From positions 1 to 43,966 of the forward strand of contig CAILJB010000078.1 in NCBI GenBank assembly GCA_903834465.1: a stretch of 43,966 nt of DNA, written 5' to 3'. Origin of the DNA: an uncultured Pseudomonadota bacterium. Its GTDB lineage: Bacteria; Pseudomonadota; Gammaproteobacteria; Methylococcales; Methylomonadaceae. The notes beneath the pieces are model-generated. The model did no database searches and was not told where the DNA came from. It saw nothing but the letters and a program-made list of their open reading frames with translations. Within the stretch, counting starts at the first letter, position 1, and each line of letters begins with the position of its first letter. This document shows positions 1 to 43,966 of this stretch, piece after piece. Made by a program: the position numbers and the translations under genes.

Positions 1-17
1 AAGAGTACGATTGTCGC

Positions 18-1160
18 ATGAATAAAACGATACGAAAAGCCTTTAAATTTAGGCTCAAAGTGAGTACAGAAACCAACCAGAAATTAGCAAATTATGCTGG
101 TGGGTGTCGTTTTGTTTGGAATAAAGCGTTGGCGTTGAATTTAGATAGACTAAACAAAAAACAGCCTATTTTGCGATATGACGCACTAGATTTTTGGTCA
201 AAGTTATGGAAACAGTCCGACGAGTACGGTTTTTTGAAAGACTTGCCGTCGCAGGTTTTACAGCAAAAATTGATGGATTTAGACAAGGCTTTTAAGGATG
301 CGTTTGATAAAAACCAACCATTCAAACGGATTCCTGTTTTTAAACGCAAAGGTCAATCATCGGACAGCATCCGTTATCCGCAAGGTTTCAAAATCGAACA
401 AGAAGCGAATCCGATTTTTCTGCCTAAAATCGGATGGGTACGCTATCGCAATAGCCGTAAAATTGTCGGTACGCCAAAAAATGTGACAGTTAGTCGCAAA
501 GGCAAACATTGGTATGTTTCGATTCAAGTTGAATATGAAACACCAGAAATGACGCACAAATCAACGTCTGCAATCGGTATCGACATGGGCGTTAAGCGGT
601 TTGTGACTTTGTCAGACGGAACATTCATTGAACCGTTAAATAGCTTCAAAAAATCGGCTGAAAAATTAGCCACCCTGCAACGCAAGTTAAAACACAAAAA
701 GAAATTTTCAAAAAATTGGCAAAAACAAAAAGCCAAAATTACTAAGCATCACGAAAAAATAGCGGCGGCTCGCCGTGATTTTCTTCACAAAAAATCGACT
801 GCAATCTGCGAAAACCAAGCTGTGATTTGTATAGAAGATTTGAAGATTAAAAACATGAGCAAAGCCGCGAAACTTAAAAACGTCAAACAAAAGTCAGGCT
901 TGAACAAAGCCATTCTCGACCAAGGCTGGGGGATGTTTTTTGATATGTTGGCGTACAAACAAGATTGGAACGGTGGCACGGTGATTAAAGTACCACCGCA
1001 TCACACCAGTCAAAAATGTCCAAGTTGTCATCATATCGCTAAAGAAAACAGACTGACACAAGCTGAATTTGTTTGCGTGGAATGTGGATATAAAAATAAC
1101 GCTGACGTAGTCGGCGCAATCAATGTGTTAACCCGAGGACTTTCGGGGGCTAGTCTGTGA
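18..1160 (+). CDS. tnpB: TnpB, RNA-guided endonuclease of IS200/IS605-type element
   Basis: This 380-residue protein is full length for TnpB, the RNA-guided DNA nuclease related to Cas12. It has an N-terminal helix-turn-helix domain with the typical KAFKFRL opening. The split RuvC nuclease is complete: D189 in GIDMGVKRF, E273 in ICIEDLKIKNM and D363 in NNADVVGA. Between the second and third RuvC motifs lies a zinc finger with C334, C337, C353 and C356. All three acidic catalytic residues are present, so the protein is probably active. Family knowledge says TnpB cuts at the element's own donor site using a guide transcribed from the right end, which helps retain the element. The reading frame is unbroken. 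The guide RNA should start within or just after the 3' end of the gene. Confidence 0.93.
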   Translation: MNKTIRKAFKFRLKVSTETNQKLANYAGGCRFVWNKALALNLDRLNKKQPILRYDALDFWSKLWKQSDEYGFLKDLPSQVLQQKLMDLDKAFKDAFDKNQPFKRIPVFKRKGQSSDSIRYPQGFKIEQEANPIFLPKIGWVRYRNSRKIVGTPKNVTVSRKGKHWYVSIQVEYETPEMTHKSTSAIGIDMGVKRFVTLSDGTFIEPLNSFKKSAEKLATLQRKLKHKKKFSKNWQKQKAKITKHHEKIAAARRDFLHKKSTAICENQAVICIEDLKIKNMSKAAKLKNVKQKSGLNKAILDQGWGMFFDMLAYKQDWNGGTVIKVPPHHTSQKCPSCHHIAKENRLTQAEFVCVECGYKNNADVVGAINVLTRGLSGASL

Positions 1161-1290
1161 AGTGAACGGTGCTGTAATGCCGTCAGCAGCAGAAACCAGC
1201 AGGTAGTAGTGATACACACCTGCTCCTTAGCAATAAGGAATCCCCGTTCCCTTTAGGGCGGGGAGGATGTCAAGATGTAATAGCTTTTGA
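1130..1290 (+). ncRNA. Probable omega RNA (right-end RNA) of the TnpB element
   Basis: The stretch after tnpB has no coding potential but several consecutive stems: GCAGGT/ACCTGC at 1199-1204 and 1218-1223, CTTA/TAAG at 1226-1237, and the GC-rich hairpin at 1242-1263. In this family the omega RNA overlaps the tnpB 3' end, runs through the right end and finishes with a guide of about 16-20 nt copied from the flanking DNA. The guide would then be the bases from about 1275, which is the leader of the DUF692 gene. The 5' and 3' limits are estimates. Confidence 0.55.
1242..1263 (+). repeat. Right-end imperfect-palindrome hairpin of the IS element
   Basis: CCCCG (1242-1246) pairs with CGGGG (1259-1263) and CCC (1249-1251) with GGG (1256-1258), around a TTTA loop, with an unpaired TT at 1247-1248. 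A bulged subterminal hairpin of this kind is what the TnpA transposase recognises in IS200/IS605 ends. Confidence 0.75.
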
Positions 1291-1325
1291 CAATTACTTT
1301 GATAAACAAACGCTCAGGGATTTTT

Positions 1326-2153
1326 ATGACACGCCCCTATTCTTCTCTTCATGGCGCAGGTTTAGGCTTACGTCGTCCATTTTTAAGCGAAATTTTGCAA
1401 TCGCCACAACCAGACGTTGATTTCTTTGAAGTTGCGCCCGAAAACTGGATTACGATGGGCGGAAAATTGGGCAAACAGTTTCGCGCGATGACGGAGCAAC
1501 ATAAATTTGTGTGTCATGGATTATCGCTATCGATTGGCAGTTCTGACCCGTTGGATGAAACGCTCGTTAAACAAATCAAAGCGTTTATGGCAACGCATGG
1601 CATTGAGCATTACAGCGAACATTTAAGTTATTGCTCTCATAACGGACATTTGTACGACTTAATGCCAATTCCATTTACGACCGAAGCGGTATCACACGTT
1701 GCCACGCGAATTAAACGCGTCCAAGAAATTTTAGAACGTAAAATCGCCATCGAAAACGTGTCGTATTACACCTTCGTTGGTCAAGAAATGCGCGAAATTG
1801 ACTTTTTTAACGCGGTGGTGAATGAAGCCGATTGTGACGTGTTGCTCGATGTGAATAATATTTACGTCAACAGCATCAATCATGGTTACGATGCGATTGA
1901 TTTTTTAAACGCGATGCCCGTTGAACGTATTACTTATGCTCATATTGCGGGGCATTTCAAAGAAGCTGACGATTTTTTAGTGGATACGCACGGTGCGCCA
2001 ATTATCGACCCTGTTTGGAAACTTTTGCAACATGCTTATCAACGTTTCGGCGTTTTTCCGACATTGTTGGAACGTGATTTTAATTTACCGCCGTTGAATG
2101 AATTAGTGGCGGAAGTGAAATACATTAAAAAATTGCAAACGGAGGCGTTATGA
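1326..2153 (+). CDS. DUF692 / MNIO-family iron oxidase (BufB/MbnB-like RiPP-modifying enzyme)
   Basis: The 275-residue product belongs to DUF692 (UPF0276), multinuclear non-heme iron oxidases that modify cysteines in RiPP precursors such as methanobactin and bufferins. From the start chosen here, the likely metal-binding residues are E39-N40, H64, the HYSEH segment at 95-99, E143-N144, the DVNN segment at 175-178, H206 and H210 in HIAGH, and D220/H222. A TTG upstream at 1287 is in frame, but the ATG at 1326 has a well-placed AGGGA site, and the family typically begins shortly before the GAGLGLRRPFL segment. The gene overlaps its DUF2063 partner by 4 nt (ATGA). The usual precursor gene is not between the IS end (about 1274) and this gene. 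The substrate is therefore unknown and the bufferin assignment is inference. Confidence 0.87.
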   Translation: MTRPYSSLHGAGLGLRRPFLSEILQSPQPDVDFFEVAPENWITMGGKLGKQFRAMTEQHKFVCHGLSLSIGSSDPLDETLVKQIKAFMATHGIEHYSEHLSYCSHNGHLYDLMPIPFTTEAVSHVATRIKRVQEILERKIAIENVSYYTFVGQEMREIDFFNAVVNEADCDVLLDVNNIYVNSINHGYDAIDFLNAMPVERITYAHIAGHFKEADDFLVDTHGAPIIDPVWKLLQHAYQRFGVFPTLLERDFNLPPLNELVAEVKYIKKLQTEAL

Positions 2154-2884
2154 GTTTTCAACAGCATCAAGCCGCATTTGCTGCGTATATTCGTAATCCT
2201 GAAAATAGCCCGTTGCCTGTTGGTGTAAAACCTGAACGCATGGCAATGTATCGAGAGTTATTTTTTAATAATATTGATGGATTTTTAACAGCAAATTTTC
2301 CTGTGCTGCATCGTTTATTTGACGAACAAGATTGGTCAAATTTAGTTCAAGATTTCTTTTCGCAACATATTTGTCAAACGCCGCATTTTTCTGAAATTCC
2401 CGAAGAGTTTTTAGCGTATTTGCAAAACGAACGGCAATGCACGACGGATTTCCCCTTTCTGGCAGAATTGGCACATTACGAATGGGGAGAAATGGCGTTA
2501 TCGATTGCGAATGCAGAAACGATGCAAATGTCAGCCGAAAAGATAGAATCTGTGCCATTACAACTTTCACCGTTAGCGTGTTTGTTGGTATATCAATTTC
2601 CAGTGCATCAAATTTCGCCCGCATTTTTGCCCTTAATTGCACCAGAACAGGCGACGTTTTTAGTGGCATATCGTGACACTGAAGAAGTCGTGCAATTTTT
2701 AGAAATTACGCCGTTGACGTATCAATTATTGCAATTAGTCGAAACACAACCTGAACAATTGGCAGAAACGTATTTAATGCAATTAGCGGATTTTGCGCCG
2801 GCGATTGCAGTGCAAACGTTAAAAGAAAAAGGCTTAGAAATTTTAAACGATTTTGCGCGACGTGGTGTGATTGTGGCGGTTTGA
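2150..2884 (+). CDS. DUF2063 protein (BufC/MbnC-like partner of the MNIO enzyme)
   Basis: This 244-residue protein has the DUF2063 N-terminal pattern: FQQHQAAFAAYIR, then ERMAMYRELFFNNIDGFL, then FPVLHRLF. A second conserved block, FPFLAELAHYEWGEMAL, lies near residues 100-117. DUF2063 proteins partner DUF692 enzymes and help present the precursor peptide; the old label 'putative DNA-binding' is not well supported. The 4-nt stop/start overlap suggests translational coupling with the MNIO gene. No signal peptide or membrane segment is visible. A DoxX-type membrane gene, common as the last gene of such operons, does not follow: the next gene is convergent. Family assignment is good, but the pathway product is unknown. 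Confidence 0.85.
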   Translation: MSFQQHQAAFAAYIRNPENSPLPVGVKPERMAMYRELFFNNIDGFLTANFPVLHRLFDEQDWSNLVQDFFSQHICQTPHFSEIPEEFLAYLQNERQCTTDFPFLAELAHYEWGEMALSIANAETMQMSAEKIESVPLQLSPLACLLVYQFPVHQISPAFLPLIAPEQATFLVAYRDTEEVVQFLEITPLTYQLLQLVETQPEQLAETYLMQLADFAPAIAVQTLKEKGLEILNDFARRGVIVAV

Positions 2885-2886
2885 AA

Positions 2887-2911
2887 TCTAGGCGCAAAAA
2901 TTGCGCCTAGA
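2887..2911. terminator. Perfect inverted repeat between convergent genes
   Basis: TCTAGGCGCAA and TTGCGCCTAGA form an 11-bp perfect stem with an AAA loop between the 3' ends of the DUF2063 gene and the opposing gene. Neither side is followed by a good T run, so it is only a probable bidirectional terminator. Confidence 0.5.
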
Positions 2912-2922
2912 CGTAAAACGGT

Positions 2923-3351
2923 TTACTCTTGATTTGCAGTCGCTTTGAAGCTGTTTTTAATACCGACAAACATTTCTTTCAAACCGCTAAATAAGTTTGT
3001 GATATTCAAATTTTCCTTCAACATGAAACGATTACGCAACACAGCAATGACTACAAACGCAATAATTTGTGGTGCTAATTCAAGATAAAGAGATTTTAAA
3101 ACACCAAAAAAGCCTTCAAAATCGCCTTCATTTTTGCGGTCAGCACCGTTGACAGATTCGTAAGCATCTCCACCTTCGCTACTTCTGAAGGCTTCGAGTA
3201 ATGAAATATCAAAGTAAATCAATAGAAATTGGATAACAAAAAAGGTCACTGCACTACCTGCAACCCATAAAATCATATTTTCTGTTTTTGCACGCGCTGC
3301 CGACTGATAAATCCAGATGGCAACAAAAATCATAAAAATTGCACCGATCAT
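2923..3351 (-). CDS. Unknown inner-membrane protein
   Basis: This 142-residue protein is not recognised. It starts with a hydrophobic segment (MIGAIFMIFVAIWIYQ), has a second at about residues 27-47 (ILWVAGSAVTFFVIQFLLIYF), and a third at about 91-106 (LAPQIIAFVVIAVL). Between the second and third lies an acidic, glycine-rich stretch (SSEGGDAYESVNGADRKNEGDFEG). The C-terminal part is amphipathic and basic. There are no cysteines and no catalytic motif that I recognise. It lies 22 nt after the gene for an exported protein and is probably co-transcribed with it. An envelope role is likely from topology, but no function can be given. Confidence 0.7.
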   Translation of the reverse strand: MIGAIFMIFVAIWIYQSAARAKTENMILWVAGSAVTFFVIQFLLIYFDISLLEAFRSSEGGDAYESVNGADRKNEGDFEGFFGVLKSLYLELAPQIIAFVVIAVLRNRFMLKENLNITNLFSGLKEMFVGIKNSFKATANQE

Positions 3352-3373
3352 TGTTTTATACCCTATTTAGTTA

Positions 3374-3766
3374 TTATTTTTTTGTTAAGAAGAGAAACAG
3401 ATTTGTACATTTCAAAATCATGCTGGTGCCTTCTTTTTGTGCAACCGAGCAAGATTCGTATTTTTCACGTCCGGGTGAAAGTTGTTTTTTAATGACACCC
3501 TCTTCCACAGTGTATTTAACTGAAACGGTCATCTCTTTGGTACGTCCTAATGAGTCAGTTGAAACAGACTGCAATGTCCCGTCATTCTTGAATTCCCATG
3601 AACTTACAATGGTTTTTTTCTCGCCATCGATTTTGAGTGCTTCAGCATTTACAGACCACTTACCTAGAATTTCGCTGTTATCTTTTAACGCGACATCCGC
3701 GTGCGCTGACCACGCAAAAAATACAGCAATCAACGGTAAGTATTTAACGTCATTTGTTATTCTCAT
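3374..3766 (-). CDS. Exported protein of unknown function, lipocalin-like pattern
   Basis: The 130-residue product has a likely Sec signal peptide (YLPLIAVFFAWSAHA, cleavage near residue 23). The mature part opens with EILGKWSV and then WEFKNDGTLQ. This 'GKW ... F..DGT' arrangement is typical of small beta-barrel lipocalin-like domains that bind hydrophobic ligands. Two cysteines in the last third (SCSVAQ and LKCTNL) could form a periplasmic disulfide. It is the first gene of a probable two-gene unit with the membrane protein downstream. An ORF on the opposite strand over the same bases lacks these protein-like features. Family placement is weak and the ligand is unknown. Confidence 0.68.
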   Translation of the reverse strand: MRITNDVKYLPLIAVFFAWSAHADVALKDNSEILGKWSVNAEALKIDGEKKTIVSSWEFKNDGTLQSVSTDSLGRTKEMTVSVKYTVEEGVIKKQLSPGREKYESCSVAQKEGTSMILKCTNLFLFLTKK

Positions 3767-3885
3767 TTTTAACCACCCCTGTTGATATTTAAAATATGCA
3801 AATGTAGCGGTTTTAATTATATCACCATTGAATATGCGGCTTTAATTTTTAGCGCGTTAGTGCAAGTTGAAGTGAGCGAGAAGCC

Positions 3886-3913
3886 TTGACTTTCACGGAT
3901 TCTACAGTATTAT
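3886..3913 (+). promoter_or_regulatory. Strong sigma-70-type promoter for the 43-residue peptide gene
   Basis: TTGACT (3886-3891) and TATTAT (3908-3913) are separated by 16 bases, about 60 bases upstream of the small gene at 3976. This is among the best -35/-10 pairs I found in the window. Confidence 0.65.
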
Positions 3914-3975
3914 GACCACTCCGTTTATGCTAGTTTTAGCGTATTTTTAAAACAAAAAAATTATAGGAGAATGCA

Positions 3976-4107
3976 ATGGGTGCAATTTTAGACGTTACCG
4001 AAATGTTGAAAACACCAGTAGGTGCGACAATTGGTTTAGCAGTAGTAGCAGCAGGTTACTTCTTCGTGAAATGGGTTTTTGCTCCACACCCAGAAGACGA
4101 CAAATAA
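3976..4107 (+). CDS. Small single-span membrane peptide, 43 residues, unknown
   Basis: This short gene encodes 43 residues beginning MGAILDVTEMLKTP. An alanine/glycine/valine-rich membrane span follows (about residues 15-36, ending FFVKWVF), then a short charged tail, APHPEDDK. A good ribosome site (TAGGAGA) lies 9-10 bases upstream of the ATG. It has its own promoter at 3886-3913 and a strong terminator at 4130-4166, so it appears monocistronic and probably highly expressed. I do not recognise the family. Its shape resembles small accessory subunits of membrane complexes, but nothing in the sequence proves that. The next gene, an HTTM protein, starts 100 bases later beyond the terminator. 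Confidence 0.78.
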   Translation: MGAILDVTEMLKTPVGATIGLAVVAAGYFFVKWVFAPHPEDDK

Positions 4108-4129
4108 GCAATAGACTTCCGTCTTTAGC

Positions 4130-4166
4130 AAAAAGGTCGCAACAGGTTATGTTGCGACCTTTTTTT
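4130..4166 (+). terminator. Rho-independent terminator
   Basis: GGTCGCAACA (4135-4144) pairs perfectly with TGTTGCGACC (4150-4159) around a five-base loop. The stem is extended by an A run and followed by seven or more T, so it is a textbook terminator on the plus strand. Confidence 0.92.
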
Positions 4167-4207
4167 ATGGCTAAATTTTTTAATATTTCAACGGGTTAAA
4201 GGTTGCC

Positions 4208-6103
4208 ATGTACGCCTATCTTTCCACTAAAATTACCACACTACTCAATAAACAAGTTCCCGCGACAGGATTAGGTTTATTTCGTTTGTTTTATGGCTTA
4301 ATCACACTGCAAGAAATCTTTTTTTTACTGTATTTTAATCACCTCATTTTTGACCCAATTCCTTATTTGGATGTTGAATTTCCCATGATTCCTGCATTTT
4401 TGGGATTTTGGGCAATTGTGGCGACGGGCGTGGCACTCGGTTATCGTTATCAAACGGCTATGTTGTGCAATTATCTGTTTTGGATAGTGTTTGTCAATTT
4501 CACACCGATGCAGCGCGATTTCGATGGTGGTTTTGATACATTTATGATTGGGGTGGGATTTTTCTTATTATTTCTGCCCGCAGACAAAGCCTTTTCGCTT
4601 GATAATTTACGCTACAAACTTAGCACGCCATTTAAACATTACAGTGAATACACGAAACCAACGGTTTCCGTACTTGCCTATTATTTGCCGGTAGCGATTT
4701 GTTTAGGTTTTTTGTATTTTGATTCTGCTGTTCACAAAATGTTTGCAGAGCATTGGCGCAATGGTTTAGGAACATGGTTGCCAGCCACGCAGCCTTATTA
4801 TGTTTCAGCGTTAGATATGTCGCCGTTGCTCAACCAAAAATGGATGCAAAATTTACTGGGTTACACCATTTTGGTTTTCCAATTCACATTTGTGTTTTTC
4901 TTTTGGCAACGTTACGCGCGAATTGCATATTTGTTCGTCGGTATGGGATTGCATTTAGGCATTACGTTGTCGTTCAATATTTACCCATTTGGTTTAGGAA
5001 TGTTGAGTTTTTATTTACTGATGATTCCGTTTAGTTGGTGGCGAGCAATTGGTAATGTCTTCATTTCAAAACAGCCAACATTAACGGTGTTTTTTGACCA
5101 GCAATGTCCATTGTGTAATCGCACTGTTTTGATTTTGAATCACTTTGATATTTTGCGCCGAATCGATTTTAAAAACGCGCAAGAATATGTAGCACATTAT
5201 CCGGCGGTTGCGGTTATTAAACAGGAACTTTTGTTAAAAGATTTGTATGCGACGGATAGTCACGGTCGAATTTATTCGGGTGTTCAAACTTATGCACAAA
5301 TTTTTAAACATACCGGTTATTTAGCGTTTATCGGTGTGCTGCTGTCTTTACCGCTGATTCATGGACTAGCAGTTAGAAAATACCGTGAAATTGCGGATAA
5401 TCGCGCTCGTGTGAGTTGCAATGAAACGTGCTTTGTTGCGACACCACTGGAAAATAACACTTGGTATGCACGTTTATTTGAACAAGCTGCGACGCAAAAA
5501 CCAAAAGCATTCGCGCGAAAATTTATCAAAATTCTAACGTTGTTTCTGTTGTTGCAATTGAATAGCACGATTCATTACGGATTGATTTACCGTTTAAATC
5601 TGCACAATCCATTGCTTTCGCCGTTAGCACAAGTCAGTAATACGCTTGTTTTGTTGTCAACTACATTTGTTGGCATCGTGCCGCACGCGCTGTATTTGCA
5701 CGACCATTTTTCTGGTTACGATCACATTTTGGCGATTACTTACACCGATGAGCGCGGACAAGAGCAATGGTTGCCATTTGTAAACGAGCAAGGGCGGTTG
5801 CTCGCGCTAAATTGGGGACGCGTGCATTCAATGTGGGCAAATATTGCCGTTACGCCTAATATCAACAATCAACGCTTGCAAAAGTTCATCATGAAAGTGA
5901 CCGCATTTTACGGACGAAATTTAGGGCTTGATTTGAATAAAACGGTCTTTCATATTCAAATGAAAAAAACTCGCGCACCTAATGAGTGGGTGGATGATTT
6001 GTTGCATCAAAATATGGCGGGAAGTTGGGCAATCATTGGTGCGGCACGCTGGCACGATAAGGCAATTCAAATTGAGTTGCCCGAAGACATCAATAACCTG
6101 TAA
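4208..6103 (+). CDS. HTTM (vitamin K gamma-carboxylase-like) membrane protein with DCC1-like thiol-oxidoreductase domain
   Basis: The 631-residue protein joins two known modules. Residues 1-285 form an HTTM domain with several membrane spans and the family segment around residues 173-192 (SAVHKMFAEHWRNGLG). Residues 291-400 match DUF393 (DCC1-like), with the redox motif C300-P-L-C303 after TVFFDQ. Further hydrophobic segments near 355-375, 440-455 and 475-500 are followed by a soluble C-terminal region. HTTM domains are related to vitamin K-dependent carboxylase/epoxidase, and DUF393 proteins are thioredoxin-like. A quinone-linked redox function in the membrane is plausible but unproven. AAAGG upstream of the ATG supports the start. 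No operon partner: it lies between two terminated small genes. Confidence 0.82.
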   Translation: MYAYLSTKITTLLNKQVPATGLGLFRLFYGLITLQEIFFLLYFNHLIFDPIPYLDVEFPMIPAFLGFWAIVATGVALGYRYQTAMLCNYLFWIVFVNFTPMQRDFDGGFDTFMIGVGFFLLFLPADKAFSLDNLRYKLSTPFKHYSEYTKPTVSVLAYYLPVAICLGFLYFDSAVHKMFAEHWRNGLGTWLPATQPYYVSALDMSPLLNQKWMQNLLGYTILVFQFTFVFFFWQRYARIAYLFVGMGLHLGITLSFNIYPFGLGMLSFYLLMIPFSWWRAIGNVFISKQPTLTVFFDQQCPLCNRTVLILNHFDILRRIDFKNAQEYVAHYPAVAVIKQELLLKDLYATDSHGRIYSGVQTYAQIFKHTGYLAFIGVLLSLPLIHGLAVRKYREIADNRARVSCNETCFVATPLENNTWYARLFEQAATQKPKAFARKFIKILTLFLLLQLNSTIHYGLIYRLNLHNPLLSPLAQVSNTLVLLSTTFVGIVPHALYLHDHFSGYDHILAITYTDERGQEQWLPFVNEQGRLLALNWGRVHSMWANIAVTPNINNQRLQKFIMKVTAFYGRNLGLDLNKTVFHIQMKKTRAPNEWVDDLLHQNMAGSWAIIGAARWHDKAIQIELPEDINNL

Positions 6104-6133
6104 TTTGGACGTGATTTTTCGATTTTTTTATTA

Positions 6134-6162
6134 TTGCATTGGCTGAATAGTCATGATATAAA
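6134..6162 (+). promoter_or_regulatory. Sigma-70-type promoter for the small lipoprotein gene
   Basis: TTGCAT (6134-6139) and TATAAA (6157-6162) are 17 bases apart, about 60 bases upstream of the lipoprotein start at 6223. Confidence 0.5.
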
Positions 6163-6222
6163 TTGCCCGTGCTTAGAAATTAGCGCAACAATAATTAAAA
6201 AACAACTTGGAGGATTTCAAAA

Positions 6223-6321
6223 ATGAAAAAAGTAATGTCTGTATTAGCTTTAGCGTTAATGATTGTTGGTTTGACAGGTTGCATCGACGACCAAGACGGT
6301 ACAAAACAAAAAGTTTCTAGC
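6223..6321 (+). CDS. Small lipoprotein, 32 residues (entericidin-size), unknown
   Basis: The gene encodes 32 residues: a signal peptide MKKVMSVLALALMIVG followed by the lipobox LTGC (cysteine 20), then a tiny polar tail beginning IDDQDG. After processing only 13 residues would remain, anchored by lipid. A strong ribosome site (TTGGAGG) lies about 10 bases upstream. It has its own promoter and terminator. The size and layout recall entericidin-like lipoproteins, but there is no clear sequence match that I can state. Only one frame carries both the lipobox and the ribosome site. Confidence 0.72.
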
Positions 6322-6371
6322 TCAGTTTCTTTATAAGACTGACTTAAATTTTTAGCTGTTAGAGCTTTCAG

Positions 6372-6399
6372 AAAACCCAGCATTTTTGCTGGGTTTTTT
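6372..6399. terminator. Bidirectional rho-independent terminator
   Basis: AAAACCCAGCA (6372-6382) pairs with TGCTGGGTTTT (6387-6397) around a TTTT loop, followed by T residues. Because the stem starts with AAAA it also ends with TTTT on the minus strand, so it can stop both the lipoprotein transcript and the opposing fhc transcript. Confidence 0.85.
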
Positions 6400-6423
6400 G
6401 GTTTTAGGGGATTGAGTTTTTAT

Positions 6424-6448
6424 GGCGCATCAATGGAATTGACGCGCC
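6424..6448 (-). repeat. Inverted repeat just after fhcA
   Basis: GGCGCATCAA (6424-6433) and TTGACGCGCC (6439-6448) pair with one mismatch on the plus strand, which becomes a G-U pair in minus-strand RNA. This suggests a hairpin in the fhcA 3' untranslated region, possibly a first terminator or a stabilising stem. Confidence 0.45.
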
Positions 6449-6462
6449 GTTTTATTAAAAAT

Positions 6463-8127
6463 TTACGCCGCAACGTTCAAATCATGCACCGTAATACTAC
6501 CGCGTCCATCTTCGGTAATTTCGTCATCGCTGATTTTGAAATTGTCGAGTTTCATCGTTAAGTATTTGTCGAAATAAGTACGCAAATCTTTTTCGATAGA
6601 TTTATCAAAATCAGGTTTCACAACGTGTGTTGTTCCCCATTTTGTGTGAACTACTTTGCCATCAACAACAACTAATTCACCGTCTTTGAAAACATAATCC
6701 GGTTTTTCAAACATTTTTTGACGGTCAACATCATCGGTATAAACTGTAATATCTGCCCAATTTTCTGCGCTCAAACCACCACGATTTTGCAAACCAATCA
6801 ATTTTGCCGCCCCTGCGCGAGTCATAATCGCAATTTCTTGCAACGTGTATTCGCGTTCAATCGATGCCAACGTCGTCATTTTTTGTGCTTCAGGATGAAT
6901 CGTAGAAAGCACGTCATTTCTAAACGTTCTATCCATCAGCAACCGAATCAAATGCGGATAACTGGTAAATGGCGCACCGTTCGGATGGTCAGTGGTTAAG
7001 AAAATTCGCCACGGATCATCGACTAATAAAAATGTTTCTAAACCAATCGCCCATTGCAACGCATTCACAAAGTTTTGGTCTTTGTATTTGAACGGTACAA
7101 CGCCACACCCCGCGTCACATTCAATATCCATCGTCACCCATTTTGCAGGGCTAGCGTGTTTGTGATTAGCGTGTTGACGCATATTGTCGCCTGATGCCGT
7201 CACCGTTTGTCCGAATAAAATTTGTCCGACATCGATGGTGATATTTTTGTTTTTGTTCACCGCCTCGGCAATTTGCGCCGCGCCTGACGAAAATTTGAAA
7301 TCACCTTCTGTGCCGTAACTGTGGAATTGAATATGCGTCAAGTGCATCGGCAAACCACCAATGCCTTGAATGGTATCGAGCGTAGTTTGCATGTTTCCAG
7401 GTACGCCCAAATTACAACCGTGAACGTGCAACGGATGGGATACGCCGATCTGTTTCACGGCTGTCGCTAAGACTTGCAAAATATCGCGCGGCGTAACACC
7501 GTAATGGCTGTTTTGTTCGTCTAAATCGAGTTTGCGTTGGTTAAATTTAAACGCATTGATGCCACCTGGATTCACGACTTTTACGCCAATGGCTTTTGCC
7601 GCTTGCATTGTCCACGCAACGTAATCGTTAATGGCTTTTTGGTCTTTTTTTGCGGTGAGCATGCGGAGCAAATAATCATCGCTGCCCATCAACACATAAC
7701 CGCCTTTATCCAAAATCGGAATATCGCCCATTTCCATGTGCGCTTGGCGAGCGTTAATTGGCAATACAGCAGGTTCAAACCCAGCGGTGTAGCCCATTTC
7801 CGCGTAACGATAACCTGTGATAAAGGTACTTGGTGCAGCGTGTCCACAACCTGAACGGCAAATGTGCGTGCTGGCAACTGGGTCGTTGCGATGGTCTTCG
7901 GGTAAAAGTGTGCGAGCAATGTTGCCTTTGCCGCCGCCGATGTGCGTGTGCATATCGATTGCACCCGACATCACGACTTTGCCTTTTAAATCGTATTCTT
8001 TATCGATTTGAAAATCGCCGATTGGTTTGTCGATGATTTTGCCGTTTTGAATGTAAATATCTTGTTGTTTGCCATCGACACCGCTGGCTGGGTCGTACAC
8101 TTTGCCGCCCGTTAATCTGATTAACAT
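6463..8127 (-). CDS. fhcA: Formyltransferase/hydrolase complex subunit A (formylmethanofuran dehydrogenase subunit A-like)
   Basis: This 554-residue amidohydrolase-fold protein matches FhcA/FwdA, which hydrolyses the formyl group from the methanofuran-type carrier and releases formate in bacterial C1 oxidation. Likely metal ligands: H60 and H62 in DMHTH, K183 in VKVVNPGG (candidate carboxylated lysine), H234/H236 in LHVHG, H262/H265 in MHLTHIQFHSYG, and D380 in DHPNG. These match the binuclear metal-site pattern of FwdA. The start overlaps the end of fhcB by 7 nt, so the two are co-translated. In other methylotrophs fhcD and fhcC follow; here the next bases hold terminators and the small lipoprotein gene on the other strand. 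The other two subunits must therefore be encoded elsewhere. Confidence 0.95.
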   Translation of the reverse strand: MLIRLTGGKVYDPASGVDGKQQDIYIQNGKIIDKPIGDFQIDKEYDLKGKVVMSGAIDMHTHIGGGKGNIARTLLPEDHRNDPVASTHICRSGCGHAAPSTFITGYRYAEMGYTAGFEPAVLPINARQAHMEMGDIPILDKGGYVLMGSDDYLLRMLTAKKDQKAINDYVAWTMQAAKAIGVKVVNPGGINAFKFNQRKLDLDEQNSHYGVTPRDILQVLATAVKQIGVSHPLHVHGCNLGVPGNMQTTLDTIQGIGGLPMHLTHIQFHSYGTEGDFKFSSGAAQIAEAVNKNKNITIDVGQILFGQTVTASGDNMRQHANHKHASPAKWVTMDIECDAGCGVVPFKYKDQNFVNALQWAIGLETFLLVDDPWRIFLTTDHPNGAPFTSYPHLIRLLMDRTFRNDVLSTIHPEAQKMTTLASIEREYTLQEIAIMTRAGAAKLIGLQNRGGLSAENWADITVYTDDVDRQKMFEKPDYVFKDGELVVVDGKVVHTKWGTTHVVKPDFDKSIEKDLRTYFDKYLTMKLDNFKISDDEITEDGRGSITVHDLNVAA

Positions 8128-9392
8128 ACTGATTCCTCGCGTAAAACTTTTTCAATCGCGTTTAAAACTTCTGCTGTACTTGGCAACCCCGAATCACGCA
8201 ATTTTTTCAATCGAATTGCCACCACGTTATCCAAACGGTAAGCGTGTCCAACATGGTCAATGGCTGGCGTGCCGATTGGAATAAATACGTCGGGTTCTTT
8301 TTCAAACGTCATCCCTGAACGCGCCACCACAATCGTTGGCAAACTGGTTTTAGGTGGATTTGCTTTGGCGTTAAACGCATTAACCCAAACGAGCGCGTCG
8401 GCTTCACCGTTATCTAACAAGGCATTGGTTTCAAACAAAAACGGGTCATATTCAGGATAACCTTTCGCAAAACTCACTCGTGCCGCATAACCTGTCGTCC
8501 AACCGCACACTTGGTTTGCTGTTTGGTCGCCTTCTTTGCCGCCTAATGGGAAACCGCTGCAACGTGTGGTTTGATTTAAATCTTTCACCATTTCGGAAAT
8601 CGTTTGCACAGTGAGTTCAGCGTGTGAATAGGCTAATGCACCAGCCGCCCAAGTGACTACGCCGTATTTTGCGGCTTTGAGTTTTTCGGCGATTACTTGT
8701 AAATCTGTAATTGAAATTCCTGCAACGTTTTCAGCTTGAATCGGTTGACCTTTGACTAAGGCGCGTAACACCGTCACGACTTCAGGTAAATTTTCAGTCG
8801 CACATTCAAAAACTTGTGCGGTTTTTCCCGATGGCGATGTTGACGCATTGCCTGAGGGTTTTGTGCCTAAATAAATAATGTCACGGTCGCTGGTGTTTTT
8901 TAAAAACATCGCCTCATTCCACAGATATTTTTCAAAAAACCGTGGCGCGAAACCTTCTAAATCTGCACCGACAATTAGCAACACGTCACAACGATTTTTA
9001 ATTTCGGCAAGCGTGGTGTTCATCCAACCGACATCTTGCAATGCTAAAATGTTTTTGCGTGCATTGTTGAAATTCGCATTATCAACCACTGCGCCCGTTC
9101 TATCCGCTAAAGCTAATAAACCACGCATCCCGTTCACGTCGGTCGCGCAACCACCGATGACAGGAAAATTAGTATTTTTTAACAAACTTGCCGCGTGTGA
9201 AACGGCTTCGCTTAACTCAACTTCTTTACCGTTAATGCGTGGTTTTGTATCGGTAATTTCTTGTTCAAATGCTGGCGTATTCACCGCACAACCATTTTCA
9301 ATAACGCTGATTTTTAAACCATCGACTTTAATTGTTAAATCGTCCGTGCCGATGCCGCAAAACGGACTGGGAACTTCTGTAATCTCACTCAT
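8121..9392 (-). CDS. fhcB: Formyltransferase/hydrolase complex subunit B (formylmethanofuran dehydrogenase subunit B-like)
   Basis: The 423-residue product resembles FmdB/FwdB over its whole length (for example PFCGIGTDDL near the N terminus and CATDVNGMRGLLALAD). Archaeal FwdB has an N-terminal cysteine cluster for an iron-sulfur centre and a molybdopterin site. Here only one cysteine lies in that N-terminal segment, as expected for bacterial FhcB, which has lost redox activity and serves a structural role. An in-frame TTG just upstream would add one residue, but the ATG at 9392 has AGAGG at good spacing. It follows the pterin dehydratase-like gene by 12 nt and overlaps fhcA by 7 nt. Confidence 0.93.
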   Translation of the reverse strand: MSEITEVPSPFCGIGTDDLTIKVDGLKISVIENGCAVNTPAFEQEITDTKPRINGKEVELSEAVSHAASLLKNTNFPVIGGCATDVNGMRGLLALADRTGAVVDNANFNNARKNILALQDVGWMNTTLAEIKNRCDVLLIVGADLEGFAPRFFEKYLWNEAMFLKNTSDRDIIYLGTKPSGNASTSPSGKTAQVFECATENLPEVVTVLRALVKGQPIQAENVAGISITDLQVIAEKLKAAKYGVVTWAAGALAYSHAELTVQTISEMVKDLNQTTRCSGFPLGGKEGDQTANQVCGWTTGYAARVSFAKGYPEYDPFLFETNALLDNGEADALVWVNAFNAKANPPKTSLPTIVVARSGMTFEKEPDVFIPIGTPAIDHVGHAYRLDNVVAIRLKKLRDSGLPSTAEVLNAIEKVLREESVC

Positions 9393-9404
9393 CAAAACTG
9401 CCCT

Positions 9405-9791
9405 CTAGTCTTTTTTAATGTATTTGAAACGTGGGTCTTCTGGCGTACCTTCGAAAACGCCTTGCGAATCGGTCGCCGCATCCCACAACACGACTTCTTC
9501 AATTTTTTTCGCTAACGCAAAATCTTTTTCCGTAATGCCTTTGGCGGCGTGGGTGACTAATTTTACAATCACAAACGCATAGGACACAGTTAAATCAGGA
9601 TGATGCCACGCTTTTTCGGCTAAATGTCCAACCGTATTGACCACCATTAACGTGGATTTCCAGCCGCTTGTTTTTATTTTTCGGCGAATCCAACCGTTTT
9701 CGTAATACCAATGCGGTAATTCATTTTCTAAGCGGGTTTGAATTTCAGACTCACTCAAAGCGGGGTGATTACTTGTTTCTTCTGACATCAT
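9405..9791 (-). CDS. Pterin-4a-carbinolamine dehydratase-like protein
   Basis: The 128-residue protein has the PCD/DCoH core: an N-terminal tryptophan segment (ELPHWYYENGWIRRKIK), then GHLAEKAWHHPDLTVSYAFV with the paired histidines, then KLVTHAAKGITEKDFALAKKIEE. The classical enzyme dehydrates 4a-hydroxy-tetrahydropterin. Its place as first gene of a unit with fhcB and fhcA suggests a role in tetrahydromethanopterin chemistry rather than phenylalanine hydroxylation; no phhA is nearby. AGGAGAGA precedes two adjacent ATGs, and the second (9788) is better spaced, so the protein may be one residue shorter. N- and C-terminal extensions make it slightly longer than typical PCD proteins. Confidence 0.88.
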   Translation of the reverse strand: MMSEETSNHPALSESEIQTRLENELPHWYYENGWIRRKIKTSGWKSTLMVVNTVGHLAEKAWHHPDLTVSYAFVIVKLVTHAAKGITEKDFALAKKIEEVVLWDAATDSQGVFEGTPEDPRFKYIKKD

Positions 9792-9976
9792 TCTCTCCTA
9801 AATTTAATGGGACGAGCTGCATTGTAGCGCGAATTTCCATCATAGGGGGTCAAGATTTTGAACTACTTAAATCGCATTATGATGATTGATACAATTGCGT
9901 CACTAAATACGCTCTTACCGGTAGATGCGCGTATATTGTCGTCATCGTCCTAAATATGTGAATAATTTTATAGCCT

Positions 9977-12559
9977 ATGATTCCAGAAACGCTAAGTCGA
10001 GTTGTTCAAAAAATAACACACCTATTGCCGATTTTTTTATTCATTTGCGCGCTTTATATTGTCCATAATCAGCTAAAAGTGCATGAATTTAAAGATATTG
10101 TGGTATTGCTGCAAAATACGCCCTTACAAATTATTTTTGCTGCTTTTGTATTGACGGTAATCAATTATTTGGTTTTAACCGGTTATGATTGGTTGGGATT
10201 GCGTTTTACGGGTTATAAAAATATTCCCGTGCCAAAAATGATAGCTGCCGCATTATTAAGTTATGCCATCAGCAATAATACGGGGCATCCTTGGGCAGCG
10301 GGCGGTTCGATTCGGTATCGATTTTATTCAAAATGGGGCGTTCAGGGTTGGGACGTTTTAAAAATTTCATTGTTTCAAGCGGTAACTTATCTTTTAGGTG
10401 CGTTAAGTTTAGGTTTAATTGGTAGTTTGTTATTGCCGCATTATTTATCAAACGCGGTTCAAGAGCCGCTAGCGATTCATTGGGTTAGTATCATTTGTGC
10501 CGCATCTTTGCTTGTTTATTGGGGCGGGGTGCTGTTATGGCGAAAACCCTTGCTTATCAAGGGTTTTGAATTTCATTTACCTTCGACAAGCATGACTTTT
10601 TGGCAAACGGTAGTCTCCAGCATTGACGTGGTCTTATCTTCACTTGTGTTGTGGATGTTATTGCTTGGTAAAGTCGATATTAGTTTTGGGGCGTTCGTTA
10701 TTATTTTTGTGGTGTCTCAAGTTGTTGGCGTAATTAGTCAAGTACCTGGCGGGATTGGCGTATTTGAAAGCACATTTTTATGGCTAATATCGGACATTGA
10801 AGTCACCGATCAACATTTAGTTTTAATTGGCGCTTTGTTATTGTATAGAATTATTTATTATTTCGTGCCATTGTTATTAGCTGGCGCGGGTTTACTAACC
10901 TATGAAGTGTACAGTCGTCGAGAAATAATTGTTGAAAGTAGTATTGCAGTGAGCCGTATTTTATCGACAATCGTGCCGCAATTGTATTCAGTATTGTTAC
11001 TCTTTGCTGGTGGTGTGTTACTCATTTCAGGTTCTATTCCAGCCAACTCTGATGCGATGAGTTGGTTGCGGCATTTAGTCCCCTTACCTGTCGTTGAATC
11101 ATCACATTTGGTCGGCAGTCTGATTGGCTTATTGTTGTTATTCTTAGCGCGAGGTATTCGTCTCAAAATTGAAGTAGCGTGGTTTGGCAGTTTATTTTTG
11201 CTGGGATTAGGTATTATTGCGTCACTTCTAAAAGGTTTTGATTGGCGTGAAGCCACCGTGTTGTTTGTGATACTAATGCTGATTTTTCCAACGCGAAGCC
11301 ACTTTAAACGTCGGTCATCGTTACTACATATCTCTTTTTCAAAATCTTGGTTGGTTATCATCACAATGGTGTTGATAGCGACAATTTGGCTAGGTTTTTT
11401 TGCCTATCAAGATGTCGAATATGCTAATGAATTGTGGTGGCAATTTTCTTACGAAGGCAATGCACCACGATTTTTACGCGCATTATTACTTATTTCGGTA
11501 GTGACCGTATTTTATGGTTTATCACGTTTATTAAGTGTTGCACCACCTTATTTATTTGAAAAACCATCTGCCAGTGAACTAGCTGAAGTACAAAATATCT
11601 TAGTGCAATGCGATCACACGCAAGGATTTTTAGCATTATTGGGTGATAAATATCTGCTTTGGAATCCGACGCGCACGGCATTTATTATGTTTGAGACTAC
11701 CCCACAATTTTGGATAGCGATGGGAGATCCAGTTGGTGATCGAACGGCTGTTGAAAATCTGCTTTGGCAATTTCAAGAACAAGCTGATCTTTATGGTGCT
11801 AAGGCGGTGTTTTACCAAGTCAGCACCGAATTATTGCCGCATTATTTAGATCAAGGTTTATCACTTTTCAAGCTAGGAGAAGAGGCTAAAATCGATTTAT
11901 CAACATTTAACTTGGCTGGTAAACGGCATGATGTTCAGCGTAGTGCTTGCAACAAGTTCAGCAAAATGAATTATCATTTCGAAATCCTTTCAGGACAAGA
12001 AGTTAAAGAGGCGTTGCCGATATTAAAACAAATTTCTGATGCTTGGTTATCGAATAAAAATACGAGAGAAAAGGGTTTTTCGTTAGGTTTTTTCAACGAA
12101 GCATATTTACGGCGTACCAATATTGCGGTAATAAAAGATGAATCTGGACAAATAAAAGCCTTTGCGAATCTTTGGCAAACAACTAGTCATCAAGAATTAT
12201 CCCTCGATTTGATGCGTTATGATCCAGATAGTCCGAAAGGTATTATGGACTTCTTATTTGCAAAATTATTATCGTGGGGAAAAGCAGAAAATTACCACTG
12301 GTTTTCGTTAGGTATGGCACCGTTAGCGGGCTTAGAGCATCGTCCTTTTTCGTCTTTGTGGTATAAAATTGGTGCTGCTATTTTTGAAATGGGCGATCAA
12401 TTTTACAATTTCGAAGGGCTTTATGAATATAAAGCGAAATTCGCCCCGCAGTGGCAGCCGCGTTATTTGGCGGTGCCAACAGGGTTGTCATTGCCTTTTA
12501 TTTTAGTGGTGATTACTCGTCTCATTTCTAAAGGTTGGCAGGGAATTTTTAGTAAATAG
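9977..12559 (+). CDS. mprF: MprF-like phosphatidylglycerol aminoacyltransferase/flippase
   Basis: The 860-residue protein has the bipartite MprF layout. About residues 15-520 form a multi-span membrane flippase region (with motifs such as SNNTGHPWAAGGSIRYRFY and SQVPGGIGVFESTFL). Residues 540-850 form the cytosolic DUF2156 GNAT-fold synthase domain, including YLLWNPTRTAFIMF, WIAMGDPVGD, FSLGMAPLAGLEHRP and FYNFEGLYEYKAKFAPQWQPRYLAVP. MprF transfers an amino acid from aminoacyl-tRNA to phosphatidylglycerol and flips the lipid, reducing negative surface charge. Which amino acid is used cannot be told from sequence. The 3' end overlaps the opposing PIG-L gene by 57 bases. No clear ribosome site was seen. 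Confidence 0.9.
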   Translation: MIPETLSRVVQKITHLLPIFLFICALYIVHNQLKVHEFKDIVVLLQNTPLQIIFAAFVLTVINYLVLTGYDWLGLRFTGYKNIPVPKMIAAALLSYAISNNTGHPWAAGGSIRYRFYSKWGVQGWDVLKISLFQAVTYLLGALSLGLIGSLLLPHYLSNAVQEPLAIHWVSIICAASLLVYWGGVLLWRKPLLIKGFEFHLPSTSMTFWQTVVSSIDVVLSSLVLWMLLLGKVDISFGAFVIIFVVSQVVGVISQVPGGIGVFESTFLWLISDIEVTDQHLVLIGALLLYRIIYYFVPLLLAGAGLLTYEVYSRREIIVESSIAVSRILSTIVPQLYSVLLLFAGGVLLISGSIPANSDAMSWLRHLVPLPVVESSHLVGSLIGLLLLFLARGIRLKIEVAWFGSLFLLGLGIIASLLKGFDWREATVLFVILMLIFPTRSHFKRRSSLLHISFSKSWLVIITMVLIATIWLGFFAYQDVEYANELWWQFSYEGNAPRFLRALLLISVVTVFYGLSRLLSVAPPYLFEKPSASELAEVQNILVQCDHTQGFLALLGDKYLLWNPTRTAFIMFETTPQFWIAMGDPVGDRTAVENLLWQFQEQADLYGAKAVFYQVSTELLPHYLDQGLSLFKLGEEAKIDLSTFNLAGKRHDVQRSACNKFSKMNYHFEILSGQEVKEALPILKQISDAWLSNKNTREKGFSLGFFNEAYLRRTNIAVIKDESGQIKAFANLWQTTSHQELSLDLMRYDPDSPKGIMDFLFAKLLSWGKAENYHWFSLGMAPLAGLEHRPFSSLWYKIGAAIFEMGDQFYNFEGLYEYKAKFAPQWQPRYLAVPTGLSLPFILVVITRLISKGWQGIFSK

Positions 12560-13588
12560 TATTTTTTCTCGATTCACTGGATGCGAATCAAAGACTTTTC
12601 TAACGTGTTGCCACTGTGCAACCACGTTTTTGATTCCTTTACTATCACTTTCTTTTAAAAGCGTAAAACATTCATTGCTACGAACAAACGCGGCTAAAAA
12701 TGCGCCCATTGCCCGTTGCTGCGTGTGATATTGCGCTAAAGTGTAGTGTTTCAAATTCTTTTCTAGGATGTTTAAATCAAAACAAGTGCGGGTATGTCCA
12801 CGAAGTGGCAAATCATCAGGTAAAAATAACGGCTGATTACTCAAATCGAGCGGTTTATTAGATTCAGAACCCGATGGCCAACCGTGTTGCCAATGAATCA
12901 AATAAGCAAGTAATCGCGGAGTAAACGATTTGTCATCTGATGGCTCAAGCCAGTCATTTATTGCTAATAAAGTAAACATTCCAAGTCCTGCATGATCGGA
13001 ATCATTTTCCATCACATCAGGAAATACAATCAATGTGGGTTTCGTTTCTTTGAGTATTTTTACTAATTCATCTCGAAGGGCTTTACCATCTTGAGCAATC
13101 CCTTTATCTTCTGCTTCGATGTAAGGGACATGGCTAAATCCTGTAAATTCGGATTTGTCTGGATGCGTTTTATTCCAATGTGAAACCAACATCGCATAAA
13201 TAGAACCATCAGAAAATCCCAGTAAATCCAAATGAATTAAACCATTACCTAACACTTTGGCCGCATGTCGAGATTCTTCTAATCTATTTTCACCATATCT
13301 TAAAAAGTCGGTTTGCGTTAGTTGCCTTCTTCCGGTGTCACGTTGTATTGCTTCAACATAAGCATCCCCGGCGGTTACGACAACGCTTCGCACACTTCCG
13401 CCATTTTCAAGCACGCGGTGCGCTAAACCTGCGGCACTAAGTGATTCATCATCCGGATGCGGAGCTAAAATTAACAGCCGTTCCGCATGACCAATCTTGA
13501 GTGGCTGTTCTGAATTTGCTGAAACAGATGCCAATGTGAAATGCAATGTAATGATTAAAAATTTAAATAAAAAATAAAACAGTTTCAT
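12503..13588 (-). CDS. Exported PIG-L family (LmbE-like) deacetylase
   Basis: The 361-residue protein begins with a likely signal peptide (KLFYFLFKFLIITLHFTLASVSA). The PIG-L zinc-site motif follows at residues 44-48 (HPDDE, in LAPHPDDESLSAAG), with a distal DSDHAGLG histidine segment. PIG-L enzymes remove acetyl groups from N-acetylglucosamine-type sugars on lipids or small molecules. Export to the periplasm suggests an envelope glycan or glycolipid substrate, but the substrate is not evident. The gene is convergent with, and overlaps, mprF by 57 bases (19 codons), and no terminator lies between them. It starts 74 bases from cysG on the opposite strand. Confidence 0.85.
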   Translation of the reverse strand: MKLFYFLFKFLIITLHFTLASVSANSEQPLKIGHAERLLILAPHPDDESLSAAGLAHRVLENGGSVRSVVVTAGDAYVEAIQRDTGRRQLTQTDFLRYGENRLEESRHAAKVLGNGLIHLDLLGFSDGSIYAMLVSHWNKTHPDKSEFTGFSHVPYIEAEDKGIAQDGKALRDELVKILKETKPTLIVFPDVMENDSDHAGLGMFTLLAINDWLEPSDDKSFTPRLLAYLIHWQHGWPSGSESNKPLDLSNQPLFLPDDLPLRGHTRTCFDLNILEKNLKHYTLAQYHTQQRAMGAFLAAFVRSNECFTLLKESDSKGIKNVVAQWQHVRKVFDSHPVNREKILFTKNSLPTFRNETSNHH

Positions 13589-13662
13589 CGTTGGTATGAT
13601 TTTCAGAATGAACGGCGTTTATAATACCACGCTCATCATGCCGTTAAACTAGGTTACATTTC

Positions 13663-15054
13663 ATGGATTATTTTCCCATTTCGCTTAAATTGACTCAACA
13701 ACCGTGTTTAGTGGTTGGTGCAGGAAATTGTGCGGCACGAAAAATTGAATTACTTTCGCGTGCTGGCGCAAAAATCACTGTGATAGCGTGTGACATCAGT
13801 TCGCAAGTCGCAGCAATGCAAATTACGCACAATTTAATTGTTCGGCAAAAAGACTTTGAAGCAAACGATTTAAGTGATTTTAAATTAGTTGTTTCTGCAA
13901 CCAATGACATGGCGACAAATCAATTTGTTCGCGAATGTGCAAAAGCAAAAGCCATTTGGGTCAATGTGGTCGATAGTCCTGCGTTATGTGATTTTATTTT
14001 CCCCGCCATCGTAGACCGTGCGCCATTAACGATTGCGATTTCATCAGGTGGCGCGTCGCCAGTTCTTGCGCGTTTGTTACGCGCTAAAATTGAAACCGTA
14101 ATACCACCTGCTTATGGTACGTTAGCGAAATTGGCTGAAAAATTCCGCGAAACCGTAAAACAAAAAATCACTGTGCCGTCAAATCGCCGTATTTTTTGGG
14201 AAAACATGTTGCAAGGTCGTGTTGCAGAACTTGTATTTTCTGGGCAAAACGATGCTGCCGAATATGAATTAACACAAGCCATTGAGCAAACAGCTGAATC
14301 AAAAACTTGTGGTGAAGTGTATTTAATTGGTGCAGGCCCGGGCGCGGCAGATTTACTAACGTTTCGAGCGTTACGTTTAATGCAGCAAGCCGATGTGGTG
14401 GTTTATGACCGTTTAGTTTCGACCGATATTTTGGATTTAGCACGGCGCGATTCTGAAAAAATTTACGTTGGCAAAGAACGTAGTCGCCATGCCCTGCCCC
14501 AAGAAGATATTAACGCGCTATTGGTAAAACTTGCTAAAGAAGGCAAGCGTGTGGCGCGATTGAAAGGTGGCGACCCGTTTATTTTTGGACGCGGTGGCGA
14601 AGAGATTGAAACGTTAATGGAACAAGGCGTGGTGTTTCAAGTCGTGCCAGGAATCACTGCCGCGACAGGTTGCGCGAGTTACGCCGGTATTCCGCTAACG
14701 CACCGCGACCACGCACAATCGTGTATTTTTGTGACGGGGCATTTGAAAGATGATTCAGTGCATTTGAATTGGACACAATTGGCAGTGCCGAATCAAACTG
14801 TTGTGATTTATATGGGGTTGGTTGGATTGGAACAGATTTGCCAATCATTGATTGCTCACGGGAGCGCAGCAGATTTACCGATTGCGCTGGTTCAAGACGG
14901 CACTACTTCGCAACAGCGCGTGATTACGGGAACGTTAAGTACGTTGCCAGAAATCGTGAAGCATGAATCAATTAAACCACCCACACTCATTATTATTGGT
15001 ACGGTGGTGAGCCTGCATGAAAAACTTAATTGGTTTGCGAATAAAGTGGACTAA
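13663..15054 (+). CDS. cysG: Siroheme synthase CysG (fused dehydrogenase/ferrochelatase and uroporphyrinogen-III methyltransferase)
   Basis: The 463-residue fusion matches full-length CysG. Residues 1-205 form the precorrin-2 dehydrogenase/ferrochelatase part, with the NAD loop VVGAGNCAARKIELL, D104 in NVVDSPALCDFIFPA, and S128 in ISSGGASPVLARLLR. Residues 213-460 form the SAM-dependent methyltransferase, with LIGAGPGAADLLT, VVYDRLVS and RLKGGDPFIFGRGGEE. Together they convert uroporphyrinogen III to siroheme, the cofactor of sulfite and assimilatory nitrite reductases. The usual glycine-rich loop GxGxxA is present as GAGNCA. No sulfite or nitrite reductase gene is adjacent. Confidence 0.96.
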   Translation: MDYFPISLKLTQQPCLVVGAGNCAARKIELLSRAGAKITVIACDISSQVAAMQITHNLIVRQKDFEANDLSDFKLVVSATNDMATNQFVRECAKAKAIWVNVVDSPALCDFIFPAIVDRAPLTIAISSGGASPVLARLLRAKIETVIPPAYGTLAKLAEKFRETVKQKITVPSNRRIFWENMLQGRVAELVFSGQNDAAEYELTQAIEQTAESKTCGEVYLIGAGPGAADLLTFRALRLMQQADVVVYDRLVSTDILDLARRDSEKIYVGKERSRHALPQEDINALLVKLAKEGKRVARLKGGDPFIFGRGGEEIETLMEQGVVFQVVPGITAATGCASYAGIPLTHRDHAQSCIFVTGHLKDDSVHLNWTQLAVPNQTVVIYMGLVGLEQICQSLIAHGSAADLPIALVQDGTTSQQRVITGTLSTLPEIVKHESIKPPTLIIIGTVVSLHEKLNWFANKVD

Positions 15055-15080
15055 AGCCGTGATTATTTTTAACAAAAGCG

Positions 15081-15109
15081 TTGAATTTTAGCGTTAAACT
15101 CCTTATCCT
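15081..15109 (+). promoter_or_regulatory. Possible sigma-70-type promoter for the cytochrome c gene
   Basis: TTGAAT (15081-15086) and TATCCT (15104-15109) are 17 bases apart, about 75 bases upstream of the cytochrome start at 15184. The -10 box is imperfect. Confidence 0.4.
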
Positions 15110-15183
15110 TTGCGCGTTCAAACTTTCACTTGAATATGTTTTCTACAACAAGAAAAACAGTTTTTACTACCATTGAGGATATT

Positions 15184-15522
15184 ATGAAAAAAGCACTTTT
15201 AGCTTTCGCAGGCGTTGCGTTAATCGGTTTAAGCGGTTCAGTTTTCGCTGATGAAAAATTAGAAATCGGCGCAAAAATTTACGAACGTTCATTCGGTCGT
15301 GGTTGCGGCACTTGCCACGACATCGCGTCAAACCCACAATTATTTGATTTAGTAAAATCAGGCAAATTATCACGCGCTACTTTTGAAGCGGTATTGAAAG
15401 ACGGTAAAGGCGGCATGCCAAAAGCTATCGCAGCAATCATGGAAGTGGGTCCTGTGAAAAAAGCGGGCTACGGCGAAGACCAAGCTGTTGACGCATTATT
15501 CGCTTACTTAGGTAGCAAATAA
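15184..15522 (+). CDS. Small periplasmic mono-heme cytochrome c
   Basis: The chosen start gives 112 residues with a clear signal peptide (MKKALLAFAGVALIGLSGSVFA, cleavage after residue 22). An in-frame ATG 54 bases further upstream would put a polar stretch before this signal, while the ATG at 15184 has a GAGG site at proper spacing. Heme attachment is at C41-G-T-C44-H45, and M78 in GGMP is the likely sixth ligand, typical of class I cytochromes c. It is probably an electron carrier in the periplasm; its partner (for example methanol dehydrogenase or an oxidase) is not evident here. It is a single gene with its own terminator. Confidence 0.88.
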   Translation: MKKALLAFAGVALIGLSGSVFADEKLEIGAKIYERSFGRGCGTCHDIASNPQLFDLVKSGKLSRATFEAVLKDGKGGMPKAIAAIMEVGPVKKAGYGEDQAVDALFAYLGSK

Positions 15523-15559
15523 GCGCGAGATTTCTCTCCGTTCGTTTTAAGAAAAGGTG

Positions 15560-15595
15560 AGCCGCGTTAGTTTTTAATTAGCGCGGCTTTTTTTT
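15560..15595 (+). terminator. Rho-independent terminator after the cytochrome c gene
   Basis: AGCCGCGTTAG (15560-15570) pairs with TTAGCGCGGCT (15578-15588) with two G-U pairs, followed by a run of eight T. Confidence 0.88.
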
Positions 15596-15655
15596 GCCAA
15601 TTTTTTGCGCTAAAAACTGCTAAACTAACCGCGTTGTCACTATCTTGTTTCTGCC

Positions 15656-16585
15656 ATGAACGCACTCTCTATTCAAAATCTTCGTAAAACATATCAAAAC
15701 GGCTTTGAAGCCTTAAAAGGCATTGATTTAGAAGTCAAACAAGGCGATTTTTTTGCCTTACTTGGCGCGAATGGGGCTGGAAAATCCACGGCGATTGGAA
15801 TTATCAGTTCGCTTGTGAACGCTTCCAGTGGCTCAGTAAAAATTTTTGGTTACGATGTTAAATTGCAGCGTAATTTAGCCAAAAGCTGTTTAGGCTTAGT
15901 ACCGCAAGAAATCAATTTTAATCAATTTGATACGGCTAAAAGCATCGTTCTCAATCAAGCGGGTTATTACGGCATTCCTCGTCATATTGCGTTGCAGCGC
16001 ATGGAAACGTGTCTAAAACAAGTTGATTTATGGGATAAACGCGATACGATTTCACGCCGTTTATCTGGCGGAATGAAACGCCGTGTGATGATTGCTCGCG
16101 CGATGGTTCATGCACCTAAATTGTTAATACTCGATGAACCGACGGCCGGCGTGGACATTGAAATTCGCCGCGCGATGTGGCAAATGATGCAAGAGGTGAA
16201 CGCGCAAGGCACAACCATTATTCTCACGACGCATTATTTGGAAGAAGCTGAAAGTTTGTGCCGCAATATCGCCATTATTGATAGCGGAAAAATTATTGAA
16301 CATTCTGACATGGCGAGTTTACTTTCACGGTTACATGTGGATTATTTCATTTTGGATTTAGCACAGCCTTTGATGACGATGCCAACATTAACGGGATTTT
16401 CGCTGAAGTCGCTGGGTGAAAAAGTGCTAGAAGTTGGCGTGCCAAAAGAACGCAGTTTAAACGATTTATTTAAACAACTTAGCGCTGCAAATATTCAAGT
16501 TATCAGCATGAAAAATAAAAGTAACCGTTTAGAACAATTATTTATCGATTTAATCGACAGCAAAAACACGAGGGGAAACACATGA
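15656..16585 (+). CDS. yadG: ABC transporter ATP-binding protein, YadG-like
   Basis: The 309-residue ATPase has Walker A (GANGAGKST, about residues 38-46), the signature RLSGGMKRRV, Walker B with LLILDEPTAGVD, and the switch histidine in TTHYLEEAE. It is longer than a bare ATPase because of a C-terminal domain common in the YadG/NodI/CcmA group that pairs with ABC-2 permeases. The stop overlaps the start of the permease gene by 4 nt, showing one transporter. YadGH-type systems are predicted exporters of an unknown substrate. No clear ribosome site precedes the ATG. Confidence 0.9.
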   Translation: MNALSIQNLRKTYQNGFEALKGIDLEVKQGDFFALLGANGAGKSTAIGIISSLVNASSGSVKIFGYDVKLQRNLAKSCLGLVPQEINFNQFDTAKSIVLNQAGYYGIPRHIALQRMETCLKQVDLWDKRDTISRRLSGGMKRRVMIARAMVHAPKLLILDEPTAGVDIEIRRAMWQMMQEVNAQGTTIILTTHYLEEAESLCRNIAIIDSGKIIEHSDMASLLSRLHVDYFILDLAQPLMTMPTLTGFSLKSLGEKVLEVGVPKERSLNDLFKQLSAANIQVISMKNKSNRLEQLFIDLIDSKNTRGNT

Positions 16586-17346
16586 GTGTGTGGATTGCTT
16601 TTCGGACGATTGTGCGTAAAGAATTTTACCGTTTTATTCGAATTTGGCCACAAACGCTGTTACCGCCTGCAATTACGACGGCGTTATATTTTTTGATTTT
16701 TGGTAAATTGATTGGCGATCGTATCGGTACAATTCAAGGCATGAGTTACATGGATTACATCGTGCCAGGCATTATTTTAATGTCGGTCATTACCCATTCT
16801 TATGCCAATGTGGTGTCATCGTTTTATTCGACTAAATTTCAACGCAATATCGAAGAGTTATTAGTTGCTCCTGTGCCGAATTGGATTATTTTGGCAGGTT
16901 ATATCAGTGGCGGCATTTTGCGTGGCGTTTTAGTTGGTGGCGTTGTAGCAGTGATTTCATTGTTTTTCGCACCATTAACTATTCAAAATCCGTTGATGGC
17001 AATTACCGTCATGTTATTAACAGCAACGCTATTTGCTTTGGCTGGCTTTATTAACGCGATATTGGCGGAAAGTTTTGATGATATTTCGATTATTCCGAAT
17101 TTTGTTTTAACGCCATTGAGTTATTTGGGTGGCGTGTTTTATTCGGTCGATATGTTGCCGCCGATTTGGCAGCATATTTCGCTTGGTAATCCTATTTTGT
17201 ATATGGTAAATGCGTTTCGTTACGGTGTGATTGGTATTTCCGATGTAGATGTCTCATTAGCGTTTTTAATGACAGGTGGATTTATTTTCTTGCTGACGTT
17301 GTTTGCGTTGTGGATGTTGCATCGTGGTACGGGGATTAAAACGTAA
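16582..17346 (+). CDS. yadH: ABC-2 type permease, YadH-like
   Basis: The 254-residue membrane protein has six expected spans and the ABC-2 signature near its C-terminal third (FVLTPLSYLGGVFYSVDMLPPIWQ), followed by NPILYMVNAFRYGVIG. It forms the channel for the YadG-like ATPase encoded upstream, with which it overlaps by 4 nt. The two proteins probably make an exporter in the inner membrane. The substrate cannot be deduced. A bidirectional terminator follows directly. Confidence 0.9.
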   Translation: MSVWIAFRTIVRKEFYRFIRIWPQTLLPPAITTALYFLIFGKLIGDRIGTIQGMSYMDYIVPGIILMSVITHSYANVVSSFYSTKFQRNIEELLVAPVPNWIILAGYISGGILRGVLVGGVVAVISLFFAPLTIQNPLMAITVMLLTATLFALAGFINAILAESFDDISIIPNFVLTPLSYLGGVFYSVDMLPPIWQHISLGNPILYMVNAFRYGVIGISDVDVSLAFLMTGGFIFLLTLFALWMLHRGTGIKT

Positions 17347-17375
17347 AAAAGGGTTCGAAATTCTGAACCCTTTTT
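17346..17375. terminator. Bidirectional terminator between yadH and gatB
   Basis: AAAAAGGGTTC (17346-17356) pairs with GAACCCTTTTT (17365-17375) around an eight-base loop. The A run and T run allow termination of the convergent yadH and gatB transcripts from both sides. Confidence 0.9.
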
Positions 17376-17391
17376 CAAAAAATATAATTTT

Positions 17392-18828
17392 TTACGCTAA
17401 TTTGGCTTTCAAAATTTTATTGATTTCAGCCGGATTACCTTTGCCTTGCATGGCTTTCATGACTTGCCCCACAAAGAAACCGAACATTTTTTCATTGCCG
17501 CCACGATATTGTTCAACTTGTTTTTCATTAGCGGCAAGAATGGTATCAATAATGGCTTCAATTGCACCGGTATCGGTAATTTGTTTCAAGCCTTTGGCTT
17601 CGATAATTTCATCGGCAGATTCTGAGCCGTTCCACAAAAATTCGAATACTTGTTTAGCAATTTTTCCCGAAATGGTGTCATCGGCAATTCGTGCAACTAA
17701 ACCGGCGAAGCGTTCTTCGTTAATGGGCGAGGCGATAATTTCTAAATCTGCACGGTTTAACGCCGCTGATAAATCGCCGGTAATCCAATTTGCACATAGC
17801 ACGCTGTCACAACCTGAAATTTTCACAACGTTTTCAAAATAATTCGCAAGGTCGCGCGACGAAGTCAAAATGGTCGCACTTTCATCGTTGAGTTTGTAAT
17901 CAGTTTTGAAACGCGCTTTTTTGGCTTCAGGCAATTCGGGCAAAGTCGCGCGAATTTCAGTTTTCAATTCTTCGCTAATAAACACTGGCAATAAATCGGG
18001 GTCAGGGAAATAGCGGTAATCGTTTGCTTCTTCTTTGCTACGCATTGAGCGCGTTTCATCTTTAACTGAATCGTACAAACGTGTTTCTTGAACGACTGTA
18101 CCGCCCTCTTCAATCAATTCAATTTGACGTTCAATTTCGTGATTGATGGCTTTTTCGACAAATTTGAACGAATTGATGTTTTTGATTTCCGCGCGTGTGC
18201 CAAATTCAGCTTGCCCTTTTGGACGCACGGAAACGTTTGCATCGCAACGGAACGACCCTTCTTGCATATTGCCGTCGCAAATTTCTAAATAACGTACTAA
18301 ATCATGCAATTTTCGCATATAGGCAACGGCTTCTTTTGCCGAACGCATATCGGGTTCAGAGACAATTTCAAGTAATGGTGTGCCGGCGCGATTTAAATCG
18401 ATACCTGTCGAACCATGAAAGTTTTCATGCAATGATTTGCCCGCATCCTCTTCCAAATGCGCTCGCGTTACGCCAACACGTTTTGTTTCGCCATCGACTT
18501 CAATATCTAAAAAACCTTTGCCAACAATCGGTAATTCAAATTGACTAATTTGATAGCCTTTTGGTAAATCGGGATAAAAATAATTTTTTCGCGCAAAAAC
18601 CGAATACGGCGCAATTTCCGCTTCAATTGCTGTGCCGAAAATAACCGCTTTACGCACCGCATCTTCATTCAAAACTGGCAAAACGCCAGGCATTCCAAGC
18701 GAAATCACACAGGCTTGCGTATTCGGTTCTGCGCCGTAAGCGGTGGCTGCACCGGAAAATATTTTAGATTTGGTTGACAATTGAGCGTGAATTTCTAAGC
18801 CAATCACGGCTTCCCATTTTGTGTTCAT
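17392..18828 (-). CDS. gatB: Aspartyl/glutamyl-tRNA amidotransferase subunit B
   Basis: The 478-residue protein is full-length GatB. The N-terminal cradle domain starts [22 protein letters not shown] and contains [13 protein letters not shown] and HLEEDAGK. The C-terminal YqeY-like tail ends in [16 protein letters not shown]. GatB binds the misacylated Glu-tRNA(Gln) or Asp-tRNA(Asn) and phosphorylates the side chain before GatA delivers ammonia. It follows gatA by 16 nt. The third subunit gene, gatC, normally first in a gatCAB operon, is not in the window. The presence of gatAB implies indirect Gln- or Asn-tRNA formation. Confidence 0.97.
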
Positions 18829-18844
18829 GTTTATTCCTTATGAA

Positions 18845-20290
18845 TTAAAGCGAAGGCGTTTGTTTATGCCAATCCGTTACTTGTTGATAAGCGTGTGCGA
18901 TATTGAGCAACTGTGCTTCCGTGAAATAATTGCCAATCACTTGCAAACCGACAGGCAAGCCATTGATAAATCCTGCCGGAATTGACATCGCTGGTAAACC
19001 GGCAAGGTTAATTGCAATCGTGTAAATATCGGCTAAATACATTTCGATGGGATTAGCGATTTTTTCGCCGATGTTAAACGCGGGGGTTGGCGTGACGGGA
19101 CTAAAAATCACATCGACTTCGCTCAAGGCATTTTTAAAATCATCGCTAATCAAACGGCGCACTTGTTGGGCTTTTAAATAATACGCATCGTAATAACCCG
19201 CTGAAAGTGCGTAAGTTCCCATCAAAATACGGCGTTTAACTTCTTTGCCAAAACCTTCGCCGCGTGAACGCGTGTATAAATCCGTTAAATCTTCTGGATT
19301 TTTGCAACGATGCCCAAATCGTACGCCATCAAAACGCGATAAATTCGACGAACATTCTGCTGAAGCAATAACGTAGTACGCGGGAATGGCGTATTTCAAA
19401 TTTGGCATGGAAACTTCTTTCACTTCTGCACCAAGTTTTTTATATTCTTCAATCGCCGCATCTAATGTTGCCGTCATATCTGCGTTTAAATCTGCGGTAA
19501 AAAACTCTTTTGGCAAACCGATTTTTAAACCGGTTAGAGGCTTATTCAAATCCGCACAATAATCGGGAACGGGCGCATCAACGCTGGTTGAATCTTTGGC
19601 ATCAAAGCCAGCCATCGCGTGCAATAAAATTGCCGCATCTTCGGCACTTCTCGCCATCGAACCGCCTTGATCTAAGCTCGATGCATACGCAATCATGCCG
19701 TAACGCGATACGCGCCCGTAAGTGGGTTTAATGCCGGTAATGCCACAAAATGCCGCAGGTTGGCGAATCGAACCGCCCGTGTCTGTGCCTGTTACGCAAA
19801 CCGCAAGTTGCGCCGCCACGGCTGCTGCGCTACCACCTGACGAACCACCTGCCACCGCATTTTTATTCCATGGATTTTTCACCGCACCATAAAAACTGGT
19901 TTCGTTCGATGAACCCATCGCAAATTCGTCCATGTTTAATTTGCCTAAATTCACTGCACCGACGGCATTTAATTTTTCCACAACTGTTGCGTTATATGGC
20001 GCAATAAAATTGTCGAGCATTTTTGAGCCACAGGTTGTTTTCACATCTTTGGTGCAAAAAATATCTTTATGCGCCATAGGAATTCCGGTTAATAAATCGG
20101 CTGTTCCGGTTGCAATTCGTGCATCTGCACGTTGAGCAGCATGTAGCGCAATGTCTTCGGTGACTGTAACGAAAGCGTTTAAATCAGCATGTTGTTTGAT
20201 GCGCGTTAAAAAATGTTGCGTGAGTTCTACGCTTGAAAATTCTTTTGTGCGTAAGCCTTGCGCCAGTTCTGTAATGGATTTAGTGTGCAT
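18845..20290 (-). CDS. gatA: Aspartyl/glutamyl-tRNA amidotransferase subunit A
   Basis: The 481-residue amidase has the Ser-cisSer-Lys triad at the expected spacing: K75 in PMAHKDIF, S150 in [11 protein letters not shown], and S174 in [11 protein letters not shown]. GatA hydrolyses glutamine and passes ammonia to GatB. It begins the gatAB pair; 51 nt upstream is the end of ispD, so no room exists for gatC. Length and motifs are standard. Confidence 0.97.
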
Positions 20291-20341
20291 AAGTTTAAAA
20301 TTTCCCTAAGAGTTTGGATGCGTGAATTTTAACATTTTTCG

Positions 20342-21055
20342 CTAGGTCTGAGGCGTTGTGTTTTGTTGCACAAGGTAAAATTGTGCCAGAGTTAAATCTT
20401 CAGGGCGCGTAATTTTAATATTATCCGAACGTCCTTCGACAATTTTAGGCGAAAAACCTTGTATTTCTAGTGCGCTCGCCTCATCCGTGATGGTTGGATT
20501 CCCTTGCGTTAGTTCTAACGCAGATTTTAACGCCCCATAACGAAACATTTGCGGTGTTAACGCTCGCCAAATACGATTACGATGTAACGTGCTAACAATT
20601 TGCAGACCATCTACCTCTTTCAACGTATCGTGTGACGATAACGCTAAAATGCCGCCCACTGCCTCATCACGCAATTCGGCAATCAGCTTTTCAATATCCT
20701 GCGTTGTAATACAAGGTCGCGCAGCATCGTGAACTAAAACCCAATCATCTTTGTCTGCTTGATTTTCAATGGCTGCCAACGCATTTAAAACAGAATCGGC
20801 GCGTTCTTTACCACCCTCAGCACGGATGATTTTTTCGTGTTTTGAAATGGGAAAATTATCCCAATACGGGTCGCCATCGGAAATAGCGACCACTATTTTT
20901 TCAAAAAACTGTGCGCCAATTAAACGTAAAAGCGTGTGTTCAATAACGGTTTGCGTGTCTGAAAGCAAAAGATATTGTTTCGGTCGGTCAGCATTCATAC
21001 GCTTGCCCACGCCAGCGGCAGGGACAATTCCCCAGAATTTAGTCGTTGTCGTCAT
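20342..21055 (-). CDS. ispD: 2-C-methyl-D-erythritol 4-phosphate cytidylyltransferase IspD
   Basis: The 237-residue protein has the IspD nucleotide-binding motif PAAGVGKRM followed by PKQYL, the VHDAARP motif in the middle, and TDEASALE in the C-terminal third. It joins CTP and MEP in the non-mevalonate isoprenoid pathway. ispF, which usually follows ispD, is not present; gatA follows instead. It starts 11 nt after the end of prlC on the same strand, so the two are probably co-transcribed. Confidence 0.95.
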   Translation of the reverse strand: MTTTTKFWGIVPAAGVGKRMNADRPKQYLLLSDTQTVIEHTLLRLIGAQFFEKIVVAISDGDPYWDNFPISKHEKIIRAEGGKERADSVLNALAAIENQADKDDWVLVHDAARPCITTQDIEKLIAELRDEAVGGILALSSHDTLKEVDGLQIVSTLHRNRIWRALTPQMFRYGALKSALELTQGNPTITDEASALEIQGFSPKIVEGRSDNIKITRPEDLTLAQFYLVQQNTTPQT

Positions 21056-21066
21056 GAGTCAAATTT

Positions 21067-23145
21067 TTAAGATTTAATGCCGCTGTGGCGCAATAACGCT
21101 TCACAAGACGGTTCGCGTCCACGGAAGTTTTTGAATAATTCCATCGCTTCGTCACTACCACCCTGCTCTAAAATACTAGTTAAAAACGCCCTACCCGTTT
21201 CAGCATCGAAAATTCCTTTTTCTTCAAATAACGAAAACGCATCGCTCGATAACACTTCCGCCCATTTGTAACTGTAATAGCCCGCTGCATAACCACCAGC
21301 GAAAATGTGCGAAAAACTGTGTGCAAAACGGTTAAATTCAGGTGCTGGCAAGACCGCTACTTTTGAACGAATAGTAGTCAAAATTTCATAAATACACCCT
21401 CCCCTTTGCGGTTCGAAATCGCGGTGAATATGAAAATCAAACAAACTAAATTCCAATTGACGCACCATCATCATGCCGGCTTGAAAGTTTTTTGCGGCAA
21501 GCATTTTTTCAAATAACGTATCGGGCAACGGTTCGCCTGTTTGATAATGTGCCGAAATAAGCGCGAGCGCGTCTTTTTCCCAGCACCAATTTTCCATAAA
21601 CTGACTTGGCAATTCAACGGCATCCCACGCCACGCCGTTAATCCCAGAAACGCCTAAATAATTGACTTGCGTTAAAACGTGATGCAACCCGTGTCCGAAT
21701 TCATGAAACAATGTGGTTACGTCATCATGCGTCAACAGTGATGGTGTATCAGCCGTTGGCGGTGTAAAATTACACACTAAATATGCGACGGGATATTGAA
21801 CATTATTGCCTTCTAATTTACGTCGTCCGATGCAATCATCCATCCACGCGCCGCCCCGTTTTTTCTCACGCGCATACAAATCTAAATAAAACCGCCCACG
21901 TTTTTGCCCTGCACTGTCGTGAATTTCAAACAGTTGTACGTTTTCATGCCAACGGTCAAAATCATGCAGTTCCGTAATTTGCAAACCATATAAACGTTCC
22001 ACAATGGCAAATAAACCTTTTAACACATGCGGCACAGGGAAATAACTTTTTACTTCTTCTTGGGACAATTGATAATGTTGCTGGCGCATTTTTTCTGATA
22101 AATAACTGACATCCCATGCTTGTAAGTTTTCGATGCCATAGTTTTCAAGAGCAAACTTTTGTAAATCCGCTAAATCTTGTCGTGCTTGGGGCAATGATTT
22201 TTGGGCTAAATCTTCAAGAAAATCGATAACTTCATCGGGAGAATTTGCCATTTTTGTGACAAGTGATAATTCCGCATAATTGGCAAAATTGAGCAATTGT
22301 GCTTCTTCATGGCGCAATGCTAAAATTTGTTCCATGATTTCAGTGTTATCAAAATCGCTTTCACTGGCTCGCGTAACAAAGGCGGTGTAATGCTCACGGC
22401 GCAATTCTCGATTATCCGCATACGTCATTACGGCAAGATATGACGGAAATTGCAACGTGATTAACCAACCCGTTTCGTAGGAATGTTTCACATGAAACAT
22501 CTCGTCGTTATTTTCAGAATGTTTCATGTGAAACATTTGTGCGCTTTGTTTAGCTTGGGCTAAAGCTGTTTCGGGTAAGCCGACTAATTCAGTCACATCG
22601 GTAATTAGTTTTGTCCACGCATTGGTCGAATCTAAAACATGTTCTTCGTAGCGACTAGTTAATGAACTGAGTTGTTGAGAAATTTCTTTGTAACGCTGTT
22701 TTTGTTCAATGGGCAATGCTACGCCTGATAATTGAAAATCACGCAACGCATTGGTAATCACTTTTTGTTGTGCTTTAGTCAAATTTGCAAATGTTTCATG
22801 TGAAACAATTGACTCGTAAGCGTGGAACAAGGTTTCGTTTTGTCCCATTTCGGTGGCGTAATCACTTAACTTTGGTAAACACGCATTGTAGGCATCGCGT
22901 AACGCATCATTATTCATCACCGCGTTTAAATGACTCACCGGCGACCATGCTTTATTTAAACGGTCTTCAGCCGCTTCAATGGGTTCGATTAAGTTTTCCC
23001 AAGTATAAATTTCATTCACGCTTAAACACTCATCAACTATTTTTCGAGCATCAGCTAACAATTCATCGATAGCTGGTTCAACGTGTTCGGGTTTAATTTG
23101 GCTAAAATGCGGTAAATCGATTTGGTTTAATAATGGATTAGTCAT
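21067..23145 (-). CDS. prlC: Oligopeptidase A (M3 family zinc metallopeptidase), carrying parS-like sites
   Basis: The 692-residue product matches PrlC/OpdA, the cytosolic M3 metallopeptidase that degrades short peptides and cleaved signal peptides. The zinc site is HEFGH (in TTLFHEFGHGLHH) with the downstream acidic ligand helix. Compared with my recollection of the E. coli protein, residues about 203-222 (MFHMKHSENNDEMFHVKHS) look like an extra loop. That loop is exactly where two parS-like 16-mers lie in the DNA, and a third overlaps codons 113-118 in a different frame. The gene overlaps the downstream-coded glutaredoxin-like gene's end by 8 nt at its start. Enzyme identity is secure; the insertion should be confirmed by alignment. 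Confidence 0.95.
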   Translation of the reverse strand: MTNPLLNQIDLPHFSQIKPEHVEPAIDELLADARKIVDECLSVNEIYTWENLIEPIEAAEDRLNKAWSPVSHLNAVMNNDALRDAYNACLPKLSDYATEMGQNETLFHAYESIVSHETFANLTKAQQKVITNALRDFQLSGVALPIEQKQRYKEISQQLSSLTSRYEEHVLDSTNAWTKLITDVTELVGLPETALAQAKQSAQMFHMKHSENNDEMFHVKHSYETGWLITLQFPSYLAVMTYADNRELRREHYTAFVTRASESDFDNTEIMEQILALRHEEAQLLNFANYAELSLVTKMANSPDEVIDFLEDLAQKSLPQARQDLADLQKFALENYGIENLQAWDVSYLSEKMRQQHYQLSQEEVKSYFPVPHVLKGLFAIVERLYGLQITELHDFDRWHENVQLFEIHDSAGQKRGRFYLDLYAREKKRGGAWMDDCIGRRKLEGNNVQYPVAYLVCNFTPPTADTPSLLTHDDVTTLFHEFGHGLHHVLTQVNYLGVSGINGVAWDAVELPSQFMENWCWEKDALALISAHYQTGEPLPDTLFEKMLAAKNFQAGMMMVRQLEFSLFDFHIHRDFEPQRGGCIYEILTTIRSKVAVLPAPEFNRFAHSFSHIFAGGYAAGYYSYKWAEVLSSDAFSLFEEKGIFDAETGRAFLTSILEQGGSDEAMELFKNFRGREPSCEALLRHSGIKS
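22484..22499. promoter_or_regulatory. parS-like centromere site 1
   Basis: TGTTTCACATGAAACA differs by one central base from the widespread parS consensus TGTTTCACGTGAAACA. It lies in prlC, where it encodes part of MFHVKH on the minus strand. Confidence 0.75.
22520..22535. promoter_or_regulatory. parS-like centromere site 2
   Basis: TGTTTCATGTGAAACA is the exact reverse complement of site 1 and starts 36 bases after it. It encodes MFHMKH on the prlC strand. Confidence 0.75.
22792..22807. promoter_or_regulatory. parS-like centromere site 3
   Basis: A third TGTTTCATGTGAAACA lies 272 bases from site 2, again inside prlC but in a different codon phase (it encodes VSHET). Conservation of the DNA word across frames supports selection on DNA rather than protein. 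Confidence 0.75.
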
Positions 23146-23374
23146 GTTTCAAAGATTCAATAAAAGAGAGTAGGGCAGGGGAGTCGAAACGCCAATTTAA
23201 ATAACGTTGCGTTTCGACATGATATAAAACGGGAATGAGTAGGGCGAATTGCGTTTGCCATTCTTCGTGCTGGGCAATGTCAACATATTCGACAGTAATA
23301 TTATTGTCGTTTAAAAGCGTTTGTGCGTCTTCGCATAAATGACAGCCGTCTGTGCCGAGTAATAATAAACGCAT
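23138..23374 (-). CDS. Glutaredoxin-family protein (DUF836)
   Basis: The 78-residue protein has a thioredoxin fold pattern: strand [10 protein letters not shown], the CHLC redox pair at about residues 11-14, VEYVDIAQ, then the cis-proline segment LLIPVLYH. It matches small DUF836 glutaredoxin-like proteins. The start codon overlaps the stop of the upstream UPF0114 gene by one base (TGATG), and its end overlaps prlC by 8 nt. This places it in an operon of four or more genes. A cytosolic thiol-disulfide role is likely; the partner is unknown. Confidence 0.85.
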   Translation of the reverse strand: MRLLLLGTDGCHLCEDAQTLLNDNNITVEYVDIAQHEEWQTQFALLIPVLYHVETQRYLNWRFDSPALLSFIESLKHD

Positions 23375-23874
23375 CAGTGTTTTGTGAGTTTGTCTAAATA
23401 GCCAAGCATAATCGCTGACACAACCAAACTCATGTGAATAATAACGTACCAGAGAATTTTATCGTTACTAACGTTCTCAACATTCATAAACACTTTTAAT
23501 AAATGAATCGATGAAATTGCCACAATTGAAGACGCTAATTTTATTTTTAACGAACCATAATCGTGCGTGCCGAGCCAATTTAACTTTTCCGTCGAATCAC
23601 TCAAATTCAAACGAGATACAAAATTTTCATAACCGCTAAACATCACAATCACAATTAAACTGCCAACCAAACTTAAATCAATGAGCGTAAGCAGTTTTAA
23701 AACTAAAGTGTCTTCACTGATGTCTAATAGGTGAGGGAGCAGGTGATAAAGCTCTTCAAAAAATTTTAAAAATAATGCAACCAACCCAAAACTCATACCC
23801 ACATAAATCGGGGCTAAAATCCAACGGCTGGCATACATTATTTTTTCGAGTGAATCTTCAATTTTTTCTAGCAT
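23374..23874 (-). CDS. UPF0114 family membrane protein (YqhA-like)
   Basis: The 166-residue protein shows the UPF0114 layout: an N-terminal segment ending in [16 protein letters not shown], then hydrophobic spans near residues 17-38, 60-82, 108-125 and 140-160. The internal block [24 protein letters not shown] is a family marker, as is the later [27 protein letters not shown]. No biochemical function is established for the family. AGGAA precedes the ATG. It begins the unit that continues through the glutaredoxin-like gene and prlC. Confidence 0.88.
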
Positions 23875-23891
23875 GATGAATTCCTGACAAT

Positions 23892-23920
23892 AAAAAAAGC
23901 GCGAATAAAAATTCGCGCTT
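23892..23920 (-). terminator. Rho-independent terminator after hpf
   Basis: On the minus strand AAGCGCGAA pairs with TTCGCGCTT around a short loop and is followed by seven T. It separates the rpoN-hpf unit from the YqhA-like gene. Confidence 0.85.
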
Positions 23921-23985
23921 CCCGTTTAAGCCAACGGTTCGAGATGTGATATTTTTACCTTTCATCTCGAACCTTTTATCTGATT

Positions 23986-24273
23986 TTAATGCGAAGCGTG
24001 TTTTTCTTTGTGCTTTAGAATTTGACGATCCAATTTGGTGACTAATTCATCAATGGCCACATACATGTCTTCTTGATGATCTTCCGCAAAAAATTTCGTT
24101 CCCGCAAAATGCAAGGTGGCTTCCGCTTTCTGCACTAATTTTTCCACGCTTAAAATAACGTGAACGTCTGTCACTTTGTCGAAATGACGCGCTAATTTTG
24201 AAAATTTCTCTTCGGTGTGCGCTCTTAATGCGTCAGTAATTTCTAAATGATGACCACTAATAATGACTTGCAT
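23986..24273 (-). CDS. hpf: Ribosome hibernation promoting factor, short form
   Basis: The 95-residue protein matches the short HPF/YhbH family: MQVIISGHHLEITDALRAHTEEK, followed by KLARHF and a C-terminal DMYVAIDELVTKLDRQILKHKEK. HPF dimerises inactive 70S ribosomes in stationary phase. The gene directly follows rpoN, the usual gammaproteobacterial arrangement. In many relatives ptsN and rapZ come next; here a terminator follows, so the nitrogen PTS branch is not linked. AGGAATT precedes the ATG. Confidence 0.95.
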   Translation of the reverse strand: MQVIISGHHLEITDALRAHTEEKFSKLARHFDKVTDVHVILSVEKLVQKAEATLHFAGTKFFAEDHQEDMYVAIDELVTKLDRQILKHKEKHASH

Positions 24274-24326
24274 AAATAATTCCTTGTAAAAATGAAGGAG
24301 GAAAAATTCAACGGGCGTTTTGTTTT

Positions 24327-25817
24327 TTATAATAAACGCTTGCGCTGACTGGACGAGGAAATAAACATCGCTTCACGATATTTAGCCACGGTTCTTCGAG
24401 CAACGTTAATGCCCTTTGCTTTTAAAAACTCCGCTATTTTACTATCACTGAGCGGTTTTGTTACATTTTCGTTGCTGATTAACTCTTTAATCAATGCTCG
24501 AATAGCAGTCGAGGAACATTCACCGCCGCCATCCGTTAAAACATGACTCGAAAAAAAGTATTTGAATTCTACAATGCCATTTGGCGTGTGCATATATTTT
24601 TGCGTCGTGACGCGCGAAATAGTGGATTCGTGAAGCTCTAATTCTTCAGCTACATCACGCAATACCATCGATTTCATGGCAATCGAACCATGTTCGAAAA
24701 ATGCTGTTTGTTTCTCGACAATACACCGTGCGACGCGCAATAGAGTATCATTACGGCTGTGCAAACTTTTAATAAACCATTTCGCCTCCTGCAAATGTTC
24801 TTTCATGCAGGTATTATCTTTGCTGTTATCGGCTTTTTTTATCAGGTTGGCATACGTTTCATTGACGCGCAATTTCGGCGCAATGTCAGGGTTTAATTCA
24901 ACGCGCCATTGGTCACTTACTTTTCGTACATACACATCAGGTATAACGTATTCAGAATGCGTGCTTTGAATTTGTTCACCGGGTTTTGGATCTAATGTTC
25001 GCACTAATGCTACGATTTCATGCAATTCGTCTTCCGTCACACCCAATTTCCGCACTAATTTACTTTGCTCGTGTGTGGCAAGTAAATCTAAATAGCGCGT
25101 TACTAAAATCAACGCATCAGCTTTGTGTAGCGTATCGTCACGCAATTGTTGTAATTGCAAACGTAAACAATCGCTCAAATCAACAGCTGCGACACCTGCG
25201 GGGTCAAAATATTGAATTCGATGCAGCACGGCGTGAACTTCATCCAATTCTAAATCAGTGAGCTGTTCGCGCAAACTGTAAAAAATATCATCCACACCGG
25301 TCATTAAATAACCTTCAGTGTTTATCGAATCAATAATCGCGATGGCGATGGCGTAATCACGTTCTGAAAATGAAACCAAATCCAATTGCGCCAATAAATG
25401 CGCTTGCAAACTTAACGTGCTGGTACGTTGACTTTCAAATTCACCATCAAAACTCGATACTTCTTGAATTGTCCCGAATTCATAATCTGGCACGCTCTCA
25501 TGTTCTATTCCAGGTTCGGGTTCATAAATGTCATCCCAAGACGAATCAATTGGTAAATCATCGGGAATATCGGTTTGTGAACCTTCACTGCCATGCAGTA
25601 AATCTAAATTATCGCTTTTCTTATCGTGTAATGGCGCATCCAGCGAAAATGAACCAAATTCATCACCTTCTAATTCAAGCATGATGTTTGATTCTAACGC
25701 CTGTTGGATTTCTTGCTGCAAATCCAACGTGGACATTTGCAACAATTTAATCGCTTGCTGCAATTGCGGTGTCATCGATAATTGATGACCCATCCGTAAA
25801 TGTAAAGATTGTTTCAT
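24327..25817 (-). CDS. rpoN: RNA polymerase sigma-54 factor RpoN
   Basis: The 496-residue protein has the glutamine-rich region I (MKQSLHLRMGHQLSMTPQLQQAIKLLQMSTLDLQQEI), an acidic region II (about residues 48-110), a core-binding region III, and the C-terminal RpoN box (ARRTVAKYREAM, near residue 475). Sigma-54 reads GG-N10-GC promoters and needs an AAA+ activator. In this window the fliL leader carries such a site. The gene lies between lptB and hpf, the common gammaproteobacterial neighbourhood. Confidence 0.97.
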   Translation of the reverse strand: MKQSLHLRMGHQLSMTPQLQQAIKLLQMSTLDLQQEIQQALESNIMLELEGDEFGSFSLDAPLHDKKSDNLDLLHGSEGSQTDIPDDLPIDSSWDDIYEPEPGIEHESVPDYEFGTIQEVSSFDGEFESQRTSTLSLQAHLLAQLDLVSFSERDYAIAIAIIDSINTEGYLMTGVDDIFYSLREQLTDLELDEVHAVLHRIQYFDPAGVAAVDLSDCLRLQLQQLRDDTLHKADALILVTRYLDLLATHEQSKLVRKLGVTEDELHEIVALVRTLDPKPGEQIQSTHSEYVIPDVYVRKVSDQWRVELNPDIAPKLRVNETYANLIKKADNSKDNTCMKEHLQEAKWFIKSLHSRNDTLLRVARCIVEKQTAFFEHGSIAMKSMVLRDVAEELELHESTISRVTTQKYMHTPNGIVEFKYFFSSHVLTDGGGECSSTAIRALIKELISNENVTKPLSDSKIAEFLKAKGINVARRTVAKYREAMFISSSSQRKRLL

Positions 25818-25853
25818 AAGCGATAAACCCGTGGTGGAATGCCTAGTGATGAT

Positions 25854-26576
25854 TTACAAACTGAAATTATTACCTAAATATACATCGCGGACTTCTTTAT
25901 TGGAGACAATGGCTTGTGCATCGCCCTCGGCAATGACTCGCCCATCACTTAAAATATAAGCGCGATGACAAATATCGAGCGTTTCACGGACATTGTGTTC
26001 GGTAATCAAAACACCAATGCCGCGCAGAGTTAAATGTTGAATAATTTTTTTAATATCTTCAACCGAAATGGGGTCAACACCGGCAAACGGCTCATCAAGC
26101 AAAATAAATTTTGGATTAGAGGCGAGGGCGCGTGCAATTTCAACTCGCCGCCGTTCACCGCCTGATAAACTTAATGCCAATTGATTTTGTAAATGACCGA
26201 TATGAAATTCTTCGAGCAATTCGCTAATCAATAATTCGATTTGCCCCGCTGTTAAATCGTCGCGCAATTGCAACACGGCGCGTAAATTATCCGCAACCGT
26301 TAATTTACGAAATACTGATGGTTCTTGCGGCAGATAACCAATTCCATTTGTTGCGCGAATGTGCATAGGCATGTGTGTAATCGATTTGCCATCGAGCGTA
26401 ATTTCTCCGCTATCGGCTTTTACCAAACCGACCAACATGTAAAAACTGGTGGTTTTTCCTGCACCATTTGGACCAAGTAAACCAACGACTTCGCCTGTTT
26501 TAACATTTAACGATACGTCATTTACAACAGCGCGTTTGTTATAGTGTTTTTGTAAGTGTTGCGCGGCAAGAATCAT
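25854..26576 (-). CDS. lptB: LPS export ABC transporter ATP-binding protein LptB
   Basis: The 240-residue ATPase has Walker A ([14 protein letters not shown]), the Q-loop [12 protein letters not shown], signature LSGGERRR, Walker [14 protein letters not shown], and switch histidine in [18 protein letters not shown]. LptB powers extraction of LPS from the inner membrane by the LptFG permease and transfer to LptC and LptA. It starts 3 nt after the lptA stop, in the kds-lpt-rpoN cluster. Length and motifs are standard. Confidence 0.97.
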
Positions 26577-26579
26577 AGC

Positions 26580-27110
26580 TTATGGTTGTTTAGGCTGAAT
26601 GACAACGTGAACGCGCTGTTTACTGTTATCTGAGGCAGTATTTTTATCGCCCGCTTTCACTAAAGACGTTTTAATGTCGTATTCAATATAATCACTCGAA
26701 TACGTTCCATTACCTTGAAAAACCGTTGCATCGTCAATCAACACCAATAAATTTCGTTTTGGATAAAATTCACCTGTTGAAGCCTGCCCCGTAACATCTT
26801 TCGCACCAGCACTCGGCGTTTGTTTAAATTTAGCGGCTTTGCCGGTGAAGACTAATTTTTCTGCTTCACCTTCTTTGAAATGTACGACCAATTTATCTGA
26901 ATTTACGCGAATGCTGCCTTGTGTTGCCACCACATTTCCCGTGTAAGTGCTGAGTTCTGATTTTTCATCATAGGTTGCACCGTTAGAATCAATCACAATC
27001 GGCTGTTTCGCATCACTTTCCAATGCCATTATTGCAGGGGAGCTGAAAATTAACGCGCCCAACGCTAAATTGCGCCAAATTAGGAGGTTATTTTTTATCA
27101 TAGATGCCAT
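26580..27110 (-). CDS. lptA: LPS transport periplasmic protein LptA
   Basis: The 176-residue protein has a signal peptide (NLALGALIFSSPAIMA) and an OstA-type beta-jellyroll: GATYDEKSELSTYTGNVVATQGSIRVNSDKLVVHF, then GKAAKFKQTPSAG. LptA forms the periplasmic bridge carrying LPS between LptC and LptD. The listed start overlaps the lptC end by 23 nt; an alternative ATG three codons later is also possible. Cluster position is standard. Confidence 0.93.
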   Translation of the reverse strand: MASMIKNNLLIWRNLALGALIFSSPAIMALESDAKQPIVIDSNGATYDEKSELSTYTGNVVATQGSIRVNSDKLVVHFKEGEAEKLVFTGKAAKFKQTPSAGAKDVTGQASTGEFYPKRNLLVLIDDATVFQGNGTYSSDYIEYDIKTSLVKAGDKNTASDNSKQRVHVVIQPKQP

Positions 27111-27654
27111 GTACTTTTGCCAATAATTCTAAATGAACGGGAACATTAAACGTTGCTTTCATCCCTAAACCGGTCGTGATATTTTTGCCGCTGCGTAATT
27201 CTGCAAATTCACTCGTTTGTGCAAAATGGGTTTGCGGCGTAACGGTTAAATTCGACGTGTGAATGATTAACTCGCGTCCTTGTGGACTTGCCGCACGTTC
27301 AATGGCAACTTTTCCATTCAACCACAACGTATCACCACTTTTTGATAATTCACCGGTTTCGGACTGAATTTGCCACGCTGGATGTGGTGCGTTGTAAAAA
27401 AACATCAGCGGATTTTCCAGTTGCATTGTGCCGTCATCACTGTAATGTGCCATTTTATTGGCGGTTAAATGCGTGTCTAAACCGCCTTGAGCGTTCATTT
27501 GCCATTTTTGATAGCCCACACTGAAATAATCTGCACTGTGCGCGACTGCATCACGGCGTTCAACATTATCATTTACGAATACTTTAACCAATAAACTGCT
27601 AACAATTGCTAACGCAATTACATAACCATAAAAAGCGTTATGTTTTAGTTTCAT
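27088..27654 (-). CDS. lptC: LPS export protein LptC
   Basis: The 188-residue product has one N-terminal membrane anchor (AFYGYVIALAIVSSLLVKVFV) and a periplasmic jellyroll, with features such as HLTANKMAHYSDDGTMQLENP. LptC binds the LptBFG complex and passes LPS to LptA. It overlaps kdsC by 4 nt (ATGA) upstream and lptA downstream, indicating coupled translation. Confidence 0.92.
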   Translation of the reverse strand: MKLKHNAFYGYVIALAIVSSLLVKVFVNDNVERRDAVAHSADYFSVGYQKWQMNAQGGLDTHLTANKMAHYSDDGTMQLENPLMFFYNAPHPAWQIQSETGELSKSGDTLWLNGKVAIERAASPQGRELIIHTSNLTVTPQTHFAQTSEFAELRSGKNITTGLGMKATFNVPVHLELLAKVHGIYDKK

Positions 27655-28181
27655 ACGAGATATTCACTCAACAGCGGCTCAAAAAAATCTTGCGCTTGCA
27701 TAATTACGTCGCACACTTCACGCACTGCGCCATTGCCGCCGCTTAACGTCGTTGTCCAATCTGCACAGGCTTTTACCGCTTCGAGCGCATTCGCCACCGC
27801 AATTGCCAAACCGACTTTCGTCATAATCGGCAAATCGACGACATCATCACCCACATACGCAACTTGTTCAGGTGTTAAATCTAATTTTTGCAATAATTCC
27901 GCAAAAGCGGCACGTTTATCTCTTTGATTTTGATAAACAAGTTTTACATCTAATTCTTCCATGCGTTTTGAAACGATAACCGATTCACGTCCCGAAATCA
28001 CCGCGATTTCAATGCCGGTTTGTTGCAACATTTTAATGCCATGCCCATCGTGGGCATGAAAGGCTTTAAATTCATTACCTTGATAATCAAAAAACAATTT
28101 TCCATCTGTTAAAACGCCATCAACATCTAAAATCAAAAGTTTGATTTGACGGGCTTGCTCCATCACTCTAACTGGAATCAT
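27651..28181 (-). CDS. kdsC: 3-deoxy-D-manno-octulosonate 8-phosphate phosphatase KdsC
   Basis: This HAD-family phosphatase has the motif DVDGVLTDGKLFFD, then HDGHGIKMLQQTGIEIAVISGR and VGDDVVDLPIMTKVGLAIAVANA. It removes phosphate from KDO-8-P to give Kdo for LPS. The reading frame is open further upstream, but I set the start at the ATG at 28181, which overlaps the kdsD stop as TGATG and has GGGGATAG upstream, giving 176 residues. Earlier residues would lie inside kdsD and add a non-family leader. Confidence 0.93.
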   Translation of the reverse strand: MIPVRVMEQARQIKLLILDVDGVLTDGKLFFDYQGNEFKAFHAHDGHGIKMLQQTGIEIAVISGRESVIVSKRMEELDVKLVYQNQRDKRAAFAELLQKLDLTPEQVAYVGDDVVDLPIMTKVGLAIAVANALEAVKACADWTTTLSGGNGAVREVCDVIMQAQDFFEPLLSEYLV

Positions 28182-29158
28182 CACACTATCCCCGCACGAA
28201 TCAAATCGTGCATATTTAACGCGCCACACAAACGTTGCTGGTCATCGACCACACACAACGCACTAATTTTTTGTTGCTGCATAATTTGCATGGCTTCTGC
28301 CGCCAAACAATTTGCATCAATCACGCTGCAAGCGCGTGTCATCACTTGGCTAATTTCACAATTTGGCAACGTAAAATCCACGCCTAGCAATCGCCGTAAA
28401 TCGCCATCGGTAAAAACACCTAGCACCTGCTTTTCGGTATTCACAATCGCGGTCATCCCTAATTTTTTTGCCGTCATTTCTAACACTGCGCCACTGACTA
28501 GCGTGTTTTCACTGACCATTGGAATCGCATTTTCGATGTGCATAATATCGTTCACACGCAATAATAAACGCCGTCCTAACTGTCCACCAGGATGCGAAAA
28601 CGCAAAATCATCTCGACTAAATCCTCGTGCTTCAAGTAATGAAACCGCTAGCGCATCGCCCATCACTAACGCCGCCGTGGTACTCGAAGTGGGGGCTAAA
28701 CCCAAAGGGCATGCTTCTTGGGCTACTGAAACATTCAAGTGAATCGTGGCAAAATTTGCCAGTGTAGAATTCGGATTGCCTGTTAAAGCAATCAGCGGAA
28801 TATTTAGCCGTTTAATCAGCGGTAAAATCGCCAAAATTTCCTGCGTTTCTCCCGAATTCGATAACGCTAACACTACGTCTTGCGCGGTAATCATGCCTAA
28901 ATCACCATGACTTGCTTCACCAGAATGTACAAAAAATGCCGGTGTGCCGGTACTCGCTAAAGTTGCCGCGATTTTTCCGCCGATATGACCAGATTTCCCG
29001 ACACCGGTGACAACAATTCGACCTGTGCAAGCAAACAATGTTTTGCACGCCGCCACAAAATTGGCATCAATTCGCGTCGCTAAATCGGCAATAGCTTGAG
29101 CTTCAACTTGAATAACAGCAAGACCTAACTCGCGCAACGTATCATCATGGAGTTTCAT
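28181..29158 (-). CDS. kdsD: D-arabinose 5-phosphate isomerase KdsD (KpsF/GutQ family)
   Basis: The 325-residue protein has an N-terminal SIS sugar-isomerase domain (GRIVVTGVGKSGHIGGKIAATLASTG, HSGEASHGDLGM, ALSNSGETQE) and two C-terminal CBS domains (for example MTAIVNTEKQVLGVFTDGDLRR). It makes arabinose 5-phosphate for Kdo synthesis. It is the first gene of the kdsD-kdsC-lptCAB-rpoN-hpf unit. The start lies 252 bases from fliL, which is transcribed the other way. Confidence 0.96.
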   Translation of the reverse strand: MKLHDDTLRELGLAVIQVEAQAIADLATRIDANFVAACKTLFACTGRIVVTGVGKSGHIGGKIAATLASTGTPAFFVHSGEASHGDLGMITAQDVVLALSNSGETQEILAILPLIKRLNIPLIALTGNPNSTLANFATIHLNVSVAQEACPLGLAPTSSTTAALVMGDALAVSLLEARGFSRDDFAFSHPGGQLGRRLLLRVNDIMHIENAIPMVSENTLVSGAVLEMTAKKLGMTAIVNTEKQVLGVFTDGDLRRLLGVDFTLPNCEISQVMTRACSVIDANCLAAEAMQIMQQQKISALCVVDDQQRLCGALNMHDLIRAGIV

Positions 29159-29285
29159 GGCAAAAGGGACAAAATTACGATAGCGTTATTATGCCATGAT
29201 TTGTGGAATTGATGTTGCTTGCAAATAAAATGTAAATAGAAAAACAAAGTAATGACCTTTGAAGTTTTCGTTATAATACGAAATT

Positions 29286-29301
29286 TGGCATAAATACTGC
29301 A
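29286..29301 (+). promoter_or_regulatory. Sigma-54-type promoter upstream of fliL
   Basis: TGGCATAAATACTGCA has GG at 29287-29288 and GC at 29299-29300 with exactly ten bases between, a good match to the RpoN consensus. It lies about 110 bases before fliL. A separate TATAAT at 29351-29356 could give a weaker sigma-70 start. No clear enhancer site for a FleQ/FlrC-type activator could be defined by eye. Confidence 0.72.
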
Positions 29302-29410
29302 TTTAAAAATTCAAGAACAATAACGGCATTTGTCGCTATTGAATAGTAGGTATAATCCCAGCATATTTCTGGTGTCTAAGTTAATGACTAAAAACGTATA
29401 GGTTGTCGAT

Positions 29411-29905
29411 ATGGCTCAAATTGAACAAGAGGCTGGTGATAAAAAACCATCCAAAAAACCCTTAATTATCTTGGTGCTCGCTGTCATTATTTCTTTAGCA
29501 GCCGGTGCAGGGGGCATGTTTTTTTACATGAAAAAATATGCCACTCATGAAGCGGCTACTTGTGAAGAGCCACCGCCACCACCGGTGACAACGATTTATT
29601 TTGATGTAACCAAACCGTTAGTGGTCAATTTTCCGCAGAATTCGTCAGTACGTTTGGTAAAAATTACCTTAGCAATGTCAGCAGAAAGTGAAGCAACGAT
29701 TGCGGTCTTGAAAAAGAATGAGCCTATGTTGTTGAGTAATTTGTTAATGCTCATTAGCGCACAAAATACCGATGATTTAAAAACGCATGAGGGCAAAATA
29801 GCTCTGCGTAATGCAATTTTTGATGACGTGACAGCAATGCTAGAAAAAATGGCACCTGAAGCGGAAATTAAAGAAGTCTTTTTCACCTCATTTATTATGC
29901 AATAA
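29411..29905 (+). CDS. fliL: Flagellar basal body-associated protein FliL
   Basis: The 164-residue protein has one membrane span (KKPLIILVLAVIISLAAGAGGMFFYMKK, about residues 17-45), a proline-rich linker (EEPPPPPVT), and a periplasmic FliL domain ending in EIKEVFFTSFIMQ. FliL encircles or supports the stator near the flagellar motor. It is the first gene of the fliL-MNOPQR-flhBA unit and lies behind the sigma-54-like site. Confidence 0.95.
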   Translation: MAQIEQEAGDKKPSKKPLIILVLAVIISLAAGAGGMFFYMKKYATHEAATCEEPPPPPVTTIYFDVTKPLVVNFPQNSSVRLVKITLAMSAESEATIAVLKKNEPMLLSNLLMLISAQNTDDLKTHEGKIALRNAIFDDVTAMLEKMAPEAEIKEVFFTSFIMQ

Positions 29906-29909
29906 CGTT

Positions 29910-30923
29910 ATGAGTGACTTACTTTCACAAGCAGAAATTGATGCCTTATTAAACGGCATGGGGGGCGGTGGCGATGATTTTAATGCCGCCGAGGACGAGG
30001 ATGATTCTAGTGTCTATTCAGAAGACCTCGTCGAAGAAATGGAAGAACGTGGGATTGTTAAATCGTACGATTTAGCACATCAAGAGCGTATCGTTCGTGG
30101 TCGAATGCCAACGCTCGAAATGATTAACGAGCGTTTTGCGCGATTACTGAGGGTATCGATATTCCAATTTATTCGCCGCTCCGCAGAAATTTATATTTCA
30201 GGGATTCAAATTAAAAAGTTTTCTGAATTTACCCAAGGATTGCTTGTACCAACCAGTTTGACTGTAATTCGTGTTAATCCGTTGCGCGGTAAAGCGTTGA
30301 TTATCATGGAGCCGAGTTTAATTTTTACGGCAGTTGATAACTTTTTTGGCGGCGGTGGTTTTTTTGAAAATGCGCCGTCGGAAGGAAAAGAGTTTACGCT
30401 GACAGAAATGCGTATTGTCATGATTATCGTCGAATTGATTTTTAAAGATCAAAAAGAAGCCTGGAAACCGGTGATGAATTTGGATTTTGAATATTTAAGT
30501 TCAGAAATCAATCCGCGTTTTGCCAATATTATTGAACCAACGGAATTGATTGTTGTTTCTACGTTTCACGTTGATTTGGAAGGTGGCGGCGGCGATATTC
30601 ACATTGCATTACCTTATACAATGCTCGAACCGATTCGAGATTTACTCGACGTTATTAACAATAGCAACGATGACGTAGATGAAAATTGGTACGACTCACT
30701 TTATCGTGAAGTTTTGCGTGTCAATATTCCGGTTAACAGTATGTTGGTTGAGAAAAATATGTCGATTCGTAGTGTATTGGAACTCAAAAAAGGTGATGTG
30801 ATTCCGATTGATTTGCCTGACATTGTATCTTTGAATGCCGCGCATGTACCAATATTTAACGGTACAGTTGGTATTTCGGACGGTAATTACGCGGTTCAAA
30901 TTACAGAACGCATTACTAATTAG
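29910..30923 (+). CDS. fliM: Flagellar motor switch protein FliM
   Basis: The 337-residue protein begins MSDLLSQAEIDALLNG, the CheY-binding N-terminal peptide. The CheC-like middle domain follows (about residues 55-235, with RIVRGRMPTLEMINERFAR and RGKALIIMEPSLIFTAVDNFFGG). A SpoA domain ends the protein (about 255-330). FliM forms the C-ring with FliN and FliG. The conserved N-terminal peptide implies control by phosphorylated CheY even though no che genes are adjacent. The spacing from fliL is 4 nt. Confidence 0.97.
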   Translation: MSDLLSQAEIDALLNGMGGGGDDFNAAEDEDDSSVYSEDLVEEMEERGIVKSYDLAHQERIVRGRMPTLEMINERFARLLRVSIFQFIRRSAEIYISGIQIKKFSEFTQGLLVPTSLTVIRVNPLRGKALIIMEPSLIFTAVDNFFGGGGFFENAPSEGKEFTLTEMRIVMIIVELIFKDQKEAWKPVMNLDFEYLSSEINPRFANIIEPTELIVVSTFHVDLEGGGGDIHIALPYTMLEPIRDLLDVINNSNDDVDENWYDSLYREVLRVNIPVNSMLVEKNMSIRSVLELKKGDVIPIDLPDIVSLNAAHVPIFNGTVGISDGNYAVQITERITN

Positions 30924-30970
30924 ATTTCATTTTAAAAAACTTAAACTCTCAAATATAGTGGAGGCATAAC

Positions 30971-31321
30971 ATGAGCCAACAAGACGACGACATTGAAACA
31001 ATGTCTTTTAAAGAATTCGAAGATCAAGAAGCCAATGAGCATAACGTCCCGAATCCTGAAGAAGTTAATTTAGATGTTATTTTAGATGTTCCCGTTGTGA
31101 TTTCGATGGAAATTGGGCGCACGAATATTAGTATTCGTAATTTATTACAACTCAATCAAGGTTCTGTGGTGGAATTAGAACGTTTTGCCGGTGAAGCCTT
31201 AGATGTTTTAGTCAACGGAATGCTCATTGCTCATGGCGAAGTTGTGGTTATTAACGATAAATTCGGCATTCGTTTAACAGACGTAATTAGTCCATCTGAG
31301 CGCGTCAAACGTTTGGCATAA
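30971..31321 (+). CDS. fliN: Flagellar motor switch protein FliN
   Basis: The 116-residue protein has an acidic N-terminal stretch and a SpoA domain: LDVILDVPVVISMEIGRTNISIRNLLQLNQGSVVELERFAGEALDVLVNG. FliN completes the C-ring and docks export cargo. It is preceded by a strong GTGGAGG ribosome site after a 47-nt gap from fliM, and its stop overlaps the fliO start (TAATG). Confidence 0.96.
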   Translation: MSQQDDDIETMSFKEFEDQEANEHNVPNPEEVNLDVILDVPVVISMEIGRTNISIRNLLQLNQGSVVELERFAGEALDVLVNGMLIAHGEVVVINDKFGIRLTDVISPSERVKRLA

Positions 31322-31680
31322 TGCGACAAAACGACATTATTTCTAGTGCCGATTTCGCAGGTTGGGCATTTGGGTTACTGATTGTTTTAGCGATTTTTGC
31401 AATTTGCGTTTGGGCGATTAAACAATTACAGCGACAACAGTTTACCGATGGTGAGCGATTAAAAATCGTCGGTGGTTTGTCACTTGGCATGCGTGAGCGA
31501 TTAGTGTTAGTTCAAGCTGGAAAAAAACAGTTAATTTTAGGTGTCACGCCAGGACGTATTGAAACGTTACACGTTTTAGAGGGCGACGAGTGTTTGAATA
31601 AAAGCGCACTCGAACCGTTGCCTGAAAACAGTTTTGCGTACAAATTAAAACAAGTCATGAAAGGGAAAGTCGATGCGTAA
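31321..31680 (+). CDS. fliO: Flagellar biosynthesis protein FliO
   Basis: The 119-residue protein has one N-terminal membrane span ([22 protein letters not shown], about residues 15-36) and a short cytosolic domain with [36 protein letters not shown], typical of FliO. It assists assembly of the FliP ring of the export gate. It overlaps fliN by one base and fliP by eight. Confidence 0.93.
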
Positions 31681-32434
31681 ACGTACCGTGATTTTCATTT
31701 TGCTCACGCTTGCCGCGTTAGGTTTAAGTGGTGTGGTTTGGGCAATGCCTGCGGGTGTTGAAGCATTGACGGTGACGACCAATCCTAAAGGTGGTCAAAC
31801 TTATAGCGTCACGTTGCAAATTTTAGCGTTAATGACGTTGATGACGCTGTTGCCGGCGATGCTTTTGACCATGACGGCATTTACGCGCATTATGATTGTG
31901 TTCAGTTTGTTGCGCCAAGCTCTCGGCACAGGTCAAGTTCCCAGTAATCAGGTTTTACTCGGTTTATCGTTATTTTTGACGCTTTTTATTATGATGCCCG
32001 TTTTCGACAAAGTAAACATCGAAGCCGTGCAACCGTATATGGAAGAAAAAATAGACGCAATGCAAGCCGTGGAAAAAGCCTCGATTCCGTTTCGTCAGTT
32101 TATGACCAAGCAAACGCGCGAAAGTGATTTAGAACTTTTCGTGCGAATTTCTGGCAAAGGTGAATTAAATAATGCCGAAGAAATTCCGTTTTCGATATTG
32201 TTACCCGCGTATGTGACCAGTGAAATTAAAACAGCGTTTCAAATTGGCTTTCTCATTTTTTTACCGTTTCTTATTATCGATTTAGTAGTTGCCAGCGTAT
32301 TGATGTCGATGGGTATGATGATGCTCTCGCCGATGATTATTTCGTTACCTTTTAAAATTATGCTTTTTGTTCTCGCTGATGGCTGGTCGTTGATTATGGA
32401 AATGCTCGCGGCGAGTTTTTTTGTCGGCACTTAA
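31673..32434 (+). CDS. fliP: Flagellar export gate protein FliP
   Basis: The 253-residue protein has an N-terminal cleavable-type signal segment ([19 protein letters not shown]), then the FliP block [46 protein letters not shown], and C-terminal spans with [24 protein letters not shown]. FliP is the main subunit of the FliPQR export gate in the inner membrane. It starts within the end of fliO. Confidence 0.97.
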
Positions 32435-32449
32435 CGGAGCGTCAATCTC

Positions 32450-32719
32450 ATGACACCCGAAATCATTTACAACGTCGCACAAGAGGCAATGGTCATAGCC
32501 GTAAAGCTGGCGATTCCTTTGTTGATACCTACTTTAGTCGTTGGCTTAATCATTGCTATGTTTCAAGCTGCAACACAAATCAACGAATCCACATTAACCT
32601 TTGTGCCAAAGATTGTCGTAATCGGCGCAGTTTTACTGCTGGTCGGGCCGATGATGTTACAACTGTTTCTGGATTATTTTCGAGATTTAATCAGGGACAT
32701 TCCCAATCTAATCGGTTAA
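32450..32719 (+). CDS. fliQ: Flagellar export gate protein FliQ
   Basis: The 89-residue protein has two membrane spans (about 15-38 and 55-77) and the family text LLIPTLVVGLIIAMFQAATQINESTLTFVPK. FliQ surrounds the FliP/FliR core of the export gate. It lies between fliP and fliR with short gaps. Confidence 0.96.
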   Translation: MTPEIIYNVAQEAMVIAVKLAIPLLIPTLVVGLIIAMFQAATQINESTLTFVPKIVVIGAVLLLVGPMMLQLFLDYFRDLIRDIPNLIG

Positions 32720-32724
32720 TTCGC

Positions 32725-33498
32725 ATGAATTTCACCGAAGCGCAATTGCTTAATTCAATGGCGATGCTAATGTTTCCGCTGATGCGAATTAGCGCAATGT
32801 TTGTGACGATGCCGGTATTAAGCGTTCGTGCTATTCCAGCGCGAATTCGGGTCATTTTATCAGGTGCAATTGCGTTTATTATCATGCCATTGTTGCCACC
32901 ATTGCCACAGGTCGAAATGATGAGTTATGCCGGTATGATGATTGGCGTGCAGCAAGTCGCGATTGGTTTGACGACCGGCTTTATTTTGCAAATGATTTTT
33001 GCGGCAGTCATTTTTGCAGGACAAGGCATCGCATACGGCATGGGTTTAGGTTTTGCATCTATGGTTGATCCACAAAATGGACAGCAAGTTCCCGTTGTAG
33101 CACAAATTTACATGATTACCTCGACATTGCTGTTTTTAAGTTTGGACGGGCATTTGCTATTGATTAAATTATTAGTTGATAGTTTTACTTCGCTGCCCGT
33201 CGGTCAGATTTTTGATTTAAACGATGTGTGGTCAATTATTGCGTGGAGTGGACGAATTTTTTCGGACGGATTATTACTGTCAATGCCCGTCATCGTTAGT
33301 TTATTGTTGGTGAACGTGATTTTTGGCGTGGCATCAAAATCTGCGCCACAACTACAAATTTTCTCTGTCGGTTTTCCAATTACATTGATGCTGGGTATTT
33401 TATTGATTTGGATAACAATTCCCGATGTTTTGGCATTATTTCCAGATTTATTGGATGATGGTTTCGATTTGATTAAACAATTACTACGCTTGAATTAA
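32725..33498 (+). CDS. fliR: Flagellar export gate protein FliR
   Basis: The 257-residue protein has several membrane spans and the FliR blocks LMRISAMFVTMPVLSVRAIPARIRVILSG and GMGLGFASMVDPQNGQQVPVV. FliR is the single gate subunit that, with FliP and FliQ, makes the flagellar export channel. It ends 3 nt before flhB. Confidence 0.96.
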   Translation: MNFTEAQLLNSMAMLMFPLMRISAMFVTMPVLSVRAIPARIRVILSGAIAFIIMPLLPPLPQVEMMSYAGMMIGVQQVAIGLTTGFILQMIFAAVIFAGQGIAYGMGLGFASMVDPQNGQQVPVVAQIYMITSTLLFLSLDGHLLLIKLLVDSFTSLPVGQIFDLNDVWSIIAWSGRIFSDGLLLSMPVIVSLLLVNVIFGVASKSAPQLQIFSVGFPITLMLGILLIWITIPDVLALFPDLLDDGFDLIKQLLRLN

Positions 33499-33501
33499 GT
33501 T

Positions 33502-34632
33502 ATGGCTGAAGATTCCGGACAAGAAAAAACCGAAGAACCCACACAGAAACGGCTGACTGATGCTCAAAAGAAAGGTCAAATTGCCCGTTCACGGGAACTC
33601 AATACGTTTGTAATGCTTATCGTTAGTGCCTGGTTGCTTATGTCACAAGGTGGGCGTGTTGGCTCAGGGTTAATTGCAATGATGCAAAGCCATTTTCATG
33701 TTTCACGCGAAGTCATTTTTGAACCGCAAGCAACGGTTGTGTTTTTCAAACAAGCCATGCACGATGGTTTATTACTTATTGCTCCAATGCTGGCAATGTT
33801 GACGGTTGCCGCCATTGTTGCTCCCATTTCCTTAGGCGGTTGGATTTTCAATATGGAATCAATAGCACCTAAATTCGACAAGCTCGACCCGATTAAGGGC
33901 TTGCCCAAACTTTTCTCTCTTAACGGCTTAGTCGAACTGCTCAAAGCATTGCTCAAAATGACGTTGGTCGGTTTAGTGGGCTGGCTGTTGTTTAATTCAC
34001 TTTTCGCTGAATTATTAGGACTGAGTGCTGAACCGATGGAACAAGCGGTTGTTCACGCGCTCAAACTAATAGCTCACAGCTTTTTAATTTTAAGCGGTGC
34101 GTTAATTTTGGTGGCGGCAATTGATGTTCCTTATCAATTGTGGAATCACAGCAAAAACTTAAAAATGTCGTTACAAGAAATCAAAGACGAGCATAAAGAA
34201 TCGGAAGGTAGCCCTGAAATTAAAGGGCGGATTCGCCGCACTCAAATGGAAATGGCGCAAAATCGAATGATGAAAGAAGTGCCAAATGCGGACGTAATTA
34301 TTACTAACCCAAGTCATTACGCGATTGCATTGAAATACGATGAAGGTTCGGGTACTGCGCCAATTCTAATCGCAAAAGGCGTTGATTTAATTGCTGCACA
34401 AATTCGTAACCTAGCTATTGAAGCCAATGTGCCATTGGTTGCTGCACCGCCATTGGCACGGGCTTTGTATTATTCCACCGAATTAGATAACGAAATTCCA
34501 CAAGGCTTATATTTAGCCGTGGCGCAAGTGTTAGCGTATATTTTCCAGCTTAAAGAAGCCTATAAAACGCACGGCACGAAACCTGCACCACCAAAAGATA
34601 TTAAAGTGCCTCCCGAATTCAAACAGGAATAA
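33502..34632 (+). CDS. flhB: Flagellar export switch protein FlhB
   Basis: The 376-residue protein begins GQEKTEEPTQKRLTDAQKKGQIARSREL. Four membrane spans follow, and then a cytosolic autocleaving domain with DVIITNPSHYAIALKYD. The family cleaves itself at Asn-Pro in an NPTH motif; here it reads NPSH, a conservative change that keeps Asn-Pro and His. FlhB controls the switch from rod/hook to filament export. The C-terminal tail (about residues 355-376) is proline and lysine rich. Position between fliR and flhA is standard. Confidence 0.96.
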   Translation: MAEDSGQEKTEEPTQKRLTDAQKKGQIARSRELNTFVMLIVSAWLLMSQGGRVGSGLIAMMQSHFHVSREVIFEPQATVVFFKQAMHDGLLLIAPMLAMLTVAAIVAPISLGGWIFNMESIAPKFDKLDPIKGLPKLFSLNGLVELLKALLKMTLVGLVGWLLFNSLFAELLGLSAEPMEQAVVHALKLIAHSFLILSGALILVAAIDVPYQLWNHSKNLKMSLQEIKDEHKESEGSPEIKGRIRRTQMEMAQNRMMKEVPNADVIITNPSHYAIALKYDEGSGTAPILIAKGVDLIAAQIRNLAIEANVPLVAAPPLARALYYSTELDNEIPQGLYLAVAQVLAYIFQLKEAYKTHGTKPAPPKDIKVPPEFKQE

Positions 34633-34638
34633 TGCGTC

Positions 34639-36735
34639 ATGGATTTAACTAAACTCAAAGCCATTTTGGCAATGCTCGGCAAAGCCGAATTGGGTGCGCC
34701 GTTTGTCATCATCGTGATTTTATCGATGGTGATGTTGCCACTGCCGGCGTTTTTACTCGATATTTTCTTCACATTTAACATCGCTTTTTCGCTGATTATT
34801 TTATTGGTGGTGGTGTATACACTCAAACCCTTAGATTTTGGCTCGTTTCCAACTGTCATTTTGTTGGCGACTTTGTTGCGATTGGCGTTAAACGTTGCGT
34901 CAACGCGCGTGGTGTTACTTGAAGGGCATAACGGTGGTGATGCGGCAGGAAAAGTAATTGAAGCCTTTGGGGAATTCGTCATCGGTGGGAATTTTGCCGT
35001 CGGTTTAGTGGTGTTCACCATTTTGATTATTATCAATTTTATGGTTGTCACGAAAGGGGCGGGCAGGGTTGCTGAAGTGGGCGCACGTTTCACCTTGGAC
35101 GCGATGCCAGGTAAGCAAATGGCGGTCGATGCCGATTTGAACGCGGGGTTAATCACGCAAGACGAAGCGCGTGCAAGACGTGCTGAAGTGGCGATGGAAG
35201 CGGATTTTTACGGTTCTATGGACGGTGCGAGTAAATTCGTGCGCGGTGACGCGATTGCAGGGATTATCATTTTGTTCGTCAACATGATTGGTGGTTTAGT
35301 CATCGGGATGTTGCAACACGATTTGTCTTTTGCAGATGCGGGCGAGCGTTACGTTTTATTGACTATTGGTGACGGCTTGGTGGCACAAATTCCATCATTG
35401 TTGCTTTCAACCGCTTCTGCGTTAGTAGTCACGAAAGTGGGCGCAACCAGTCAAAATATTGGTCAACAAGTTAGCCAACAATTATTTGAAAATCCAAAAG
35501 CCTTAATGATTACAGGCGGTGTGATTGGTGCATTAGGGTTAATTCCCGGCATGCCAAACCTCGTATTTTTATTGTTATCGTCAGCATTAGGTGGTTCTGC
35601 GTGGTACATCGACAAACGTCGTAAACAATTACTCCTTGAAGCAACAAATATCAAAAAGCCAGAAGCTGTCGCGCCAACCGAAAGTCGAGATTTGAGTTGG
35701 GAAGATGTCATGCCCGTTGATATTATCGGTTTGGAAGTGGGCTATCGCTTAATTCCATTAGTAGATAAAAACCAAGGCGGACAATTGATGGTGCGGATTA
35801 AAGGCGTGCGGAAAAAATTGTCGCAAGAGCTTGGTTTCTTAATTCCATCCGTTCATATTCGCGATAACTTAGATTTAAGCCCTACAACGTATCGTATTTC
35901 GTTGATGGGTGTTACGGTTGGTGAAGCCGAAATCGTCCCTGAAATGGAAATGGCGATTAACCCAGGTCGTGTATTTGGTGAATTAGTCGGTAAAGCCTGT
36001 AAAGATCCGGCGTTTGGTTTGGATGCGGTCTGGATTGAACCGAATCAAAAAGATTATGCACAAACAATGGGGTATACCGTCGTGGATTCGGGAACGGTTG
36101 TGGCGACACATTTAAGTCATTTATTGCAATCGCACGCCCATGAATTATTGGGCTACGAAGAAACGCAACGTATGCTCGATAACTTGGCAAAATCTGCGCC
36201 GAAATTGGTCGAAGATTTGGTACCAAAAACATTGCCACTGGGTATTGTCACAAAAGTATTGCAAAACTTGCTTATTGAACAAGTGCCAATCCGTGATATG
36301 CGTAGCATTGCCGAAACTTTGGCAGAATACGGCAGTAAGAGTCAAGATACCGACATTCTGACCTCCGCCGTGCGTACAGCCTTAGGACGTTTAATTATTC
36401 ATGAAATTACCGGTTCATCAGATGAATTAACAGTTATTACATTAGATAGTGAGTTGGAACAGATATTGCAGAAGTCTCTACAAACGGCGAGCGAAAACGG
36501 TACCGGCGTAGAACCAGGGCTAGCAGATCAAATGCACGACTCATTGCAAGAGAATACGCAGCAAATGGAAATAGATGGACAGTTGCCTATTCTATTAGTG
36601 TCTTCTTATATCCGCCCTTGGTTATCACGTTTCGTTCGTCATTCGATTCCGAACTTACATGTTTTGGCATACAACGAAATCCCTGCTGATCGGCAGGTGA
36701 AAGTCATTGCAAATGTCGGACGACGCACTAACTGA
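34639..36735 (+). CDS. flhA: Flagellar export protein FlhA
   Basis: The 698-residue protein has an N-terminal membrane part with about eight spans, the FHIPEP-region text SFPTVILLATLLRLALNVASTRVVL, and the cytosolic loop GQKQMAVDADLNAGLI-like segment (here GKQMAVDADLNAGLITQDEARARRAEV). The large cytosolic domain is full length, with EQVPIRDMRSIAETLAEYG near residue 555. FlhA forms the nonamer that binds chaperone-cargo complexes. It starts 6 nt after flhB. Confidence 0.97.
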   Translation: MDLTKLKAILAMLGKAELGAPFVIIVILSMVMLPLPAFLLDIFFTFNIAFSLIILLVVVYTLKPLDFGSFPTVILLATLLRLALNVASTRVVLLEGHNGGDAAGKVIEAFGEFVIGGNFAVGLVVFTILIIINFMVVTKGAGRVAEVGARFTLDAMPGKQMAVDADLNAGLITQDEARARRAEVAMEADFYGSMDGASKFVRGDAIAGIIILFVNMIGGLVIGMLQHDLSFADAGERYVLLTIGDGLVAQIPSLLLSTASALVVTKVGATSQNIGQQVSQQLFENPKALMITGGVIGALGLIPGMPNLVFLLLSSALGGSAWYIDKRRKQLLLEATNIKKPEAVAPTESRDLSWEDVMPVDIIGLEVGYRLIPLVDKNQGGQLMVRIKGVRKKLSQELGFLIPSVHIRDNLDLSPTTYRISLMGVTVGEAEIVPEMEMAINPGRVFGELVGKACKDPAFGLDAVWIEPNQKDYAQTMGYTVVDSGTVVATHLSHLLQSHAHELLGYEETQRMLDNLAKSAPKLVEDLVPKTLPLGIVTKVLQNLLIEQVPIRDMRSIAETLAEYGSKSQDTDILTSAVRTALGRLIIHEITGSSDELTVITLDSELEQILQKSLQTASENGTGVEPGLADQMHDSLQENTQQMEIDGQLPILLVSSYIRPWLSRFVRHSIPNLHVLAYNEIPADRQVKVIANVGRRTN

Positions 36736-36759
36736 TTTAAAAGAAACTAAGGACTTCTA

Positions 36760-38574
36760 ATGAAAATGAAACGCTTTTTTGCAGAAAACATACGACAAGC
36801 CATGCAGATGGTGCGCGAAGAATTAGGCGCAGATGCGGTCATTATGTCTAATCGCAAAGTCGATGGCGGCGTTGAAATTGTCGCCGCACGCGATTTTGAT
36901 GAACAATCCGTGCGTTCAAGTACGTCATCGAAAAGCGATGATATGCAACCGGATTATTTCAAACCGTCTAAATCTGAAAGACACATTAAGAAAGTCGATT
37001 TACCTGATTTTCAAGCAGAAAAAAATCGTTTACACGTCATTAGCAGTCCCCGCAAACAAGACGATAAAACATTCGGTAGCAGCACTGCAAAACGTGGCAT
37101 TGACCAATATGTCGGTTATGCTGAAAAAGTGCAATTACGCGGTAATCCTGATGCGGTAAAACATCATTTCAAAACGCCAGCACCAGCGGTAAAACCGTCT
37201 GTGCCGTCGATTATGATTAAAGTGCCGCAAAAGAAAGCAAAACCACAACCTGCCCCGCAACGCGAACCGGTTTACCGTGAGCAAATGCCACAACGTGAAT
37301 CGATGTATCGCGATGAATTATCGCAACGCGAGCTTGTACCACAACGTGAAATGTATCGTGAGCCATTGCCACAACGCGAACCTATCATGCCGCAAGCGCG
37401 TGATACGCAAAGCGAAGTTCGCACCGAAGCGCGTGATTTACGTCAATATTTCCGCGAAGATTATCACGACGAATTTGAAGAATTTTTGCAAGAAGAGGCA
37501 ATTCTTGAAGACGTTTACACTGCACCAAAACCGCAATCTGCGCGTGTTGCTCCTGTATTGCATGAGGAAGAAATAGAAACACCAAAATTTGAACCAGTGC
37601 GTCATGAAGCCGCAGTGAGTAAAGACAAAGAAAATCCGTCGGAAAAACTGTTGTTGCAAATGACGAAAGAAATTAAATCTTTACGCAATACGGTCGATAA
37701 TAAGCTATCCAGTATTAACTTTGCTCGCCATGCACAAAATCCAAATTCCACGCCTATTCGTAGTGAATTGCTGCAACGGTTGGCACGCATGAGTGTGTCA
37801 AAAAAGTTAAGCATCAAAATTGCAAATCGTTTTGCAAACCACACGAATTTTGATTTTGTTTTTACTCAAGCGCAAGAATTACTTGCCAAAGTGTTACCAC
37901 TTGCCGAAGATGATTTACTTGAAACCGGCGGCATCGTGTCTTTAGTCGGGCCGACAGGCGTAGGTAAAACCACCAGTGTCGCCAAACTCGCCGCTCAATT
38001 CATTCTCAAACACGGTGCAAACCAAGTCGCTTTAATTACCACCGATAATTATCGTATTGCCGCACATGAACAATTAAATACTTATGGTCGTATACTTAAC
38101 GTTCCCGTTCGTGTCGCGTCGAGTGCGTCAGAATTAAGTCATTTGATTCATAGTTTTTCAGATAAAAAACTCATTTTGATTGATACGGCTGGCATGAGCC
38201 AACGTGATATGAAATTGATTGAGCAAATTAACACGCTCAAAGAAAACGATTTAATCATCAAATCTTATCTCGTGATGTCGGCAGCGACCGAATACAAAGC
38301 GATGAATGAAATTATTGATGCGTTCCATCTTTTTAAACCACAAGCAGCAATTTTAACCAAACTCGATGAAGCGGCAACGATAGGTTCGGCGTTGTCATCA
38401 CTCATCGAACATAATTTAGCTTTATCTTTTATTACTAACGGTCAACAAGTCCCCGAAGATATGCGTCATCCGTGTGCGAGAGAATTAGTCGCCCAATGCG
38501 TTGCTGAATTGGATGTTGAAGACGAAGATTACGAAGAAAACAACGAAGCATGGGTGGCTCAAGGTTATGCTTAA
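36760..38574 (+). CDS. flhF: Flagellar placement GTPase FlhF
   Basis: The 604-residue SRP-type GTPase has its N-terminal FlhF segment (RFFAENIRQAMQMVREELGADAVIMSNRKV), then a long disordered linker, and the NG domain from about residue 300. The P-loop is at residues 397-404 (GPTGVGKT), followed by TTDNYRIAAHEQLNTYGRIL, LIDTAGMSQRD and ILTKLDEA. FlhF sets the polar position of the flagellum. The linker includes an unusual run of PQRE/YRE repeats at residues 166-210, making this protein longer than many FlhF proteins. The stop overlaps flhG by 8 nt. Confidence 0.96.
   Translation: MKMKRFFAENIRQAMQMVREELGADAVIMSNRKVDGGVEIVAARDFDEQSVRSSTSSKSDDMQPDYFKPSKSERHIKKVDLPDFQAEKNRLHVISSPRKQDDKTFGSSTAKRGIDQYVGYAEKVQLRGNPDAVKHHFKTPAPAVKPSVPSIMIKVPQKKAKPQPAPQREPVYREQMPQRESMYRDELSQRELVPQREMYREPLPQREPIMPQARDTQSEVRTEARDLRQYFREDYHDEFEEFLQEEAILEDVYTAPKPQSARVAPVLHEEEIETPKFEPVRHEAAVSKDKENPSEKLLLQMTKEIKSLRNTVDNKLSSINFARHAQNPNSTPIRSELLQRLARMSVSKKLSIKIANRFANHTNFDFVFTQAQELLAKVLPLAEDDLLETGGIVSLVGPTGVGKTTSVAKLAAQFILKHGANQVALITTDNYRIAAHEQLNTYGRILNVPVRVASSASELSHLIHSFSDKKLILIDTAGMSQRDMKLIEQINTLKENDLIIKSYLVMSAATEYKAMNEIIDAFHLFKPQAAILTKLDEAATIGSALSSLIEHNLALSFITNGQQVPEDMRHPCARELVAQCVAELDVEDEDYEENNEAWVAQGYA
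37255..37389 (+). repeat. Degenerate in-frame repeat in flhF linker (PQRE-xYRE)
   Basis: Residues 166-210 of FlhF carry five or six imperfect copies of a QREP/QREM-YREx-P unit. The DNA copies vary at third positions (CAACGCGAA, CAACGTGAA), so the repeat is held at protein level. The stretch is basic-acidic and proline rich and likely unstructured. Confidence 0.7.
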
Positions 38575-39436
38575 ACAACCAGATCAAGCGGCAGGCATTC
38601 GCAAAATGAATAAAAGTAAACCCGTGCGAGTGATTGCCGTTGCCAGTGGCAAAGGTGGCGTGGGAAAAACGAATATTTCAGTGAATGTCGGCATTTCTTT
38701 AGTACAAATGGGACAGCGCGTCGTGTTAATGGACGCGGATATGGGTTTGGCAAATGTTGATATTTTGTTAGGGGTTTATCCCAAATACAATTTGTCGCAT
38801 GTTTTGACCGGCGAAAAAACGCTCGATGAAATCATGGTGACTTCGCCATCAGGATTAAAACTGATTCCGGGTGCGTCGGGTATTCAAAAAATGACCGAAC
38901 TGTCGACTATTGAACAAGCGGCGGTCATTCGTGCATTTAGTGAAATTGACCAGCAAATTGACGTACTTATTGTTGATACCGCTGCGGGGATTTCATCAAG
39001 TGTGGTGAATTTCTCTCGCGCGTGTCAGGAAATTATTTTAGTGATTTGTGACGAACCGACTTCGCTCACCGATGCGTATGCGTTTATCAAATTATTGAAT
39101 CGAGATTATGGATGTAATCATTTTCATATCATCGCGAACATGGTGCAGTCAGTGCAGCAGGGCAGGGCATTATTTCAAAAGCTCAATAAAGTCACCGACA
39201 ATTATTTAGATGTGACATTGCAATTTGTTGGCGCAATTCCTTTTGATGAATATTTACGTCAATCTGTGCAAAAACAAACACCTGTTGTGTTAGGTTTTCC
39301 GCGCAGTAAATCTGCCCAAGCGATGAAATCTATTGCTGTAAAAATTGATAATTGGCCATTAAAAACACAGGCGGGAGGATATATTGAATTTTTCATCGAA
39401 CGCATGGTTAAATACGCGCAAAAGGATGTCGCATGA
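38567..39436 (+). CDS. flhG: Flagellar number regulator FlhG (FleN/MinD-like ATPase)
   Basis: This ParA/MinD-type ATPase has the deviant Walker A motif ASGKGGVGKTN, VVLMDADMGLANVDILLGVYP and VLIVDTAAGIS. FlhG limits flagellar number and acts on FlhF and on the master regulator. The frame is open from 38501, but that would overlap flhF by 74 nt. The ATG at 38567 gives the family-like start MLKQPDQAAGIRKMN, 289 residues and an 8-nt overlap (ATGCTTAA). The stop overlaps the next small gene by 4 nt. Confidence 0.94.
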   Translation: MLKQPDQAAGIRKMNKSKPVRVIAVASGKGGVGKTNISVNVGISLVQMGQRVVLMDADMGLANVDILLGVYPKYNLSHVLTGEKTLDEIMVTSPSGLKLIPGASGIQKMTELSTIEQAAVIRAFSEIDQQIDVLIVDTAAGISSSVVNFSRACQEIILVICDEPTSLTDAYAFIKLLNRDYGCNHFHIIANMVQSVQQGRALFQKLNKVTDNYLDVTLQFVGAIPFDEYLRQSVQKQTPVVLGFPRSKSAQAMKSIAVKIDNWPLKTQAGGYIEFFIERMVKYAQKDVA

Positions 39437-39672
39437 ACATTCAAAAATTCCAGTCTAATCCGCTGACACCGAATTTTGAGGTGTCACCACGATTGATTAA
39501 CCGAAAGCTAAATATTATTCGTCATGCCGTTCATGCAGTACAGAAAAAAACGGGGCGTGCCGAAAATCAAGATGTGGCCGCCTATCTAGGTGTTAGTCTT
39601 GCCGAGTACAATCATATTTTGCAAGAAGCGAACAGTTATCGCCTTTTCAGTTCTAAGCAGGAGGTCGCATGA
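39433..39672 (+). CDS. Stand-alone sigma-28 region-3-like protein (79 residues), probable FliA domain duplicate
   Basis: This 79-residue protein closely resembles a part of the neighbouring FliA. Its IIRHAVHAVQKKTGRAENQ matches FliA IISEAIRVLENQTGCAAKD. Its AAYLGVSLAEYNHILQEANSYRLFS matches FliA AEYLGISLDEYNHILRDSNNCRVFS. In FliA this is region 3, the helix-turn-helix between the -10-binding and -35-binding regions. The small protein has no region 2 or region 4, so it cannot work as a sigma factor. It overlaps flhG by 4 nt and fliA by 4 nt, so it is co-translated with both and is not a decaying fragment. A regulatory role, such as binding DNA, core polymerase or the anti-sigma factor FlgM, is inference. 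Confidence 0.8.
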   Translation: MNIQKFQSNPLTPNFEVSPRLINRKLNIIRHAVHAVQKKTGRAENQDVAAYLGVSLAEYNHILQEANSYRLFSSKQEVA

Positions 39673-40400
39673 GTGCAGTTGCCATGTACAGTTCCGTTCA
39701 AATCGGTAATATCGATGCTCAAGTCATGCAGCATGCGCCGCTGGTTAAACGCATTGCCTATCATCTACTTGGTAAATTACCCGATACTGTTCAAGTTGAT
39801 GATTTAATTCAAGCTGGGATGCTCGGTTTGTTAGAATCAATGAAAAATTATGATGCGAGTAAAGGCGCGAGTTTCGATACTTATGCCGGTATTCGTATTC
39901 GCGGGTCAATGCTTGATGAAGTTCGCCGGTGTGACTGGGTACCACGTTCGGTTTATAAAAAATCACGCATTATCAGTGAAGCGATTCGTGTTTTAGAAAA
40001 TCAAACTGGATGCGCCGCAAAAGACGGTGACATTGCCGAATATTTGGGTATCAGTCTTGACGAATATAATCATATTTTGCGTGACTCGAACAATTGTCGA
40101 GTGTTCAGTATTGAAGAATTGGCGCAAACTGGTGATAATTACCTCGAAGAGTCTTCTGGTGTCACCGAAGCACCGTTGGAAAGTGTCAGTCGTGAAAACT
40201 TTCAACGTGCGCTGAGTGCTGCAATTGCCAGTTTACCTGAGCGCGAACGGTTGATTATTTCTTTGTATTACGACGAAGAATTGAATTTACGCGAAATTGG
40301 CAAGATTTTAAATCTTACCGAATCACGGGTCAGTCAAATTAGTTCTCAAGCGGTCATCCGATTACGTTCTCGACTGAGTGGCTGGCTAGATAATGATTAA
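39669..40400 (+). CDS. fliA: Flagellar sigma factor FliA (sigma-28)
   Basis: The 243-residue protein has region 2 (VDDLIQAGMLGLLESMKNYDASKGASFDTYAGIRIRGSMLDEVR), region 3 (AAKDGDIAEYLGISLDEYNHIL) and region 4 (LPERERLIISLYYDEELNLREIGKILNLTESRVSQISSQAVIRLR). FliA transcribes late flagellar, flagellin and motility genes. The start overlaps the small region-3-like gene by 4 nt. In pseudomonads cheY and cheZ follow fliA; here a 61-base gap leads to motC. Confidence 0.96.
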   Translation: MSAVAMYSSVQIGNIDAQVMQHAPLVKRIAYHLLGKLPDTVQVDDLIQAGMLGLLESMKNYDASKGASFDTYAGIRIRGSMLDEVRRCDWVPRSVYKKSRIISEAIRVLENQTGCAAKDGDIAEYLGISLDEYNHILRDSNNCRVFSIEELAQTGDNYLEESSGVTEAPLESVSRENFQRALSAAIASLPERERLIISLYYDEELNLREIGKILNLTESRVSQISSQAVIRLRSRLSGWLDND

Positions 40401-40404
40401 CACC

Positions 40405-40436
40405 TAACACGTTATGCCAATACGGTCGGCGTGTTA
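40405..40436 (+). repeat. Inverted repeat between fliA and motC
   Basis: TAACACG (40405-40411) pairs with CGTGTTA (40430-40436), with a possible inner GCC/GGC pairing. It lacks a T run, so it looks like an mRNA processing or attenuation stem rather than a classic terminator. Confidence 0.4.
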
Positions 40437-40461
40437 CTAACGCAAGAGTAGAGGCAAACGA

Positions 40462-41205
40462 ATGGATATTTTAAGTATTGCGGGAATTATTGTTGGTGTA
40501 GGCGCGATTCTTACCGGAATGACATTAGAAGGCGGGGACGTTAACGCATTAGTTAACTTACCCGCCTTTATTATTGTATTTGGCGGCACAATTGGTGCGG
40601 CTTTATTGCAATCCCCCGTAAAATTAGTCGCAAAAGCTCTAAAAATGCTGCCGTGGGTGTTTAATCCGCCACAACTTAGTTTACGCGAACAAAGTGAACA
40701 TATTGTAATGTTAGCCGTGTTGGCGCGTAAAAATGGCTTGTTGGGTTTAGAAAGTCAAATTGATACTGAACCCGATGAATTTATGAAACTTGCCATTCAA
40801 TTGTTGGTCGATGGTTGCCAACCGGCAGTGATGCACGATATTTTAGAACTCGAACTTTCTGCTATCGAATCAAATGAATTACAAGCCGCCAAAGTATTTG
40901 AAGCAATGGGCGGGTATGCACCAACGATTGGTATTATCGGTGCGGTGCTAGGCTTAATTCACGTTATGCAAAATCTTGCCAGTCCCGCTTCATTAGGCGC
41001 AGGAATTGCCACCGCTTTCGTTGCAACGGTTTATGGTGTCGGTTCGGCAAACTTAATTTTTCTTCCCACCGCAAGTAAACTTAAAACACAAATTTTAGCA
41101 ATGAGTCAAGGGCGCGAAATGCTTATTGAAGGTTTTAACTCCATTGCAATGGGGGAAAATCCACGCATTATCGAAATCAAACTTAGCAGCTATGTGAATA
41201 ATTGA
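40462..41205 (+). CDS. motC: Flagellar motor stator protein, MotA/MotC type
   Basis: The 247-residue protein has four membrane spans: IAGIIVGVGAILTGM, LPAFIIVFGGTIGAALL, and the paired C-terminal spans YAPTIGIIGAVLGLIHVM and ATAFVATVYGVGSANLIFLP, matching the MotA/PomA/TolQ family. It forms the proton- or sodium-driven stator with the next gene product. Linkage to flhFG-fliA and a following MotD-type gene suits the MotC class of pseudomonads. The ion used cannot be stated. AGAGG precedes the start. Confidence 0.93.
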   Translation: MDILSIAGIIVGVGAILTGMTLEGGDVNALVNLPAFIIVFGGTIGAALLQSPVKLVAKALKMLPWVFNPPQLSLREQSEHIVMLAVLARKNGLLGLESQIDTEPDEFMKLAIQLLVDGCQPAVMHDILELELSAIESNELQAAKVFEAMGGYAPTIGIIGAVLGLIHVMQNLASPASLGAGIATAFVATVYGVGSANLIFLPTASKLKTQILAMSQGREMLIEGFNSIAMGENPRIIEIKLSSYVNN

Positions 41206-41207
41206 TT

Positions 41208-42065
41208 ATGGCACGCCGAAAAAAGAAAGTTGAAGAACACACTAACACTGAGCGTTGGATGGTGTCTTATGCCGATTTCGTGACGCTATTATTTGCATTT
41301 TTTGTGGTCATGTATTCGATTTCGTCACTCAATGAAGGCAAATATAAAACGTTATCTGCTGCGATTTCGCAGGCATTTACGGTTCAGGATTTATTGAATC
41401 AGCCAAAAACAGAGCCGATAACGCTTTTCGAACAACCCCCAACTATTGCAGAACCGCCACCGTTAGAAAGTGAGCCGTATGCAGAAGTGGAAAAGCGTCG
41501 TGAATTAAGTGCGGCAATTGTTGCAGAACAAGAAAAACTCAGCAGCGCGTCAAAACAACTCGAAGATGTGTTATCACCGATGATTCAAGAAAATTTGGTG
41601 TCGGTGAAAAAACACGATTTTTGGATTGAATTACAAATGAGTAGCGAATTATTGTTCACCAGTGGTAGTGATCAATTATCGAAACGTGCCGCAGAGGTGA
41701 TTAAAACCATTGCGTTAGTTCTCAATCCATTACCAAATTCGATTAGCGTTGAAGGCTATACTGATAATATTCCTATAGAAACGGTCATTTTTCGCTCTAA
41801 TTGGGATTTATCTTCATCGCGGGCAACAAGCGTGGTGCATGAGTTGATTAAAGCAGGGATTGACCCATTGCGTTTGTCGGCGACAGGTTATGGAGAATAC
41901 CATCCTATTGCCGATAATAAGGACGAGAAAGGGCGTTTTCAAAATCGGCGTGTGACGTTAGTTGTCGCATCGCTTGCCTTTTCACGTTACGGTGCGAGCG
42001 ACGAAGAACGTGCTAAATTGCTTAATTTGCAGTCTTCTAACGCACCACCCGTTAAAAAACCTTAA
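41208..42065 (+). CDS. motD: Flagellar motor stator protein, MotB/MotD type (OmpA-like peptidoglycan anchor)
   Basis: The 285-residue protein has a basic N terminus, then WMVSYADFVTLLFAFFVVMYSISS with the ion-carrying aspartate D23 in the single span. A linker follows, and then a C-terminal OmpA-like domain (VEGYTDNIP, then DLSSSRATSVVHELIKAG, then GYGEYHPI and NRRVTLVV). An in-frame TTG at 41202 would overlap motC, but ATG at 41208 is preferred. It anchors the stator to peptidoglycan. The gene starts 2 nt after the motC stop. Confidence 0.94.
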   Translation: MARRKKKVEEHTNTERWMVSYADFVTLLFAFFVVMYSISSLNEGKYKTLSAAISQAFTVQDLLNQPKTEPITLFEQPPTIAEPPPLESEPYAEVEKRRELSAAIVAEQEKLSSASKQLEDVLSPMIQENLVSVKKHDFWIELQMSSELLFTSGSDQLSKRAAEVIKTIALVLNPLPNSISVEGYTDNIPIETVIFRSNWDLSSSRATSVVHELIKAGIDPLRLSATGYGEYHPIADNKDEKGRFQNRRVTLVVASLAFSRYGASDEERAKLLNLQSSNAPPVKKP

Positions 42066-42110
42066 CGCGCACTCAAACAAAATGGTGGGCGTGAATTACG
42101 GAGTTCGATT

Positions 42111-42281
42111 ATGTTAGAAGTTCAAGCCGTTTCCCCCTCTCATCCTGTTATTAAAGCGAAAAAAATTCACCGAGATGAATATCGCACGCCTAACAAGCTG
42201 CATAGAAATAATCCTAGATTGGAAGAACACGAGGAAAAACAGGATGATTCACCTAGCGAACACATTGACGAGCGAGTTTGA
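42111..42281 (+). CDS. Small hydrophilic protein of unknown function, 56 residues
   Basis: This gene encodes 56 residues starting MLEVQAVSPSHPV and ending SEHIDERV. It is highly charged with no hydrophobic segment. A GGAG site lies about 8 bases before the ATG. It sits between motD and the DUF2802 gene, overlapping the latter's start by 38 nt in another frame. Short proteins with this opening and an acidic IDE-type ending are often seen beside motCD/DUF2802 genes in gammaproteobacteria by my recollection. Function is unknown; translational coupling to the DUF2802 gene is likely. Confidence 0.65.
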   Translation: MLEVQAVSPSHPVIKAKKIHRDEYRTPNKLHRNNPRLEEHEEKQDDSPSEHIDERV

Positions 42282-42693
42282 TGATGTCGTGCTGATGGGC
42301 TTTGGTATTATGCTAGTTGCTTTCATGGCGACATGCGTTGCTATACTTTGGTTGAGTCGGTTGTATTGGCAATTAAAACGCGATTACATTACCTTAGCAG
42401 CACTGGTTGATGGCAATAAAAATGATATATTTGGCTTGTGTTCAGCGGCATTGACGGTAAATGAGAATACAGCGACTACGCATGAACAATTACACGACTT
42501 AAAACAGCAGGTCGCGCACCTTCTCGAAAAAATAAACGAATTTCAACAAAATGATGTGGTAAACAGTCCATATAACGTTGACATTCGTAAGATTCGAGAT
42601 GGCGCGAGCATCGACGAGCTAATGCGTCAATCTGATTTAAGTTACGATGAAGCTGCATTACTTGTGCGGCTTCATGGCGGTAAAAAAGTCTGA
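42244..42693 (+). CDS. DUF2802 membrane protein of the flagellar cluster
   Basis: The chosen ATG gives 149 residues with an N-terminal membrane span (VVLMGFGIMLVAFMATCVAILWLSRLYW), a coiled-coil-like middle (EQLHDLKQQVAHLLEKINEFQQ) and the DUF2802 C-terminal helix-turn-helix-like motif (IRDGASIDELMRQSDLSYDEAALLVRLHG). An earlier in-frame ATG at 42175 would lie wholly inside the 56-residue gene and add polar residues. GAGG upstream of 42244 supports the later start. DUF2802 proteins sit at the end of polar flagellar/chemotaxis clusters; their role is not established. Confidence 0.82.
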   Translation: MIHLANTLTSEFDDVVLMGFGIMLVAFMATCVAILWLSRLYWQLKRDYITLAALVDGNKNDIFGLCSAALTVNENTATTHEQLHDLKQQVAHLLEKINEFQQNDVVNSPYNVDIRKIRDGASIDELMRQSDLSYDEAALLVRLHGGKKV

Positions 42694-42725
42694 TTAACTA
42701 AAAATTTAATTATAGAGAACATATT

Positions 42726-43769
42726 GTGAACGAAGAAAACAAAAACGGTTTAAATTATAAAGATGCAGGGGTTGATATTGCAGCGGGAAATGCGCTAGTT
42801 GAACGCATCAAACCGATTGCCGCAAAAACTCGTACAGCTGGTGTGATGGCAGGTTTGGGCGGTTTTGGCTCATTGTTTGAGTTGCCGTTGGATCGATATA
42901 AAAATCCGGTTTTGGTTTCAGGTACAGATGGCGTAGGCACGAAATTAAAATTAGCTATTGATTCGGGCATTCATAATACGGTTGGCATTGATTTAGTTGC
43001 CATGTGTGTAAATGACATCATTGTGCAAGGCGCAGAACCGCTGTTTTTCTTAGATTATTTTGCAACCGGAAAATTAGACGTAAACACCGCTGCCGCTGTC
43101 ATTGAAGGCATCGGTAAAGGCTGTGAACTTGCTGGCGCGGCGTTAGTTGGTGGTGAAACCGCTGAAATGCCAAATATGTATGCGGACGGTGATTATGATT
43201 TAGCAGGTTTTTGTGTTGGCATTGTCGAAAAATCAGAAATGCTCGACGGTAGTAAAGTTAGCGAAGGCGATAAATTGATTGGTTTAGCCTCTTCGGGCGC
43301 ACATTCCAATGGTTATTCGTTGATTCGCAAAATTATCGAACGTAATCAAGCATCATTAGACGAACCCTTTGACGGTAAAACATTGGGTGAAACGTTGTTA
43401 GCTCCAACGCGCATTTATGTTAAATCGTTACTTTCTTTAATTAAGCAAATTCCTGTTCATGCGTTGGCACACATTACAGGCGGTGGGTTGACTGAAAATT
43501 TACCGCGTGTCATTCCCGATGGTTTGCACGCACACATTGATTTAAATGCGTGGCAATTTCCAGCGATTTTTGACTGGTTGCAAAGCAATGGCAATGTCTC
43601 ACAAGCGGACATGTTGCTGACATTTAATTGTGGTGTTGGCATGATTGTTTGTGTTGCACCAGAAGATGAAGCTGCAACGTTAAATTTGCTTAATGAATTA
43701 GGTGAAAAAGCCTTTACGATTGGTGAAATTGTAGTTGGTGAGGGCAAAGCAGAAGTTCGTTATAATTAA
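42726..43769 (+). CDS. purM: Phosphoribosylformylglycinamidine cyclo-ligase PurM (AIR synthetase)
   Basis: The 347-residue protein matches Pur[22 protein letters not shown] at the N terminus, then [52 protein letters not shown] and [16 protein letters not shown]. It makes aminoimidazole ribonucleotide in purine synthesis. The start codon is GTG at 42726 with AGAGA upstream. purN, its common partner, is not in the window; a terminator follows directly. Confidence 0.97.
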
Positions 43770-43777
43770 ACAATACA

Positions 43778-43805
43778 TTCCTACGCGAGTATGCGTGGGA
43801 ATTTT
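43778..43805 (+). terminator. Rho-independent terminator after purM
   Basis: TTCCTACGC (43778-43786) pairs with GCGTGGGAA (43793-43801) with one G-U pair, followed by TTTT. It closes the purM transcript. Confidence 0.8.
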
Positions 43806-43806
43806 G

Positions 43807-43966
43807 CAACATGTATCATGAAAAGTTTAACTCACCGTGCGAAATTCCCCACCCAGAGCTGATAGGCTTGGGTGGGGATGGATAGCACTCCTTCCGCGAA
43901 GCGGCTTTTGATTTTCAATTCGGACTATCCTGATTTTGGATATATTTTTTGATAACGTCCAAAGGC
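43807..43966 (-). mobile_element. Folded non-coding segment, possible right end/omega RNA of another IS200/IS605-like element
   Basis: There is no gene here. A 10-bp perfect stem TCCCCACCCA/TGGGTGGGGA (43846-43855 and 43869-43878) continues, past one unpaired G, into AGCT/GGCT with a GATA loop. To its right are CCGC-GAA-GCGG (43894-43904) and a possible GGATAG/CTATCC pairing (43880-43885 with 43925-43930). Read on the minus strand, the order is a small stem, AAGGA, a CCCC/GGGG hairpin and AATTTC. That parallels the order at the TnpB right end at 1226-1274. A TnpB gene beyond the right edge would fit, but this is inference and other structured RNAs are possible. Confidence 0.35.

Follow-up and report, generated by a model that had tools for sequence, protein, structure and literature searches.

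Three copies of a 16-bp word that lie inside the prlC coding sequence are, with high probability, working chromosomal parS sites, and would together form an origin-proximal loading zone for the organism's own ParB. In the established ParABS mechanism, ParB clamps load at parS and slide, and ParA moves the origin region. The stretch of DNA analyzed here (the window, 43,966 nucleotides) is the entire contig C78 of an assembly (G000) of 2,821,114 bases in 135 contigs, which is 97% complete; its formylmethanofuran dehydrogenase genes and the names of its relatives (Methylococcaceae, Methylomonas) are the basis for kinship to methane oxidisers. Several features by which a chromosomal parS is recognized are found together, in that ParA and ParB are encoded in the same genome, the sites are close to oriC, and sites and ParB are kept together in relatives.

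Three parS-like words within one gene

An exact word scan finds TGTTTCAYRTGAAACA at 22484, 22520 and 22792 of the window, all within prlC (Table 1), which is where a sequence-only reading of this DNA had placed them. Site 1 is the exact reverse complement of sites 2 and 3. Each of the three matches TGTTTCACGTGAAACA at 15 of 16 positions, as expected from the earlier statement that they are one central base away from the ParB/Spo0J consensus, and each is a 16-bp inverted repeat with half-sites of the GTTTCAC type. None has an intact CACGTG core, the center being CA or TG in all three. The peptides given for the sites in that reading, including VSHET in another frame for the third copy, are those obtained by translation.

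Table 1. Features of the window, with the PrlC residues that the sites cover.
Feature	Position	Strand	PrlC residues	Details
tnpB	18..1160	+		at the window's left end, reading inward
prlC, oligopeptidase A (M3 metallopeptidase), host of the three sites	21067..23145	-		NCBIfam oligopeptidase A, 964 bits
Genus-specific in-frame insertion in PrlC, with sites 1 and 2	22474..22536	-	about 204-224	alignment
parS-like site 1	22484..22499	.	216-221 (MFHVKH)	TGTTTCACATGAAACA, CA center
parS-like site 2	22520..22535	.	204-209 (MFHMKH)	TGTTTCATGTGAAACA, TG center; 36 bp from site 1
parS-like site 3	22792..22807	.	113-118 (IVSHET), other frame	TGTTTCATGTGAAACA, TG center; 272 bp from site 2

No further copy had been noticed in the window, and a scan at up to 3 mismatches agrees, since all its other matches carry 3. 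The genome scan that had been proposed as a check gives three exact words in the whole assembly, all in the window's prlC, which rules out an even scatter of the word across the genome. Inexact matches to TGTTTCAYRTGAAACA amount to one place with 1 mismatch and ten with 2 mismatches; searching with the reversed pattern as a control finds 5 places at up to 2 mismatches and no exact match. The CG-centered TGTTTCACGTGAAACA has no exact copy in a scan of the whole assembly. The single 1-mismatch place, in pheT (L004, G000:C48:3526), is CA-centered with an intact core and one outer mismatch. It has no counterpart among the matches listed at up to 1 mismatch in other genomes of the genus, and we therefore exclude it from the conserved sites.

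A first-order Markov model with the window's composition puts the expected number of exact words at 0.00028 for the window and 0.018 for 2.82 Mb. When the codons of prlC were shuffled synonymously (n = 20,000), three words were present in 32 shuffles, and 118 carried one at the position of site 3; this is a strong test for site 3 only, because the MFHxKH peptide leaves few synonymous choices. Three exact words against 0.018 expected, together with the shuffles, rule out a chance origin.

An in-frame insertion and a rewritten segment in PrlC

Sites 1 and 2 lie in a stretch that is missing from the PrlC of the other genera aligned, while site 3 lies in a segment common to them. The insertion has a net length of about 14 residues relative to most other genera aligned (692 versus about 678 aa), and the window's PrlC is 20 residues longer than those of G063 and G109 (672 aa). 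In an AlphaFold2 model of PrlC (33 sequences; mean pLDDT 90.7), a predicted helix extends up to residue 212, and residues 213-223, inside the insertion, are the sole run of at least three residues with pLDDT under 50. The alignment to a solved oligopeptidase A (4ka8) is gapped at the same position. PrlC would tolerate the insertion as a probably flexible loop.

Among the 11 species with site 3, no codon variation is seen at residues 113, 114, 115 and 117, while the amino acid at 116 (H, C or R) follows the center of the DNA word; for comparison, 73 of 349 residue-invariant degenerate codons of prlC are also codon-invariant. This bears out the earlier view that the DNA word, and not the peptide, is conserved. 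Judged from the aligned codons, site 3 is made by substitutions in existing coding sequence. Species without parAB lack the insertion, with prlC still open. Across the family, the origin is not the regular place of prlC, which in the 5.0-Mb genome of G060 stands 2.39 Mb away from dnaA.

ParA, ParB and Smc

The genome's own parA and parB are both open and lie on contig C8 in the order gidB-parA-parB-atpI-atpB. ParB scores over the cut-offs of the Pfam families ParB_N, HTH_ParB and ParB_C and of NCBIfam parB_part; its best NCBIfam score is for the Noc model (225.7 bits), below that model's cut-off of 315. ParA is named from its gene position and from AAA_31/CbiA, its match to the NCBIfam ParA model being under the cut-off. 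Seven of the eight parS-contacting residues named for Caulobacter ParB are retained (G170, K171, S172, R173, N178, G201 and R204), and the eighth, Q162, is H here and likewise in the aligned relatives. The R at 173 and the G at 201 place this ParB with parS-type rather than Noc-type specificity, so that its DNA-binding residues, whose inspection had been suggested, do not point to a clearly different target. The motifs GERRWRA and ENIQRE, which we take to be CTP-binding, are present. No change in the helix-turn-helix of ParB was seen to track the CA/TG centers.

Smc (TIGR02168, E ≤ 1e-20) is found in three of the 18 genomes of the genus (G119, G122 and G126). It was not found in G000, in spite of ParAB, by the same model with 19 candidate places scored per genome and assemblies that are incomplete; a parS that loads Smc would call for an Smc encoded in the genome. 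This is a possible case of ParABS without Smc, and because of this distribution ParB may here serve ParA-driven movement of the origin rather than the loading of Smc.

Distribution of sites and parAB within the genus

The genus of the window (g1) is represented by 18 genomes, including G000. At up to 1 mismatch, TGTTYCAYRTGRAACA is matched in 14 of them, and is not found genome-wide in G063, G081, G109 and G121 (the last 72% complete). A recount within prlC used 17 sequences, G121 being left out since only its residues 581-691 are present. Alignment of relatives' prlC had been proposed as a check, and the sites recur at the same gene: core words occur within prlC in 14 of the 17, with three sites in eight genomes (G000, G125, G013, G126, G128, G122, G119 and G130), two in six (G127, G096, G123, G129, G124 and G040), and none in G063, G081 and G109, where they are gone or decayed. 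The layout of 272 bp followed by 36 bp is common to the eight; G127, G096 and G123 are without one of the three sites; and in G129, G124 and G040, the most distant members, there are two sites, spaced 45 bp apart, with the third lacking. The centers of the 36 prlC sites are CG (16), CA (12), TG (8) and TA (0). If the two center bases were independent, zero TA would have a probability of 0.024, relatedness being ignored. CA or TG centers occur in nine of the 14 site-bearing genomes.

With the genome's own ParB as query, orthologs are found in 14 of the 18 genomes and are not found in G063, G081, G109 and G119. ParA orthologs (86% identity or more) are found in 13, being absent from those four and from G128, in which parB begins 94 bases from a contig end. 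In G063 and G081, atpI directly follows gidB, and parAB is gone from its usual place. In G109, gidB and atpI are on two contigs; about the first 50 codons of parA remain beside gidB, and atpI is preceded by a frame resembling a transposase (Pfam HTH_Tnp_1, narrowly below the cut-off). G063 and G109 retain a relic of the ParB C-terminus before atpI (0 of 1000 shuffles score as high); the corresponding candidate in G081 is not significant (220 of 1000).

The sites follow parAB closely. All 13 ParB-positive members with a readable prlC have two or three core sites in it, and the three genomes in which parAB is gone from its place (G063, G081 and G109) have none. G119 has three intact sites and neither parA nor parB was found in it; an assembly gap is likely, since its near-twin G122 has both. 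The association has a Fisher p of 0.0018 without G119 and 0.0059 with G119 counted against it, relatedness being ignored in both cases.

In a PrlC tree with the site columns removed, the window's species groups with G063/G109, and G081 falls outside (support 96/93 and 98/95). A tree of RpoN-LptB-LptA-LptC-KdsD (14 genomes, five of them, including G081, by RpoN only) places G081 with G125, and a single clade for G063, G081 and G109 is rejected (AU p 0.013). The trees disagree on details, and both split G063/G109 from G081, which implies two changes: either two losses, or a loss and a regain. The sites and parAB thus appear to have been lost in parallel, in about two events. We also examined horizontal re-acquisition, because the window's insertion is most like that of G126 (the best match for prlC codons 161-240) and the ParB of this species finds its closest relative in G128. 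The DNA identities are star-like (parA: G122 87.9, G125 87.4; parB: G128 81.5, G125 81.1) and reveal no clear transfer, so that a recent horizontal gain of parAB together with the prlC insertion in the window's species is improbable, though a loss followed by a regain may have occurred. The predicted ParB loading zone gains support from the encoded ParAB, the retained contact residues, and the absence of sites where parAB is lost.

Linkage to the replication origin

On its own contig (C59), dnaA is preceded by an inward-reading IS200/IS605 tnpA at the contig end, then an unnamed frame, mnmE and yidC. The window's tnpB and this tnpA look like one divergent element of the IS200/IS605 type split between the two contigs. 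By the C78-C59 join, site 1 would be about 22.5 + 5.2 = 27.6 kb from the start of dnaA. The first gene block of the window has its hvfB end no more than 35 bp from mnmE in G063 and G125. In G096, hvfB does not adjoin mnmE, and the hvf block is near 196-201 kb of C42; in that genome, contig C73 breaks off shortly past dnaA, and C42, with dnaN at its start, carries prlC at about 78 kb. The origin-proximal position that had been predicted for this locus is consistent with both distances. The window's genome and G063 differ by an inversion about dnaA (window 1299-6425 versus G063:C10:52674-73772), and in the window the hvfBC-sdpB-like block is joined to fwdA. The RiPP maturation genes hvfB and hvfC (an MNIO enzyme and its partner; window 1287-2884) are located in this putative origin region.

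Other genera carry the word at recF-gyrB

Exact TGTTTCAYRTGAAACA words occur in 21 of the 121 genomes of the family, and 100 are without one, the scan outside g1 covering the exact word only. Among the matches listed, the 19 genomes of other genera have 33 exact places, all CG-centered, and two g1 genomes have five, all with CA/TG centers (Fisher p 2e-6, relatedness ignored); among exact words in the 121 genomes, CA/TG centers are found only in g1. For these exact words of other genera, the usual location is the 3' end of recF and the recF-gyrB gap, with words there at 14 of the 17 loci L019-L035 and also in G086 (15 genomes). The words of these putative parS pairs are spaced 35-41 bp apart, as compared with 36 bp for sites 1 and 2, and in 14 of 14 cases the copy in recF encodes [MV]FHV[KE][QH] near the C-terminus (the RecF frame coming from a family search in 11 of the 14 genomes and assigned by eye in G111, G113 and G093). 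At L025, L027 and L028, the words are in other frames. Eleven genomes have the pair and dnaA on a single contig: in nine of them, 3.6-4.1 kb separates the pair from the start of dnaA, against 24 kb in G100 and, on the assumption of a circular molecule, about 295 kb in G086.

The same family search finds RecF over the cut-off in 19 of the 20 genomes of other genera searched and in none of the 18 genomes of g1. In G096 (C42:1-3715), gyrB directly follows dnaN, and recF is missing. Loss of recF, which was not found in g1, may have altered the usual place of parS in that genus, an order of events that is conjectural. No spacer shared between the recF-gyrB pair and the prlC insertion was seen by eye. 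G077 (genus g9; 96% complete) has a pair 36 bp apart just upstream of gyrB (L299, about 6060-6112), and orthologs of RecF, ParA and ParB were not found in it. In L305 (G020:C33), exact parS words occur at 1201 and 6192, one within a long frame resembling SbcC, the other (MFHVKHKK) close to the N-terminus of a helicase-like frame, both frames being named by eye.

Alternative explanations

It might be argued that the repeat is selected as a peptide, with MFHxKH loops serving PrlC (for example, in metal or partner binding) and the match to parS a by-product. Sites 1 and 2 do share a reading frame and a similar peptide, the same frame recurs at the recF ends of other genera, and the peptide permits few synonymous codon choices. 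On the other hand, the identical word at site 3 is read in a different frame as a different peptide, residue 116 changes among H, C and R with the DNA word kept, the part of the structural model with the lowest confidence falls in the insertion, and prlC remains open in species that have lost parAB and are without the insertion. We consider selection for the peptide very improbable. Equally improbable is that the word serves as an operator for some DNA-binding protein that is not ParB. The word is near-palindromic, as an operator might be, and its link to ParB is drawn from sequence; against this, it is buried deep in coding sequence, matches the word at recF-gyrB of other genera, is exact only in prlC genome-wide, and is missing along with parAB in two lineages by two trees.

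A different concern is that the sites are remnants of parS, unused by ParB in this organism since the center changed from CG to CA/TG. The assembly has no exact CG-centered word left, and, according to PMC4368675, an intact CACGTG core is held important for binding in Pseudomonas aeruginosa, with changed cores bound more weakly. Because all three of the window's sites depart from CACGTG at the center, each may be weak. The P. aeruginosa site parS5 (TGTTCTACATGGAACA) is nevertheless reported as bound, as the weakest of ten, in PMC4368675; since parS5 also departs from the CACGTG core, we do not take CA/TG centers as excluding parS. Every other position is intact at the three sites, the CA/TG change recurs in nine of the 14 site-bearing genomes and TA in none of the 36 sites, parA and parB are open, and the sites are gone or decayed in species without ParB; decayed and unused sites would be a most unlikely source of this pattern.

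A possible centromere inside a protein

With the three words read as working parS, each 16-bp word would be bound by ParB dimers, which would then shut into clamps and travel along the neighboring DNA, and the origin region so coated would be moved by ParA. Sites 1 and 2 would be carried by the short in-frame insertion in PrlC, and site 3 would have been built by point substitutions. The prlC zone, about 28 kb from dnaA, may replace the recF-gyrB pair of other genera, and weaker binding may be offset by there being three CA/TG sites. A fuller history, to which we give about an even chance, is that after the loss of recF and its parS pair the genus rebuilt its centromere inside a protein: a parS insertion entered a flexible loop of oligopeptidase A in frame, a third site evolved in neighboring codons, the centers relaxed to CA/TG, mostly without Smc across the genus, and the insertion was cut out in frame when ParABS was lost. 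The protein appears to have been lengthened to hold a centromere and shortened where the segregation genes were lost, in effect a test of what parS does, performed by evolution alone. With close relatives that differ in center (CG, CA or TG), in having Smc and in having ParABS, the need for a palindromic core, the need for Smc and the place of the centromere become directly testable.

Relation to known systems

Sites of the parS type in genes are usually viewed as words fitted into existing codons, and their distribution was reportedly surveyed by Livny and colleagues in 2007. Nine of the ten P. aeruginosa sites parS1-10 are predicted within coding sequences in PMC4368675, and PMC7022226 calls parS3 and parS4 intergenic; parS is also treated in PMC7383237. 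Location inside genes is therefore already known, and what is new is an in-frame insertion that carries parS. Papers describing parS carried by a lineage-specific in-frame insertion, or parS in Methylococcales, were not found, nor any by title on parS and prlC, in a literature search that was thin in subscription papers.

The P. aeruginosa sites and those of the window are alike in the 16-bp word, in their origin-proximal clustering and in their location in coding sequences. They differ in that the strong P. aeruginosa sites (TGTTCCACGTGGAACA) have the CACGTG core, as given in PMC4368675, whereas the window's sites have CA/TG centers and include a pair in a genus-specific in-frame insertion. 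Any one of the four strong origin-proximal sites suffices in P. aeruginosa, according to that paper. The recF-gyrB pairs resemble sites 1 and 2 in spacing and in the frame of the recF copy, but have a CG center in all copies listed, and in the window's genus the pair is in prlC and no RecF is over the cut-off. The Bacillus subtilis Spo0J consensus (TGTTNCACGTGAAACA, from PMC7022226) has the same arms as the window's words but a CG center, and B. subtilis, the control in our search, has Smc, in contrast to the genome of the window, in which it was not found.
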